DNA of 64,000 bases. Origin: Skeletonema tropicum. Taxonomy: Eukaryota > Bacillariophyta > Thalassiosirophyceae > Thalassiosirales > Thalassiosiraceae. The notes under the pieces were generated by a model, which was not told where the DNA came from, did not search any database, and saw only the letters and a list, made by a program, of their open reading frames with translations. Position numbers and translations under genes: made by a program. Location: positions 1,676,001-1,740,000 of the forward strand of contig CM074135.1 in the NCBI GenBank assembly GCA_037178625.1, written 5' to 3'. Positions 1-64,000 of the stretch are shown piece by piece; within the stretch, counting starts at the first letter, position 1; each line of letters starts with the position of its first letter.

Positions 1-3000
1 AACAGGTTCTTATTCATCTAGAGGTGAAATAATTCAAGCAATGACGAGAAGTAAAATGAACATGGGTCTGTCAAATAAAAGCAATGAAAAAGACTCTATT
101 CGCCTCATCGGTGCGCTGACTACATTTGCGGTAAGCTCCTGTTTCTTTCTTTTGCTAGACAGTGCAAATGCCGAGAAACACACATCGGTCTTCAAAAGGA
201 TGGTGCAGTGTATCCGAATAATTGTTGCTTCGATTCCATCTGATTTAAGCTCGTCTCTCCCTGCATCTGAGCATGCGTGCGCATCAATCCTGCGGGAAGA
301 GTTTGATGTAGTGGGGACAGAATCAGGAGCTCTAGTGTCGACCGCAAAAACTGACGCAGTCGTATTTGATAAGACCGGAACTTTGACAGCTGATACACAG
401 AGCTTAACTTCAATAGTTTACCCGCCCTCTGGACTGAGGACATTGAAAAGCATCAAGTTTTTATCGAATGCCGTGCTTGCTGGAGCTCATACACTGATTC
501 AGCAAAGCGACTCAGAAAGTACCAATCTGGTGGGCGATCCTGTAGATTTGGCAGCGCTGCAGTGGACGAAATGGAAGTACAACACAAAGGACAAAAGTGC
601 GTCATCAGTCCGTCGAAACGAAAAGCTCTGGCAGATTAGATCTTTCCCCTTTGACTCGAACAAGAAGATATCTTCAGCGATTGTGCTTACCAAAGACGGT
701 AGCGGAAACTTTCGTCTTTGGATCCTTATGAAAGGTTCGCCCAATAAAATGAAGAATCAGCTTTTCAAAGACGAAGAGAGTGATCTAGCTCTCTGGTATG
801 ATAACAGCGTGAAAAGGTTAGGGTCACTTGGCTATCGCAGCATTTGTTTGGGCGCATTGGATGCGTCAAATACAGATGTTGTGAAGACTTTGTTTCCTTC
901 AGGACTACCAAATGTAGATATGAACATTCCGGATTTGGAAAGCGTTATACACGACGCGAGAATGAATGCAAGAGTATTTCACAGAAATGATATTGAGCAG
1001 CAATATTTAGACTTTTTAGGCTTTGCTTGCTTCAACGCACCCATGCGAGAGAGCACTCCCAGAATCGTCGAAGAGCTCAAGGCTGCAAACATTGATGTCA
1101 TCATGTTGACTGGAGATGAACCCTATGCAAGTCTTGCGTGCGCTGCCAAAGCAGGCATTGCTAAGAGCCACGCACGTGAGACGCACTTTCTGAGACTTAA
1201 TTCATCTGGATCACTTGTCTGGGAGTCAAATGAACAGGTCCTTAGTTTCTCTCTTGAAGCGGCGAAATCAGTTGAGCGGGACATCAGTCATGGAGGGACG
1301 TTGATCGCGTCGGGTGATGCGGTTTCTTCATTACTTGAAAGTGGTGGAGAAGTATCGCGCTACGTGAAAGATCATATACTACCTCATGTCAGAGTTGTAG
1401 CGAGTGCATCCCCAAAGGACAAGTACACGTTTGTAAGCTGGCTGAAACAAAACAAACATGTTCTCATGTGCGGGGATGGAGTGAATGATATTGCCGCTAT
1501 GACAAAAGCTGATACTTCAGCAGCCATGCTCTCTGGTTTCGGGTCGAACTCCGAGGGTGGTTCGAAAGATTTTGAAGACACAAGGAGAAAGGAGCGGCTA
1601 AAGAAACGTCGGATTGGAAGTAATCGTCTCAGGGGTACAAGTGCATCTGAAATAGAGGCAGCTGGAATAGGAAACTCTCCCGCAGCTGTACAAGCTCGAA
1701 TACAGAGAAGAATCTTGGAAGGCGTGCCAGTTGTCGATGCTATCCAAGAAGAGTTTAATAGACGCAAAGAAATCAGAAAAGGAGGAAGCACGGCAGCTAG
1801 AATAATGGAAAAAGAAGCCCGCCTGAGCAAATCTATGCAAAAGAAAGCTTTGTCACTTTCACCAAGAGAAGAAGAAGAGGATTCTTGCATACAAACTGGA
1901 GAAGCTTGCCTTGCGAGTAGCTTTACTCTTTTGCGGCCTTGTATTAGCGGTATCGATAGCATTCTTCGAGCGGGTGTTGCTGCTGCGTCCAGTGGCATCG
2001 CTACTTACCGCAAAGTAGCATTGAGTTGCATTTTATCATCCTACAACCTTGCAACCCTCTATAGGAATGGGTTGCGCTACGGGAAGTGGATGTGGCAAGC
2101 GGAACTTTTTGGAATAATCTATCAGGATAGAGCATCTTTCATGGCATCGTCTACACCACGACCGCGACTCACAGCAAATGTGCGTCCGTCAGAAACTTTC
2201 AACATAGAAGAAGTTCTTTCTATATTGGGCCAAGCTATCGTTCATATTGCTACCCTAACTCTTGCTGTGAAATCAGCCAAGCAGCTCCAGGAACAATACC
2301 CATCTGACGAAAGGCACACAGGTTTTGGTATCAAGTGGTTGTCTACTGCAAGCGACAACGCTGCATCAGTTGGCGCGGTTCTATCAAGTCTTACTGGAAG
2401 TGCGACTTCAACATCATTATCGTTAGATGATAAGCAGCCACAAAACTTCTTTCGACGAACTCCTTTTCAGCCGAATTTCGTCTCAAACGCAGTTTTCATC
2501 GTGTCAATTTTTCAAAACGCCGTCATCACCATGGTGAATCATGGCGGAAGGCCCTTTTCTGTAAGCTTCCTCGAGAGTCGGCCTTTGTGTTTATCAGGTA
2601 TGTACCAGAACGCTACCTCTTATTTCAGTGTACTACATCACAGTACACATTATCTCACACTTTCCCTTCTCCTCATACCCACCACTTTTCAGTTGGGCTG
2701 TCATTTGTACTAGCCATTGCATGCTTAGCTGAAACACTTCCGATTGTGAATAACTTCATCCAGCTTGCACCGTTTCCAACAAAGAGTTCCAAAGTTGCAC
2801 TGCTTCGTCTTCTCTTATTTAATATCTCTTCAAGCTATTTCATCGAGTATTTCAGTACCTTTATATTCCGAAAAGACATATGGAGGGAAAGGAACAAATC
2901 ACAACCTGCCGTAAGCAGATTAGGAACACTTGCAGCTGATGAAGAGGATCGACTGCTTCTCGAGGAACGAAATCAAAACAGCATCCTTGTTTACTTTTTA

Positions 3001-3042
3001 TGCCTTTTGATCTTTAACTTTGCAGTAAAGATTTTTCAATGA
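1..3042 (+). CDS. P5A-type P-type ATPase (Spf1/ATP13A1 family), 5' end outside window
   Basis: The reading frame is open to base 2, so the N-terminal half lies before the window; about 981 residues are visible. The catalytic DKTGT aspartate is encoded at 368-370. Downstream are the hinge GDGVND motif (about 1471-1488) and C-terminal hydrophobic segments. P5A ATPases act in the ER membrane, where Spf1/ATP13A1 remove mistargeted transmembrane helices and are linked to Mn and sterol homeostasis. Two exons are inferred: exon 1 ends at 2597, the intron is 2598-2692 (GTATGT...CAG, 95 bp), and exon 2 runs 2693-3042. The splice restores a P5A-like C-terminus with the last membrane helices. A charged Lys/Arg-rich insert follows the GDGVND motif, as is common in the family. 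The family call is firm; substrate cannot be read from sequence. Confidence 0.9.
2598..2692 (+). other. intron of P5A ATPase gene
   Basis: GTATGT donor and TTTTCAG acceptor. Removing 95 bp joins two frames into a continuous P-type ATPase C-terminus. Unspliced, the first frame stops at 2713. Confidence 0.8.
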
Positions 3043-3704
3043 GATCTTAATGTTAGCGTGAGTATAGGAATGATAAAAAGATTCTATTTGCCTTCTGTCA
3101 TGTAAACGAATAGTCTCTAAAGCTAATGGTCACCTACCCGATTTTAGAGTCTGCTATTACATCTATGCGTCTTCATGTCCTATCACAAGATAAAGCACTC
3201 AAAGTCTAAAATTTGTTATTTTCATCAATTTGAGCGTGCTCTTCCTTTTTTACCACACGATTTATCAGCATGAGGAGTTTCTCCCTTTGATTGGCTACGG
3301 TATCAGATCTGATGCCGCTCCTTGTTGGGCTGGTTTCTTCTAATTGTGAGGCCACGCAATTTTTCAGATAGTAGTCCCAGATAGACAATTTGGACACCGT
3401 GTGACCCTGAAGTGACATTTTGAAAGTCCCAGAGCGACTGAAGATGGCTTTTTACACGACCAGTTCGTGAAAGGACGGAGAAGCAAAGAAGCACACACAC
3501 AAAAACAACTTCGATGTAATCATTTTAACTCTGCAAGAATACTGTTCCAGGGCGATCTGTTTCAGTCACTTTGTAAGAGACATCGTTCTACCTCATAATT
3601 TGCATAGGAGTATCATCGTATTTTTTGTTTTGAGCACAATTTAAACTCACCAACGCCCCTCTACCAACTCCTCTACCAACTCCTCTACCAACTCCTTTAC
3701 AACC
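3043..3704. other. intergenic, includes 12-bp tandem repeat in a 5' leader
   Basis: No credible gene. Three exact copies of a 12-bp unit (CTACCAACTCCT, 3661-3696) plus a partial copy lie just before the ATG at 3705, so they probably fall in the 5' UTR of the homeobox gene. Confidence 0.6.
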
Positions 3705-5297
3705 ATGTCAGATCCTCTCCTTTCTCTTCCTATTCACGCTCCTCAAGAGGGGGATCCACAACGAGAATACAGATATAAGCATTCTCTCTCCGCTGGCATC
3801 ACTCCTGCTCAGTTTCAGTTGAATCGTCAGCAAAGCTTAAATATTGATCCTAGTGAGATTCAACAGCTCCTCCGCGAGTTATCACGCGGCCATAGTAAGG
3901 AACACAGCCCCAACATAATGGCAAACAATAATTATTTAAACCAGCCTCCTGGCGCTAGGCCGTCGGTAGGAGACCTAGATGACTTGGCGACGGCCGCCCA
4001 TAGCATATGCTCCACCTCCCGCAGTGCGTCGCCCGCCTCACATATCTCATCGAATATTGTCATGGCTGCTGTAATAAACAAGAAGAATAGACAAAAGAAC
4101 GACAAGGCCGTTGAGGTTCTCAACAAGAACAACAGCGCTGTAATCGCACGCTTCCGCACTCAAACCGAATGTGCCAAATATCTCCAAGCTACACCAGAGG
4201 CAGTGTCATATCACTGCACCAAGAAGGGTGGTGGCGTATGCAATGGTCTCGTTATTCGTCCTTGCGATAACTCTGTTGGTAACAAATACGGTTTGTTCGA
4301 GGGGGCAGAAGAGTTCAGACCCAAGAGACGGCCTCAACTCAAACCTGAAACTGTTGCGATTCTCAAACAGTGGATATTGAGCCCTGAGCACATTGATAAT
4401 CCTTATCCAACTCCAAAGGAAACTGAAATATTGCTGCAGAAAACAGGACTCGACAAGACTCAGTTAAAACACTGGTTCAATAATGCCAGGAAAAGGATAT
4501 TGAAGCCCATCCTGGGAAAGAAAAAAGCAGCCGGCTCCCCAGCAGATCCAACATCCCCAAGCCCAGTTGTTCAAGCTCAAGAGAAGAGAAAAGCTGTGCA
4601 ACAGGAACATGTGCACACAATGAAGAGATCTTCTAAAAAGGCCAAGGTTGAAAGCCACGCCGATAACTCTAGCAGCTCAGGAATGGTGAATGCTGCTGGA
4701 GCCCCAGTATCTCAGTTTGGCATCTTGTTTGGCAGCGAACGTGCAGGGGCGGGTGCACTCAACTCTATGCCCCAAGATGAAACCATGAAAATGGGAATGT
4801 CAAATACAAGAAACCCTACATCAACTGGTTTCAACCTAGGTGACCCATCAGCAGCCACAGCCATGATGGGAATGAGTGGCAACACCTTTGGCAACAGTAG
4901 TGATTTTTCAAGAATTCAAGCCATTCAAGGAAACAATTTTGGAAACAATAGATTTCCACAGCAGCAGCAAATACAACAGCGAATACAACAGCAACAACAA
5001 ATGCAACCATCCCCAGTTGTATTCAAGCAACAGGTTGCCTCCATGGCAATGAAGGAAGCCACAATTGCTTTCAAAAATATGGAGGAAGCCTATGCCATGG
5101 CAAAAGAAATAATGGCCCTTTTATCAGCTTCAGGATCTGTGACAAACATAGAAGAAGATCCTAGAGTTCTTGAAGCCACTGCTCATGCCAAGAAACTTCA
5201 TTCTGTAGCCTTATTCAAGTTGAAAGTGAGTAAGAAAGCTTCGGAAGAGGCTGAGAAGGCATTTGAGTTAATGCAGGGAATACACGGATTGCCGTGA
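3705..5297 (+). CDS. TALE-class homeodomain protein
   Basis: 530-residue nuclear transcription factor candidate. A TALE homeodomain spans roughly residues 207-268. The three-residue loop extension is visible as NPYPT, and the recognition helix carries WFNNARKR, the signature asparagine-arginine pair for DNA contact. Before it (about residues 130-200) is a compact region with AKYLQATPEAVSYH and a GGGVCNG turn; I do not recognise this as a named domain. A basic, nuclear-signal-like stretch follows the homeodomain. The C-terminal half is Gln/Asn/Met rich with a polyglutamine tract (about 420-445) and ends in a helical segment. TALE proteins such as KNOX/BELL/GSP control haploid-diploid transitions in green algae; whether this holds here is unknown. 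Single exon, start at the first ATG after the repeat-bearing leader. Confidence 0.88.
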   Translation: MSDPLLSLPIHAPQEGDPQREYRYKHSLSAGITPAQFQLNRQQSLNIDPSEIQQLLRELSRGHSKEHSPNIMANNNYLNQPPGARPSVGDLDDLATAAHSICSTSRSASPASHISSNIVMAAVINKKNRQKNDKAVEVLNKNNSAVIARFRTQTECAKYLQATPEAVSYHCTKKGGGVCNGLVIRPCDNSVGNKYGLFEGAEEFRPKRRPQLKPETVAILKQWILSPEHIDNPYPTPKETEILLQKTGLDKTQLKHWFNNARKRILKPILGKKKAAGSPADPTSPSPVVQAQEKRKAVQQEHVHTMKRSSKKAKVESHADNSSSSGMVNAAGAPVSQFGILFGSERAGAGALNSMPQDETMKMGMSNTRNPTSTGFNLGDPSAATAMMGMSGNTFGNSSDFSRIQAIQGNNFGNNRFPQQQQIQQRIQQQQQMQPSPVVFKQQVASMAMKEATIAFKNMEEAYAMAKEIMALLSASGSVTNIEEDPRVLEATAHAKKLHSVALFKLKVSKKASEEAEKAFELMQGIHGLP

Positions 5298-5586
5298 TGA
5301 TGGATAAAGACAATAATTTCCATTTGTACAGTGATTTTTCAGAATCAGTTTATGACGCTAAACGAATTAATTTTCAATCAAACGATAGTTTCTCTGATGT
5401 TAAGTCTGCATTAATTCAGGTAAATAATTATTATTTAGTCCTGTCATTGTGACCCCCCGCCTCCCCTCTAGTTGGTTGGCAAAGGTTCCTCCCCCCCATT
5501 GTTTGTTGCAAACACCTTCATCTACCCTAGACTTTCATTTGTCCATTCTCTAAAATTACAAAGTATTATTCCTCACCCCGTCCTTG

Positions 5587-5979
5587 CTAATCGTAATTCC
5601 TCCAGTTCAAAGGAGGCTTCACACTAGGACTGGTCAAGCCCGTAGCAACAGGGAACCTCTCTCCAGGTTGATTCGCCTTAATCTCCGGCTGCACTGCCCA
5701 CGCCCCATACTTCTTCACCTCCTTTTCATTCTCTCTATATCCTCGTAGCCTCGCCCTCCCATTTTGAAGCAACATCATCCCCGCACAAGTCATACCCAAC
5801 GCCATTGCTGTGGATGCAGTTGCCATTCGAGTGGGTTTACCCACGATGTACCCGTAGGACCAGGATGCTCCCGTCATGAATGCAGCGGCGAGGTAATCGG
5901 ATGTGCGGAGGGAGCGGATGGTTTGATCGACATCGGGGGATGGGTTGACGACTGTGAATTTGGGATCTCCGTACGGCAT
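5587..5979 (-). CDS. NADH:ubiquinone oxidoreductase 21-kDa-type accessory subunit
   Basis: 130 residues. The N-terminal half (YGDPKFTVVNPSP, then RSLRTSDYLAAA) resembles the complex I 21-kDa subunit N-terminal family (NUXM/plant NADH-dehydrogenase accessory subunit), which starts with a Y-P-V-V-D-P-like motif and an R-x-x-D-Y-L segment. Two hydrophobic stretches follow (about residues 32-48 and 55-72), as expected for a small mitochondrial inner-membrane subunit. The rest is polar and ends LNWRNYD. No presequence is apparent, which is normal for accessory subunits. The downstream neighbour is the convergent homeobox gene. The call rests on recalled family motifs only. Confidence 0.65.
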   Translation of the reverse strand: MPYGDPKFTVVNPSPDVDQTIRSLRTSDYLAAAFMTGASWSYGYIVGKPTRMATASTAMALGMTCAGMMLLQNGRARLRGYRENEKEVKKYGAWAVQPEIKANQPGERFPVATGLTSPSVKPPLNWRNYD

Positions 5980-6605
5980 GGTTGTAATATGTTTTTGTGT
6001 TCTGTATTGTTGCGTGTGTTTTTTTATTTACAATATTGCCAAGCAAAGAGGGAGAGTTGATTTGTTGAAGGAAATGAAAAAGTTACGTCAGTGATTATTT
6101 AGTGCACATCATGTGAACAAGGGCATTAATTAATTTTTCTCCCCAACAAAAGCCGCTTTGCCAGTGACTCTGATCATATTGAGATAAAAGGGGCTTATCC
6201 AATGATAGAAGTATAGATGATCGGCAGCCATACGCAGGCAATCGGCATATGAATAGCAATCAACGCTCGTCGGCACCGCTGCCGACTTGATTGGCTTGAG
6301 CCACTCTGATGGCCCGTTCAACCTATACAAATAATTATCATAGATCGATTACTACTCACAAATAGTAACAATAGTAATGAGCAGTTTATTGTTTTCTTTG
6401 TTGCGCCGTTGCAACTCCTTTATCCTCTTTATTGCACAATCAACAGCAACAGAGCCGAGAATGATTGTGATTTTGCGGCGAATTCCCGGACAGACAACGT
6501 AAAAAAGTCACATCAAAATTCCATCAAAATCATCTCATTTTTGGAATCTTCTCCCAAATCTAACAATATCACCGCCAATCCAATACAAAACAATAACAAT
6601 AGACC
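5980..6605. other. intergenic, divergent promoter region
   Basis: Lies between two head-to-head genes, the complex I subunit and the Rag GTPase. It is AT-rich near 6520-6600. Short frames inside have no recognisable similarity. Confidence 0.5.
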
Positions 6606-7892
6606 ATGGCCAAGAAGAAAGTGCTCCTAATGGGCAAAGCCCACTCCGGCAAGACCTCCATGCGCTCCATCATCTTCGCCAACTACCTCGCCCGCGACAC
6701 CATGCGCCTCTCACCCACTCTGGACGTGGAGCACCATCACGTCCGTTTTTTGGGCGATCTTGTCCTCAACCTCTGGGATTGTGGTGGTCAAGATGCCTTT
6801 TACGAGAGTTACTTTGAGCGTGATCGGGAGACTATTTTTAGGAGTGTGGAGTTGCTGATTTATGTGTTTGATATTGAGAGTGATTGTCCCGAAAAAGATT
6901 TTGATCACTTTGCTGGAGTGCTCGAGGCGATGGAGGAAAATTCGCCCGATGCGAGGATATTCGTTTTGGTGCACAAGATGGATTTGGTTGCCGAGGAGGA
7001 GCGGGAGTTAATTTTGGAGGATCGGAAGCGATTGATTGAGGAGAGCTGTTTGGGGGTGGGGGTGCAGCATTTCCAGTGCTTTGGGACGAGTATTTGGGAT
7101 GAAACCTTGTACAAGGCTTGGAGTGAAATCGTTACGAATCTTATTCCGAATATTGGTGTTTTGGAGAGTCACTTGTCGGACTTTTGTAGGATATGTGATG
7201 CGGATGAGGTTGTTCTGTTTGAGAGGGCGACTTTTTTGGTAATTAGTCATGCTCAAGCGAAACGAGACAATGCTGATGACGGTGGCGGCGGCGTGAAGGG
7301 GCTCATTACAGATGATAAGGAACAGAAGCATCAAGATGAAGATTCAGCCGAAATAATCAATGGTGAGGCTGGATGGGCTGACAATGCCGACGAGTTGACA
7401 TCAGAGAAGCAAGGTGAAATGTCGACATCCCCTCAAAGCCAACTTTCCTCTCCAATACATGATGCGGGCGATGACGGCATGGCCACTCCCCAAACAGCTG
7501 GAAGTCCAGGAGGAGGGAACGTAGCCCATACTACTGGCAGCAGTGCATTAGTATCAAATCAAGTAGGTGGAAAGGCATCATCCAATCAAATAGCACCCTC
7601 ATCTACGCCCCAGTTCGACGCCCACCGATTCGAGAAGATATCCAACATTGTCAAGCAGTTTAAGCTTAGTTGCGGTAAAGCCCAGTCTCAGTTCCAGGGC
7701 ATGGATGTGCGGAACTCAAAATTCACAGCTTTTATTGATGCGTTTACAGCAAATACCTATATTATGGTCATTGTGAGTAGCAAGACACAAGTTAATGGGC
7801 AGGAATGGGGTACAGGAGTGCACAAGGCGGCGACATTGTTGAATATACAAAAAGCGAGGAGCCATTTTGAACAATTCATTCCGAGGAGTTAA
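6606..7892 (+). CDS. Rag GTPase, RagA/B (Gtr1) type
   Basis: 428 residues. The N-terminus holds the Rag GTPase domain: P-loop GKAHSGKTS (residues 10-18), switch II WDCGGQ, and the G4 motif HKMD in place of NKxD. These three features are diagnostic of RagA/B/Gtr1. Rag heterodimers sit on the lysosome or vacuole and recruit TORC1 when amino acids are available. The C-terminal roadblock-like half is interrupted by about 110 residues of low-complexity Asp/Ser/Gly/Gln sequence (roughly 220-335), after which conserved sequence resumes ([13 protein letters not shown] and [10 protein letters not shown]). Usual RagA length is near 310, so the insert explains the extra length. Single exon; the ATG is in a good context (ACCATGGC). 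The obligate RagC/D partner is not in this window. Confidence 0.92.
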
Positions 7893-8838
7893 CTAACTTG
7901 GTAGGTTTTTAAGTATCATTACTATAGAAATGTAGACATGAATGTTTTTGTCCCGCTGTGATGTATTTATTATCTCTATTATGCATGATTCTTCAAAGCA
8001 TTATGCAACACATCGTGTTAGACATCAAACAGCAACGCAGCCACCTGTCCAACATACAAGTTTGTACTTATTGTGTGACGCTCCATAATGAAGGATCTCC
8101 TTCTTCAAAGAAAGAGGTCAAATTAGGTACATCCAGCATTTTGAAGGGAGTCAATTGGAAGCAATGATGTTGTCACAGGTCACTGACAGCTGTCATGATG
8201 CTCCGGAAGTGGTCTGATTTGGGATTCAAGCCAATGTATGTGTCAAATGATGTTTATTGATTTAGCCCGGCTACTTCTCGTATTTGAATTTCACGTGGGT
8301 TGCTTTCTTTTGTGCTTAAAAATACATTTTGATTATAATTATTACTATATGTTGTTACAAATTGGTGACAGACAGAAAAATGGTTTTGAAGAGGTGTGAT
8401 TAGGATTCTCATCACGTGTTTACTTCAAGCGAGACGCTTTCTGACGTCAATCGTTTTGAACGAATTTTCGAGTTTTCCTCGATGCCGCATGTGAATTGCA
8501 CGCTGCACCAACAGCAACAGCCAACAATGAAGAGGAAAAGGTACGCACCAGCTTCAAGATAAAATCTCTGATTGCTGCTGCTGTTGAATGCAATAGAGCG
8601 ACGAATAGATCCTCTAGAGAGAGAGAGAGGGTTGCTGTCTGCAATATATCTATTTCTCCTTACTCATACTGTGTGCTTGGGGGGCCACTGTTGAAACATA
8701 CGGGACTTTCCAACAATACATACACTAACCTTCAGTTCTAAGAGCAGGCAGACAAACAAAATTAATTGTGAAACGCCACCGCTCACGCCTCTGACGTGCT
8801 GCGCATCCCTTGAGCAGGCGCAAAATATTCATTGACCT
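7893..8838. other. intergenic
   Basis: No gene supported. Contains an (AG)n run near 8614-8630 and short frames without similarity. It spans the 3' end of the Rag gene and the promoter of the transporter gene. Confidence 0.5.
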
Positions 8839-11311
8839 ATGTCGAAGGCACATGTCTCCCGCGATCATCGTGACGACATTGAAAGCGGTAGAATGATCAA
8901 GTTAAAGGGAGACGAGGAGGAGCAGCAGTTGACATCTCAAGACCAATTAATTATGCACTTGTCATCGACAACGTCCACATCTCCAACCCAGTACGAATCT
9001 TCGCTTGACATCTTTAATGATTTAACGTACAGTGATGATGATTCCTCGGATGATCTGCAGTCGTCACCTTCGGATAGCCCGCCCCAATTCCAATTTCAAG
9101 GCATCCCACAACAGAAGCAACGACAACTAATACATCCCCTCGCTCGATCTACTTCTGACGGCTACGCTCGATCTGGTTCTGAAAGCTGCCAGCAAACCGA
9201 CGACGAGAGCTGTCTGCAGTACAGCATTTCCACGACCTTGCTAGATGATCAATCCAGGGCATCTTCCTGTTATGGATCAGTAAATGCTGTGGTATTTAGA
9301 TCATCAGCGCCAGTCTTTGACTCTCCCGAAAGGACGCAAGAGAAAACACCTCAACGGGAGCACCTACCGCTCTTACCTCCTTCTCTACGGAGGCAAGTTG
9401 ACAACTCTCACCCCGATAGATCATCTTCTTCCAAGGGGAACTGTAAGATCAATAATTCACATGCAGAAATGCCCTCCCCTCCGTTTCCCAACAGCGATGA
9501 TTCTCCACAAACATCCGTCACTGATGCTACACAATCTTCGTCGTGCAACATTGAGCATAGTGCCGTGTTGGAAGATAAGAAGCGCAAGCGAGAGAGGCGC
9601 TTAAAAAGAATAAGGAAAGCAGCTGAGGCTAGAGATGCCGCTGTACAAAAGGTGCGGGGGGTGCAGCAAGAGGGTTGTAATGACACCCTATTTGCATTTC
9701 TGTTTCTGTGTCAATTCTTATTGGTGGCAATGGCTGCGGTGGCCTTTGGACCTGCCGCAATTCACGACAGGGTTTTTGGGCAGAAGGCAGATCAAGAGGG
9801 AATGGAGTATGATTATAACCCATTTGCCGGTCTGCAGTCAGATGATATCATTGTCACTGGCTTGTATGAACCACCCACGAGTGATGTTGGGGATGTGGGG
9901 GACGAAATTGGGCGTGGTAATGAGCGCATCAGCTATATTGACTATGTCAATGTTATTCAGTTGATATGCATTGCTAGTGGTTATGCTTCCATCTCATCTA
10001 TATTTGCTCTTGGCTTCATGATGATGCTTGCCAGAAATATCCTCCAAGCCATTCTGATTTTCACCGTTGTGGTGAATCTGTCGTGGTCAGTGCTAGGATT
10101 GACAATGAGTCATACTTTCTTCATCCCTGCCGTGGGTATTTTTGCATTGTTAATGAGCGCTTGCTACGCATGGGTAGTCTGGGATCGTATCCCCTTTGCC
10201 GCAACAAATTTAAGTGTTGCCTTGAAAGGGATGAGAGGGACTCTTGATATCCCTCTCCTCGGAGTTTGCAATCTTGTAGCAACATTTGCATGGACCATTT
10301 GTTGGGTTTGCGCTTTCTTTGGGGCATCCGATTACCTGTGGAACGAAGAAGAACTTTCTAATGATTGGATGGTAGTCGTAGTCATCTTTTTCTTCTTCTC
10401 CTACTACTGGACTACGCAAGTGATTAAGGTGAGCCAACAAGAACTTTCTTTTGCGTTGCTATCACAATAATTACTAACTTTGTTCTTCGCTTTAACTCAA
10501 TCAGGGTGTTTCCCAAGCAACCGTCGCTGGAATAATTGGACACTGGTGGAGTATTACTGATGAGGAGCGTCTCCCTTTATGCAGTGGCGCCTTCTACAGC
10601 GCACTAATGAGGACGCTCTCCAAGGGTTTTGGCTCCATCTGTCTGGGAAGTTTGGTACTCGGGCCTAGCTTATTAATGAGTCGGTTGTGCACGTTTCGCC
10701 GACTGGCTCAACCCAAAATAGCGCGGCTTCGGAATCCAGAGCTGTCTCTACCTTCACACGACTCCGATGACAATGCGTTCAACAGCGACGTCATCACAAG
10801 GCATATAAATCAATGGTCTTATTCCTATATTGGATTGTATGGATACAGCTTCTGGGATGCTGGTTTCAAAGCATCTGAGCTATTTCAAGCAAGAGGATGG
10901 ACACACGTTGTTTCTGATCACCTCATCTTATCTTCTATGTCAATGTCCACAGTAGTCATTGGGGTCAGTACAGCGTGTTTGGGTGTGATCGTATCAGAAG
11001 TTGATGGATATAGCTTCTCTGCTGCTCACAAGCCTTTGACAAGCGCGTTTTTGTAAGTTCCATGTATCTGGAATATTCTGCTTGTGTTTTATTGTCCCCT
11101 GCCTTTCATCTAACATTTCTTTTGAATACTCAGAATAAGTTTACTTGTAGGTTATTTCCTCTCGAGCGCTTTCCTGAGCATTATCCAAGGGTCAGTCAGT
11201 GCAATGTTAGTGTGTTATGCTGTTGCACCTGTTGACCTTCATGCCAACCACCCATTGTTAAGCAAAGAAATGAGAACGGGATGGAAGCAATTTTGGATCC
11301 AGAAGAAATAA
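8839..11311 (+). CDS. Choline-transporter-like protein (SLC44/CTL/Pns1 family)
   Basis: Three exons are inferred: 8839-10428, 10505-11052 and 11134-11311, giving 771 residues. The introns are 76 bp (GTGAGC...CAG) and 81 bp (GTAAGT...CAG). The first ~270 residues are Ser/Gln-rich and cytosolic-looking. At least nine hydrophobic segments follow. Splicing creates the family hallmark: ATVAGIIGHWW, then SALMRTLSKGFGSICLGSLVLGP, matching the CTL pattern V-A-G...W-(20-30)-S-x-G-S-I-x-x-G-S. The third exon gives the typical end, with a C-Y-A-V-A-P-V-D-L-H-A-N-H-P-like motif. CTL proteins are plasma-membrane or organelle transporters; choline or ethanolamine transport is shown for some, while yeast Pns1 has no firm substrate. 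The substrate here is unknown. Confidence 0.88.
10429..10504 (+). other. intron 1 of CTL-like gene
   Basis: GTGAGC donor, TCAG acceptor, 76 bp. Phase 0. Removal joins ...QVIK to GVSQATVAG in frame. Confidence 0.8.
11053..11133 (+). other. intron 2 of CTL-like gene
   Basis: GTAAGT donor, CTCAG acceptor, 81 bp. Removal extends the frame by 59 codons to a family-typical C-terminus. A second AG at 11149-11150 would shorten the exon and is less likely. Confidence 0.75.
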
Positions 11312-11695
11312 CGAGAACGTAAACAGCGCACAACTATCATGTATAACCAGTGCTGCTATGAAACCCTGCTACCACCCTTTGTCAAGTAAAGAAAAGAGAA
11401 CGGGCTGAAAGCGATTACGAGGTTGTAACCGGCGCACATCTATGTATAATGAGTGCTGCAAGGAACCATGCTAAGCTATGTATCATCATGCGAAATGAGG
11501 TGCGGATGCTATGCTTTTGTTTGATCATGTTTAGATATAATTCTGTAAAGTGTAACACCCACAATCTATGGTATGTAAAAAAACTACATGTTATAACTTA
11601 CATTAGCATTGCCTTTATTGCTTCGGAGATTGGCGAAAAGTAGACCCTAGGTATTCTTGTGAATGAGACCAATATGATACAAAACGATTAACGGT
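11312..11695. other. intergenic, convergent 3' ends
   Basis: Lies between the convergent transporter and carrier genes. A degenerate duplication is visible: AGCAAAGAAATGAGAACGGG (about 11261-11280) recurs as AGTAAAGAAAAGAGAACGGG (about 11385-11404). No gene seen. Confidence 0.45.
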
Positions 11696-12880
11696 TTAAC
11701 CATCAATCACGGTGAAACGAGAAAGATACGAGTTGACTACTTCATAGGTCAAAAACATGATAGCTGAGTTTGGCACCACTTTCAAGAGATGAACGCCCAT
11801 GCCTGAGTACAGACTCTTGGCTCCCTCTTCTCTTGCCACTGTTCCAATCGTTTGCCACATTCCAGTGTATTTGAAAATGCCATCACGGGCTTGTTCTCGA
11901 AGCCGAGTTCTTGCGACTTCATGTGGATAAGTAAGGATTGATGCTGTTCCTTTAGCAATAGCAGCGGCAACAAAGTAGCCTAGTTTTGGAAGCCTGTCAC
12001 TGGATTCTAGTCCTAGTGCTTCCCTTCTAATGTTTTGTCGAGTGAGTAGCTTTGATTTGAGCTGTTCGTAAATCATAAACTGCGTAGCTCCTTCCAAGCA
12101 TCCCCAATAACTGGCGTATATCCCCTTATAGAATCCACCAATACCCTCCTCTTTATAGATAGCAGCGCAAGCATCGCGGTAGCCAGAATAAATCTTTTGG
12201 CCGGCTGAACTGTCCGCTAAAAGTTGGCACCGAGTCTTTATCATCCAGATCGGATTGGTCAATGTATTCGACGCTATTCCTGCAGAGAACCCAGCAATCA
12301 ATGCATTTGGCACGCCTCCCTCCTTTACTCCAAAATTACCAAGGAGCCTCTTCGATTGTTCATAGGAAAAAAAGTAAACTGAACGCGCAGGGATGATACC
12401 AACAAGAGTAGGTCGCAGCCCACGGAAGAATCCTACGACACCATCATTTTCAAAGATTTTCTTGGCAATATCAATCGGATGACCAGATGCCTGTGACAAT
12501 TCACCAACTGCAGCTGAGGAGGATTGAAGCTGGGTCTTTACAACTTCAAGAGGATTTGTAATGCATGACGCGATAGTGCCAGCAACACCACCAGAGAGTA
12601 AGTTATAAAGCTTCAATCTAGATGCAGTGATAGTTGGGCTGGCAACCATGGCCGATCCTCCTCGTGCAGAGGAGGTTACTGAAGACGACTTTCTTGCGCC
12701 CCCTCCTCTGATTGCAAAAGTGTCAGAAGATTCAAACTGGTGACGTCTGTTGTTGTGGCTACATCTTTGAGTTCCATAGTAGGCTGCACCGGGAGACAGT
12801 CCGATAGGAACTGGATACCTCACTGCCCATGATGAGCAGGAGGATATCGCAAGAATCAAGAGAGTCAATACCTGCCGCAT
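11696..12880 (-). CDS. Mitochondrial carrier family (SLC25) protein with N-terminal signal peptide
   Basis: I place the start at 12880 (MRQVLTLLIL), giving 394 residues; the frame continues upstream, but this Met begins a clear hydrophobic signal-like segment. Three carrier repeats are visible with signature motifs NPLEVVKTQ, NPIWMIKTR and YPHEVARTR. The PxWxIKTR and YPHEVxRTRLR forms point to the SLC25A33/36 pyrimidine-nucleotide subgroup, or to the folate/NAD-like carriers. The leader (residues 1-20, ending SCSSWAVRYP) is unusual, since carriers normally lack cleavable presequences. In a diatom, a signal peptide before a carrier suggests ER or plastid-envelope delivery. Repeat 1 is preceded by ~95 polar residues. 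The family is firm; substrate and membrane are inference. Confidence 0.88.
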   Translation of the reverse strand: MRQVLTLLILAISSCSSWAVRYPVPIGLSPGAAYYGTQRCSHNNRRHQFESSDTFAIRGGGARKSSSVTSSARGGSAMVASPTITASRLKLYNLLSGGVAGTIASCITNPLEVVKTQLQSSSAAVGELSQASGHPIDIAKKIFENDGVVGFFRGLRPTLVGIIPARSVYFFSYEQSKRLLGNFGVKEGGVPNALIAGFSAGIASNTLTNPIWMIKTRCQLLADSSAGQKIYSGYRDACAAIYKEEGIGGFYKGIYASYWGCLEGATQFMIYEQLKSKLLTRQNIRREALGLESSDRLPKLGYFVAAAIAKGTASILTYPHEVARTRLREQARDGIFKYTGMWQTIGTVAREEGAKSLYSGMGVHLLKVVPNSAIMFLTYEVVNSYLSRFTVIDG

Positions 12881-13191
12881 CTTCTTGTTGTATGGTATTA
12901 TTTTTTCAACCGTAGAGTTCTGCTTGCTGCTTGCTTGATGTGTGGCGTCGGAATCTCTGCGTGATGTTTCATTACCTAAAAAATTTGATGGGCGATTCGA
13001 GTGTGACGGGTTGACGCGTTGCGCATTCGGTCTGTCCATCCATCTGACCAAAAAAGCGCAAGTTTGTTCTCAAACAGGCCAAGTTACAAGTTACACACAC
13101 ACACGGCACTGCTGATGCTTGCAGTGATGGTTCCTATTATGTGTGCTGTTGCGTTGCTCCAAAATATATTAACAACTACTAACTGAGGGTG

Positions 13192-14422
13192 ATGGATTTG
13201 GGCTTGCTTTTGACGTTCAAACACCTACTGACTGGGATTGTAATAGTATTGTTACTGATGCAAGCTAGAGTGGTGCATAGCTTTCCCTTTCGTCATGGTA
13301 GAGCTATTGCGGTGAGACGTCCAAACATACAGCACAGTTTCACTGCACATTTACGCCATCGCAAAGTTCTCGGCAGTGTTGGATACTATGCTTCTACACA
13401 CACCACAAAACACCTCATGAAAGGAATAGATGATCAGGTTGCGGCAAATGACAAGACAGATACCTTTGCTAATAGAGATGTGAGAAAAGAAAGACTTCAT
13501 TTTCATTTGAGCGAGCTGGGAGTAGATGCTGCAGCGCTAGAGGACGCATCATTCCGCTCGCAAACTACAATGGAAGGCTTTGATGAAAGATTTGGCAAAT
13601 CAGCCATAAAAAGTTATCGTGCATATATTGATCCAAAGCCAAGCAGATTGGAAGCGGTGGCAAGGGAAAATGTAGATGTTGCTGCCAATCGGTTTGCACG
13701 ACAAATTGATTTCCTGGCGAAACGACACAGAAGCCAAGCTGCCGAATGGGTTAGACACATTGACGAATCACAACATAGACGAACTTTCCCATTAATCTTG
13801 GTGCTTGATAACTTGAGAAGTGCTGCAAACGTCGGCTCAATATATAGATCAGCTGAAGCCTGTGGCTGCCTGGAAATCCTCACCACAGGTATAACTCCTC
13901 ATCCAAATGGTAATGGTTCAGAAAAACTTGCAAAATCAGCATTAGGAGCTGAACAAATACTACCAACGAAGCATTTTGCAACAGTTAGACATGCAATGGA
14001 TTATCTGAAAGAGTTTCGACCAAACGTGATGCTTGTAGGTATGGAAACGACAGAAAGGAGCCAATTATACAATTCGATTGAATACCCAGGCAAAGAAGCT
14101 GCGTCAAGTGACGAGCTGGCTGTTGAAAACGATTGCATGATGTCTCCTGGAGTGGCGCTGTTCCTTGGGAACGAAGTGAGTGGAGTCGACACTGATATCA
14201 TGCCCTTGCTAGATGAAGTAGTAGAGATCCCCATGTTTGGACTGAAGAACAGCTTGGTGAGTTATTCTGTTGAATTATTGCGCATTTTAATGCATTTTTT
14301 ATTGATACTAACTGATGTGATCATGGCACAAACAGAACGTTGCAGCGTGTGCACCTGTGGTCATGTATGAAATATTACGACAGTGGAGAGTCAGCAGCAA
14401 CAGTAGTGAAGACTTGGATTGA
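13192..14422 (+). CDS. SpoU/TrmH-family RNA 2'-O-ribose methyltransferase, plastid-targeted
   Basis: Two exons, 13192-14256 and 14336-14422, encode 383 residues. The SPOUT knot motifs are visible: motif 1 LDNLRSAANVGSIYRSAE, motif 2 ALFLGNEVSGVD, and motif 3 IPMFGLKNSLNVA, which is completed only after splicing. These bind S-adenosylmethionine and the catalytic Arg/Asn cluster. The family methylates the 2'-OH of tRNA (position 18) or rRNA. The N-terminus is a signal peptide followed by VHS-FPFRHGR, with Phe right after the predicted cleavage site, as in the diatom plastid-entry motif. I therefore infer a plastid tRNA or rRNA enzyme. It is tail-to-tail with the next gene (40 bp apart). Confidence 0.87.
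14257..14335 (+). other. intron of SpoU methyltransferase gene
   Basis: GTGAGT donor, ACAG acceptor, 79 bp, phase 0. It splits motif 3 between Leu and Asn. Confidence 0.85.
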
Positions 14423-14461
14423 ATCAAATGATCTAAATACCTACGATATAAGTGTATAATA

Positions 14462-15004
14462 TTATTTTTCACCAATACCGTAAGGACACGAGGGGCAATC
14501 TAACTTTGTCAAAGCTTGCAGCATGAAATCACTGTCTCCTTTCATAACTTTTTGATTGCAATCTTTCTCACTTAGTCTAGCGTTTCCAATTGATTCACCT
14601 GCCAATGAACGGGCCGATGTGTTTTTACATCCAACCATTGCTCTTCTAGCTCGTGCTTTTGGTGACGTAGGGTTATTGTCATAGACTGATCCACCAGACG
14701 AGTCGCCTTCGCCCAATCTCTGAAAGTTTCTAGCATTTGATGAATACACTTTTTGTTCAGGTATTGCTTCAGCTGGTTTCACTCCATCTAATCCAAAGAT
14801 CGTTGCCATAGCTACTGATCCAGTCCTTAACAACAAGTCTCTTCGGTGACACACTCTCTCATCATCGGTGTCACTGCTTAGCATGAAAAGAACATCAGTT
14901 GTGCCAACGTCGGCTCTTGGCTGAAGTATTTTGCTCAGCGGTGATGGTGCAAACGCTAACGTGCATGTCAGCATCGATACTAATAGTGATGGCAAAAGCT
15001 TCAT
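14462..15004 (-). CDS. Putative thylakoid-lumen protein (Tat-type bipartite leader), unknown function
   Basis: 180 residues from the Met at 15004; an in-frame upstream Met exists but would bury the signal peptide. The leader is tripartite. A signal peptide ends LTCTLAFAPSPL (plastid-entry AFAP motif). A transit-like stretch follows. Then comes a twin-arginine segment (HRRDLLLRTG...) with a hydrophobic run ending PAEA, which resembles a lumenal processing site. The mature part (about 105 residues) is small and polar with four cysteines, two of them in CPSCPYG at the C-terminus. I do not recognise the mature domain. The pattern suggests a folded lumenal protein, perhaps associated with a photosystem or redox-active, but this is inference. 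Confidence 0.65.
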   Translation of the reverse strand: MKLLPSLLVSMLTCTLAFAPSPLSKILQPRADVGTTDVLFMLSSDTDDERVCHRRDLLLRTGSVAMATIFGLDGVKPAEAIPEQKVYSSNARNFQRLGEGDSSGGSVYDNNPTSPKARARRAMVGCKNTSARSLAGESIGNARLSEKDCNQKVMKGDSDFMLQALTKLDCPSCPYGIGEK

Positions 15005-15385
15005 CTTTACTGCTGGCGGTGAGTGAGACGACACAATCACACCAAGATGAATAATAGCAGCATGTCACCGATATGATCTCGCTTCAACCACGGGAACCCT
15101 TCAACTTGCATACGAGGCGGAGGAGGGAAATAGAATCAAGGCAAGATCAAAGAAGATGGGCGCGCCAAAACACTCGGACAGAGCCGGCGGCTGGCGGCCG
15201 ATGGCCGATGCCAGCCCAGTAAAATGCCATGCGCCAGTACAGAAGTACTTCCCGACCTTGGCTGTTCTGCTTTCCTCATTGCGGTGCCTTGTCAGCCCAG
15301 GATGTAATTGACAATTAGTATCATATCATGTGTGCATTTGACTCATTTTATAAGCGAAGCAGATTACTCGATGGTATCTATAGAC
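15005..15385. other. intergenic
   Basis: Promoter side of the lumen-protein gene and 3' end of the SAP gene. GC-rich around 15170-15230 with CCGGCGGCTGGCGGCCGATG-like repeats. No gene seen. Confidence 0.45.
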
Positions 15386-16543
15386 CTATGAAGCACTGCT
15401 TAATCTCAAAATGAGTTCAGCCTTTTTCCCGCTCACAGGCAAACCTGCCTGCCGAAGCTGCTGTTTAAGCTCAACTACGGTCATTGATTCAAAGTCTGAC
15501 GTTTTCTGATTTGCGCTTGACGCAACCTCTTCTTCACTTTTCGTAGATGTAGTGCTATTGTCATCCCTTCCAGAGAGTAAAGCATTGGCATTGGTTTTGT
15601 TGTCATCCTCAATGGCTTTCTTTCCACTCCTAACGAATGCCGATCTTTGCGAGAGTAAAGCTCCCTTCACAAAACGATCATCTTCGAAATCATCGCCAAG
15701 TACAACTTTCCACTCTTTTGTCCTATCATCAACGACCACTGAAAACTGCGTCATCACCTCATCTAGAATCTTGTCTGCCATGGCATAATCCCTTTTCTTT
15801 CGATAAGATGAGCGCTCAGCCAGCCTCTGCGCTATCAGCGTCTTTGATTCTTCGTCCATCGTATGTGTAGGATCATCTAATTTGCAAAGAGGCGATGGAA
15901 CGTAATCTCCTGCAATGACCATCTTACCATTCTCACCCTCCTCTACAATGTTTTCCACAGACCATTCTCGGTTCTTATCGTCCACCTGTACCCGATACTT
16001 TGTTTTCAGAATATGACTAAGCTTATCTGAAATATGAAACTCTCCTCTCTTTTTTGCATAGGAACGATCTTCAACCATCGTTGATACAGCAACAATATCA
16101 TCCTCCGAGAGCAGGCCATAAGTACTCCCACGACGAACGTAGACGGAACGTCGGCCAAAGTGATTTTTCCCATCGGCACGCCATTCACCCCTTTTGTCAT
16201 GTAAGAATACACCACATTGATTCAGAGCGGCCAGTATCTTATCAGCGTCATCATACTGTCGGCGACGCTTGCATCTTTGTCTCTTGGAGATGAGAATGTG
16301 GATTTGATTTTCAGTGAGGCGGCACTTGGGATGTATTGGCCCGGCGTTGGGCTCTAAGATGTAGCCATGCGACGATGATGAGTCGTCGTGACGATAACTG
16401 CTACACAGATGCCATGAGTGATGTCGTTTCTGTAGAATATCTGTTACTCTTCTGTGATTTGTTGCCAGAAAAGCAGACCCGAACAAAGCGTTAGAAGAGA
16501 GCAATGCCAGGTATATTACTAATCGTCTATGCCTGGAGATCAT
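15386..16543 (-). CDS. Plastid-targeted protein with three helical DALR-like repeats and a C-terminal SAP domain
   Basis: 385 residues. The leader is a signal peptide ending FGSAFLATNHRR (SAF plastid-entry motif). Three repeats of a ~45-residue unit follow. Each has a basic helix, then Y/F-x-x-A/S-D-K-I-L-x-x-L, then a V-x-x-D-D/H-K-x-x-E-W ending: about residues 80-125, 155-200 and 245-290. The units resemble the helical anticodon-binding tail of class I aminoacyl-tRNA synthetases such as CysRS (A-D-x-I-R-D-x-L...). The C-terminus is a SAP domain (MTVVELKQQLRQAGLPVSG, about 350-384), a DNA/RNA-binding helix pair. Together they suggest a plastid nucleoid or RNA-binding protein. No enzyme motif is seen. 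Confidence 0.72.
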   Translation of the reverse strand: MISRHRRLVIYLALLSSNALFGSAFLATNHRRVTDILQKRHHSWHLCSSYRHDDSSSSHGYILEPNAGPIHPKCRLTENQIHILISKRQRCKRRRQYDDADKILAALNQCGVFLHDKRGEWRADGKNHFGRRSVYVRRGSTYGLLSEDDIVAVSTMVEDRSYAKKRGEFHISDKLSHILKTKYRVQVDDKNREWSVENIVEEGENGKMVIAGDYVPSPLCKLDDPTHTMDEESKTLIAQRLAERSSYRKKRDYAMADKILDEVMTQFSVVVDDRTKEWKVVLGDDFEDDRFVKGALLSQRSAFVRSGKKAIEDDNKTNANALLSGRDDNSTTSTKSEEEVASSANQKTSDFESMTVVELKQQLRQAGLPVSGKKAELILRLSSAS

Positions 16544-16890
16544 GGTATGATGATTTGTGGTGCCACGTTGGATAAGTCGATGGATGGCACTACTTACATC
16601 TACTTATGCTCATGCTCTCTCTAGAGTAGAGACTTGCTACTTGCTCGATTGATTGATGGTGCTGCCCTCTCGCGGAAAAAATCTGGCGCGCTCTATTATC
16701 CGACCCCACTTAATTAACTCTGACGCCGCCAGCATTCAGCATATGAAGCTCCTACTGGCCTCGATCGCTACAGTTATCCTTACTACCACTCCATCATCAT
16801 CATCATTTCTTGCTCTTCATCTACGCTCGCCCATAGTATTACATATTGCCACCCTCGCCTCGTTTTGCATATTGATTGTTCGTGCCAAAA
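16544..16890. other. intergenic, divergent promoter region
   Basis: Lies between the head-to-head SAP gene and the tfb5 gene. An open frame from 16653 contains a signal-peptide-like stretch but overlaps tfb5 in another frame and is probably chance. Confidence 0.45.
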
Positions 16891-17263
16891 ATGCCGCCGA
16901 AATCGACCAAGTCAAATCAATCAACTGGGGTAACAAGCTCATCTGGCTACCTTCTTACATGTGATCCACCGATGAAGCAGTTCATCATGCATTTAAACGA
17001 CAAAAAATCAGCAGATAAAAAGTTTATCCTCGAAGATTTAGATGCTACACATTTGCTAATCAAGGACGACGTGAGAGATGAGATAACAAGGAAGGTACAC
17101 GAATGGATGGATGAGGTAAGCACCAAATACGCAACCAGGAGTGTAATGACTGCTGTATTGTGTTCATGTTGCTAATCATTAATTTGCGCTTTGATCCATC
17201 TTTACTGTATAGAATGTATTTTCCACCATAGAACGAGTTGGAGAAAACCTGGACACATCTTAG
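16891..17263 (+). CDS. tfb5: TFIIH core subunit Tfb5/GTF2H5 (TTDA)
   Basis: Two exons, 16891-17115 and 17213-17263, give 91 residues, close to the family size of about 70 plus a short Ser/Thr-rich N-terminus. The conserved core is plain: GYLLTCDPPMKQFIMHLND, then KKFILEDLDATHLLI, then a C-terminal helix ending in MDENVFST, which is created by splicing. Tfb5 binds p52 in TFIIH, stabilises the complex and stimulates the XPB ATPase in nucleotide-excision repair and transcription. It is missed without splicing, because the first frame reads through the intron to a false end at 17175. Confidence 0.9.
17116..17212 (+). other. intron of tfb5
   Basis: GTAAGC donor, TATAG acceptor, 97 bp, phase 0. 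Confidence 0.85.
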
Positions 17264-17301
17264 GTGTATTTTAATATGATATAACTTTGCAGTTATTTTC
17301 A

Positions 17302-18192
17302 CTATTGCTGAGCTACACAACAGCAGAACACTAGGGCACCTCGACTTTGAACATCACTGAGAGTAGACATTAAATCATCGTCAGAAGACATTGTTAAAAT
17401 ATGATCGAGATTGCTGTCAATGAGATGCCATTGTTTCCTATCCTCTCTTTGCTCTTTCACATGCACTCGAGTCTCGCTAGATGCATCTGATAGGTAGCAG
17501 CTTCGTTTGACCCCAGTGATTGCCCACCAATGACGTCCTCCTTTGCAAATGTTTCTGATAAGTGGAATATTGCAACCTAATCGGCGAAGATATGAAAAAG
17601 ATTCTGCACTTGTTTCTTCCTCATGAACAATGAATCCAATGATGTTCTTCTTTTGGTCTGACAGAATGTTAGAAGTGCCATCTCCCTTGTCTGCCTTAAC
17701 TCGATAGTATTCTAATGTCACACCTCGGCGAATCAATGCCGTTTCTAAGACCTCAAATGAATAGTTACCGAATTGTGGACTGAAGTGTTTACTTCTGAAT
17801 CTCTGTATTGTTGATAGTGTGCTTGCAGACTCATTCTCAGTATTAAAAGCGCTTGAGCCGTCTCCTTCCATTAGCCTCAGCTCACGATTTGTTATTTCTT
17901 CAGCAATGGCATTAAATTCTGATTGTGTAGCGACAACATTCCAATGCATTTTGTTCTGATTGGCAATAATTGTAGGCGATTTTTTTCCTTTTGACCGCTG
18001 CTGACAATATAACAACCTCCCGTGACATGTCCATTCATCAATGACATGTTGCTGTTGACTAATTTCATCTAATTGGCCTACACCAATGCCCGCAACGCGA
18101 TCAAAATCTTTAGAAAGCTGCAGCAAATTATTCACAGAATGTATTGCACAAAACTGCCGCTCTTGCTTTTCATGAATCATAGCGCACCACAT
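17302..18192 (-). CDS. Josephin-domain deubiquitinase
   Basis: 296 residues. The N-terminal IHEKQERQFCAIHSVNNLL holds the catalytic Cys with the conserved upstream H-E-K-Q. The second half holds GRHWWAI (catalytic His) and WHLIDSNLD (third triad residue). This is the ataxin-3/Josephin (MJD) cysteine peptidase fold that cleaves ubiquitin. Length and absence of ubiquitin-interacting motifs fit the small JOSD1/2 type, but a ~70-residue polar insert (about 100-165) separates the halves. The start could be 18192 or 18180. The gene is convergent with tfb5, the ends being 38 bp apart. Confidence 0.88.
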   Translation of the reverse strand: MWCAMIHEKQERQFCAIHSVNNLLQLSKDFDRVAGIGVGQLDEISQQQHVIDEWTCHGRLLYCQQRSKGKKSPTIIANQNKMHWNVVATQSEFNAIAEEITNRELRLMEGDGSSAFNTENESASTLSTIQRFRSKHFSPQFGNYSFEVLETALIRRGVTLEYYRVKADKGDGTSNILSDQKKNIIGFIVHEEETSAESFSYLRRLGCNIPLIRNICKGGRHWWAITGVKRSCYLSDASSETRVHVKEQREDRKQWHLIDSNLDHILTMSSDDDLMSTLSDVQSRGALVFCCCVAQQ

Positions 18193-18487
18193 GTATAGCT
18201 TCTTCTCTTATTGGTGGTACTTCCGCTTCAGTATTGTTGGTCGTCGTGACCATGATCTTCAGCAATACTTCTTAGTAACACAAATCTACAACTTTTCTGG
18301 AACCTTCTGGAACGCTAAATTAGGATAAACCGTTGCCGCAACGCAATGAGAAGTTGCAAATAATATCATACTAGCCTCGCTGACGCTCGTCTAGCCGCTG
18401 CGCGGCAATTTTCAATTTTCCGTTCACACAATTCCGTCCGACATTCTACCAGCCTCTCTCTCTCTCTCATCTCCCTATCGACGCTCC

Positions 18488-18608
18488 TTGACAGCTCCTT
18501 GACAGCTCCTTGACAGCTCCTTGACAGCTCCTTGACAGCTCCTTGACAGCTCCTTGACAGCTCCTTGACAGCTCCTTGACAGCTCCTTGACAGCTCCTTG
18601 ACAGCTCC
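18488..18608. repeat. 11-bp tandem repeat, 11 copies
   Basis: Unit TTGACAGCTCC, eleven near-perfect copies over 121 bp. A unit not divisible by three keeps all frames cycling, so the open frames across it are an artefact. Confidence 0.95.
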
Positions 18609-18714
18609 TGAAGATCAAGCCAATCAAAGAAAGAGTCGATCGAAAATGCCCGTGAAGGCCAAAGGACACGCCAAAGGGCCCGGACAGAACGACAGAACTA
18701 CCGACCGACAGAAC

Positions 18715-18822
18715 GACAGAACGAACGACAGAACGAACGACAGAACGAACGACAGAACGAACGACAGAACGAACGACAGAACGAACGACAGAACGAACGA
18801 CAGAACGAACGACAGAACGAAC
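18715..18822. repeat. 12-bp tandem repeat, 9 copies
   Basis: Unit GACAGAACGAAC, nine copies over 108 bp, preceded by diverged units. It would read T-N-D-R repeats on the plus strand, but no supported gene contains it. Confidence 0.95.
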
Positions 18823-18846
18823 GACTTAGCTCCTCTCATTATTTAG

Positions 18847-20369
18847 ATAGCTGTCTTAAATCAACAAACCCATGAGGTAGATTTTTTTGTGTACGTAGGA
18901 ATCGTCAAAGAAGCGGTACCAAAGTGGCGCCAACGATCATCGAGCACATCGTCACCATGGGATTTCCGCCCGATCATCGTACTTTACTAGAGGCATGGTG
19001 TTATTATATAAAAGATGTAATGCTCGGGGTATTTATATGGATATATATGAATGTATGAAGTGACTTGATATGTACCGTTTTTTACATTTGATGCAAAATA
19101 AAAGCCAATTAGTGCACATGGATGTTTATCCTCATCTCCTCCGTGATCAATGAACGATGGTGCTATAACAAATATTTCAGCACTATCGACACCAAACACT
19201 GTTAAAATAACGATTATACAGTTATGTTATGAATGTGTGTATCTTTTTGTTGCATAATAATTCGTTTTGAGGCCCACAGATCCCTGTCATTCAACACAAA
19301 CACTTGTGTTTGAACACCTATCTCCTACAAGAGAATACACTTTGTGCATTCCAACGATGTCAGCAGTGACCATATGCAGCTTTATCCGTCAACCATTACT
19401 TCATTGAAACCGGAGAATCCTAACAAGTCACTGAAGATTCCACTCCGATCTATTCAGAGCAATGTAGCGCCATAACAACAGCCTTCTTCGGAGACAATAT
19501 GTGCACTTATTCCACCCTGATTGAACTTCAAGTCACACAACTATGACCCTGTCTCTCCAATCAAATGTAATAGTTGCTGTGCCTTTGTTGTCGGATGGTG
19601 AGGTTGGATTGAACAACGAAACCATTGCAGTTTGTTCGAGGAATGGCCATGTGTTGGGCTATGGTGATACCAAGGCTGAGAGTTCGCCGATGGTAGTGTA
19701 GTCAGTGAAATCGGATCTCCTTAACAGCTCCATGGCACAAAGCGATCCTTCCATATTATTGAGAGCTCTCCTGTCGTGTTTAGTTGTCTCGTCATGATCA
19801 GAGGTCGGAATAGAGCAATGAAATGGGTGACATTTGTGTGTAATCGATGATGTGATGTGCAGCAGCAACATGGTGCCCGACGGAGTGCTATGGCCATATG
19901 AAGTCACTAACAATGAATCACACCGACACTCAATGTCTATATGTATAAGCGGCGGCGAGGGTTGATGGAGAGAGGCCGATTGTACCATTCATATTGAGTG
20001 GAATTGGACGATGATGCTACGATGATGGTAATTTGCGCTGCTATAGCGGCATTTTGATTTGCGTCTCTGCTCTTTATTAACTAAGTTGGGTAGGCTCGGC
20101 TTTGGATTCCTTGTGTTCTAAGCTATTCATGGACTACCATACCCAACCTACTGTGGATGTAATGGAGGAGGTGCGATTTTTTATGTTATGGCACTTTTAT
20201 GGCGGAAATGGTGCCATGGCGTGGTGGATTGTCGCGGTGGTGGAACTTTTTGGTGGTGGCCAAAAACACATTTGGGGGCTCTTCTGACCTTCTCAAGTGC
20301 CGGATGGAGCTACATACTATTCCTACGTACATAGGCCACCCCGTACGGTCCGTGATTTAAGACAGCTAT
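18847..20369. other. non-coding segment bounded by a 17-bp inverted repeat; possible TIR element
   Basis: ATAGCTGTCTTAAATCA (18847-18863) recurs as its exact reverse complement at 20353-20369. Inside there is no credible coding frame. No convincing target duplication is visible at either end. It may be a non-autonomous DNA transposon or a chance pair. Confidence 0.4.
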
Positions 20370-20633
20370 AGTATCACTTCATTATGTATCGCTGTATGAT
20401 AGCTCTTTTACATCATTAGCCCCTAAAAAACACAATTGCATGGCACGGGGCTGCACGGGGCCACGCGTGCCGGCTCGTGACCTCTCGTGACGGGCCGACA
20501 CCATGAAACTTGAGTCGAATCATGTCGAATCCTTCACCTCGCATGGGATTTGGCTTGTGGCTCATAATAATATCCATCTACACCCGCGTATCTTTCCCCA
20601 CAAAGGGCTTGTTGGAACGGCAGCACACAAAAA
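20370..20633. other. intergenic, promoter side of phosducin-like gene
   Basis: GC-rich CACGGGGC-type repeats near 20454-20475. No gene seen. Confidence 0.4.
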
Positions 20634-21425
20634 ATGGATGGACGGGGGGTGACCAACTATTCCACGGATAAGCCATCATATGGTTTTTCTACAGAAACGA
20701 CAGAGTTTGACGATGCTCTCATGTCCAGAGGCATCGTCACATTCGAGCAGGCAATGATTGCCAAAGGTGCATCACCACAAGAAGCTCGTAGACTATCTGA
20801 TTTAAAGTTCAATAAGAATTTGGAGGGACAGCAAGCAACTCGACAATCTGATGAACGCAACAAGCAAGAAACACCAGAGGACGACGATGAGGAATTCATC
20901 CGCAGATATCGACAACAAAGAATAGAAGAGCTGAAAAGAGACAAGAATACAATCAAATATGGAGACGTAATACACATATCACGACCCGACTGGAACCGCG
21001 AAGTTAATGAAGCAAGTAGATCTGGCACGTGGGTGATTGTTAACCTTACTCGACACACGTCCACCTTATCTGCTCGGCATGACGAGTTATGTGATCTTGT
21101 GGAGGAAACAATACGTGAATTGGCTGTGAAGTTTGAGCGAGTAAAATTTGTCTTTATTCCTTCAACGTCTGCAATAGAGAACTGGCCCGCTGAGAATCTT
21201 CCAACACTGTTTTGTTATCGGTTTGGGAAGATGCAGCATCAATTGATTGGGACAAATGCGCTGGGTGGACCAGGTTTGAATTGTCCACGGCTGGAGTGGA
21301 GATTAGCCAGGCTTGGAATTGTGGAGACTGACTTGGAAGAAGATCCTCTACCAGAAAAGTTTTCAGCTGGCAGTGAGGCTTTTACAAACGATTATAACGA
21401 TGACGATTATGACGGAGTTGACTGA
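20634..21425 (+). CDS. Phosducin-like protein (PDCL2/3, Plp2 type)
   Basis: 263 residues. A helical N-terminus (residues 20-95) with charged coiled-coil character precedes a thioredoxin-like domain that begins YGDVIHISRPDW and contains GTWVIVNLTRH, RVKFVFIPST, NLPTLFCYRFG and LEWRLARLGI. These follow the PDCL3 order (E-V-x-x-I-S...W-V-V-x-L...N-Y-P-x-x-N-L-P-T...E-W-x-L). As in other phosducins, the redox CxxC is absent. Plp2/PDCL3 proteins are CCT chaperonin co-factors for actin, tubulin and G-beta folding in the cytosol. The C-terminus is acidic, also typical. Single exon. Confidence 0.88.
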   Translation: MDGRGVTNYSTDKPSYGFSTETTEFDDALMSRGIVTFEQAMIAKGASPQEARRLSDLKFNKNLEGQQATRQSDERNKQETPEDDDEEFIRRYRQQRIEELKRDKNTIKYGDVIHISRPDWNREVNEASRSGTWVIVNLTRHTSTLSARHDELCDLVEETIRELAVKFERVKFVFIPSTSAIENWPAENLPTLFCYRFGKMQHQLIGTNALGGPGLNCPRLEWRLARLGIVETDLEEDPLPEKFSAGSEAFTNDYNDDDYDGVD

Positions 21426-21843
21426 AGACCAGGCTTGATTTGATTGACCATGATAGGTTGGAGTGGAGAATCTGCATAACTAAACGGCCTGGATGGCTTG
21501 GACATCTCGTTTCGGCCGTGATACTAACTCCCTCTTGGAAATCTCACATGGAAGCCCGACACTGATAAAGCGTCAAGGGAAGAAAAATGATAGCGATGAG
21601 GGCAAGCGAGAGGAAAAACTAATGAATGACCTATTTCTAATCCATTTGCATTGCTACACACGTTTACTAGCTATTGGTAGAGCAAAAGGAATGATGACAT
21701 GCGAAGGCTTCAACTATCGCATCTTGTGACAGAGCAATCCTCTAGTTAGCCCAACACACACAATGTACAAAAGCTGCATACGTTACATTTCATTTCTCAA
21801 TACGGTCGCCCGACTGGATGAACAAAACTATAACATTGCTGAT
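21426..21843. other. intergenic, convergent 3' ends
   Basis: Between the convergent phosducin-like and petC genes. No gene supported. Confidence 0.45.
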
Positions 21844-22583
21844 TTATACCCACCAGGGCTTTCCTTCAGTACGGAAGTCAGTCTCTGTCCAGGGGGAGAA
21901 GATGATGGTTCCGGAATCGTCAGTTGTACGGTGGGCAAGAGCAAGTGGAAGAGGAGCGGGTCCACGAACAACGGCTCCGGTGGGAGCGTACTAAGAGAGA
22001 AGAAGGAAGTGACGATAAAAAATTGTTAGAATGACCGTTCCATTAAAAATAGGAAAAAACTGAAAATTACCACATCCAAAATACTCACTTGAGATCCGTG
22101 GCATGGGCACATGAACTTGTTGTTGGCAGCAGACCATGGGACAACACATCCCAAGTGAGTGCACACGGCGTTAAGACCATAGTCCTCAAGAGTTCCGTCT
22201 TCCTTCACAATAAGGTATGTGGCATCTCCCTTAAGACCCTGGGCAAGTGAGTGGTCACCAGGCTTCTTTGAGGCAAGGTAGTCCTTCTCAATAAGATCAT
22301 TTCCAAGGGCATCCTTGGCAGAAACTCCATTTCCTCCACCTCCAGCGGAAGGAGGGACAAAGAATAGAATGTAAGGAACAGCAAGACCACCAACAGTGAC
22401 AGCGGCAGATCCAACGAGGATCAAGTTCATAAGGTTTCTGCGGTTCTGGTCGATGTAGAACTCTCCTTCGGCAGCGGCCATGTTGACTGGGGCGACGGCG
22501 CGAGCGTTTACGTTAACAGGTGCCGGGGCGAAAGCGGCGGCAGAGCCGAAAAGGGCCATGGAGAGGACAGAGAAGAGCTTCAT
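21844..22583 (-). CDS. petC: Cytochrome b6f Rieske iron-sulfur protein, plastid-targeted
   Basis: Two exons on the minus strand, 22583-22089 and 21990-21844, give 213 residues. The leader [20 protein letters not shown] is a textbook diatom bipartite plastid presequence. After it come a membrane anchor (about residues 53-75) and a Gly-rich hinge. The 2Fe-2S cluster ligands are C141/H143 (CTHLGC) and C159/H162 (CPCHGS), and C146/C161 form the disulfide. Exon 2 supplies the conserved end ([14 protein letters not shown], then PWTETDFRT). The protein transfers electrons from plastoquinol to cytochrome f. Without splicing, the frame runs into the intron and the last 48 residues are lost. Confidence 0.96.
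21991..22088 (-). other. intron of petC
   Basis: GTGAGT donor, TTAG acceptor on the minus strand, 98 bp, phase 0. It falls directly after the CPCHGSQ motif. Confidence 0.9.
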
Positions 22584-23236
22584 TGTTGCGGTGTGTTAGT
22601 CTATTAGTGAACTTCTTGTGCACCATTGAGGGGAAAACTCGTCGGCAAAGAACCGCTGACGGATGACGGATGTGGAGGAGCGATGTGGAAGTGAAAGATC
22701 GGGCCCTAACGTACGGATTCCGACGTTGTGACGTGTTCCATCGCATCTCTCTTTTCCCGAGGAAAAAGGAGTGAATGAGGAATTTTAGATGGTCTGTCTT
22801 TCCTTCCGGGAGAAAAAAGAAAGAAAAAGAGAGAGAGGTCTTCTTTCTTCTCTCCTTTTCCCTTTTCAGTACATGACTCTTCTGTTGGCTTCCTCTTCAA
22901 AATAGTGCTCATGCTGTGGCCTGCGGCTATATTGTTTACTCCTACATTATTTCTTAGGTTGGTAATAAAATGATCAAAACATAGGTTAGTTCTACTCACC
23001 TCTTGTTCCTTATATATGTCACAGGGAGATTGCAAGAATGAAACATACACAGGGAGACACAGAAAAGATACAGAAACAAAGAGTATTCTAACAATTAACC
23101 AGATAACATAAGCTTCACTTTTTCTCTATTTCATTGTGCTTCACTTTCAAAACAGTCACGTTTGAGTTCAAATACCCAAAGCTTGCGGTATATTAGGTCT
23201 TTTAGGCACAGAATCTGCATTGCACTCTGAACAGGT
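22584..23236. other. intergenic
   Basis: Promoter of petC on the left. A purine run (AGAAAAAAGAAAGAAAAAGA, near 22813-22832) is the only notable feature. No gene seen. Confidence 0.45.
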
Positions 23237-24254
23237 CTATTCCTTGAATCCGTCAAATTTAAATGCATCTGTAAACCCACACATCCAGAAATTTTTGTAC
23301 ACAGGCTCACTAATATCACCAGACCCCCGAGCCTTGGAGGATTGCGAACCACGACCACGTGCTGGTGGTTTGGAATGTGATTTCGAATAAGGTGGTGGAC
23401 TAGCTGGCGCAGGTGTGCCAAATGATCCATCAGAGGAGCTCTTGGAGTGCCGAGAGCTCGTTCTTACGAGTGGCATGGCCCCAGGTGGCGTTGATGTTCT
23501 TCTCATTCGTGAATTAGGGGGTGGAGTAGTTGTCCGGAATGCTTGATTGACAAACGACTCTTGAGGTTGCTTTTTGATGTCACCAGTAACAAAATCTTCA
23601 TCGGCACTACCCCCTCTGTCGATTGAAGAGTAAATGATGTGAAACAGTTGATGTAAGGAAGAAGTTTGGATAATATCAGATGGTAGTATCTCAGCAAAGC
23701 ACTTACATAGTCCCCAACATTTTCATTTCATCATCAGAACTATCATCATCTTCAGTACAATTTCGCATCTCAGTAAACGCTTTTGAAGCTGCTTTCTTCT
23801 GCTCCATTTGCCTTAATTTCTGCTGCTCTTTTGACCGTTCCTCTACACGTTGCATCCATCCGGCCACTGCAGGCGCATCCATCCCACAAGCGCTGTGGAG
23901 ACGGTCAGGGTGTTCCATGAAGGCCTTAAATTTGCTATCACCTTCCCCCCCTTCTGTGTCGAGTATTTTGATTATTTCTGCGAAACTAGAATCAGCACTA
24001 TCTTCGGCAGAGAATACAGAGGAAGATGCTGAGTAAGTTAATGAACCCGCACATGAATTTTGATCTGGCTCATTCCCTTTTGCCGTGGGGGCCGGCGCGA
24101 TATTCAGTGAAGTTGACGCTGCCGAGGAATATTGTCCTCCTTTTGTTGATGAAACGAAGGAAGAAGAAGGCTTCTGCTGTGAACCTGCTCCTCTTCCACG
24201 ACGGTGCTTCCGCCCAAACTTGGAGGGGGTGCTGTCTGCGAATTCGAACGGCAT
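23237..24254 (-). CDS. Unrecognised Ser/Lys-rich protein
   Basis: Two exons on the minus strand, 24254-23707 and 23615-23237, give 308 residues. The intron model (GTAAGT...ACAG, 91 bp) joins an acidic D-D-S-S-D-D-E stretch to GGSADEDFVTG in frame. Visible features are: a basic N-terminus (FGRKHRRGRG); a Ser-rich middle; a short helical block (FKAFMEHPDRLHSACGM then VAGWMQRVEERSKEQQK), which looks like a coiled coil; and a Pro/Ser/Arg-rich tail with P-P-P and R-G-R-G motifs, ending KFDGFKE. I do not recognise a family. It is probably an intracellular regulatory or nucleic-acid-associated protein, but no function is assigned. Confidence 0.6.
23616..23706 (-). other. intron of Ser/Lys-rich gene
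   Basis: GTAAGT donor and GACAG acceptor on the minus strand, 91 bp; it keeps the frame open for 127 further codons. Confidence 0.65.
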
Positions 24255-24967
24255 TGTTTCGGATTAATTGACTGGTTGGTTGCAGAGAACGCGCTGGCAT
24301 GCAGTGGTTGAATCCAGTAATGTGTCTGGAGATCCCTAAGTTAGTGGACTGCAGTGAATCGTGCAGATAACAGCAGCAGAGGCTCCAGAGATACAACACC
24401 CGAACAATGAAATGACTGTTGTAATCTGTGATGCTTCCAATTCCAATGCTGAGATATCCTCAGTGCGAAGACGGTCCGTGTAGCTCCAGCGGCCGGTGTC
24501 AAAACAGCAAGTTCCTCTATTGCACTAGAGCAATAATGCCAACGTAGCCTCGCCAGTCTGATATTTCTTCTTCCAAGAGTCGACGGCACCAACTTCCTGC
24601 TTCACGTCAAAGTCTTACTCTCCTTCACTTGTACAGGTATCAAAAGAACGATGGCAGGGCGCTGTATGAACTGTTTGGCCGCGGTTAAAACGCGAAAACC
24701 AGTGCCAGAGGCCTCATCAACTGTACTTAACGCACGAAACTCTGGACGGAGTTGCAACGACTCCTAGCCACGAATCGGGGTTATTAAAGGTTAATAAGCT
24801 CTACTCACGACTCGCTCTATCTTGATGAGATAAAAATAAAAACTCGAGTCTCGAATACATAGGCTCTTACAATAGCAATTAAATATACACTAAGTATCAC
24901 AACCTATTTGTTTGGATCTTTCAAAGCTTGTGAGGAAAGGCTGGTCCAACTTGCTCTTATTCTAATT
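24255..24967. other. intergenic
   Basis: Promoter of the gene at 23237-24254 and 3' end of the next. No gene supported; short frames are shadows. Confidence 0.45.
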
Positions 24968-27355
24968 CTAAGCTGGGCTTTGTTCCAACATAGATCCTGT
25001 TGTTTCTTTTTGAGTCGTACTTGCTCCTGTCTTTTGTTGAGATGTAGATGAGTTATCACTGAGAGGTTTCCCACCACTTTTCTTCAGCACTATGCCCTTT
25101 TGCAATTGTTTCCGACTTCGACTAGTGCTTATCATGGTTTGTGCGTGTGATCTTGGTAGTCCATTCTGCTTATCATACTTTTGAAGATTTTTCTGAGACG
25201 TGATTGTGCGTTCCATCAGTGCGTTGAGACGGGTCATGATGATCTCTGGGTCATCTTTGCTTTGAGGCGGGAGTTCCTCAAGCTTCGGTGTTTTTGGCTT
25301 CGGTGTCTTCACGGCTTTCTTCTTTTTGCTCTTTTGTGGCAAACACAATGGCTTGTCATCTGTAGACATTAGTGGGAATTCATTTCGATTTTGACCAAAA
25401 CCTGCAGGGAAATTGCTAGCTGGTACCCCTGACACACTCAAACGACTTTCTACTATCTTGATGTGTGCCCAAGCTTGATTCAACAAATTGTGAGCTGCAT
25501 CATACTGCGATAGCAAAACAAACTGCGAGCAAGCCGCTGTGAGCTCAAAAGCCCTTGTAATACTGTCTACAGCTTTCGGATCCTGACAACGAGCAACCGC
25601 AGATTGAAGGATTTGGAGATTGTTGTGTGTTTCTGTAACAGCGTCTAGAATGTTTGCAAGATCATTTTCGTTGCTCGCACCAGAGGGGATATTGGGATTC
25701 AAGAAATTGACCGGAGGCTGTTGCACTGGCATCATTTGAGGTCCACCAATAGCAGACGGGGCAGTACTTGGTGCCGTATACGACATAGTAATGTTCTGGC
25801 GCATAAGAGGATCTGTATAAAGTGGGTTGGAATTCATTGCATTGCCATTATTTGATAAATGCTTTGTTTGCTGAGTTGACATCGGCTCTGCCTGATAATT
25901 CGATGCTGGTAAATATCGACCATTTAGCTGCGACAAACCATGACTTGGGAGCTTATTGGTGACTTGGACAACTGCAGTATCTTCGGCGTGGGTACCAGCG
26001 CTGTCTATCGCGTGCATGAGCGGCATGTTGTTAGAATCTCCCTGAACACTGTCATCCTTTTTCATGCCAAGTATCAATTGCATCATATCTGAAGTCTGCC
26101 TGTTGTTGCCAGTTTCCACAACATTCTCAAACTCTGGTAGATGACCAGAAGAGAAAGATGAAGTCAAACTACATGTCCTATCTCGACTGTATTCGTCTTT
26201 GACACCTATATCAAGTTGAGAAAGAATATCCTCTCCCGGGAGAGGTTCTGAACGACGTCGTTTGATTTTCTCACCAGAATGCTCTCCTTCAGGATTGAAA
26301 TAGCGGAAAATATCGTCGCAGTCACTGGTTTTGTGGCCATCACTAGGATGAGAAGCATAATCGGCTGTAACTGCCTGCATCAACAATGGATCCGCAGATC
26401 GACTTCTTTTGAGAGGTGCGTTTCTTCTGTGCTGCCTTGAACGACCTGAGTTAACTGCAAGCTTGTTTTGGTCATAATCTTCACCTGTTTTAGTGGCAAC
26501 AGTAACTGTGGTTGTGTCGAGAATATGTTGTGATGGCTGCAGCTGAAGAGGTGTCAACTTCTCTCCCAGCGAAATAGGGCTGGGAACATCGAAGAGATCC
26601 CAATTTGGAGGTTCCGAATTCGCTCGTGGTCTTACCGGATGTTCTCCTAAAGAAGGTGATGATCGCTTGGTTGCAACTGGCGACGATGGTCCTAGTGGTG
26701 GGGAGTGAAAACCATCAGCAAATATGTCTTCTCGTCCAACAGTGGGAGCGCTGCCTTCATTGTAGAGCTGATCAAAAATTGTGTCCTCAAACATATTAGG
26801 AGCTGGTTCCGAATTACGCCTTGGCTCGGCTCTCATATTGTTGGAGCAATTATCGTTCGCATGGGTTTCTGGTCGATTTCCTGCAAAACCTGCAATGGAT
26901 TCCATCCCAGGCAGCATGCCAGTAAGCATTGGTTCCGACGAAGACCTAGCCAGATGATCCGATTGATTTCCCCCATTGTCATGATGAGGCTGGTAGTTTG
27001 ATGTCTGAATCTCATTAGACGTTGGCTCTCCAGTTTTCACTTCAAATACTCGACAGTTGCCGTGGAAATTATTTGATGCGCTTTGGGGCATTATTGCTTG
27101 ACTTCCGGGCATCGGTGAAGTAGTCGTGGTTTTTCCAGCTTGTGCATTACATAAGTTGGTGGCATTCCCCGACGCCGCTACTGTACTTCCTGTAGGGTTC
27201 CTCAAAAGGTTGATGAAAGTGCCAGCTGAAGCGGCATTATCATGATGCATGTTGCCATTGCTTTCACCGCTACCGGTTCTCCCCGTCGACATTTGGAGTC
27301 TGATTAATTCATCCAAGCCACTCATAGGCAGCATTCCATTGTTGTTGGGTGTCAT
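24968..27355 (-). CDS. Unrecognised 795-residue Asn/Ser-rich protein with repeated R-x-x-S-E-P sites
   Basis: Single exon. Most of the protein is low-complexity (Asn, Ser, Gln, Pro). Four copies of R-x-x-S-E-P occur, near residues 137 (RSSSEP), 180 (RRNSEP), 245 (RANSEP) and 368 (RRRSEP), with a related KRSRSADP near 317. Each of the later ones is followed within ~100 residues by an acidic-hydrophobic motif such as DTIFDQLY, WDLFDV, CDDIFRYF or EDILSQL. A predicted helical block (about residues 580-650, LANILDAVTETHNNL through WAHIKIVESRL) is the only folded-looking part. A Lys/Pro-rich stretch (KKKKAVKTPKPKTPK) near residue 680 may be a nuclear signal. R-x-x-S-x-P fits a 14-3-3 or basophilic-kinase site. 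No family recognised. Confidence 0.7.
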   Translation of the reverse strand: MTPNNNGMLPMSGLDELIRLQMSTGRTGSGESNGNMHHDNAASAGTFINLLRNPTGSTVAASGNATNLCNAQAGKTTTTSPMPGSQAIMPQSASNNFHGNCRVFEVKTGEPTSNEIQTSNYQPHHDNGGNQSDHLARSSSEPMLTGMLPGMESIAGFAGNRPETHANDNCSNNMRAEPRRNSEPAPNMFEDTIFDQLYNEGSAPTVGREDIFADGFHSPPLGPSSPVATKRSSPSLGEHPVRPRANSEPPNWDLFDVPSPISLGEKLTPLQLQPSQHILDTTTVTVATKTGEDYDQNKLAVNSGRSRQHRRNAPLKRSRSADPLLMQAVTADYASHPSDGHKTSDCDDIFRYFNPEGEHSGEKIKRRRSEPLPGEDILSQLDIGVKDEYSRDRTCSLTSSFSSGHLPEFENVVETGNNRQTSDMMQLILGMKKDDSVQGDSNNMPLMHAIDSAGTHAEDTAVVQVTNKLPSHGLSQLNGRYLPASNYQAEPMSTQQTKHLSNNGNAMNSNPLYTDPLMRQNITMSYTAPSTAPSAIGGPQMMPVQQPPVNFLNPNIPSGASNENDLANILDAVTETHNNLQILQSAVARCQDPKAVDSITRAFELTAACSQFVLLSQYDAAHNLLNQAWAHIKIVESRLSVSGVPASNFPAGFGQNRNEFPLMSTDDKPLCLPQKSKKKKAVKTPKPKTPKLEELPPQSKDDPEIIMTRLNALMERTITSQKNLQKYDKQNGLPRSHAQTMISTSRSRKQLQKGIVLKKSGGKPLSDNSSTSQQKTGASTTQKETTGSMLEQSPA

Positions 27356-27703
27356 TAGGCTTTTATCTTTTATTCAATTAATAGGCGATTTTGCGTGTCA
27401 GTTTGCAGGCATTAGTAGGAGTAGCTGGGAGTTAGTAAATGATTAGGATTATCGGCTTGCGAATAAACGTGGCACCATGAAATCGACATCACATAACAAT
27501 CTCTCTCATGTGCAGCGCTGAGGCAGTACATGTTGTACATCTTACCGTTGTTGAGTGCTGTTGCATGTGAGAAGTGCGAAGACATCCAGATAGAAGAAAT
27601 GAAGACCCCTCCCTGGCTGCCTGCTCCTTGAACTCCCTTGTTAAAAGACTTGAAGAGGAGTTTTGCATTTTGCCTGCAGTACCCTTACGACAGGATTTGG
27701 ATT
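27356..27703. other. intergenic
   Basis: Upstream of the Asn-rich gene. Nothing recognised. Confidence 0.4.
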
Positions 27704-28522
27704 CTCAGGCCCGCGGGCAAGGGTAAATAAGCAGGGTTGGCGTCGTTTTGTGAAATTTCAAAATCAATTTACCATCTCGTCCGTTAACCGGTATTCAGAT
27801 TTAGCGATTCTTCACAAATTCCGACGTATCGCTTGTATGATCAGCAGTGATCAGAAAGCGGCATCAAATGTTCTTAAGTAAAAGTTCCGTTACGACTTTG
27901 AGATCCCTATAATTGAGTCTCGCTTGCCTTCATTGAGTCTCGGTTGCCCGCCCGATCTCCGTCATTGAAAGCTCAAATTGAACACTCTCTGCCGGCAACC
28001 ATGGTCAGCGTTGCCGCCGCTGGAATAGACCAAGTTAATAGCCGTAATATCGGCCGATCGGTGGCTGATTATTACTATGGATTATTATGTTGATGTTATC
28101 GTGCTTGGATTCAGCAGAAACGCTCCTTGGGACGTTCAATAAGCACTGTTCAGTGGGCGGCGCTCGCCGGACGTCACCGCCTAATATTGCCTCCATACTG
28201 CCTTCTCTCAGGGGATTTGGCAGCGGCGAGGGCTTCAACACCAACATAGTAATCCATAGTAACGATCAGCCACCAATCATCCCATAATACGGCTATTAAC
28301 TTGGTCTAATTCAACGGCGGTAACTGTGACCATGGTTGCCGTGCCTTGAGCGGCATGGTCAGTCTTGGTCAGTGCAGATCATCCTTTTCGGACCGGCACT
28401 GACTTTCGTATTCCAGTTTGCGGACGAGACGGTAACGGTACTCAGCATTTTTTATTGGGTAAAATTTTGGCGGGAACCGTCGTCGCCAACCCTGCTTATT
28501 TACCCTTGCCCGCGGGCCTGAG
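27704..28522. mobile_element. fold-back (palindromic) element, probably a non-autonomous DNA transposon
   Basis: A 39-bp arm at 27704-27742 recurs as an exact reverse complement at 28484-28522; it starts CTCAGGCCCGCGGGCAAGGG. A second pair of arms, imperfect but long (about 27993-28103 against 28238-28345), lies inside it, and further weaker pairing joins the two. Almost the whole ~820 bp can thus fold on itself. The same peptide appears in frames on both strands because of this symmetry, so these frames are not genes. True termini may extend a little beyond the perfect arms; no target duplication was identified. Confidence 0.8.
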
Positions 28523-29027
28523 GGCAAATCGAGACCTGTAGTGTGGTTAGGAACGGAACCTCGCGTAAGTAGATACGGCAAAGAAGAAGAACAAAAAACG
28601 GGAACGGACGTACGATATAGGCCAAGGCAAAAAAAGAATGAGAAGGTGGATGATGATGCGTGATCCGTCTGTCCGCCGTCCCACTTTGAATCGTAAAAGG
28701 TGGTGGCAGGCTTAAGGTGCGCGCGATAGAGTACTTTTTTCTAGCTAGATAGCAGATATATAGTACTTATTATTAGAAGTGAAAAGTGAACTTCTCCAAC
28801 TCCTCTTCGTCGGTAGCTCCCTACTCTTATATACAGAAGAGGAAGAGTTAAAAGTGAAGCATGACTTACTAATCTTGAGCTATAAAAAAGCACCAAAAAA
28901 CTAATTCAATCAGTGAAAATGCAAGAGGACTTTAGGGGATAGCAGAGTTCTCAACGCGTCTTGAGATTCCTTTCTTTTGATAGGCACACACTTCTCTCGT
29001 GTTTCTTTGACTCCAGGAAATCGCTTT
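28523..29027. other. intergenic, 3' side of oxidosqualene cyclase gene
   Basis: No gene supported. A frame at 28910-29200 overlaps the cyclase exon and is a shadow. Confidence 0.45.
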
Positions 29028-32000
29028 CTAACACTTGCTCTTGTGCTCTTCGTTGCAAGGATCTTTGTCAATGTTGTCTCCATAAGTTGCGACGCATCTA
29101 CCGAGTGCCCAAATAGGGAAAACGTTTCTATATGCTGTGTAAGTGATGCCACACGCTCTGTTGAAAACTCCTGCGATGCCTTCTTGCGGCCAGTCCCCAC
29201 AGTCGAGCTGCCGACTCATCAAATAACGAACTCCCTTACGGACAGCCTCCACATCATTGCACTTTGCAGCAGATAATGCCATCAAAGCCCAAGCAGTATT
29301 GACAACACCACTTCCATCGTCACCATAACTTTGCATTCCATTAGCCGCATAGTCTTTATCGTAGCACGAAGTGAAATCTTCTCCCCACCCTCCATTGGCT
29401 CTTTGCTGGGAAAGTAAATACTGGCAGCATTTTTGTATTGCAGGTGACGAAGCTGACTCGCCTGATTTGATTAGACCCTCAATACCAAACCAGCAGCCGT
29501 AGCAGAAACAACATGCCCATGATCCGTACCTGAAAAAGATGAAAGAGAAGTTAATATAAGAAATAAGAACTCGAAATTGTGGCTCAATTTTTGCAACCTC
29601 CTATCAAACTTACCACGAGCCGTCCTTTCGCTGAATGCTTTTCATGAACTCTGCGCCACGTTTTATTGCAAAAGTTATTTCATTTTTTCGATGGTCCGGA
29701 AATTTTTCATGGAAGTCAGCCAATGCAGTCAGGGATGCCATGCTGCATTCGACATAGGAATAGTCAATCATGATATCACCAAAAACCTCACTTGGGTTGA
29801 GCTCTTCGTACCAGCCAAATCCTCGATTATTTTCGTATGTGGCCCATCCGCCATCTTCGTTCTGGAGAGTCAAGATGACATTGACCGCATCGTAGAGCCG
29901 CTTAGGTGCAATATCTTTCAAGATACCTCTCTTCACTCCATCCATAACGATGGGTGAGTCCATTAAGGCCAAAACACCCTTCAGGCCCTCACCTGTGCAA
30001 TCAGAAATGGGCCAACCATGTGCGCTTGTACTGAATGGCCAGCCACCTTTCGACACATGGCGATAGAATTTATCGCGGCTGTCACATGATTCATATTGAT
30101 ACGCTGGAGTTGATTGTGAACATTCAGTAGAAAGAATTTGCGTCCTTTCAAGGAATGCCCATACCTTGGCTGACAAGATCGGGAATCTGTCGAGTAAACC
30201 ACACTCCCATACAGCCTGAATGGCAAACGAGGTATCCCAGCATTGACTTCCGTTGTATCCTTGCATTTTCATACCATCCTCGGCCACCCAAAGATAGTCC
30301 GGCACGCGCATCATGTGACTACGCACTGCGGGGTCATTGATATCATTATTTGCAGAGTGAAACGCTGAGACCATGTTCAATGCTTTGTTCACAGGTCCAA
30401 TATCAATAAAGTTGGTTTGCAAGTCTTCTGCTCGCATATATTCCAGACAGAAATCAAGTCCAGCCTTCCTGAATGCATCACGAAACGGGCGAAAAACCTT
30501 CCAGTTCTCATAAATCGATAAGCAGTTCTGCGCGAATTTCATAAATGTTGGAATTGGAGAGTAATTGTCCATGGATGCAACTAAATGACGGGTTCGATCC
30601 CATTCAATAGAATCATAGGGCTCGCAATAGAGTTCGTTTCTCAATTCTTCAATCAAAGGGTCGGTCTCAGCTTGGGAATAAATAAAACGGGATCCGTACA
30701 AGTAACCCATAGGAAGGTAAACCATGCGACAGTGACACCACATACGACCAGGGTGAAACGGAAACCAGTTTGGAAGGAGCCACATTTCAGGCGGCACGGA
30801 GTTGTGACCCTTCCAATCCATGCACCCTACGAGGCACAACCAAAACTTTGCCCACGAACTAGTCATTACGGCCCCACCCTCCTGTTGGATGAAATCTCTA
30901 CCCGATCTGATCCAATCCTCGTCCTTTTGCGCACCCAACAACCTTGCAGCCAAATAGCAAATCACTGTACCAAACATAGTGCTCGGGCTTTCAATATGAG
31001 TTCCCCACCCACCGTCAGCTTGTTGATGTACTTTGAAATAGTGCAGCATCAGTGCCTGCTGGGGAGGTGAAATCATAACAGAAGGACATCCCATCACATA
31101 CCACGACACAACTAATCCTGGAAGAAGAAAGTGAGGTCCACCATAATCACCAGCCCAATGACCATCTGTGGATTGAAGAAGCGAATAAAATGCTACCCCA
31201 CGTTTGGCTGCTTCCATTGCAGTCTTGGCCGGCTTTGCCTCGTCGTTTTCTCCTTTGTCCTGGAGGTATGCAATGTCTTCTGGAAACTTGCCATCATTCT
31301 TCTCCAGGTAAGATGAAATCATTTGTGCTCTGAAGATTTGATCACAAGAGTTTGGATTTTTCGATGGATCAAATGACATAGGATTTCTACCACCAGACGC
31401 AATTGTTTCGATCAGCTTCGAAGTCTCATCTTGCTTGGACTTTTCTTTGGATAACTCGCTGTCTCTGTCAAATGAGAAAATATTCTGGACCAGATCTCCA
31501 ATAGGACTGAGAGGGGCAAATATGTTATTGTTCTGTTCAGTGTTCTCATCCATCTTCTTCTCCTCTTTCAAGTTGTTAACAAGCTCTTGCTTCAGTTTAT
31601 TCGCCATGTCATCTTCAGTAACTTCCTTGTCGAAAGGTGGCTGGGTCTCATTCAAAGTCCAAATTTGCCTACCAAATGGTTCTCCAGTCATGAGGTTAGA
31701 TGAAACATCATCGCCGTTTTTGCTTTTGATGTAATTGAACTTTTTGATTGTGTCCCTATGAGAGTCATGTGCTACAGCACATCTCCATTTGCTACTCAGC
31801 GCACCACTTACTCTCTTGCCATCAACGCTGTTGCTGCTGCTACCGCTATAGCCACCAGAAAGCAATTGTTGTGACATAAAGTGTTCTTTCCCTTCCTTCC
31901 ACTGTGGTGAGCGTACGATTTTGTGTGGCCTCGCTCCGCCAGGGTGACTTACACCCATTGGTCGGTATATGTTCAGAAACATACATGTGCTGCCAATAAG

Positions 32001-33023
32001 GTACATGCCGAACTCCAGAACAACGATAAAAGCTATTGCGTAAGCAATCGTTGGAAACCATGCATCCTCAAGAGCGTCAGATTTTATCTCCACCAGATCA
32101 TTTCCTAAATTCATTACTTCCTGAATGAAATGAAGAATTGATACTACCACACTGCCAATTTTGTCACGGTACATCAATGGAATTTGCTGAAAGTATCCCG
32201 CACTCGCCGGGTCGGCCATTGTTGTGGCAAAATCAACCAACTCATTGTAACTTATCTTCAAAAATGAACACACAGAGCACCAACCAATTAGAAAGACTGA
32301 TGCACGAATTGGTGCCAAACATATTGGTCCAAAGCCCCCCAAGCTGGAATCAAAACCAAGTATTCCCGTTGAGCTCAAAGTATGGTGATGAGTAATTTCT
32401 GACTTGCCCTTATCGTCTCCGTCGTTTATTGCATATGCACCTGCGGTATTTTTGTTAGATTTGTTACCAGCAACGCCAAAACAGGCAAACAAATTCTCCC
32501 CCGAAGATTCATCATGATGGTCTCCATCAGAGGAATGAGTGCCGGCCATTCCGTCCCAAAGACACAAAGCAGCCCTAATCCAAACGCTGCCACCAAAAAT
32601 CCACCAGTCGATGAATCTTCCACCACATCCTCCCGTGGTAGATTCGTTCCAGCTGTGATACTTTCGGCCACGGGGACCCACCTGTCCAATTTGCTGGATA
32701 GGACTGCGGCTAAATGCTTGTGCAAAGAGTAACGATAGGAGCATCATTACCACGGCAAGTACAAAGAGGGGCGAGATGAGCGTGTTTGGCGTAGAAAAGA
32801 TAGGTTGGAGGGGCGTTGGGAGGGAGAGGGGTGGGAAGGTCTCGGTCTCGCATGTTGTGGTTGTAGATGTTTCAGTGACGGTGCTGGGTTCGAGGTATGA
32901 TGCCGCTGTCTCCTGTAAAATCGCCGCATATCGGAGGACTTCATCCATCACAGACGGTGATTCCACTACAGCCTCGGCCATTACTTTTTCCATCGCTTCA
33001 GGGATCGGGACGTGGTCCTCCAT
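29028..33023 (-). CDS. Oxidosqualene cyclase (cycloartenol/lanosterol synthase family) with long membrane N-terminal extension
   Basis: Two exons on the minus strand, 33023-29614 and 29529-29028, give 1303 residues. I use the first true ATG (33023); the frame runs a little further upstream. The C-terminal ~720 residues are the cyclase: QW-type repeats (DGHWAGDYGG, ADGGWGTHIE, DGGWATYE, then DGSWYGSW, completed by splicing, and NGGWGEDF), MWCHCR, and the catalytic acid motif, here SDCTGE with Asp1008. The usual motif is DCTAE. The enzyme cyclises 2,3-oxidosqualene, the committed step of sterol synthesis, at the ER. Usual length is ~730-760. The extra ~580 N-terminal residues carry three or four hydrophobic segments and acidic linkers. 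Product (cycloartenol or lanosterol) cannot be decided by eye. Confidence 0.93.
29530..29613 (-). other. intron of oxidosqualene cyclase gene
   Basis: GTAAGT donor, TTTTTCAG acceptor, 84 bp, phase 2. It restores DGSWYGSW. Confidence 0.9.
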
Positions 33024-33484
33024 GTTGTGTGCTACAGCAGTGCACGCAATGCTACTACCTACTTTTATGTACTTCTCGTGCAATTAATGCGATGCCATTG
33101 CCAATGCCCAATGCAGTGACAGTGAGAAAAAAATGAAAAATGATGCGGCGGAGGCGAGCGGCGCGCAAAAAGGAGGAGAAAAATGGAGGGAAACTGAAGA
33201 TTTGGCGCGAGAGTCATAATTTTTCATGTGTTTTGTCCGAAAGCTGAGACTGTGTCCCCATGTTGATCAGCCCAACCTACAGATGATCTCAGATGATAAT
33301 ACTGCCCCAACACCATACTTCTTGGCTTGGTGTGATTGAGAATTGCAATAGTAGAGACAAGCCCTTTGCCCTTTGTGAGAGGCGAGGCGAGGCGAGTAGC
33401 GATACTCTGTTGCCTGTGCTGCTTCAGTCGGCTGTTCTCCATCACTTCCACACAATGCATGCAAGATAGTAATCAAGTCGAGTG
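33024..33484. other. intergenic, divergent promoter region
   Basis: Lies between the head-to-head cyclase and coiled-coil genes. A GGCGA repeat occurs near 33381-33397. No gene seen. Confidence 0.45.
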
Positions 33485-35201
33485 ATGGCGATCATGACAT
33501 TGGAAAGCAACGAACGTGTGTGGGATGATATCTTGGATCTAGAACACTCAAACAGATCAGGAGGCCATAAAAAGTCCTCTACAAAGGATGACAAAACCGA
33601 TGACACCGCCACACTTCAATATAGTGCTGGACTACCGCAGCGTGGTGACACTGCATCAGAATTATCTCTGATGGAAAGCAGTCGGCCCAGGAAGAAAGAC
33701 AAGAGACGTAATCGGGATGGAACAGATGATAGTAGACGCAGTGCTACTCGTCAAAGTAGAGGCGAGAGAGCTAGATCATTATCACGAGGATTTGGTAGGA
33801 GCCTGTCCAAGCTGCGCAGCAGAAGCAAGAGTGCGTTGAGAAAAACTACATCAGACAAATCAAAGCGGAAATCAATTACGCGTATTAGGGGGGATGTTAA
33901 AGAACAACACCAGTCTCCGGATCCTGTCAGCTCTCATTCAGCTGATGCACAGAGAAATTATCCAGCACCCGATCGCTCAACGTCGGACGACAACACCATC
34001 GACAATGACAATGATAGCTTTGGTAGTGATACCCTTGATCATGACAGAGGAAAGGAGCTTGTAGAGCTTTTTGAACGACAGCATGAAGAGCTCCAGTTAG
34101 TGATGTCTACGTCAATATCAAAGTTTGACGAAGAAGCAAAGTATTGGAAGAAAAAGGCAAACGAACTCAAGAAGAAGTACGAGGGAGAAACAAATGCCTC
34201 CTCTGTAGGAGGGGGGAAGGAATTGAGAGTGCTGTCTTCAACCGTATCTGAATTGGAGAATAAGCTCAAAGACAACGAAAAAAAGAGTGGAGAGAAAATC
34301 AAAGACCTCGAAAATCAGTTGAAAGCTCTGGGAGAGGAGAAGGAAGAGCTGAAGCTCAAAGTCAACTCATCATCTCAACAAGCTTTTGCCCTTGGACAGC
34401 AAGTAAAAGATCGTGACTCGTCTATAGCGCAACTGAGACATGTGATGGAGAAAGCAGAAGAAGATAGCGAGAGTAGAATAGAACTCTTGGAGAGGCAATT
34501 AGACAAACTGATTGAGATGAAGTCAAGACATAATTCGTCTACTTCTCAAACAATTTCGAGCACATCGACCACAACATCAGCCATGTCCCAGACTTTGACT
34601 GCATCCCAAGTGTCATACACTTCTAACTCACATGCTGAGAATAGTCACGAAAGCGGTGACAATGACAATTCATTGGAAGTAAAGAACTTGGAGGCACTAC
34701 TGGTTCGGATTCTAGCCGAGAAAGATAAACTTGCCTTTGAAAACGAAAATCTACGTGCACTCGTTGCTCAAAACGAGACATCATGTAAACCAGTTGCACT
34801 TGCCAACTTGAGAACGTACCAGTTATCGTGCAGAAATTGCATCGATCAGTCATTTGTAGGACAAACAAGAGATAACGTGAAACAGAAAGTTAGAGATCAC
34901 TTCTCAGAAGGTAAGACTCGGCTATGACGTTACCACTATTTGCATTCTTTCTATTGACTCACGTTTGAACTCGACAGTATGGTATGTTACCAGAGGAATG
35001 GACGTTACTGTAAACACCGATGAGACTTTCATGAAGTCTTCGTTTGCGCAGCATGTAGCTGGGCACTGTAAAAATATTCAGTCTTCTGATGAAGTTCAGC
35101 GGTGGTGTGTGAAGAATATCAAGGTTGAGAAGATTAGTAAAAAGTTCTCTGGAGCAGATACGACATCTCCCGCCGATAAGGGTAACAACTTTGATTTTTA
35201 A
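33485..35201 (+). CDS. Coiled-coil protein with a C-terminal GIY-YIG-like (retroelement-type) domain
   Basis: Two exons, 33485-34910 and 34978-35201, give 549 residues. The N-terminal 150 residues are Arg/Ser-rich, including LSRGFGRSLSKLRSRSKS. A long coiled coil follows (about 185-350). After a Ser/Thr linker and another short helix, the last ~110 residues read YQLSCRNCIDQSFVGQT, then KQKVRDHF, W, and SFAQHVAGHC. This order (Y-x-[IL]-S-C-x-x-C-x(4)-[YF]-V-G-Q-T, then R-x-x-[DE]-H, then F-x-x-H) matches the Cys-containing GIY-YIG domain known from Penelope-like elements and from many diatom proteins. The domain is split by the intron (67 bp, GTAAGA...ACAG). Nuclease activity is not assured. 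Confidence 0.7.
34911..34977 (+). other. intron of coiled-coil/GIY-YIG-like gene
   Basis: GTAAGA donor, GACAG acceptor, 67 bp, phase 1; joins ...DHFSE to VWYVTRG. Confidence 0.75.
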
Positions 35202-35326
35202 GCGAGTAGGCATAGTGTAAATTTGTTCAAATCTGTATCGTAGGGATCTTTGTAGTACTCTATTGATACTTTACAATTTTCATTTTAGCTCTATAGAAGT
35301 CGGTAGATCACCATGTGCTTGCAATA

Positions 35327-36372
35327 TCACCTATGTGCAACGCTGTCAATGATATCGTTATCATCGCAGTATTGATAGAGTTCTGGTGGTAAAGATTGTT
35401 GAAGCGCTTCACGGGATGTATAGTTCATTCCCAATCGCTTCAAAATTTGGTTGTCGTCATTAATCTCAAAAGGGAGACTAAAGTCAAAGTTGACATTGGT
35501 GCGATCTGGTGTCATCTCACACTGAACGACGGTCCTAGAATTTGTGTTCACGACAATGAGTGGAAGAGGAATCTTTTCCGGCTTAGGCCTATCTGCAGTA
35601 TTTCTCATTTGCCTCTCATGCATTTCCATTCCATGGTTCCTGCTGAGCAAATTCTGAAAGCAAACATTTTGTACCAATAATTCTTCTAGACATGCCTTCT
35701 TCTTCTTCACTTCCTCTTGGCGTGCCGCCCGCTCCTCTTCAAGCTTTTGCATGCGCTGGCTTCTACTCAAACCGCTAATCGCATTCATTGAGCCTAATCC
35801 ATCATCTTGACAGTCATGAGTACCAGGTAAGCCACGCCAAGTTATCTCTTTCTTATCCTTCGTGATGATGTCCATCGCCATTAGTACATTCAGTGCATCA
35901 TACACGCGCCGACGTATGTTTTTGTCATCGTTTTTCTTTTTATCCATTGGTCTTGCGGTTGCAGGCTCGCCTCTCTCTCGAGCAGCCTTCTCGTCTGCTG
36001 CCTTAATTTCACTTACCAGCTGTAGTAGACGGTATCACATTGCAAGATGAGCATTATTTGATATTTGATGAAAGATACTTTTGTGTAGTTCAGTGAAAAC
36101 GACGGAGATCAATAATAACTTACCTCATCTGCAACTTCGTTGTAAGTAGTTGTTCCCTTCTCTTCAACCTTTTCACACACCTTCATACTGAAATGGCGTA
36201 ACCCTCTGCTAGGAGGTGTAGTTGTGCGCGGCTTGTTCCCAGCACTTGTGTCCCTGTCTACAAAAGCAGCGGTCCGCCCAAGCTCAAGTTTGACCTTCTT
36301 CATATGTGGCATGGCCGCCGTAGAAAGAGGGTCACTGCGTTTCATCGTGCTGCTGGGTATTGTTGATGACAT
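35327..36372 (-). CDS. Transcription factor DP (E2F dimerisation partner)
   Basis: Two exons on the minus strand, 36372-36124 and 36019-35327, give 313 residues. The winged-helix DNA-binding domain is interrupted by the intron: [20 protein letters not shown], then YNEVADE joined to [10 protein letters not shown], then the invariant [20 protein letters not shown] followed by KKEITW. This is the DP signature ([13 protein letters not shown]). A coiled-coil dimerisation region (about residues 165-200) and the conserved C-terminal DP domain ([16 protein letters not shown]) follow. DP pairs with E2F to drive S-phase genes under RB control. The E2F partner is not in the window. Confidence 0.94.
36020..36123 (-). 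other. intron of DP gene
   Basis: GTAAGT donor, TACAG acceptor, 104 bp, phase 0; falls within the DNA-binding domain. Confidence 0.88.
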
Positions 36373-36999
36373 AATTGAAATGGATATTTTTTGCCACGGT
36401 GATGAGGGTTGTTAGTGTTTGTGGACTTTACGGTGAAAAGCATAGCGTACTACTTAGGGGGAGATTTTGTGGCGTGGTGTGGGCTGGTGTGGGCCGGCGG
36501 GCGCGGGTCGGCGGTCCCTTTCTGACCGAGCCCCGGTTGTGCAGAAAAGGCGCCATGGCGGCACACCGATGTACTAGTTCCGCAAGTGGAGAGAAGTATG
36601 GCTGGATGTTTTGGTGGAAACGAGAAAATGTCTTTTTCTGTTGACTCTTGCTAAGCTTTTTTCGAAACTTGTGTACGTTCGACAAAATTTTAAATTCAAA
36701 AGAGGAGTAAACTACTCCTACTCTATTTTCCAACGCTCCTCCCTATGAGTCCTTTCTGTGATAGGAGTTCCTACTAATCTTCGGATTGGTGGGTGTGCTT
36801 GGGTTTCCTACGCTTCCCAAGGATGATACTCACCGCTGGACTTGATTTGTATGTCTTCTTTCGACCCACATGCCATGAAATGATCTCAATTCGACCCTCA
36901 CTGATAATTTCTAGGAGTACTTCATTACAGACAGCTTACAGTCACACAAACACATTCTTACATACATTCAAGTGAAGAAGGTACCACGGTGTTAAATAG
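36373..36999. other. intergenic
   Basis: Promoter of DP and 3' side of ASH2. A GC-rich GGGCCGGCGGGCGCGGG block sits at 36491-36507. No gene seen. Confidence 0.45.
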
Positions 37000-38484
37000 T
37001 TAGTAATGCATACTTGCGTATTGCTGGTTTATTGCCTGCTCCATTGGTGCTGGTGCTGGTGCATTGATAGCATCTTGTAAGTCAAGAGTTGGCAAGCTTC
37101 TCTCCATCCTCAGCTTCAATATCTCTTTCTTTTGCATTGCTGAATGTTGCAAATACGCATCTCGACGAATTTTAGATTCTTTTCTCACCAGATCCTTGAA
37201 TGCTGTCACTACACGTTCATCTACCTTTTTCGATGAGAATGGTTTCTTTCCTTCATTGCTTGTCGATAATACTGTGTGCAACACATCTTCAGGAGGAGGA
37301 GGAACCGAACACAAGTCTGAAACGGATTGAATTTCGCTGGGAGGGTAAACAAAATGTGGTCCGAAATTCATATTTACCGATGAATCTGAGTAGCAGGAAA
37401 CAGCAGGATAATAAGTTCCAGGGGTAATATTGTCAAAGGCTCTGTCTCCAACTTGCTTCCCATTAACGAAGAGGCGTATGTGACTTGCAGTTGCAGTTTC
37501 GGCTTTCATCGCATGTGATACCCCATTTTCTCCACCAACAGTAGTCGCATTTTCCGATCCCAGCGACGATGATACAACATTAGCTGATGAATTTGCAGCT
37601 TTATCACTACACAGACAGATTGCGAAACCAACGACATCTCCAGGGCCAAAGTCTATGCCACCCCACTTATCCTCTCTCCTAGATTTGTGGATCCGAGATC
37701 CTCCAGTGTCACGAATTGCATAAGAGGAAGCATCATATCCTACTGGTGCTTGTAAATCACCACTGCGTGTGCTCCATCCTATTCTAACATGCCCATTCTT
37801 TTGTCGCTTGGTGGACAAATCAGCATCTTGATTAGAAGTTTCATGCAGAGGTCGCTTCTGACCACTAATTTTGTTATCATTGTCACCACCCCCAATTATC
37901 GCTTCATAATAGTAACATCCGTTTGAAACACCATGTGTCGCTCTCGACATTCGATACCCACGAATAGCTCCCCTGACGACGAACCGTCTTCGAATGTTGA
38001 GGTTGCCATCCTCATTGTCGGTCATCACCAAAGGTGGATCTTCCAATTTCAGTTGAGGAGCAGAATCCTTTGTAGACATAGTCACAAATGGAGGTAAATT
38101 AAAATCATTGATTAATCTCAAAGCTGTGTTTGACACGGCATTGATCGACGGTAGGATAGGATGTCCTGCATCCGTATCATCTATTTTGTCGCCCTCAACT
38201 CCACCACTACTATTTTTGGCATTGCCACTGCGTGATGGAATGACTCCTGTACCAGATGATGTCTCCAATAATTCTGCCAAGCCTGGTATCAAATTTCGAT
38301 GACTGCAAGCAGCCTCCACCACAGCTGCGAAGGAAGCCGACTCTAAAGCATGAGCTACTGCGGCTCTTCTTGGATCTTTTGCAGCGGCTGATCCGGCTTC
38401 GCTCTTTTTGTGGCCATCGGTAGAAATAGATGGGGTGGGCGACTGGCTGCTGGGAGGCTTGCTCTGTTGGCTGACTTCGTTCAT
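37000..38484 (-). CDS. ash2: ASH2 (COMPASS/SET1 H3K4 methyltransferase complex) SPRY-domain subunit
   Basis: 494 residues, single exon. The SPRY domain spans about residues 165-400: GYRMSRATHGV, GCYYYEA, HVRIGWSTRSGDLQAPVGYD, then GDVVGFAI, IRLFVNGKQVGDRAF, and YYPAVSCY. The run R-x-x-R-A-T-H-G-V...G-D-L-Q-A-P-V-G-Y-D is specific to ASH2/Bre2-type SPRY domains. A ~30-residue acidic/Lys insert (about 205-230) sits inside the domain. The C-terminus is helical and basic, and may hold the DPY30-binding helix. The plant-homeodomain/winged-helix region of animal ASH2L is absent, as in some protist and fungal forms. Role: core scaffold for H3K4 methylation in the nucleus. Confidence 0.88.
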   Translation of the reverse strand: MNEVSQQSKPPSSQSPTPSISTDGHKKSEAGSAAAKDPRRAAVAHALESASFAAVVEAACSHRNLIPGLAELLETSSGTGVIPSRSGNAKNSSGGVEGDKIDDTDAGHPILPSINAVSNTALRLINDFNLPPFVTMSTKDSAPQLKLEDPPLVMTDNEDGNLNIRRRFVVRGAIRGYRMSRATHGVSNGCYYYEAIIGGGDNDNKISGQKRPLHETSNQDADLSTKRQKNGHVRIGWSTRSGDLQAPVGYDASSYAIRDTGGSRIHKSRREDKWGGIDFGPGDVVGFAICLCSDKAANSSANVVSSSLGSENATTVGGENGVSHAMKAETATASHIRLFVNGKQVGDRAFDNITPGTYYPAVSCYSDSSVNMNFGPHFVYPPSEIQSVSDLCSVPPPPEDVLHTVLSTSNEGKKPFSSKKVDERVVTAFKDLVRKESKIRRDAYLQHSAMQKKEILKLRMERSLPTLDLQDAINAPAPAPMEQAINQQYASMHY

Positions 38485-38646
38485 GACGTCTATGTGTTTT
38501 GTATCTTTTTGCTTGCTGATATCGTACTATCATTGTGGACGTCCTGGATCTGCCCGCGTTGACATTTCAACTACTGATTCCACTGTAAATTCCTACGATG
38601 ACCTTACTACGAAATTACTACTACTTAGGGTGTTTCATAGTGGAGC

Positions 38647-39459
38647 ATGACCACGACAGCAATGGCAAAGCGACCAAAACCTTCCAGCAGCGACTCCGAT
38701 GAGGATGCTCCGGAGAAGAAGAAGTCTCGTACCACCACCACGAAGCAAGCCAATGGAAAACCCTCCACTATCACAAGAAAAAGAGGAGCGAAAACACCAG
38801 CTGTGTCTGCCGCCGCAAACAACAGTACAACGGAGACTGCAAACAGCTCTGGTGCGATAATTGCAGCAAAATCATCCAACAAAGTTAATGGCGGTAATGG
38901 CAGTGCTGCCTCATTTCTGAAATCAGCGAGACTGACTAAATCACAACCTCCTACTGCCTCGGACACAACGGAGCAAACCACTAATGCTCCCGTCGCTTCC
39001 GAATCCGACACGAAAAAGAATGACCTCCCTTCACAAGATTTGGATTCGGGTACATCGAGATGGAAAAGTGGCATAATTCTATCTGTCTGCTTGTTTGCTG
39101 CAAATTTAGCGTCAGCTGCTTACATCATTTCGCAACGTACATATCACAATCTCGCTCAAATGAGATGTGCATCGACTGTAAACAAGCTTCAACTGGAATT
39201 ATCCGATACTAAAGAGGAAATGAAACTTCTTAGAAAGGCCATAGAAACACTAGAAGGTGGATATGCAAATGCTAACGCGTTGCTGGAAGACTCTGAAGGG
39301 ATGAATACTATGTTCGGTACGAAAATGTCAACCAAAGATCACAAGCAATTTCTGACAAATGATGCGATAGTTAAATGGCAGCAATCATTGAATGCGTTAG
39401 AGGAGGAGAGGTTGTCAACGATGAAGGATTTTCATGAAAAGTTAAAAACATTACTCTGA
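38647..39459 (+). CDS. Unrecognised single-pass membrane protein
   Basis: 270 residues. The N-terminal ~135 residues are Ser/Thr/Lys-rich with acidic patches (SSSDSDEDAPEKKK). One hydrophobic segment follows (about 140-160, IILSVCLFAANLASAAYII), then a coiled coil (about 175-205). The topology suggests a type II anchored protein, possibly in the inner nuclear membrane or ER given the Lys/Ser-rich tail, but this is inference. Head-to-head with ASH2, starts 162 bp apart. Confidence 0.6.
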   Translation: MTTTAMAKRPKPSSSDSDEDAPEKKKSRTTTTKQANGKPSTITRKRGAKTPAVSAAANNSTTETANSSGAIIAAKSSNKVNGGNGSAASFLKSARLTKSQPPTASDTTEQTTNAPVASESDTKKNDLPSQDLDSGTSRWKSGIILSVCLFAANLASAAYIISQRTYHNLAQMRCASTVNKLQLELSDTKEEMKLLRKAIETLEGGYANANALLEDSEGMNTMFGTKMSTKDHKQFLTNDAIVKWQQSLNALEEERLSTMKDFHEKLKTLL

Positions 39460-39580
39460 CGAAGTCTAAGAGACCGGCAAAGAGTCATTTCCATCCGTAA
39501 TTATCGTCTAATACAATGTACTTCAGCTCAAATGAAGCAATATCGCCACAACAACAATAAAATATCCCAATCCATTCCTT

Positions 39581-40993
39581 TTACACAGAAGTAGCAGCTG
39601 TTGGAACAACGATAAACTCAAGCTGCTTCGATGCTGCTGCTTGAGTCTCAACAAAAGCGGCGATCGTATCCTTCATGGACCGAGGCTTTACAAACCCGAT
39701 AGCATCTCCTTTCAGCGACACAATGCAAGTATCTTTTGGAACAAGATTTTCCAAAGGTGAATTCGCAACCACGTCTTTTATTTCAGTCATATTACCGAAG
39801 GCTTCATTCGTTCGTAGAATGAGACCAAGCTTTGTACCCGTTGGAGGTAACGTCACTGTAAATTTTTGGTACGCGTTTAACTTGACAAGTAGTTCCATGT
39901 GCTTCTCCTTCCGTTCTTTTTTGGCCTTCAGCTCTGACGGTGATTCGGCATTGCGTTTTGTCAACACAAGATAACGTTCGCGTCCATATCCTTTACTGGC
40001 ATGATCTACCTTCGTGCAGAAATTATTGTCGATTAGTCTGTGCACGTCCATGCGACCTTTCTTGGTTAAATTCAGATTAAGGGTAGTCTCCGTTGGTGAT
40101 AAAAGAAATTGATGAATTTCTCGGTAACCTGCCCTGCGGGCGATTTCAGCTTCTTTAGGCATGGAATAATTCTTCACAACGTCGATTTGATTCACTGAAT
40201 CCAATAGTCCAGATTTAATCTCCGTCATGAGTCCCTCTTTGGTACTGTTGCCAATCTCGCTTTCAATTGCGTCGTGTACTGGCACAAGTAGATCAGTTAT
40301 GTAGTCTTTTTCCCTATCCGTCCTTCTTAGCAATGTGGTTTTCTCCTCCTTTAGATGTACAGCAACGTGATTGACAACAGTTGCTAGCTCTGCGTAATAC
40401 TGTGTGGGGTTAGTTGTCAAGCCCACAACAGAGGTAAGTAGTAGCAATGATTTGATTTCCAAACCGCTGTAACTGAAACTCGAAAAGGAATCCTTCAAAA
40501 TAAGTTCAAATGCACGTTGGACGAGGATGGTAAGTGCATTTGTCAGAGCGGGAGATAGGAGCTTTTGCATGTCCCATACAGTCTTGATACTTGATATAGC
40601 CCCAATGACCAATTGTCCATGTGCAGCAGTCAAAACCTGTGCTAGTTTGATAATATCAGTATCGTTACCCAATGAAATCATATCATCCATAGTATCTCGG
40701 CCAAGTGTATCATTCGGTTGTTCGACCTTAGTTAAACGCATTGCAACCTTTTCAAAGATCAGCTTAGAGTCACTCTTGACCATCTTCATTGCTTCAGCAT
40801 CTTTCTCTTGAATCCTCTTCTTAGCATTGGTGGCTATCGTAAGTGAACGTTCAGCAGTAGCAAGTTGCGCCTTTAACGCTGCAATTTCCCTCGTCCTATC
40901 TTGAATGATTCTATAAGAGCCAGAGCCGACAACGACACAAAAACTCATTGAGGGAAAATTGGTAGGGCGAGATGAGGATAAGGATGTTACCAT
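39581..40993 (-). CDS. Unrecognised protein with C-terminal PDZ-like domain
   Basis: 470 residues from the Met at 40993. The frame is open to 41107 without an earlier ATG, and that leader would encode a hydrophobic segment, so an upstream exon or another start is possible. A coiled coil (about residues 20-60) is followed by a helical middle (LLSPALTNALTILVQRAFELIL and neighbours). The last ~90 residues fit a PDZ fold: FTVTLPPTGTKLGLILRTN (carboxylate-binding loop as K-L-G-L), VVANSPLENLVPKDTCIVSLKG, then a final strand LEFIVV. PDZ domains bind C-terminal peptides. No protease or channel motif is seen. Confidence 0.6.
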   Translation of the reverse strand: MVTSLSSSRPTNFPSMSFCVVVGSGSYRIIQDRTREIAALKAQLATAERSLTIATNAKKRIQEKDAEAMKMVKSDSKLIFEKVAMRLTKVEQPNDTLGRDTMDDMISLGNDTDIIKLAQVLTAAHGQLVIGAISSIKTVWDMQKLLSPALTNALTILVQRAFELILKDSFSSFSYSGLEIKSLLLLTSVVGLTTNPTQYYAELATVVNHVAVHLKEEKTTLLRRTDREKDYITDLLVPVHDAIESEIGNSTKEGLMTEIKSGLLDSVNQIDVVKNYSMPKEAEIARRAGYREIHQFLLSPTETTLNLNLTKKGRMDVHRLIDNNFCTKVDHASKGYGRERYLVLTKRNAESPSELKAKKERKEKHMELLVKLNAYQKFTVTLPPTGTKLGLILRTNEAFGNMTEIKDVVANSPLENLVPKDTCIVSLKGDAIGFVKPRSMKDTIAAFVETQAAASKQLEFIVVPTAATSV

Positions 40994-41276
40994 GATAAAT
41001 GTCAAGGGAAGGATAGTCAAGATTAAGAACGATATGATTGAGAGTGTCAAGTTGCCCAAGGCAAAGCGTGAAAAGGGGGTGAAGTAATAGCTCTCTCTAC
41101 ACCCCAATGGCCAGTCTAGTCTAGAGGATGTGTTTATTGCACTTGGGGAGTGATCGAGACTTACAGAAGAAGCTAATAGTTAGTTGGAGATACAATACTT
41201 ACTGAGGAGGAAGAAGGGTTGCTTCAGCTTTGACCATCCCGTAAACTGACAATTCTTTGATTTTTAGCTTCTATGT
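40994..41276. other. intergenic, upstream of PDZ-like gene
   Basis: Holds the open leader frame of the PDZ-like gene (to 41107), then nothing recognised up to the LTR at 41277. Confidence 0.4.
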
Positions 41277-41457
41277 CATTTAAAGTGGGACGCCTCGCTA
41301 GCTGGGAAGTGGTTACTCCACTACTTGAGGTGATGCGTAGAGCTATGGAGGAATTAGTAATCGGGCCGATGCCCTAACTATAATTTGTTTTATCACCATG
41401 ATGAACACCATCGTATGGAGCCTCGTATTGGACCTGCGGTGTGTGCTACTTTGAATG
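41277..41457 (+). repeat. left LTR-like direct repeat (181 bp)
   Basis: Partner of 46972-47154. Its ends form a short inverted repeat (CATTTAAAGT / ACTTTGAATG). Confidence 0.8.
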
Positions 41458-41606
41458 GTTTATCAGACCCAAATAGCTTTATTAACAGCTACTACGAAGC
41501 ACATGAATAAGCCCACGGCGGGCAATGTCTCCTTGTGATCGAGAGGAAGAAGATGAAGTATGATTGGCAGCTATTTCAACGGGACCACGCCCAGTGTAAA
41601 AAGGAG

Positions 41607-42200
41607 CGATTCAATTGCTTAATCCACTGAACGCTGCTCTCTCTGGAGGGCAGCATAATGGGCACCAACGCATGAGGAGCGACGTTACGTGCAGGCGGAA
41701 GAAGTGGAAGAGGTGGTGGCCGTGGGGGACGCGGACGTGGCAATGCTCGTGGTGCTGGTGGTCGAGGTACGACAATCCCTCCAGCACCAATACGAACACC
41801 ACAAACACCATCAACCATCAACAACAATGTTGGAGCAACGCAATTGCTCAGTCTACTGAACACTGTTCTCCTTGGAGGCAGTAATGGGCAGACATTCGAT
41901 GTCAACGCATTAGGAGCGACGTAAGCTGCAGCCCAGGGTGGGGGGCAACACGCATCAGGAGCGACGAACACAGCAGCAGCCCACGCATGAAACGCGACGT
42001 TACCAGCAGTAGCCAACAACGCATGAGGAGCGACGTTGACAGCAGCCGTTCAAGGGGGTCACGCATCGACACCCGCTGCGAGTGCAGGTTCACTTCCTCC
42101 TATTCGGACGGATCGTGAGCTTGCCGAGGATTAGTCATCCCTCACCCAGAAGGATGTCAAGTGTTTCGTTGAGACCTTCAATGGCACAGCTTATACACTG
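41607..42200 (+). pseudogene. gag-like remnant with RGG box, multiple stops
   Basis: On the plus strand, interrupted frames give an RGG-rich stretch (RGGRGRGNARGAGGRG), then LLSLLNTVLLGGSNGQ, and later LTQKDVKCFVETFNG. Stop codons occur at several points, some within repeated copies of an ACGCATGAGGAGCGACG unit. Basic RGG regions occur in some retroelement gag proteins. No zinc knuckle seen. The assignment is tentative. Confidence 0.4.
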
Positions 42201-42392
42201 TCCAAAGAGCAAGAATGTAAAGTAATGTTATGTGAAATTAAGTTGGCGCTCCCGCTCTTGCAGCGGCAATGAGCGCACACGTGATTATTGACGACAGCCG
42301 CAGAGTCGTCTGTAGCTGTAGAAAGTTTGAACATGACCTTATGTGCCCGTTTGTTATGTAGCAACTAACCTTGAATGATAGCAGTGAGAACA

Positions 42393-42651
42393 GGTAATCT
42401 AAGACCTTTGGGAAGGAGCCCCATCAACCTTGAATGTATGCAGTGATGCCGCGGCGTCAGTGGAGAAGGTAATCGAAGACCTTTGGGCGTAACTCATTAA
42501 CCTTGATAGAGCTAGATGACTAGCAGTAGCAATAAAACCGTTTTTACGCAGATGGACTAGCAACAGTAATGTGACAGTGGCAACGCAGACGCGTCTGTCA
42601 GGTGACTAGGTAATCGAAGACCTTTGGGAAGATGTCCCATTAACCTTGACG
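42393..42651 (+). repeat. three dispersed copies of a ~42-bp repeat
   Basis: Units at 42393-42434, 42468-42509 and 42609-42651 share GGTAATCGAAGACCTTTGGG, then CCATTAACCTTGA. They lie inside the decayed LTR element. Confidence 0.75.
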
Positions 42652-45600
42652 GTAATAATTCATAATGCTTTTGTCTGCAGGCGGACCAGCAATAACTTTT
42701 TATGGAGTTTTCATCGCGTTGACGGATGGCTTTAAACTTGTTTCCTTGTTTCTCTAAACATGGCAGCACCAAGTTCACGGGGGAAGAAATTAGATGTCCT
42801 CATCTTTGTGGATACGTCAACGCTTTCCCATTCTCTCTTGTTTACAGTAATGCTAATGCAGGAATGACTCTTGGCGACTCTTTGATATCTACACGACATG
42901 GCACGATAGCTCTCCATCTGAAAGCGCATAGCTCTGGCAGCGACCAGATAGTTAAGAGCGCCCAATCCTTGAGCAGGACTCCAGATGAAAGTGTCAGCGG
43001 TTACAAAGGTAGTAGCCGCGCGGAGGAGTGACATCAAATGATGATGTGCTCGATGTATTTTGTGAAATTCGACTGGATGAACTTGATTCCCGACTGGAAA
43101 TGTATTTCAGTCCTATGAAGTAACGCTTGGTGTCGTCCGCTGTTGACAACACTCAATACGAATATTCTGCATGGCGTCGATAGGGTGCTATGTATTCGAA
43201 ATGTCATATGTCTCCAATTTGACGATTAAAGTTTAGCTCCAGACATGCGTGAACGACGTTGCTCTTGTGGAGAGTATCAGAATGATAGACAGGGAGAAGC
43301 CGATCACGAGACCTGTACTCGAACCGTCTAGAATAACGCTGAATAGTACGCCAAATGCATTCAGAGAAGCTCTGAACTCTGAAATTGACGAAACGGCAGC
43401 AGTAGTCTGATGCCAACATACGCACGAATCTCATGCCCTGCAAAGCCCTTTGTACATAATGTCTTCTTTGTACATAATGTCTTTATCTTTTGCACACGCA
43501 GGTGTGTTGTAATTGCAATGATTGTTGAACTCTTTGCAGATTCTAACTCGCGGGGACTACCATGACTCTCAGGCAGGGTTCGGGGTAGCAACTAAAAGAA
43601 GCACAATCTCATCTGTTTAACGAATGCTGTCAGCATTTGCCGTTTGCTGGCACGCTTACACTGCCATGTGTTATTTTGGACTCGGGATCTAACAAGTCAT
43701 CTCACAATTGTAATGACTTACGGGGCAGTGATGTTGAGGTAAATCATCACATACAGTTCGATCGACGGACTGTTTATCAACCATGGAAACTTTTTATGCA
43801 CAACAGAGCAACAAGAATTGCCTCCCCGACAAGCATACGTGAGCAAGTAGCTCCACGCACAACTTCACACAGCTGATAAGAGACGAATGTCCATTGGATT
43901 GACAAGAGAACAATATGACGATGAAAGACATATGCGCAAGCGCAAGGAAGATAAATGCTTGATACGCGAGCACCTTCTATGCAAGGATAGATACCACTTT
44001 GAACGCAAGTGTAGAGCAGGTTTCGGTCTGTTTCTATCGATTGATCTCAAGGAAAAGGCGTATTGCAAGATGCAGAACCAGCAAGGTCGACCTACTTAAG
44101 GTGGCATAATAGCGAAGTGAAGCCATATTTGAAAGAAGTGAAGCCATATTTGAAAGTTGGCACAATAAAGGAGACCAAAATTGCAGAGTGGATTATCTGG
44201 AGGTTGTAAAGAGCTCATTACATGACGCTCGGACCTTTTAGGTATGCTCAAGAACGTCGGCGCTGACACCCGAAGTGGAATAGAAGTGCACATGAGTCGA
44301 ATCCTTAGCAAGTTGGCCAAGCCATCATTCGACAAGAGTTCATATCGTACGTGCCGAGAGGAACATGATAAACAGTTTCCTTTTGGAACTGTGGTAAAAC
44401 TAACCGTGGCACCAGTGGTACTGCCGCGATGGCAGCGGCAGAAAAGGTATTGCACCTCGGACCATGCTTCCTCTATGAAAGCCAGCTGCATTATTTTGTA
44501 ACAGCGGATGTGAATACAGTACGGCGCATGGTTACTAGCGGCAAATACGTACTGGACTTGTGGTCATCCAAAGACTGCATGATAAGGAAATGTCGCGTTA
44601 TTATCCACAAGTGAAGAAGAAAGGTGGAGAAACGCTTTGCGGTCAAAGCAAGAACAGTGCTGAAATGGATGGCGAAATGCCGTGAGACACTCTAACTCTT
44701 CTTGCTGGAAGTACGGCAGGAAGGACATGTGAGTATACAATGAATTATTCCAAGCTATCAGATTGCCACGCAGAGACGGTGCACGCAAGTCCAAACGAAT
44801 GAGTGTAAGGATGGAACGAACACTCAAGTAAACAGGAATGATCAAACTTATCGTAGACCGATTGATAAGCTACCATAAATGTGCACGCACATGGGAGCTA
44901 CACTGATGTTGCAGAAGCGACAGTGCCTGAAAAATATGATACACAACGGGCAACGTGATGTTGATGTTCTAGATACACTTGTCAGCATCTAACTCGACAA
45001 CTTCCTTGTTGTTGGAATCCAATTCTATCTCCCGATTGTTCTCTGGATGTCGGGAAGAGAGCCCAGCGCCTAGACGTTGGCACTTGACTTGATAGTTTGA
45101 GTTATGAACATGCGACTTTGACTTCGCCAAACATAGCAAAACACTGAATGTTGCTTGACAGTTTGATAAACACCGTGGAAATTGATTTCGTGCAAATAGC
45201 CATCACATAGTGTGAGAGATAGCACACGACTTTGGAAGTGACTACATATAGCACAGGACTTCTTTGTTGCGGCGTCAGCTTAGGTAGCCTCACTGGTAGC
45301 AAATTGACAACAGCTTACTCGAACCATAGAGAGAAGGTGACGGCAGCAGCAAATAATCTTTGCGTTGCATTGCATGAAGCACAGAACTTACTTCCGAGAT
45401 TAAACAACTCTCCAGCCACTTGTTACACGAGACACAAATGAAATCGAGCTAGTAGTACAATGTGGTATCAGCTTAGAACGGCACAGGAATAATTGAGTCA
45501 GTGTGCTGAGCCCGTGGTAGGCCAGCTCGGACTGAGAGAAAAGATGATTGTGATAGGTATAACACCACGAGATGCCACCGAGATCAACTAGATCAAAGCA

Positions 45601-46971
45601 GCCTCGGCATACGGGGACAATAACAGATATGCCTCACTTGCATGTTGTAAAACACCGCTGACAAGGTTGAAACCACAGTGTGAGCCGGATAGATGTGTAC
45701 CGAACTTGAATAATGTGAGCCGGACAAATGTGCGCCGAACTTGATATGCGCCGGATAGATAAATCGAGATACAAACGCCCAAAAGTGAGACAGGCACTCC
45801 ACATCACACGATATCGAGACAATTGCGTCGAGACAGAAACAGACTCTTTTGTACAGAGTCGGAGATAACACGCTGGACACGACAAGACCAGAGACTGATG
45901 TCATGGAAGACTTTCTTTGACAGGCAAAACAATGAAATAGGTCTGGCTTACTCGATAGCCGGAAAGCACAGTGCGGTCAGATAGCACTAGCGTTGCAGCC
46001 ACAGGCAGCAGTGATGTAGCCGCAGTTATTGAACAAAGCAAAGCAGACAAGCATCAGTTAAGATTATAGAAGACATCGAGGCCGAGGATGTAGGCTACAC
46101 CAGATGTAACATCAATACGCCCTACATGCATCAACAAGCATTGTTGAATGGAATGCATGCGCACAACAACGAGCAACCCGAATGTGTTGAATCAGAGTAC
46201 AGTACCGCTACAACATTCACTTACCCTGGTCACGAGCCAGATCGGTGGCAGACGGGGACACTAAAACAGGAATGCAAACGGGGACAGTTATCACGGCCAT
46301 CCACACGAGACGCTCCTCATCGCTTTGAAACCACGGCGACTTGCTTGGAGAGATCCCCTCTCTCTCGCGAAGTGAAGAAATAGAATACCGGAGACACAGA
46401 CGTACGGTTTCACTCATTCAATACTTATTGAATGACTATAGAGCGAACAGAATTATACAATAGCAAGTGGGTAGATGATAACGTGAAAGCGCACTTGTAA
46501 TTTGTCGCGAGCGGAAATAAGTTACAGGATGAATGAATGTCTAGGGACAAAAGAAATAGTAGAATATCCTGACGAAGACAAGATGGATGAAGGATGTTGA
46601 GCAGATTTACTTCGCTCAGATAATGTGAAGAAACGATAAGATATCCGTATCCGCCATCAGGCTTAGATCGATTGGTGGGGATAATGATGATGTTGAGAAA
46701 GGATACTGATGGAAATTGCACAGGCAGAGGAAACTGGCGTACCCCCTACAATCAACAGAAGTAGGTTTAGTTGCGGTTATGGGTTCCGCAAGCGAGGATT
46801 TTTCGCGCACAAAAGTATACACTCATACACGCTTGACGAGTTAAGTGGAAATTGAAGATGAAGGGTTGGTGTTGGTATTGGTTGTTGATCCATAGCATCT
46901 TTTCAATGTAAGGTCGGAATGAGACGAATCATTTGCCTCGAGAGTCGAGAGTGCTCACGATTCGCGGGGAC
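42652..46971. other. gene-poor interior of the LTR-like element
   Basis: Only short, unrelated frames on both strands; none shows recognisable integrase, reverse transcriptase or host similarity. A 20-bp tandem duplication (AGTGAAGCCATATTTGAAAG) occurs at about 44116-44155, and GCCGGATAGAT/GTGAGCCGGA short repeats cluster at 45677-45762. Confidence 0.5.
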
Positions 46972-47154
46972 CATTTAAAGTGGGACGCCTCGCTAGCTGG
47001 GAAGTGGTTACTCCACTACTTGAGGTGATGCGTAGAGCTATGGAGGAATTAGTAATGCGGGCCGATGCCCTATAACTATAATTTGTTTTATCACCATGAT
47101 GAACACCATCGTATGGAGCCTCGTATTGACCTGCGGTGTGTGCTACTTTGAATG
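46972..47154 (+). repeat. right LTR-like direct repeat (183 bp)
   Basis: Partner of 41277-41457. It lies about 95 bp upstream of the ATG of the SR-rich gene, so it may contribute to that gene's promoter. Confidence 0.8.
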
Positions 47155-47248
47155 ATGTAGTGTTCATGTAGGAATTAATACTCCCTCCTCGAGCCTTCAG
47201 CTCAATCTTCAATAATCTTCTGAGCTACACCTAAACCACAATGACCAG

Positions 47249-48852
47249 ATGCAAGAAGTGGTGAAAGATATTCAAACCTCCGCCGGCAGCATAATGGCAT
47301 CATCCACGAATGCAGCATCACAATCATCAGTGCAGCCATCATCTACGCTCATCGATGCACTTCATCAGAAATTGTGTGATCCATCCATCGTAGCTGAATT
47401 TGAACGATGTCGATCTCCACATGTCACTCAGAGATTGATTTCGCCCCGGTGGATATTGAAAAGCATTGCAGCTGATGGAACAGATGATGAGAAAGCCGCC
47501 GATAGTATTAGCAAGGAAAATGCTGAAAAAACGATTAGGAAAATGCTGAAAAAACGATTGATACAAATCGTCATGATAATACTCAAGAAGAAGAACCAAA
47601 CAATAACAACCACGAGCCCAGCAAATTCAACACAGTACCCAAACGAACCTATCTCGACATTCGAATGGAACAAAACACAATATTCGCAAATGATCAATGT
47701 CTCCGTTGTCAAAAGAAACTAGCAGCTCTATCATCCACATCGCCCAAAAGTGTAGAGGCAATAAATGTCAACCGGACGCAAATTCAAAAGGTGATCGATT
47801 CCATTCGGAACCACCTCAAGGAGGGGTTGTCTGCTTGTCCTAATCATGAGGGGTTGGTACAAGTTGAATCGGAAGTGCAAGTTTGGTTGAATAGGTTGAA
47901 TGGTGTGGCTGCGGTTGATAGAGTGCACAAAACATCTGCTGTAATGAATGTAGGGGCAGAAGAGAGGAGGGGCAATAATGAAACAATTATTGATCTAACT
48001 AAACCTGACACGCAACAACATGTCGTTGTTAAGAGAAAGGGGGGAGATGGTCGAGCTCAAGCTGCAATGGATGATGCACTGGTTGAAAAGATGTTTCAGC
48101 AGGGTGATCAACAAAATGGATGCAACCCCAACAATAACGATGATGATGTCGATACAAATAGAAGTGACTTGAAGTGGGTCCTACCAGCTTCTCGCGAAGA
48201 TGAGAGTGCTGATCAACGTATGAGAAGAGAAGAGTACCCTTCCGATTCGGACAGTTATCATGACAGAAAGCGCAGTAAGCACCATGGTCGCAGGCGGAGT
48301 CGTTATCCAAGTAGAAGTAGAAGCAGAAGTGTCGATCGAAGAGAAGAACGACGCAAGGGGGAAAGAAGGAGACGTCGACATGACGACAGGAAACGAAAGA
48401 AGCGTCGTCATAGGTCCCGTAGCAGATCTGTGTCAAGAAACAGCGTATCCCCAACAGCGTCATTGCCATCACGTTCTACTTCGAGAGACCGTTCTAGGCG
48501 GAGACATCGTAGCGATCGCCACAAGCACAAACGAAGGCACAAAAGTAAAAGCCATAGAAAAGAGAGGAGGAAGTCGTCCAAACGACATCGTTCGAGGAGG
48601 GAACATTCTCAATCTGCTTCGCCGCCATCTCGTCCGTCTGTTCCTGGAGATGATGATTTCAATGGCAGATTCGAACCGCCACACCTCTCTCAGTCGGAGC
48701 AGCATGAAAGAGGAGAAGGACTGCCTGTGCAGAGAGAAGGCATTGAGGGCAGTTCGGTGCCGCAATTGAAAGAGAATGAAACGTCACTTGAAATCACTGA
48801 CAGGAGTGCAATAGAGCAAATGGAAATTGAGGCAAAAAACACGTATTCGTAG
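47249..48852 (+). pseudogene. SR-rich protein gene interrupted by a 23-bp tandem duplication (frameshift)
   Basis: Two overlapping frames belong to one gene. The first runs 47249-47722, the second reaches 48852. At 47514-47559 a 23-bp sequence (AGGAAAATGCTGAAAAAACG plus ATT) is present twice in tandem. Counting only one copy makes the two frames continuous over 527 codons. The protein has a conserved-looking N-terminal part (LCDPSIVAEFERCRSP...), a CLRCQKK pair of cysteines, a helical segment, and a C-terminal RS/RE-rich domain (about the last 190 residues) with many RSRSRS and RRHRSR units, as in splicing-associated SR proteins. As printed, the gene is broken or mis-assembled. There is no GT-AG intron that would remove exactly one copy. 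Confidence 0.75.
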
Positions 48853-48902
48853 TAAAATACTAATCGAAGAAGACATACATTCTCTTGACAAAAAGTTGTC
48901 AA

Positions 48903-50096
48903 TTAGTCTAACTTTAAGTCATAAGTTGTCTCACGCAATGTTAAGCAGCATCCATCAGAAGATGTTTCATTGTCAGATCCCTCCACGGAATCTAACCTCG
49001 ATGCATCATTTTCATTTACTGATGAAGAGCCTAATTCCAAGTCTATTCCAGCTTCACTTTCACCATTGTACGATGTGGCGACGGCATTGCTGCTGCTGCT
49101 GCTGCTGCTGCTACTGCTACTACTAGATGCAGTTACTTGTGCAGCAGGTTCATCTAATCGCCATATCATTACTGATGACAATGACAATAAGACCCCGGTC
49201 ACCAAAAATGGAAGAGATCCCCCTTGCCCAAACCTCGACAAATCTGTCATCTCAGTAGATAATTTATACATCCACGTGCCGGAGATGTTGCCAATCATTC
49301 CGCCCACGTTTCCTAGCATTGTCAAGTAGCCCATTGTGAAACCTAGTGACGATTCCTTTGGCCGTGGTCCATTATTTGAAGACGAAAGAGAGAGGCTCAG
49401 GAGTGATTTCAGGCTCGGTTCCAAGAAGCACAGAGCGGATTGCAAAAGTATTGCGGAAATTGCATGCCAAAGTAACTTCTTCCTTGATTGAAGTTGTTGT
49501 TGTATCCCCAAGTTTTCTTCACTCATCGATGCACCGTCATATTGAAATAGACGATTACTGCCATCGCTCACCTGATTCACAAGTGGATCACCAACTACAT
49601 TCATCTCCACTCCACCACCAAATATTACATCACCAAAAGAACAATAACAAAACACAAAGCACAGTGTCGCTCCAACACCAAAACCCAATGCAGCACATCG
49701 CACCCTCCCACCCACTTTTTCCATCCCTTCCACTATCGGAAACGATGCAACTGCACCAGTTGACACGATTGATGATATGAAAGTGATGATTCCAAATGTA
49801 TGAGCTGATAATGAAAACAAGTCTTTGGAGAGGAGTGGCCATAGGACTGTCAGGAATGTTGTGGATATTGATTGAATCAGTAGTGCTATTGTGAGTGTGA
49901 CTGTGGTGGTGAAGTGTTTCTTCTTGTTCTGTGGAGTCAGAGTATGTTGTTGTTTGTTGATAGTGGTAGTTGGTGGTCGAAGCATGGAAGCATCCTCTGG
50001 CTCGTTGACAAATGATGAGAGTGAAGAGCTTGATGAACCTTCCTGTGAATTGTTTTTTGGTGCTGCTTTTGATATATCCGAAACTGCCACTAACAT
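48903..50096 (-). CDS. Half-length major-facilitator (MFS) membrane protein
   Basis: 397 residues with six hydrophobic segments: near residues 52-75, 85-105, 120-145, 205-230, 250-275 and 285-305. MFS-like glycine patterns occur, such as LGFTMGYLTMLGNVGGMIGN. A full MFS transporter has twelve helices in two halves; only one half is encoded here. The frame continues about 75 bp upstream of the ATG to a possible 3' splice site (TCTTTAG before 50147), so an upstream exon is possible, but no frame encoding six more helices is seen before 51350. The C-terminus is a poly-Ser run (AGC-type triplet repeat, 49090-49127) and an acidic tail. Substrate unknown. Convergent with the SR gene (51 bp apart). 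Confidence 0.6.
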   Translation of the reverse strand: MLVAVSDISKAAPKNNSQEGSSSSSLSSFVNEPEDASMLRPPTTTINKQQHTLTPQNKKKHFTTTVTLTIALLIQSISTTFLTVLWPLLSKDLFSLSAHTFGIITFISSIVSTGAVASFPIVEGMEKVGGRVRCAALGFGVGATLCFVFCYCSFGDVIFGGGVEMNVVGDPLVNQVSDGSNRLFQYDGASMSEENLGIQQQLQSRKKLLWHAISAILLQSALCFLEPSLKSLLSLSLSSSNNGPRPKESSLGFTMGYLTMLGNVGGMIGNISGTWMYKLSTEMTDLSRFGQGGSLPFLVTGVLLSLSSVMIWRLDEPAAQVTASSSSSSSSSSSSSNAVATSYNGESEAGIDLELGSSSVNENDASRLDSVEGSDNETSSDGCCLTLRETTYDLKLD

Positions 50097-51350
50097 TGCA
50101 ATGATAACGGAATAAGTCGACAGATTGTGCGTGTTAGTTGAAATTATTCGACCTAAAGAGCATCATGCATTTCAGCAATAATGATTTGTTATTCGTAGAA
50201 CCAAGATGCAGGACACCAAATTGTCATTCCCCTTTGCTCTTATTATATAATAACAAAGATTGCTGCCTTGCACAACGTCTCTTCCCATTTCATTGCATCA
50301 ATAACCACCCAACAGATGTTGTGGATATCATTTTCATCTCTTTCAAAACAGGTAGATACGCAAGGATTATTGCGTTGACATAGCTTATGGATGGTCTATC
50401 CCTGCGCCGAATCGAAGCTCACTATTGCGTTGATCATTGAGGGTGGCAGTATCAGTAACAGAGAAGCGAAACACCTTTAAATATAACGATGACATCGTTT
50501 GCAGCGTGCTCCGAGTGCACTAAATCCGACCCTAATAACGTATCAACCGTCACTGACGACCGCCCAATAGTTGCGCCATGTTGCAGATACCTTCCTTACA
50601 TATCATAAGACAATTTACGCCACGGTTTGCATTGATTTGTTGTGTTATCCGCCCCAACAATAAATGTGCATAATTAATAACATGCTGCGAACGACATCCT
50701 CATTTTTTGACACAACACGCTATATTTTGAATAATTCGCCACCAACAACGCCGACCGGCGGCTCTAACGGAAGCTCATAACATGCGCTAACAGACTATGG
50801 CCGGTGGTTGCAGTGGCTGGTCGCCTATGGGGTGTAGAAGTGCCATTATGTAGGCCGTAGGAGTGATTTGATGTGTTATGTCGATGAGGGCATGGGACAT
50901 TTACTACGTACCCCGCTTACTAGAATCACTAGTGCCACCGTTAAGTATTGATTATCAAATCAAACGATTTGAAGGATATTAGAAGAGTGTACACTAGTAG
51001 TTTTGGCGAATTTTTAGCGTTGGACACCTGTGTCCATCGCTGGCGGTGATGGACACGACCCAATAGCAAGGGTCCTTCCAACCACACTCAGATACTTTCT
51101 TTGTCCCAGAACATAGTGATACGTAGTTTACAGTACAAGTCAAAAACCATTTTGCGTCCATTCGACCATTTTGCGTCCAAATTTTGACTCGCCATTTTTG
51201 GTGATCTCCATCTTGACGAAACGGTGGTCTCCCAAAGAAATAAATTACGCAGTTCTTTAGCATAGTAATAGGAGTAAAATTTTGTATCAGGTTTAGGTTA
51301 TCACTATGTTATAGACTGTAACAGTACGTGCCGAAAATCTCATGGTTCGG
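50097..51350. other. intergenic
   Basis: No supported gene. A minus-strand frame at 50994-51263 (89 codons, with DGDHQKWRVKIWTQNGRMDA) looks protein-like but has no recognised family and no neighbours; it may be a repeat remnant. A short direct repeat CATTTTGCGTCCA-like sits at 51149-51180. Confidence 0.4.
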
Positions 51351-51668
51351 CCAAGGGAATAACTATGGGGATACGACAGGGTCATTTTACGCGGGGCGCG
51401 CCAGAATGACTTGTTCAGAGTCGATTTCGTCACAAAAATCGAGAATTTTTGCTCTGCTAGCTTTCACCATGTTAAATGATCATTCGTAATGCCCTAGTAG
51501 ATCGACGAGATTGATTCCATTCACCAGTAACAGACTGCAGTTGTGTTCTACACCCATAGCCCCACCACTTGAATGCTGGTTTGACGTCGAAATTCGCTAT
51601 ACTCGCTGAGAACGAGCTCTCGCAAAATCACCCATCGACACAAAACGCCGAAATCAGCATATCTTGAC
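51351..51668. repeat. left arm of long inverted repeat (318 bp)
   Basis: Near-exact reverse complement of 57839-58145; starts CCAAGGGAATAACTATGGGG. One ~25-bp stretch near 51398-51421 differs, otherwise the arms agree closely. Confidence 0.92.
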
Positions 51669-52568
51669 ATCACACCACAATAATAGTCGAATCGACTCCG
51701 ATGACGATGAATATGTCATCCTATTCAATCTTTTGGATAGATTCCAAGGATTGGACGAGACGCTGGCTGCAATCAAGAAGCATGATGCCGTGAAACGATT
51801 CAAAAAGAAGCAGAGTCGTTGTGCTGTACTATCACACCTCGCTAAACGAAGTTGGTGAATAAGTAGTGAATGACTATTGAAACAAACCGGCACACTTTTG
51901 AGTAGGAACGATGATGGGATGAAAGCTATTGTGGGTGTATGGGTTGATAATAGTAACACAAGGAAGTGCCATCTATCTTGGAAACTGGTGGGGGGGGGGG
52001 GAAGACTATGCAAGGAAATACGATGCAATATTTTTTTGCAGCACGAGGGGGAAGAAGGCACATGTGATCAAGCGGCTCCAATATCGCACAATGATCGAGA
52101 GGAAAGTAGAGACCGCTTCATCTGTGGAAACGACATAGAATGTGCTAAGGATACGAAAAGAAGGAGGATGAATCAGCATTTGAGAAAACGAGGAACAAGC
52201 AAAGTGATGTGCATTACGACGAAGTGTCTGTAGAAATAGGGGTCAATTAATGGATCACCTACGTCTACGTAATGACACTGAGGCACTGAAGTCAAAAGAG
52301 GATAAAATGAACAGAGTCAGTTCGAAGAAGAAGAGGAGGGGATGATGTACATGACTTCTAGCAGCTGATTCGTGTGGCGCAGCTATGTTTGGCTCAATTA
52401 AATAATAGAGATGAGGTGAACGAATGAATGAATATAATTAAATGTCATATTGTATACTTTATTCTGTGTCACTTTCAATACTCTGCTTCGTTGCGGAGCA
52501 TGACCGGCATCAATCCTCCGTTTCCAAAGAATCGCTTCTCATTTCCACCAGCCGAGTTACATTAGAGG
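51669..52568. other. non-copia DNA left of the nested insertion
   Basis: Short plus-strand frames (for example 51664-51858, with acidic DSDDDEYVILFNLLDRF) and a G10 run at 51990-52000. No recognised gene. Confidence 0.4.
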
Positions 52569-52573
52569 AGCAC
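52569..52573. other. target-site duplication AGCAC (left)
   Basis: Matches 57530-57534 and directly abuts the LTR ends. Confidence 0.9.
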
Positions 52574-52855
52574 TGTTGCAGAAATGGCTTCTCCTGGAGA
52601 TAATGGTGGAGATGACCCCAACCCTTGCGCCCACCAAGATCCGTCAATCTATATTACACACTATCGATAGGTTATTCTCTTATACTAATAGGCTATATAC
52701 CTTACTATCGATTGTGAGTTCATCGATCTTGGTTCTTGGTTTTCAGGGCTGATGTAGGTGACTGTGATTGGCTGCGAGAAACAACGTCAGCATACGTGGG
52801 CTTCTTCTTGCCCTTCTTGCCGGCCCACTTGTCCTGTTCACTCTGATTCCCAACA
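52574..52855 (-). repeat. 3' LTR of copia element
   Basis: 282 bp, TGTTG...CAACA. The pol frame ends inside it at 52720, so the last ~45 codons are LTR-encoded. Confidence 0.96.
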
Positions 52856-55800
52856 CACTCCTGTGAGCCTGAATCAATGGATTGCATTGGTTTAGACTCA
52901 TCAATTCTTTCTTTCATTTTTTCATAGTGAATGGCCATGAGTTCATCAACATCCACTGGACCATGCTCATCGTGAGTAATGTTCATGATAATGTTCCTGA
53001 ATCGTCGGAACTTTGCCCCGCCGAGAGGTTTTGTGAAGAAGTCTCCGATCATTTCGTCAGTTGGACAGTATCGTAAGACTGCTTCCTTTCGTTTCAACAC
53101 GTCCGCTACAAAGAAGTACCTGACATTCATATGTCTGGTTCGCTTGCTGCTTGAGCCTCTTCCGTTGGTCTCTAGCAACATGGCACTCATGTTATCCTGA
53201 TGAATTACGGATGGCTTGAGCGGATATCCCTGTGCTTCCATGAAGTATCGAGTCCAAAGGATGGCAGGCATATTATCATGCACCCCCACGACTTCAGCCT
53301 CGGTTGAACTGGTTGTGTTTATCTTTTGACCACTGGATGACCCGTCGATCATTCCTCTACCGAAGGTCATGTACCCTCCTGTGTGACTTCTCATGTCATC
53401 GTGTACCGCAAATGCTCCATCAATGAACCAGTGATTCTGGTCGAGGTATTCTGCCTCAATGGTCAGCCGTAGCCATTTTGTTCTTCTGATGTATCTCATT
53501 GCTCTTGCTAGCTTCTTGTAATCATCCTCGTCGGGAGCATTCACTCTCTTGGTGAGGAATGATACGACCAGCCGTAGATCTGGCCTAGCCCGCTGGGATC
53601 CAAACAGAAGCTGTGCTGTTTTGGATTGAAACAGTTCAGCTCTTTTCTTGTCAAGCTTCGGCACATTATCTCTCGTTTTGAAGAGGTGATCAGCTGCTGG
53701 GGTGGCAGCATATCCGTCCATATCGTCCGGAAGATCCTCTAGCACTCCATCGAAGAATTTTTCCATATCAACGATAATCTTTTTAGCATCCGAGAAGTCT
53801 AGGGTCATGCCGAGGTATTCATGTACCTTTCCTCTAGTAACAGATAGGTTGCCCACCTTTCCATATTCTTTTTGTAGTAGATCGATGATGTCACTGACAA
53901 CGTCTTCGCTCACATGGGAGATCTTCAGATCATCCACATGCCACACGATGGTGCACTGTTTCCCATCAATCATTTTATTCACCACGCACCAGTCATACGG
54001 GTTGACTTCAAAACCATTGTCGACCATGAAGCGAGTGAGCTTCTTCCAGAACAGCACTGCCGCAAGAAGAGTTCCATATAGTGCGACGTTCAACCTGCAG
54101 TAGATGTATGGCTCTCCTCGACGGTGGTGCACAAACTCTTGATATGTAGGTGGATCGATTTTTGCCAGTAGCATCGCCATTTCACCGTCCAACATTACAT
54201 GCACATCCTTTTTGTCCTTTGGCCATTTTGTCTGTAGGAATGCACCTGGAATATCTGCAGTAGCAACGGCTCTTTTTTCATATGCATCTATCATGCATGT
54301 CAACATGATTGAGGCTTGCCTCACTGTCGGGGAAGATGCCTCCATTTTTGTCGTGTATAATCTCTGTGGTCGACCGTCAGCACAGCCACGTCCCTTGATA
54401 ATCCCATTTCTTTTCTCTTTCAAGTACATGAGATAGTTGAGTGCATTTGCTCTCTCTTCTTTTGTCATTTCATACCAGTGTTTAGGCTGGAAACCCTGCA
54501 TGTCGTGTATTTGCTGTAGCTCCTTCGTGATGGCTTCTTCTGCCAGGTCCTCCTTGCCTTGTTGTTTAAATACTTTGAGCCCCTTTTTCCAGTTCATTTG
54601 CTCGGTGACGAGTGTGACTTCTTCCATCATAAACGCATATTCACTTAGAGGCATGTCGTCACTATCAAGGCCTTCCTTCCAGCCGAGGTGTCCCGTCAGG
54701 AACATACACTCAGCTGTCACCCGTGCGAGTTCAAACTCCTCTGGATCAAGCTTTGTTTCCTCCACTCCTGTCTCGCAGTCATCATTGAGGGTAAGCATTA
54801 CCATTTCAATATCGTCAGGTATTTCGCTGCCTTCCATGGCAAACACATCATAGTTCTTCCTTGGCTGGTTGCGCAAGCTCATCCTGTTGTACGTACGCTC
54901 TTCATCCGCATCCGCGTCATCTTCAGTTTCGAGATGACCATTGTCTGCTTCATCTTCAACGTCTTCAACATCATGGCCATCTTCATCTTCATCTGCACTG
55001 TCGAGATGATCACCCACTCCTGGGATTTCCTCGTCGTCACCCACTCCTGGGATTTCCTCGTCGTCAGAGTCAGGTGTATTATTATTATCATCATTCACTC
55101 CTGCATTTTCCTCCGGTTCTGCATTGTCATCATTCACTCCTGCATTTTCCTCGGATTCTTGTGCATCTTCTTCTGTCATGGCATCCTCTGTTGCCTCTGC
55201 TGCAGTCACTTCATACTCGACGTCATCTTCAGCTTCATCGTCATCTTCTTCATCGTCATCATCTTCTCTGAGAGCATTGTAGTAGTTACCATCGTTGCTG
55301 TCGTCATCACTTTCATCATCATCAATACTATTTCCAGTGCCTTCACTGCCATTGTCTTCATAATCGCTGTCATCGTCATCATCATCATTCACTCCTGCGT
55401 TCGCCTCATCAAGTGGTAGATCGTCTTCATCACGGTCGAGGTCAGCGTAGAGGATGTCCAGGTCTTCACCGGCATTGTTAGTGAAGGTAAGATTTTTGGA
55501 TGCTTTTTGCCTACGTGCCAAACGGTGAACTTGGTCAATAACCCCCTGCGGCATGGGCAGAGGTGTGAAGCTGCGACGGTGAATGCGGCGTCCAGTGGAA
55601 AGATTCAAGAAGTAATACGAGTTGTCTCCATCTGCTGGCCGAAGAGCGATAGCTCCAATTGTACGACTGTCCATGGAATTGTCATGTTCTTCATGAGTTT
55701 GTACGTAGTCTCCCAATCCAACCTTGCAGTGAGCATGAACATCAAGAGAACGATTCACAATGAGTTCAGCGGGACTTTGAGTTTGAGATACTCCACCTTT

Positions 55801-57219
55801 TAGTGGGAACATATTCCTCCAAAACACTGCAGCAAACACCATTTCGGCAACCAAGACTGGAGGATAGTGAGTGAAAGGAAGGATGTTGTAGTTAGCTCTC
55901 ACTCTCTCCTTGATGGTGCGGTTGAACCGCTCTACTTCCGGAACATGCTCGTCCCTAGCAACGATGTGCAATTGGACGTGCAAGTTAGCAATATCATCCC
56001 GCATCGATTCAAATTGATTGTCAGCAAGCATGATCCTCACACGGAATCCTCTCACGATGTATAGACCGATGATTTTCTTAAAATGTTCAATGATATGACT
56101 CGTTTTCATGGTAGCAAGTCTGCCAGCGGTACCAAATTTGATGTGCTGGGAGATGGTCATGAGGAAAGGAATCCCCGTAACCTTCATAATGTCAACGGAG
56201 AGTGTTACATTCTTGTAGTGCTCCATAATGTGTCGAGGTATTTCAATGTGTTGCACACGAATAGGAGGTGGCTTAACACGTGTTGTTTTGCCCTTTAGAT
56301 TTCCCAAATCCGGGCCATAGATTATCTCCGCATTTCTGACATCTTGTGCAGTCACAGGGCAGTTTTTGATTAACTTGTTTTAAATGAAACGAATGAAATC
56401 AGCCGTGGATGGCCGACCAAGACGCTGTTGTAGTATTCTCGCCTGATCAGCTTTTGCAACGTCCTGCCCAGAGAACTTCAGTTTGTTGTCTTCCACTGTA
56501 GTGATGAGGATGGTGCTCTCTTCAGTTCTGTCGTGCATATCAAAACAGTATAGACGGTTGGTTCTCTCAGTAAACCGCACCACTCTCCCGTCCTTCTTGA
56601 TCACATTAAAGGAGTTCCCGCTGGCACTATCATAGGTAACTCTAAATCTCTCCTTCATCCGGCTCAGAGAGAGAATGTTAGCGACTCCGCCATAAAGAAG
56701 CCAAACCCAACCCAGACCGGGAAGCTTGCCTCGGTATCGTGTTGTTTTTACTCCAGCATTGCATCTGATCGTCAGTTCCGTATCCGATTCATAAATTTCT
56801 TTCAAGATGGCAGGATTACTCACAAGATCGACAGACGATCCGCAATCCATGACTAGCGTGGTGTTCAACTTCCTCTGATAGTTTTCATTGTGGCCGTTGT
56901 TGTTTGTTTGAACGAAGAGGAGCGCTTCCATAGTATTGCTGCAGTAAACGTCACAATCACTCTCTGGAGCATTGGGTTCCGGGCATTCAATTGATTCGTT
57001 GCTTAAAACTTCAACTCCGGCATTGCCTGGAGTGACAGCTCCTGATGCTGCTGCTGCTGATGTTAAAGAGGCGGTTACCGATACAGCATTGGAAGCGACA
57101 TCATTATTTTGTTGTTTGTTCTTATTGCCACTGCGTTGTTGGTTGGCCGCACCAGCATTCTTGCTGGCGTCATCAGCCGACGCCCCCGCAGGGCTAAACT
57201 TCGATTCTTCAGCGCTCAT
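52720..57219 (-). pseudogene. copia polyprotein (protease-integrase-RT-RNase H) with one in-frame stop
   Basis: One reading frame runs from the ATG at 57219 (28 bp inside the 5' LTR) to 52720, broken only by a TAA at 56380-56382. The first part (280 residues) has a short polar head and a protease motif VMDCGSSVDLV, then a GAG-pre-integrase-like tail. No CCHC zinc knuckle and no normal-sized gag are present. After the stop come: the integrase core (Asp in LSVDIMKV, Asp in MLADNQFE, Glu in VPEVERFNRT); a ~200-residue acidic linker with repeated ENAGVNDD and EEIPGVGDD units; the RT (ATADIPGAFLQ, then WHVDDLKISH with HVDD in place of YVDD); and RNase H (FIDGAFAVHD, SSTEAEVVG) ending HMNVRYFFVADV. 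The element could be defective, or could use read-through. Confidence 0.88.
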
Positions 57220-57247
57220 AAAAGCAACTATCACAATCGATAGTAAG

Positions 57248-57529
57248 TGTTGCAGAAATGGCTTCTCCTGGAGATAATGGTGGAGATGACCCCAACCCTT
57301 GCGCCCACCAAGATCCGTCAATCTATATTACACACTATCGATAGGTTATTCTCTTATACTAATAGGCTATATACCTTACTATCGATTGTGAGTTCATCGA
57401 TCTTGGTTCTTGGTTTTCAGGGCTGATGTAGGTGACTGTGATTGGCTGCGAGAAACAACGTCAGCATACGTGGGCTTCTTCTTGCCTTTCTTGCCGGCCC
57501 ACTTGTCCTGTTCACTCTGATTCCCAACA
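57248..57529 (-). repeat. 5' LTR of copia element
   Basis: 282 bp, matches the 3' LTR apart from one C/T difference (GCCCTTCTTG against GCCTTTCTTG). Confidence 0.96.
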
Positions 57530-57534
57530 AGCAC
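57530..57534. other. target-site duplication AGCAC (right)
   Basis: Matches 52569-52573. Confidence 0.9.
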
Positions 57535-57838
57535 TGTGTGATCTCATCACCGCATGATCATTGCTTAGGTTTTGGATTACTCTTCAGCATATGTTGTTGA
57601 TTCACTTGGTTCCAATACAAGATGAGAATTCGTCCGGTATCGTTGTCTATTGTAATGAGAAGATTGTTCACTTCATCTTTGTTGCGGCTCAGATCCATCG
57701 CATTCGGCATGAATTTTTAGTTACACATTGACCAAAACAAGGACCACGAAGAATTCAAGATCTCCTTCCTCAACCTCTCACAACCCTGGAGTGTGCTGCC
57801 ATGATCGTTGACTGATAGCATGCTCACGATCGGGAGGA

Positions 57839-58145
57839 GTCAAGATATGCTGATTTCGGCGTTTTGTGTCGATGGGTGATTTTGCGAGAGCTCGTTCTCA
57901 GCGAGTATAGCGAATTTCGACGTCAAACCAGCATTCAAGTGGTGGGGCTATGGGTGTAGAACACAACTGCAGTCTGTTACTGGTGAATGGAATCAATCTC
58001 GTCGATCTACTAGGGCATTACGAATGATCATTTAACATGGTGAAAGCTAGCAGAGCAAAAATTCTCGATTTTTGTGACGAAATCGACTCTGAACAAGTCA
58101 TTCTGGCGGGAACGGCCTGTCGTATCCCCATAGTTATTCCCTTGG
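57839..58145. repeat. right arm of long inverted repeat (307 bp)
   Basis: Pairs with 51351-51668. Together with the copia insertion between them, the arms span 6.8 kb; without it, about 1.8 kb. Confidence 0.92.
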
Positions 58146-58872
58146 TACTATCTATGACTTGGTTTAGGCCATTGTGAGGTGGTCAAGATCTTGCGTCTTC
58201 CAGAAAAATCCGAAGATCTTGGTAGACCAGAGACATCCAGTGGAGATTCAACAAAATTTCCATACTTTACCTAGCTGACCCACTTGACTTCTCGTGATAA
58301 GTTAGGGACTTGTATTGAGTTCCTCTCGTTGGCTACAGTCATCCACGAGTTCTCCTTACGATTGCTATTACGGAATCGGTATTTCTACTCCGTCCGTGAA
58401 ACGGATGCCTGTAGACAACGGAATGGAATTCACTATTGCTACTTCGGAATCATTATCATTGAGCAGTCGCAGTGTGATTGCACGCACGCAGATTTATGAT
58501 TTATAGTAATTAGATATATCGAGGAGTAACTGTCAACGAGAAAATGAGTACCAAGATCTTCGTTTCCTTCATCCTTGTCTAGCTGGTACTCAGGCATCTA
58601 TATCCTGGATTCGCATATCTTTGATATCTTTATTCTTTCTTTGGCATCTTGGAACAGATGGCGATTAGTAATCAAAATCCAGCTCTCAGCCGTGTATTGT
58701 ACCATGCCATGTGTTGTATCTGTGTAGCTGGAGAACTTTAAAAGATCTCAAAATATCATATACTCACTCTTCTCAACCAACAACACATTTACTCAGCTTG
58801 AGAGGAGCAATATCAAAAGATTGCACCGCCATCGCAATAATCATTATTCTACCACAACTATCACATCCCATC
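58146..58872. other. intergenic, upstream of HU gene
   Basis: No gene supported. Overlapping short frames at 58284-58506 have no similarity that I recognise. Confidence 0.4.
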
Positions 58873-59289
58873 ATGATGAAAACACTTCCCACGCTACTTT
58901 TGGCACTCTTCGCCGCCACCTCAACTGTTGATGCATTCACATCGTCACCCATGAATGTCTCTCATCAGCAGAAGCAGGGCTTCATTAATGCGCATCAGCC
59001 TACAGCCCTTCGCATGAACAAAACTCAGCTTGTAGAATACGTCGCAGAACGGGCTGATTTGTCTAAAGCTCAATCTAATGCGGCTGTTGAGAGCATCTTA
59101 GACGGGATTACGGAGGCATTGAAAGGTGGTGATCAAGTCCAATTGGTTGGATTTGGTACTTTTAAAGTGAACCACAGGGCGTCTCGTTGGGGGAGGAACC
59201 CGAAGACTGGAGAGGAGATCATGATTGCTGCAGCCAACGTTCCTTCCTTTAAGGCGGGTAAGGCTTTGAAAGACGCTTGTAACTGGTGA
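58873..59289 (+). CDS. Plastid-targeted HU/IHF-type histone-like DNA-binding protein
   Basis: 138 residues from the ATG at 58873; an upstream in-frame start would bury the signal peptide. The leader [22 protein letters not shown] is a signal peptide with Phe after the likely cleavage site (VDA-FTSS), as in diatom plastid preproteins. The mature ~90 residues are a complete HU domain: [19 protein letters not shown], then [26 protein letters not shown], the DNA-intercalating arm with the conserved R-N-P-x-T-G-E, and [12 protein letters not shown] compacts and bends DNA in bacteria; in red-lineage algae it packages plastid nucleoids. Single exon. Confidence 0.93.
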
Positions 59290-59424
59290 TTATTCGAGAT
59301 CGAAGAAGGTTGTAGAAGGAAAGGGAGGTTAACACTTAAGTGCTTGTTATCGTACGATCTCTTTTCCAGAGACGGGATGGATAGGCTTTTTGTAGCTCAG
59401 CAATATAAATGATAAGATGCGTCT

Positions 59425-59944
59425 TGATTGTCTGATTATTCGAGATAGTCTTCTAGCACGTAAAGCAATAGCAATATCATGGATATTCTCAAAACAAATC
59501 ATCTCCCTCCATAAGCATCATATGTCTCATGTTCTTGGCATCTTAAACATCCCTAACCCTAACCCTAACTGGAGAGACATCAACAGGAGCTACATAATAG
59601 ACAAGAATACATCAACAAGAGCAGCATCAACAGGAACTGCATCAGAAACAAGAGAAAACTCAACATGAATTGCATAAACAAGCGCAACATCAGGAGCTGC
59701 ACAAACAAGAGAAACCTCAACAAGAGCATAAAGAAGAATCGAAGAATACTTCAGGTGAAAGCAAGGGCAGCAGCTGTGACAACAGACAACAAGGAACATC
59801 ATTTCTTGCATTTACGCAAATAGAAAGGGTGCGAAAACGCTTAGCATTTATGATCCGACATTCCTCTGTACTACTTCATGATAGATTTAAACCTTTGTAT
59901 CATAGCTTAGCTTGTAACATGTATCCAGTCCTAGTTAGCAGCTG
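59425..59944. repeat. left copy of 520-bp direct repeat flanking the Penelope-like element
   Basis: Apparently identical to 63296-63815 over 520 bp. It contains CCCTAACCCTAACCCTAA at 59551-59568 and a Gln/Glu/His-rich frame on the plus strand. Confidence 0.95.
59551..59568. repeat. telomere-type repeat, three CCCTAA units
   Basis: CCCTAACCCTAACCCTAA. The same tract occurs at 63422-63439. TTAGGG is the usual telomere repeat in diatoms and animals; this is an internal copy. Confidence 0.8.
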
Positions 59945-60230
59945 GGAGCGAGCGAAGCGAGCGACCTTACTTCTCTCTATAATCAAAATAATAATATTAT
60001 AATATATGAACCAATATCAGATAAAGTGGTATTACTATATTACCGAAGCGTGGATGACTACGCTTTCGAATTAACTTCTTCAGCGGATAGCAATAGTAAT
60101 AGTGAGGATAGGCGGCTTTGTCGATGCAAAGTTGCGAGTCATTTAGCTCTCCCTCGTTGACACGAGTTTTCTCCTTAAATGGATACGTGTCTCTGTGGGG
60201 TCATTCCTCGTTATCTAAAATAGGTAAGTT
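59945..60230. repeat. left inverted terminal repeat (286 bp)
   Basis: Reverse complement of 63026-63295 except for a 16-bp AT-rich insertion near 59980-60000. Confidence 0.94.
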
Positions 60231-60240
60231 TGTACAATTG

Positions 60241-60328
60241 CTTTCCCTCAGCAAGTGTAGCTGCCGGGTAGGCAGCGGAACAAGCTGAGGGAAAGGAAGG
60301 GGAGGACTACGATTCTGTTGTCCTCCCC
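60241..60328 (-). other. two consecutive hairpins at the 3' end of the RT frame
   Basis: A perfect 12-bp stem (60241-60252 with 60284-60295) encloses a second 6-bp stem (60260-60265 with 60271-60276, 5-nt loop). A 9-bp stem (60299-60307 with 60320-60328) overlaps the RT stop codon. They are in position to act as an RNA structure in the 3' end of the element transcript. Confidence 0.7.
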
Positions 60329-62304
60329 AGGTAGGTACTTACCTCCTCACCTCTGTTTTGAAAGAGGGAGGTTTGAGAGACAATATCTCCAATGTTTTTT
60401 GCTCTCTTATAGCATACTACCATCTTTTCGATTCCGATTGTGTCGCGTAGGGTGGTAGAAAGCTCCTCCTCATATATCTGTTGACAGGTTCGACTAGGGA
60501 TGTAATGAGGGTGGAATCGACCGAGTTTCAAATAGATGTTTTTGTCATTATCTGAGGTGGTAGATTCTGAGATGGCTTGGGGCAGTGGAGGTGGGTTGCA
60601 GACTTTGTAGTTTGCATTTACGAACATTCGTTTCAGTTGGTCGAAGTCCCATCCTCTGTCGAGCAAGCGTTGGAAGAATAGTCTTGCTACCTCGACATAG
60701 TCTTTTTTATCGGTGCACTGCCAATAGTATCTCTTGAGTTCGCCAAATATTACCCCTTTCATCGTGTTCCTCTGATGAGCAGAAGATGGCAGTAGGTAGA
60801 GGTAGAGGTTCATTGGCTTTTGGTATGTCTTAGTTGAGACAATACCTTCTGGCGAAATGGAAATGATTAAGTCTAAGAAGATTCCTTTGTCGGCAGGTTC
60901 TTCAACCTTCCAACGGAGGATTCCAAAGTCGTTGATGTCTTGCTTGAGGTCGTGAAAGCGCCTAAGGCTTCCAAGCCATAGGACAGATAGGTCATCGACG
61001 AAACGTGCAAGGTCTTGGATTTCTTCCGAATAGCCAGGGAGGAGTCTAATTTTCTCATGCCAGCCATAGTAAAGGCCAGCGTACATGACTGCGACTGATG
61101 TACCCATCGCAGTGCCACATAGTTGTTTGAAAAAGCAGTCTCCAAATTGGGTAATGTTGTTCTTCATAATAAAGCTCAGAGCTTCCAGAATAAGTTTGAT
61201 GTCCGGGAAGTCGTCTGGAAGTTGGTTGTTTTCTTTCAGATGGTTGAGCCATACTCCGATGATTTCGATGCCATGATTGATAGTGATATTGTCGTACATG
61301 GCGGTAGCATCAGCAGTAATAATCTTCGTCCCTGCTGGCCATTGTTTGTTAGTCAGTCGGGCGTGATATTCTTTGCTGTCTTTGATGTTCGACGGAATAA
61401 ATTGAACAAGTTTTTGCAACTCGTAGTCTAGCCACTTGCTAATACTCTCAGGTCCAGTTCCACATTTAGCGTTAACTGGTCGGAGGGCGGTAGGTGTTTT
61501 ATGGACTTTTGCGGTTGCTCTGAATCTTCCTTGCCTGCTACCAGCGGCTTCATAGCACTTGTTGATGTAAATCTTGATGTGCTCTGGGATCGCTGCTGAG
61601 TTCTTGATACTGCCTACTTTATATGTCATCAAATTGAGTTGCCTCCGAAGTGCAATTCGATTGAGGTACTCATATTGGCTCTCCTTCCCAAGGAAAGCTT
61701 TGAGGCACCATCGAATGTATACAGAACGTTCGATAATGACAGGCCCTAAATTTTTGTCTGCGAAGATAATGATCAGATTGGGGTTGTTCTTGAGGCTATA
61801 TAGTACTGAGAACTCTTGTTTAGAAAGATTCGGTTGAGACCATTTACTGGCGAATTTGGCGTGCTCTTGTCTAAGTCGATCTGAGAAACGTTTGATGCCT
61901 GCTTCCACTTCTGCATTAGCTAGGGGTGGGTCGTATCGTTCTTCTCGACTTTTCTTAAAATGTAACTTAGGGATATATGGATGTTGCGGTTTGGTTGGAT
62001 CGTCTACATGAATATTCTTCCAGTAGTTTCGATTTCTGATATCCCATCCAAAGTCACCGATGATCTCTTCAATGTTATTAGTTGGATATGGTGCGAGGAT
62101 GCCGAAGTTAAGTCCTCTGCCCAGCACCTTTCTAGTTCCGATAGGGAGTTTGGTTGTAGGTTTACACAGATTGTGAAGAGTGAGATTCTTTGCCGGATTT
62201 AGCGCATGTTCCAATGGTAGATGTTCCAGATAATTGATAAGATTTGTGTGTGGTGGGAGCGATGGATCTGCTAGGAAGCCGTCTCTTCTATGGATATTAT
62301 GCAT
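60307..62304 (-). CDS. Penelope-like reverse transcriptase (ORF2)
   Basis: 665 residues. The N-terminal ~165 residues are polar, with a conserved-looking segment of the Penelope N-terminal type. RT motifs follow: NLIIIFADKNLGPVII (the K-N-L-G-P pattern typical of Penelope-like RTs), RFRATAKVHKTP, motif A TADATAMYDNI, motif B GTAMGTSVAVMY, motif C RFVDDLSVLW with the catalytic Asp pair, then LDLIISIS (motif D) and the thumb (AHQRNTMKGVIFGEL). The C-terminus reads FHPHYIPSRTC and VVCYKRAKNIGDIV, resembling the R-x-x-N-L-x-D-x-L segment that precedes the GIY-YIG domain in canonical elements. Here the frame ends ~25 residues later with no GIY-YIG. No stops or frameshifts are seen, so it may be active. 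Confidence 0.85.
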   Translation of the reverse strand: MHNIHRRDGFLADPSLPPHTNLINYLEHLPLEHALNPAKNLTLHNLCKPTTKLPIGTRKVLGRGLNFGILAPYPTNNIEEIIGDFGWDIRNRNYWKNIHVDDPTKPQHPYIPKLHFKKSREERYDPPLANAEVEAGIKRFSDRLRQEHAKFASKWSQPNLSKQEFSVLYSLKNNPNLIIIFADKNLGPVIIERSVYIRWCLKAFLGKESQYEYLNRIALRRQLNLMTYKVGSIKNSAAIPEHIKIYINKCYEAAGSRQGRFRATAKVHKTPTALRPVNAKCGTGPESISKWLDYELQKLVQFIPSNIKDSKEYHARLTNKQWPAGTKIITADATAMYDNITINHGIEIIGVWLNHLKENNQLPDDFPDIKLILEALSFIMKNNITQFGDCFFKQLCGTAMGTSVAVMYAGLYYGWHEKIRLLPGYSEEIQDLARFVDDLSVLWLGSLRRFHDLKQDINDFGILRWKVEEPADKGIFLDLIISISPEGIVSTKTYQKPMNLYLYLLPSSAHQRNTMKGVIFGELKRYYWQCTDKKDYVEVARLFFQRLLDRGWDFDQLKRMFVNANYKVCNPPPLPQAISESTTSDNDKNIYLKLGRFHPHYIPSRTCQQIYEEELSTTLRDTIGIEKMVVCYKRAKNIGDIVSQTSLFQNRGEEVSTYLGRTTES

Positions 62305-62366
62305 TATGATGTCAAGTTTTTGTTGGGCTAGGTTATTGTAATATCGGTCTCTTGAGGCAGTATATC

Positions 62367-62975
62367 TTAGTTCCTTCTGCCTCCTCTTCCTCTCCCTCTG
62401 CCGCCTCCTCCTCGATGGTTTCTTCCTCTTCCACTTCCTCTTCCCCTTCCCCTTCCTGCATGGGAGTTGGGGTTGTTGTTGTTGTTGGAGGATGATTCGG
62501 CATTCTTCTGCTGCTGCGACTTTGATTGCTGTCCTTGTTTCTTCGAATTCTTCTTCGATTTGTTTCTTTTGGACTGACCATTGTTTGTGGGCTTTGTATC
62601 CTGGGACGTTTTGGATTTGCCCGAAGATTTTTTTCGGCTTTCTTTCCTCCGTGCACTTTTCTGCTCTTCCGATTTCAGATTCTTCGCTACTCTAACAGTG
62701 AGCGTGTCAGCAAGCTCTTCAACAAGCTTTTCAGGGTTATCCTTGAGATCTTCAAGGTTCAGGGTGACTTGACGGTTGGCTTCCTCTTGCTTTTTTGACT
62801 TGGAACGAATTACAGCGTCTTTGTTAACGATTCGATGGATCTCTGCCTGTCTATACTCCTCCCAGAAAGGGAGGGTCATGAGGGGCCAGAGTTCAGTAAG
62901 CACGTTCTTGGTCTTAGTGATAACTGTTTTGCAGACTTCGTTATTAGTGAGGGGATTCACTTCTGCTTCCTCCAT
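62367..62975 (-). CDS. ORF1 of Penelope-like element: basic, RGG-rich protein
   Basis: 202 residues, starting at 62975 and ending 62 bp before ORF2. The first ~110 residues are helical (VCKTVITKTKNVLTELWPLM, FWEEYRQAEIHRI). Then comes a Lys/Ser/Gln-rich stretch and an RGG-type tail (GRGRGRGSGRGRNHRGGGG). The make-up suggests an RNA-binding, gag-like ORF1. A frame at 62333-62656 overlaps it and is a shadow. No zinc finger is seen. Confidence 0.7.
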   Translation of the reverse strand: MEEAEVNPLTNNEVCKTVITKTKNVLTELWPLMTLPFWEEYRQAEIHRIVNKDAVIRSKSKKQEEANRQVTLNLEDLKDNPEKLVEELADTLTVRVAKNLKSEEQKSARRKESRKKSSGKSKTSQDTKPTNNGQSKRNKSKKNSKKQGQQSKSQQQKNAESSSNNNNNPNSHAGRGRGRGSGRGRNHRGGGGRGRGRGGRRN

Positions 62976-63025
62976 CGTAGCATCGGCTGTATCGGGAGGG
63001 GGTTGGGTCAGGGGAGGTTCCTCCT

Positions 63026-63295
63026 AACTTACCTATTTTAGATAACGAGGAATGACCCCACAGAGACACGTATCCATTTAAGGAGAAAACTCGTGTCAAC
63101 GAGGGAGAGCTAAATGACTCGCAACTTTGCATCGACAAAGCCGCCTATCCTCACTATTACTATTGCTATCCGCTGAAGAAGTTAATTCGAAAGCGTAGTC
63201 ATCCACGCTTCGGTAATATAGTAATACCACTTTATCTGATATTGGTTCATATATTGATTATAGAGAGAAGTAAGGTCGCTCGCTTCGCTCGCTCC
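63026..63295. repeat. right inverted terminal repeat (270 bp)
   Basis: Pairs with 59945-60230. Confidence 0.94.
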
Positions 63296-63815
63296 TGATT
63301 GTCTGATTATTCGAGATAGTCTTCTAGCACGTAAAGCAATAGCAATATCATGGATATTCTCAAAACAAATCATCTCCCTCCATAAGCATCATATGTCTCA
63401 TGTTCTTGGCATCTTAAACATCCCTAACCCTAACCCTAACTGGAGAGACATCAACAGGAGCTACATAATAGACAAGAATACATCAACAAGAGCAGCATCA
63501 ACAGGAACTGCATCAGAAACAAGAGAAAACTCAACATGAATTGCATAAACAAGCGCAACATCAGGAGCTGCACAAACAAGAGAAACCTCAACAAGAGCAT
63601 AAAGAAGAATCGAAGAATACTTCAGGTGAAAGCAAGGGCAGCAGCTGTGACAACAGACAACAAGGAACATCATTTCTTGCATTTACGCAAATAGAAAGGG
63701 TGCGAAAACGCTTAGCATTTATGATCCGACATTCCTCTGTACTACTTCATGATAGATTTAAACCTTTGTATCATAGCTTAGCTTGTAACATGTATCCAGT
63801 CCTAGTTAGCAGCTG
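63296..63815. repeat. right copy of 520-bp direct repeat flanking the Penelope-like element
   Basis: Apparently identical to 59425-59944; the telomere-type tract is at 63422-63439. Confidence 0.95.
63422..63439. repeat. telomere-type repeat, three CCCTAA units
   Basis: Second copy, within the right 520-bp repeat. Confidence 0.8.
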
Positions 63816-64000
63816 CCCTTGTCGGCCGCCTAGTCATCCGACGCATAGCTCGATCTGCGGCGAGCTCTGTTGCCATCAAGTACACATCAGATGTGGCAGC
63901 AGCATCCACATCGACATCTTCCTCGTCTTCTGGTAACTCCTCCTTCGCACTAGTGCGCCTCCTAGCAATGGTAGCTCGGCGAGCAAGAATCTTTTTCACA
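63816..64000 (-). other. partial open frame at the right edge
   Basis: A minus-strand frame is open from the window edge to 63802 (KKILARRATIARRRTSAKEE, then an acidic EDEEDVDVDAAA stretch and RAMRRMTRRP), with its last five codons inside the 520-bp repeat. Composition is protein-like (Arg/Ala/Asp), but there is too little to identify it. It may be the end of a gene cut by the repeat junction or an exon of a longer gene. Confidence 0.35.

What the first reader, a model, noticed from the sequence alone, without database searches (positions are those of the whole stretch)
59425..63815. Penelope-like retroelement without endonuclease, bounded by inverted repeats and by 520-bp direct copies that contain telomere-type tracts
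Seen directly: an intact RT frame with Penelope-type motifs, no GIY-YIG after it, ~280-bp inverted terminal repeats, and two apparently identical 520-bp flanks each with three CCCTAA units. Known: endonuclease-deficient Penelope-like elements (for example Athena in rotifers, Coprina in fungi) attach to telomere ends, and canonical Penelope copies carry long pseudo-LTRs. Inference: this may be a telomere-linked lineage with its own terminal structure, or an insertion that duplicated 520 bp of target. The combination of long inverted ends with long flanking direct repeats is unusual for the class.
Basis: partly seen in the sequence, partly recalled or inferred. Interest (0 to 1): 0.88.

Follow-up and report, generated by a model that had tools for sequence, protein, structure and literature searches.

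The report
Nuclease-less retroelement inserted at chromosome breaks
This is a telomerase-related jumping gene without a DNA cutter of its own that seems to enter chromosomes by copying its RNA onto both ends of an existing DNA break, leaving duplicated flanks of up to about two thousand letters, and in one case sharing the break with telomere repeats.

Summary
The window carries a Penelope-like element without GIY-YIG, and its 520-bp flanks are an exact target duplication, not part of the element. The "inverted terminal repeats" are two outward-facing 3' ends: a 5'-truncated copy (F789-3854 of a 3,853-nt, two-ORF element) joined head-to-head to a 270-nt 3' fragment.

The pattern recurs genome-wide. 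Of 26 clusters with testable flanks, 15 have direct duplications bounding the insert, 10 to 2,185 bp long; 11 show none. Of 47 clusters (first 100 of 168 listed 3' ends), nine hold both orientations: eight are strictly outward-facing, and the ninth reads as two such sets. Head-to-tail spacings of exactly 85 and 3,853 nt recur, as template jumping predicts.

Copies are interstitial, not telomeric. At C9:3159 kb, however, one 102-bp duplication bounds [PLE][40 nt of CCCTAA repeats], with the telomeric G-strand growing from the right break end. PLE and telomerase apparently extended the two ends of one break.

Best model: endonuclease-independent priming at both 3' ends of broken or doubly nicked DNA. 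This is a new variant of a known kind; the break's origin is open.

The parts
59425..59944 (.). Left copy of the 520-bp target duplication; holds three CCCTAA units at about 59552-59569
   Evidence: 520/520 identical to 63296-63815; no other place matched query 1-520 (27 of 163 candidates scored)
59945..63025 (-). 5'-truncated element copy (F789-3854); its 3' end faces left
   Evidence: blastn to the natural full-length copy in L006, 99.1%
60307..62304 (-). ORF2, intact 665-aa Penelope-type reverse transcriptase
62367..62975 (-). 3' part of ORF1 (202 aa here; 470 aa in the full-length copy)
63026..63295 (+). Second, inverted 3' fragment of the element (F3584-3853, 270 nt); its 3' end faces right
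   Evidence: 100%
63296..63815 (.). Right copy of the 520-bp target duplication, with the same three CCCTAA units

Best explanation
An endonuclease-deficient Penelope-like retrotransposon that enters interstitial DNA by using 3'-OH ends it did not cut itself. Shown by anatomy: at most target junctions the insert begins with the element's exact 3' end (...GCUCCC); many inserts have two wings with 3' ends outward that meet 5'-to-5' inside; wings are head-to-tail chains of units that are 5'-truncated or run to one fixed 5' end; direct duplications of 10-2,185 bp bound many whole inserts. Inferred: both 3' ends of a staggered, widely nicked or otherwise broken site prime copying of separate element RNAs. 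The RT jumps to another RNA's 3' end when it stops at a hairpin or at the RNA 5' end. The two cDNAs are end-joined, and fill-in of the separated strands leaves the long duplication. Telomerase can extend one of the ends instead.
For: Exact duplications bounding inserts in 15 of 26 testable clusters, lengths 10-2,185 bp; none of the ten duplicated segments tested occurs a further time in the held flanks. Of nine two-orientation clusters, eight strictly outward and one reading as two outward sets. Head-to-head joins lie at unrelated element positions; 5 of 11 are flush. Spacings of exactly 85 (11 of 42) and 3,853 (6 of 42). No GIY-YIG in either ORF, and none of the genome's 7 GIY-YIG hits lies in a cluster. 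PLE plus telomeric repeats inside one 102-bp duplication. Telomerases are the 12 best structural matches. Precedent: the EN-containing PLE PAc extends both strands in vitro (PMC11167929).
Against: 11 of 26 testable clusters show no direct duplication in the held flanks; one of them (C1:467 kb) has 336-bp inverted flanks instead. Three outer ends lack the 3' terminus (L015, L051, left end of C19:210 kb). Some inserts carry filler DNA between element and duplication. No empty allele was seen, and no raw reads. An endonuclease acting in trans is not excluded.
Confidence: 0.72

Rival explanations
1. Replication-linked variant: the two ends come from broken sister chromatids at a collapsed fork. 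Joining a left end broken at p to a right end broken at q, upstream of p, gives a tandem duplication of q..p with PLE cDNA at the join. No long single-stranded overhang is needed. Priming by PLE at both ends is the same as in the best explanation.
For: Duplication lengths spread over two orders of magnitude (10-2,185 bp) without a preferred size. One insert has inverted 336-bp flanks, as fusion of two like ends would give. One insert carries a 556-nt copy of a distant locus.
Against: No direct evidence of replication. Distant nicks on the two strands explain the duplications as well.
Confidence: 0.3
2. Head-to-head inserts arise by self-priming on an antisense RNA template, as proposed for animal Penelope (PMC3846280), with an endonuclease supplied in trans making the staggered cut.
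For: Head-to-head copies and palindromes at the joins are in print for EN-containing Penelope (PMC3846280, passages). The genome encodes 7 GIY-YIG hits that could act in trans.
Against: The head-to-head joins here are at unrelated positions and 5 of 11 are flush, without palindromes. Duplication length is not constant. One wing can be replaced by telomeric repeats.
Confidence: 0.08
3. The long direct repeats are assembly artefacts or pre-existing tandem duplications.
For: No raw reads were available. Three clusters do lie in tandem arrays, satellites or next to an N gap and were left out.
Against: Repeats end exactly at the element border at many unrelated loci. Mismatched pairs of flanks matched in 2 of 702. 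None of ten duplicated segments recurs in the held flanks.
Confidence: 0.04
4. A telomere-dedicated lineage whose interstitial copies are remnants of old chromosome ends or fusions.
For: Telomeric tracts touch 4 of 47 listed clusters: window, C4:545 kb, C1:82 kb, C9:3159 kb. My rough arithmetic from 51 tract starts gives about 0.06 expected within 1 kb, but the window was chosen for its tract.
Against: No listed copy near the terminal arrays of C2 and C3. At C9:3159 kb the telomeric strand has the direction of an end being joined, not of a cap on the element's 5' end, and a target duplication bounds the insert.
Confidence: 0.04

Closest known systems
Endonuclease-deficient Penelope-like elements (Athena of rotifers, Coprina of fungi; names recalled, the class described in PMC3846280)
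   Same: PLE-type RT without GIY-YIG; thought to prime from exposed 3' ends at telomeres or breaks
   Different: Those are described as largely confined to chromosome ends, with telomeric repeats added to the 5' end, and as lacking the pLTR-type structure. Here copies are interstitial, two-winged, and flanked by target duplications up to 2.2 kb
Canonical EN-containing Penelope/Poseidon (A. vaga Pen families, PMC3846280; PAc of Anolis, PMC11167929)
   Same: Tandem and partial-tandem copies giving pseudo-LTRs, an inverted 3' fragment at the 5' side; PAc extends both DNA strands in vitro
   Different: GIY-YIG present, target duplications of 8-10 bp or none in the passages read, hammerhead ribozyme in PAc; none of these in the copies examined here
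Telomerase repair of double-strand breaks leaving interstitial telomeric repeats (PMC2246262, passages)
   Same: Telomeric repeats added at internal break sites, sometimes with target duplication
   Different: Here the telomeric repeats share the break with a retroelement
HeT-A/TART telomeric retrotransposons and endonuclease-independent L1 insertion (recalled)
   Same: Head-to-tail truncated arrays; use of pre-existing ends
   Different: LINE-type RTs; not known to me as two-winged inserts with kilobase duplications

Membership tests
Penelope-like elements (PLE) | RT related to the PLE/telomerase branch | tested here: met
   Aligns with P0057, an RT with C-terminal GIY-YIG, at 18-21%; the 12 best PDB fold matches are telomerases. 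No tree with named references was made
Penelope-like elements (PLE) | Tandem or partial-tandem copies forming pseudo-LTRs | tested here: met
   Head-to-tail units; full-length 5' end joined to an upstream 3' end in seven clusters; spacing of exactly 3,853 six times
Penelope-like elements (PLE) | Hammerhead ribozyme in the pLTR (found in some members) | tested here: not met
   No hammerhead among Rfam matches up to E 1 in L001, L006, L008
Canonical (EN-containing) Penelope | GIY-YIG endonuclease in the RT frame | tested here: not met
   0 Pfam families in ORF2 and in ORF1
Canonical (EN-containing) Penelope | Short target duplication | tested here: not met
   10-2,185 bp in 15 of 26 clusters, 12 of them over 100 bp
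EN-deficient PLE (Athena/Coprina type) | No endonuclease domain | tested here: met
   GIY-YIG in 1 of the 23 aligned relatives
EN-deficient PLE (Athena/Coprina type) | Location at chromosome ends | tested here: not met
   Fetched and listed copies on C2 and C3 are far from the terminal arrays; only the first 100 of 168 ends were listed
EN-deficient PLE (Athena/Coprina type) | RT groups with Athena/Coprina in a tree | not tested
   No named reference sequences could be fetched

The most novel reading that the evidence does not exclude
A mobile cousin of telomerase that acts like telomerase at chromosome breaks. Its RT takes either or both 3' ends of a break, interchangeably with telomerase; the terminal CCC of its RNA can pair with telomeric GGG. 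It adds repeats of an 85-nt 3'-terminal template bounded by a hairpin, in the manner of telomerase repeat addition, before copying the longer RNA. It thereby seals breaks while duplicating up to 2.2 kb of target.
Probability: 0.3. Interest if true: 0.92.

Novelty: new variant of a known kind. Interest (0 to 1): 0.8.

Why it matters
Little is known of how Penelope-like elements transpose (abstract of PMC11167929). Here one genome holds many near-identical, apparently recent insertions whose scars can be read: two outward primings, chains of template jumps, target duplications of up to 2.2 kb, and one insertion in which PLE and telomeric repeats occupy the two ends of the same break. This makes two questions directly testable: whether endonuclease-free PLEs act as break-patching enzymes, and whether PLE RT and telomerase compete for the same DNA ends. 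It also gives a simple source of kilobase-scale duplications in genomes.

Tried and rejected
Rejected: the 520-bp flanks as part of the element (matched only at this locus, where 27 of 163 candidates were scored); true terminal inverted repeats (arms vary by locus); a hammerhead ribozyme; GIY-YIG in cis or inside a cluster; local tandem arrays as the source of the duplications for the ten segments tested.

Led nowhere: PDB sequence searches with the RT (none at E<=1; with the alignment only four weak bacterial-type RT matches, best E 0.017). Two joined-flank searches for duplications longer than the held flanks were swamped by repeats, so longer duplications are not excluded for most of the 11 negative clusters. 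A second, alignment-based protein search added no named PLE.

Dropped before the 26-cluster count: C48 (tandem array), C8:1546 kb (satellite), C4:545 kb (N gap on the right), C38 (contig ends inside the element), and one of two C20 copies (segmental duplicate). Clusters in the list that I did not fetch are not in the count. The 12-nt match in C17:1825 kb was not counted as a duplication. No RT tree with named references and no species assignment were made; 'probably a diatom' rests on the nearest named relatives (Skeletonema dohrnii 55%, Stephanocyclus meneghinianus 38%).

Full report
WHAT IS IN THE WINDOW. The window is C9:1676001-1740000 of a 78.4-Mb genome in 125 contigs. Two 520-bp stretches, 59425-59944 and 63296-63815, are identical. 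Between them lie a 3.08-kb stretch with an intact 665-aa RT frame on the minus strand and a 270-bp stretch inverted relative to its left end. Each 520-bp copy holds three CCCTAA units.

WHAT THE ELEMENT IS. In a search of the genome with the whole locus (27 of 163 candidates scored), the 520-bp flank matched only here, while the interior matched many places, mostly at 93-100%. Other copies carry 788 nt more at the 5' side. One natural full-length copy, in L006 (called F here, sense strand), runs from GGTTGAACACG to ...GCTCGCTCCC, 3,853 nt, with ORF1 of 470 aa and ORF2 of 665 aa. The window copy starts at F789, so its ORF1 lacks the N-terminal part. Pfam finds no family in ORF2 at E<=0.01 or in ORF1 at E<=1. 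In seven clusters the full-length 5' end is joined directly to the 3' end of another copy.

THE RT. 57 proteins matched at E<=1e-3. An alignment of 23 of them and the query has invariant D183-K184, D332 and D437; that the last two are the catalytic motif A and C residues is recalled. GIY-YIG is found in 1 of the 23, the distant P0057. The predicted structure (mean pLDDT 87.4, pTM 0.82) has telomerases as its 12 best PDB matches (best E 5.9e-10, 11-13% identity); viral RNA polymerases follow from rank 13. Sequence search of the PDB found only weak bacterial-type RTs. The nearest named relatives are diatoms, so the host is probably a diatom (inference).

WINGS. The 22-nt 3' end occurs 168 times exactly, 78 forward and 90 reverse; the first 100 places were listed. 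With a 6-kb cut-off these make 47 clusters. Nine hold both orientations: eight read strictly minus then plus, i.e. 3' ends outward. The ninth (C6:431-445 kb) reads ----+-+++++, consistent with two outward sets side by side. Fetched clusters C18:640 kb, C20:563 kb, C63 and C2:3419 kb have the same outward layout. Exceptions: outer ends of L015, L051 and the left end of C19:210 kb lack the 3' terminus, and many clusters have only one wing. Of 11 head-to-head joins that I could read, 5 are flush (window F789|F3584, L050, L017, L018, C7), 3 overlap by 1, 4 or 8 nt, 2 have gaps of 1 or 6 nt, and 1 holds a 453-nt filler. They lie at unrelated element positions.

CHAINS. Within a wing, units follow head to tail. 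Of 42 same-strand spacings under 6 kb, 11 are exactly 85 and 6 exactly 3,853. The latter is one full unit. The 85-nt unit begins just 3' of a predicted hairpin that ends near F3768; another recurrent start, F3561-3563, lies in the 3' arm of a hairpin at about F3519-3573. Three or four 85-nt units in a row stand next to the target in L049, L050 and C19:216 kb. I read the ends as RT stops or RNA 5' ends followed by a jump to another RNA's 3' end. Repeat addition in the manner of telomerase is possible but unproven, and unequal crossing-over could also multiply an 85-nt unit once formed.

DUPLICATIONS. In 26 clusters both flanks could be tested. Fifteen have a direct duplication bounding the insert: 520 (window), 552 (C16), 139 (C18), 164/162 at 98% (C7), 494 with a 556-nt filler (C2:3419 kb), 384 (C20:563 kb), 813 (C17:803 kb), 10 (C2:536 kb), 1238 (C1:2258 kb), 107 at 99% with 4 nt (C19:964 kb), 16 with about 98 nt of filler (C19:279 kb), 16 with 17 nt (C1:2005 kb), about 138 at 97% with 59 nt (C3:1270 kb), 2185 (C1:82 kb) and 102 bp (C9:3159 kb). 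Eleven show none in the held flanks: C3:4477, C8:93, C1:467 (336-bp inverted flanks instead), C19:210, C12:2087, C20:1326, C25:137, C63:33, C1:5613, C17:1825 and C4:1291 kb. Control: right flanks tested against other clusters' left flanks matched by 12 nt or more in 2 of 702 pairs, against 10 of 27 own pairs at offset 0; of those ten, C8:1546 kb (satellite) and the 12-nt match at C17:1825 kb are not counted among the fifteen. None of ten duplicated segments tested occurs again in the held flanks, apart from a weak internal repeat of the window segment. The 556-nt filler has one other copy, at C1:2407 kb; the 453-nt filler of C1:467 kb is repeated elsewhere.

TELOMERE LINK. Long TTAGGG arrays end C2 and C3, with no listed 3' end nearby. 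Short tracts of three or more TTAGGG gave 51 starts in two pattern searches (30; 21), some of them inside terminal arrays; tracts preceded by GG would be missed. Four of the 47 clusters touch one. In the window the tract is inside the duplicated target. At C1:82 kb it forms the left edge of a 2,185-bp duplication (C1:78524-80708 and 83387-85570). At C4:545 kb the target reads ...(TTAGGG)4TTA|GGGAGCGAGC, so the cDNA starts on a telomeric GGG that the RNA's terminal CCC could pair with; the far side is an N gap. At C9:3159 kb the order is 102-bp duplication, PLE (F3856-2374), 40 nt of CCCTAA repeats, 102-bp duplication. The repeats are thus inside the insertion and run in the direction in which telomerase would extend the right-hand 3' end. 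A second repeat pair (182 bp, 98%) lies further out at that locus, so the region is not free of other repeats. The simplest reading is that PLE extended one end of the break and telomerase the other.

MECHANISM. Shown: exact 3'-end junctions at most outer ends, outward wings, chains, duplications of widely varying length, no endonuclease in cis. Inferred: priming from both 3' ends of pre-existing broken or doubly nicked DNA, joining of the two cDNAs, fill-in. The origin of the break is open. Joining of sister-chromatid ends fits the spread of lengths and the inverted case as well as distant nicks do. An endonuclease in trans is not excluded: the genome has 7 GIY-YIG hits, none in a cluster.

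COMPARISON. For animal Penelope, inverted pLTRs with duplications of 8-10 bp or none are in print. EN-deficient PLEs were said to be largely confined to chromosome ends, and those of protists and fungi not to share the pLTR structure (PMC3846280: first of five parts of the text and passages). The EN-containing PAc cleaves and extends both strands in vitro (PMC11167929: abstract, first part of the main text, passages). Telomerase repair of breaks with interstitial repeats is in print for mammals (PMC2246262: passages). Ten searches of the held open library gave, in their listings, no account of this pattern. Most subscription papers, among them the 2007 description of EN-deficient PLEs (seen only as a reference-list entry), are not held, so prior description elsewhere is not excluded.

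Noticed in passing
window 58891-59289 (+): A bacterial-type HU/IHF DNA-binding protein (PF00216, E 3.7e-34) with an N-terminal extension, ending 135 bp before the duplicated target.
   Followed up: partly
L032 5948-7049 (C19:964-968 kb): A 1.1-kb foreign stretch interrupts an element copy; the element bases F1877-1884 are repeated on both sides, as an 8-bp target duplication of a nested transposon would give.
   Followed up: no
C48 and C17:1-23 kb: A tandem array with a period of about 2.1-2.2 kb; one array member on C48 carries a PLE insertion.
   Followed up: no
C63:33-39 kb (L019/L016): One element copy lacks F863-1572 internally, without GT-AG ends; possibly a template skip by the RT.
   Followed up: partly
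C20:1297509-1302832 and C20:1326297-1331620: Two identical element clusters 28.8 kb apart, apparently a segmental duplication that carried the insertion.
   Followed up: no
L034 right flank (C19:281653 onward): About 98 nt of filler ending in a run of 21 T separates the truncated 5' end from the 16-bp duplication; 90 nt of it match the left flank of the C12:2087-kb cluster.
   Followed up: partly
C5:4595195-4606568 and C7:2896761-2899904: Regular spacing of 3' ends (5,676 and 1,561 bp, three copies each) suggests tandem multiplication of whole loci that hold the element.
   Followed up: no
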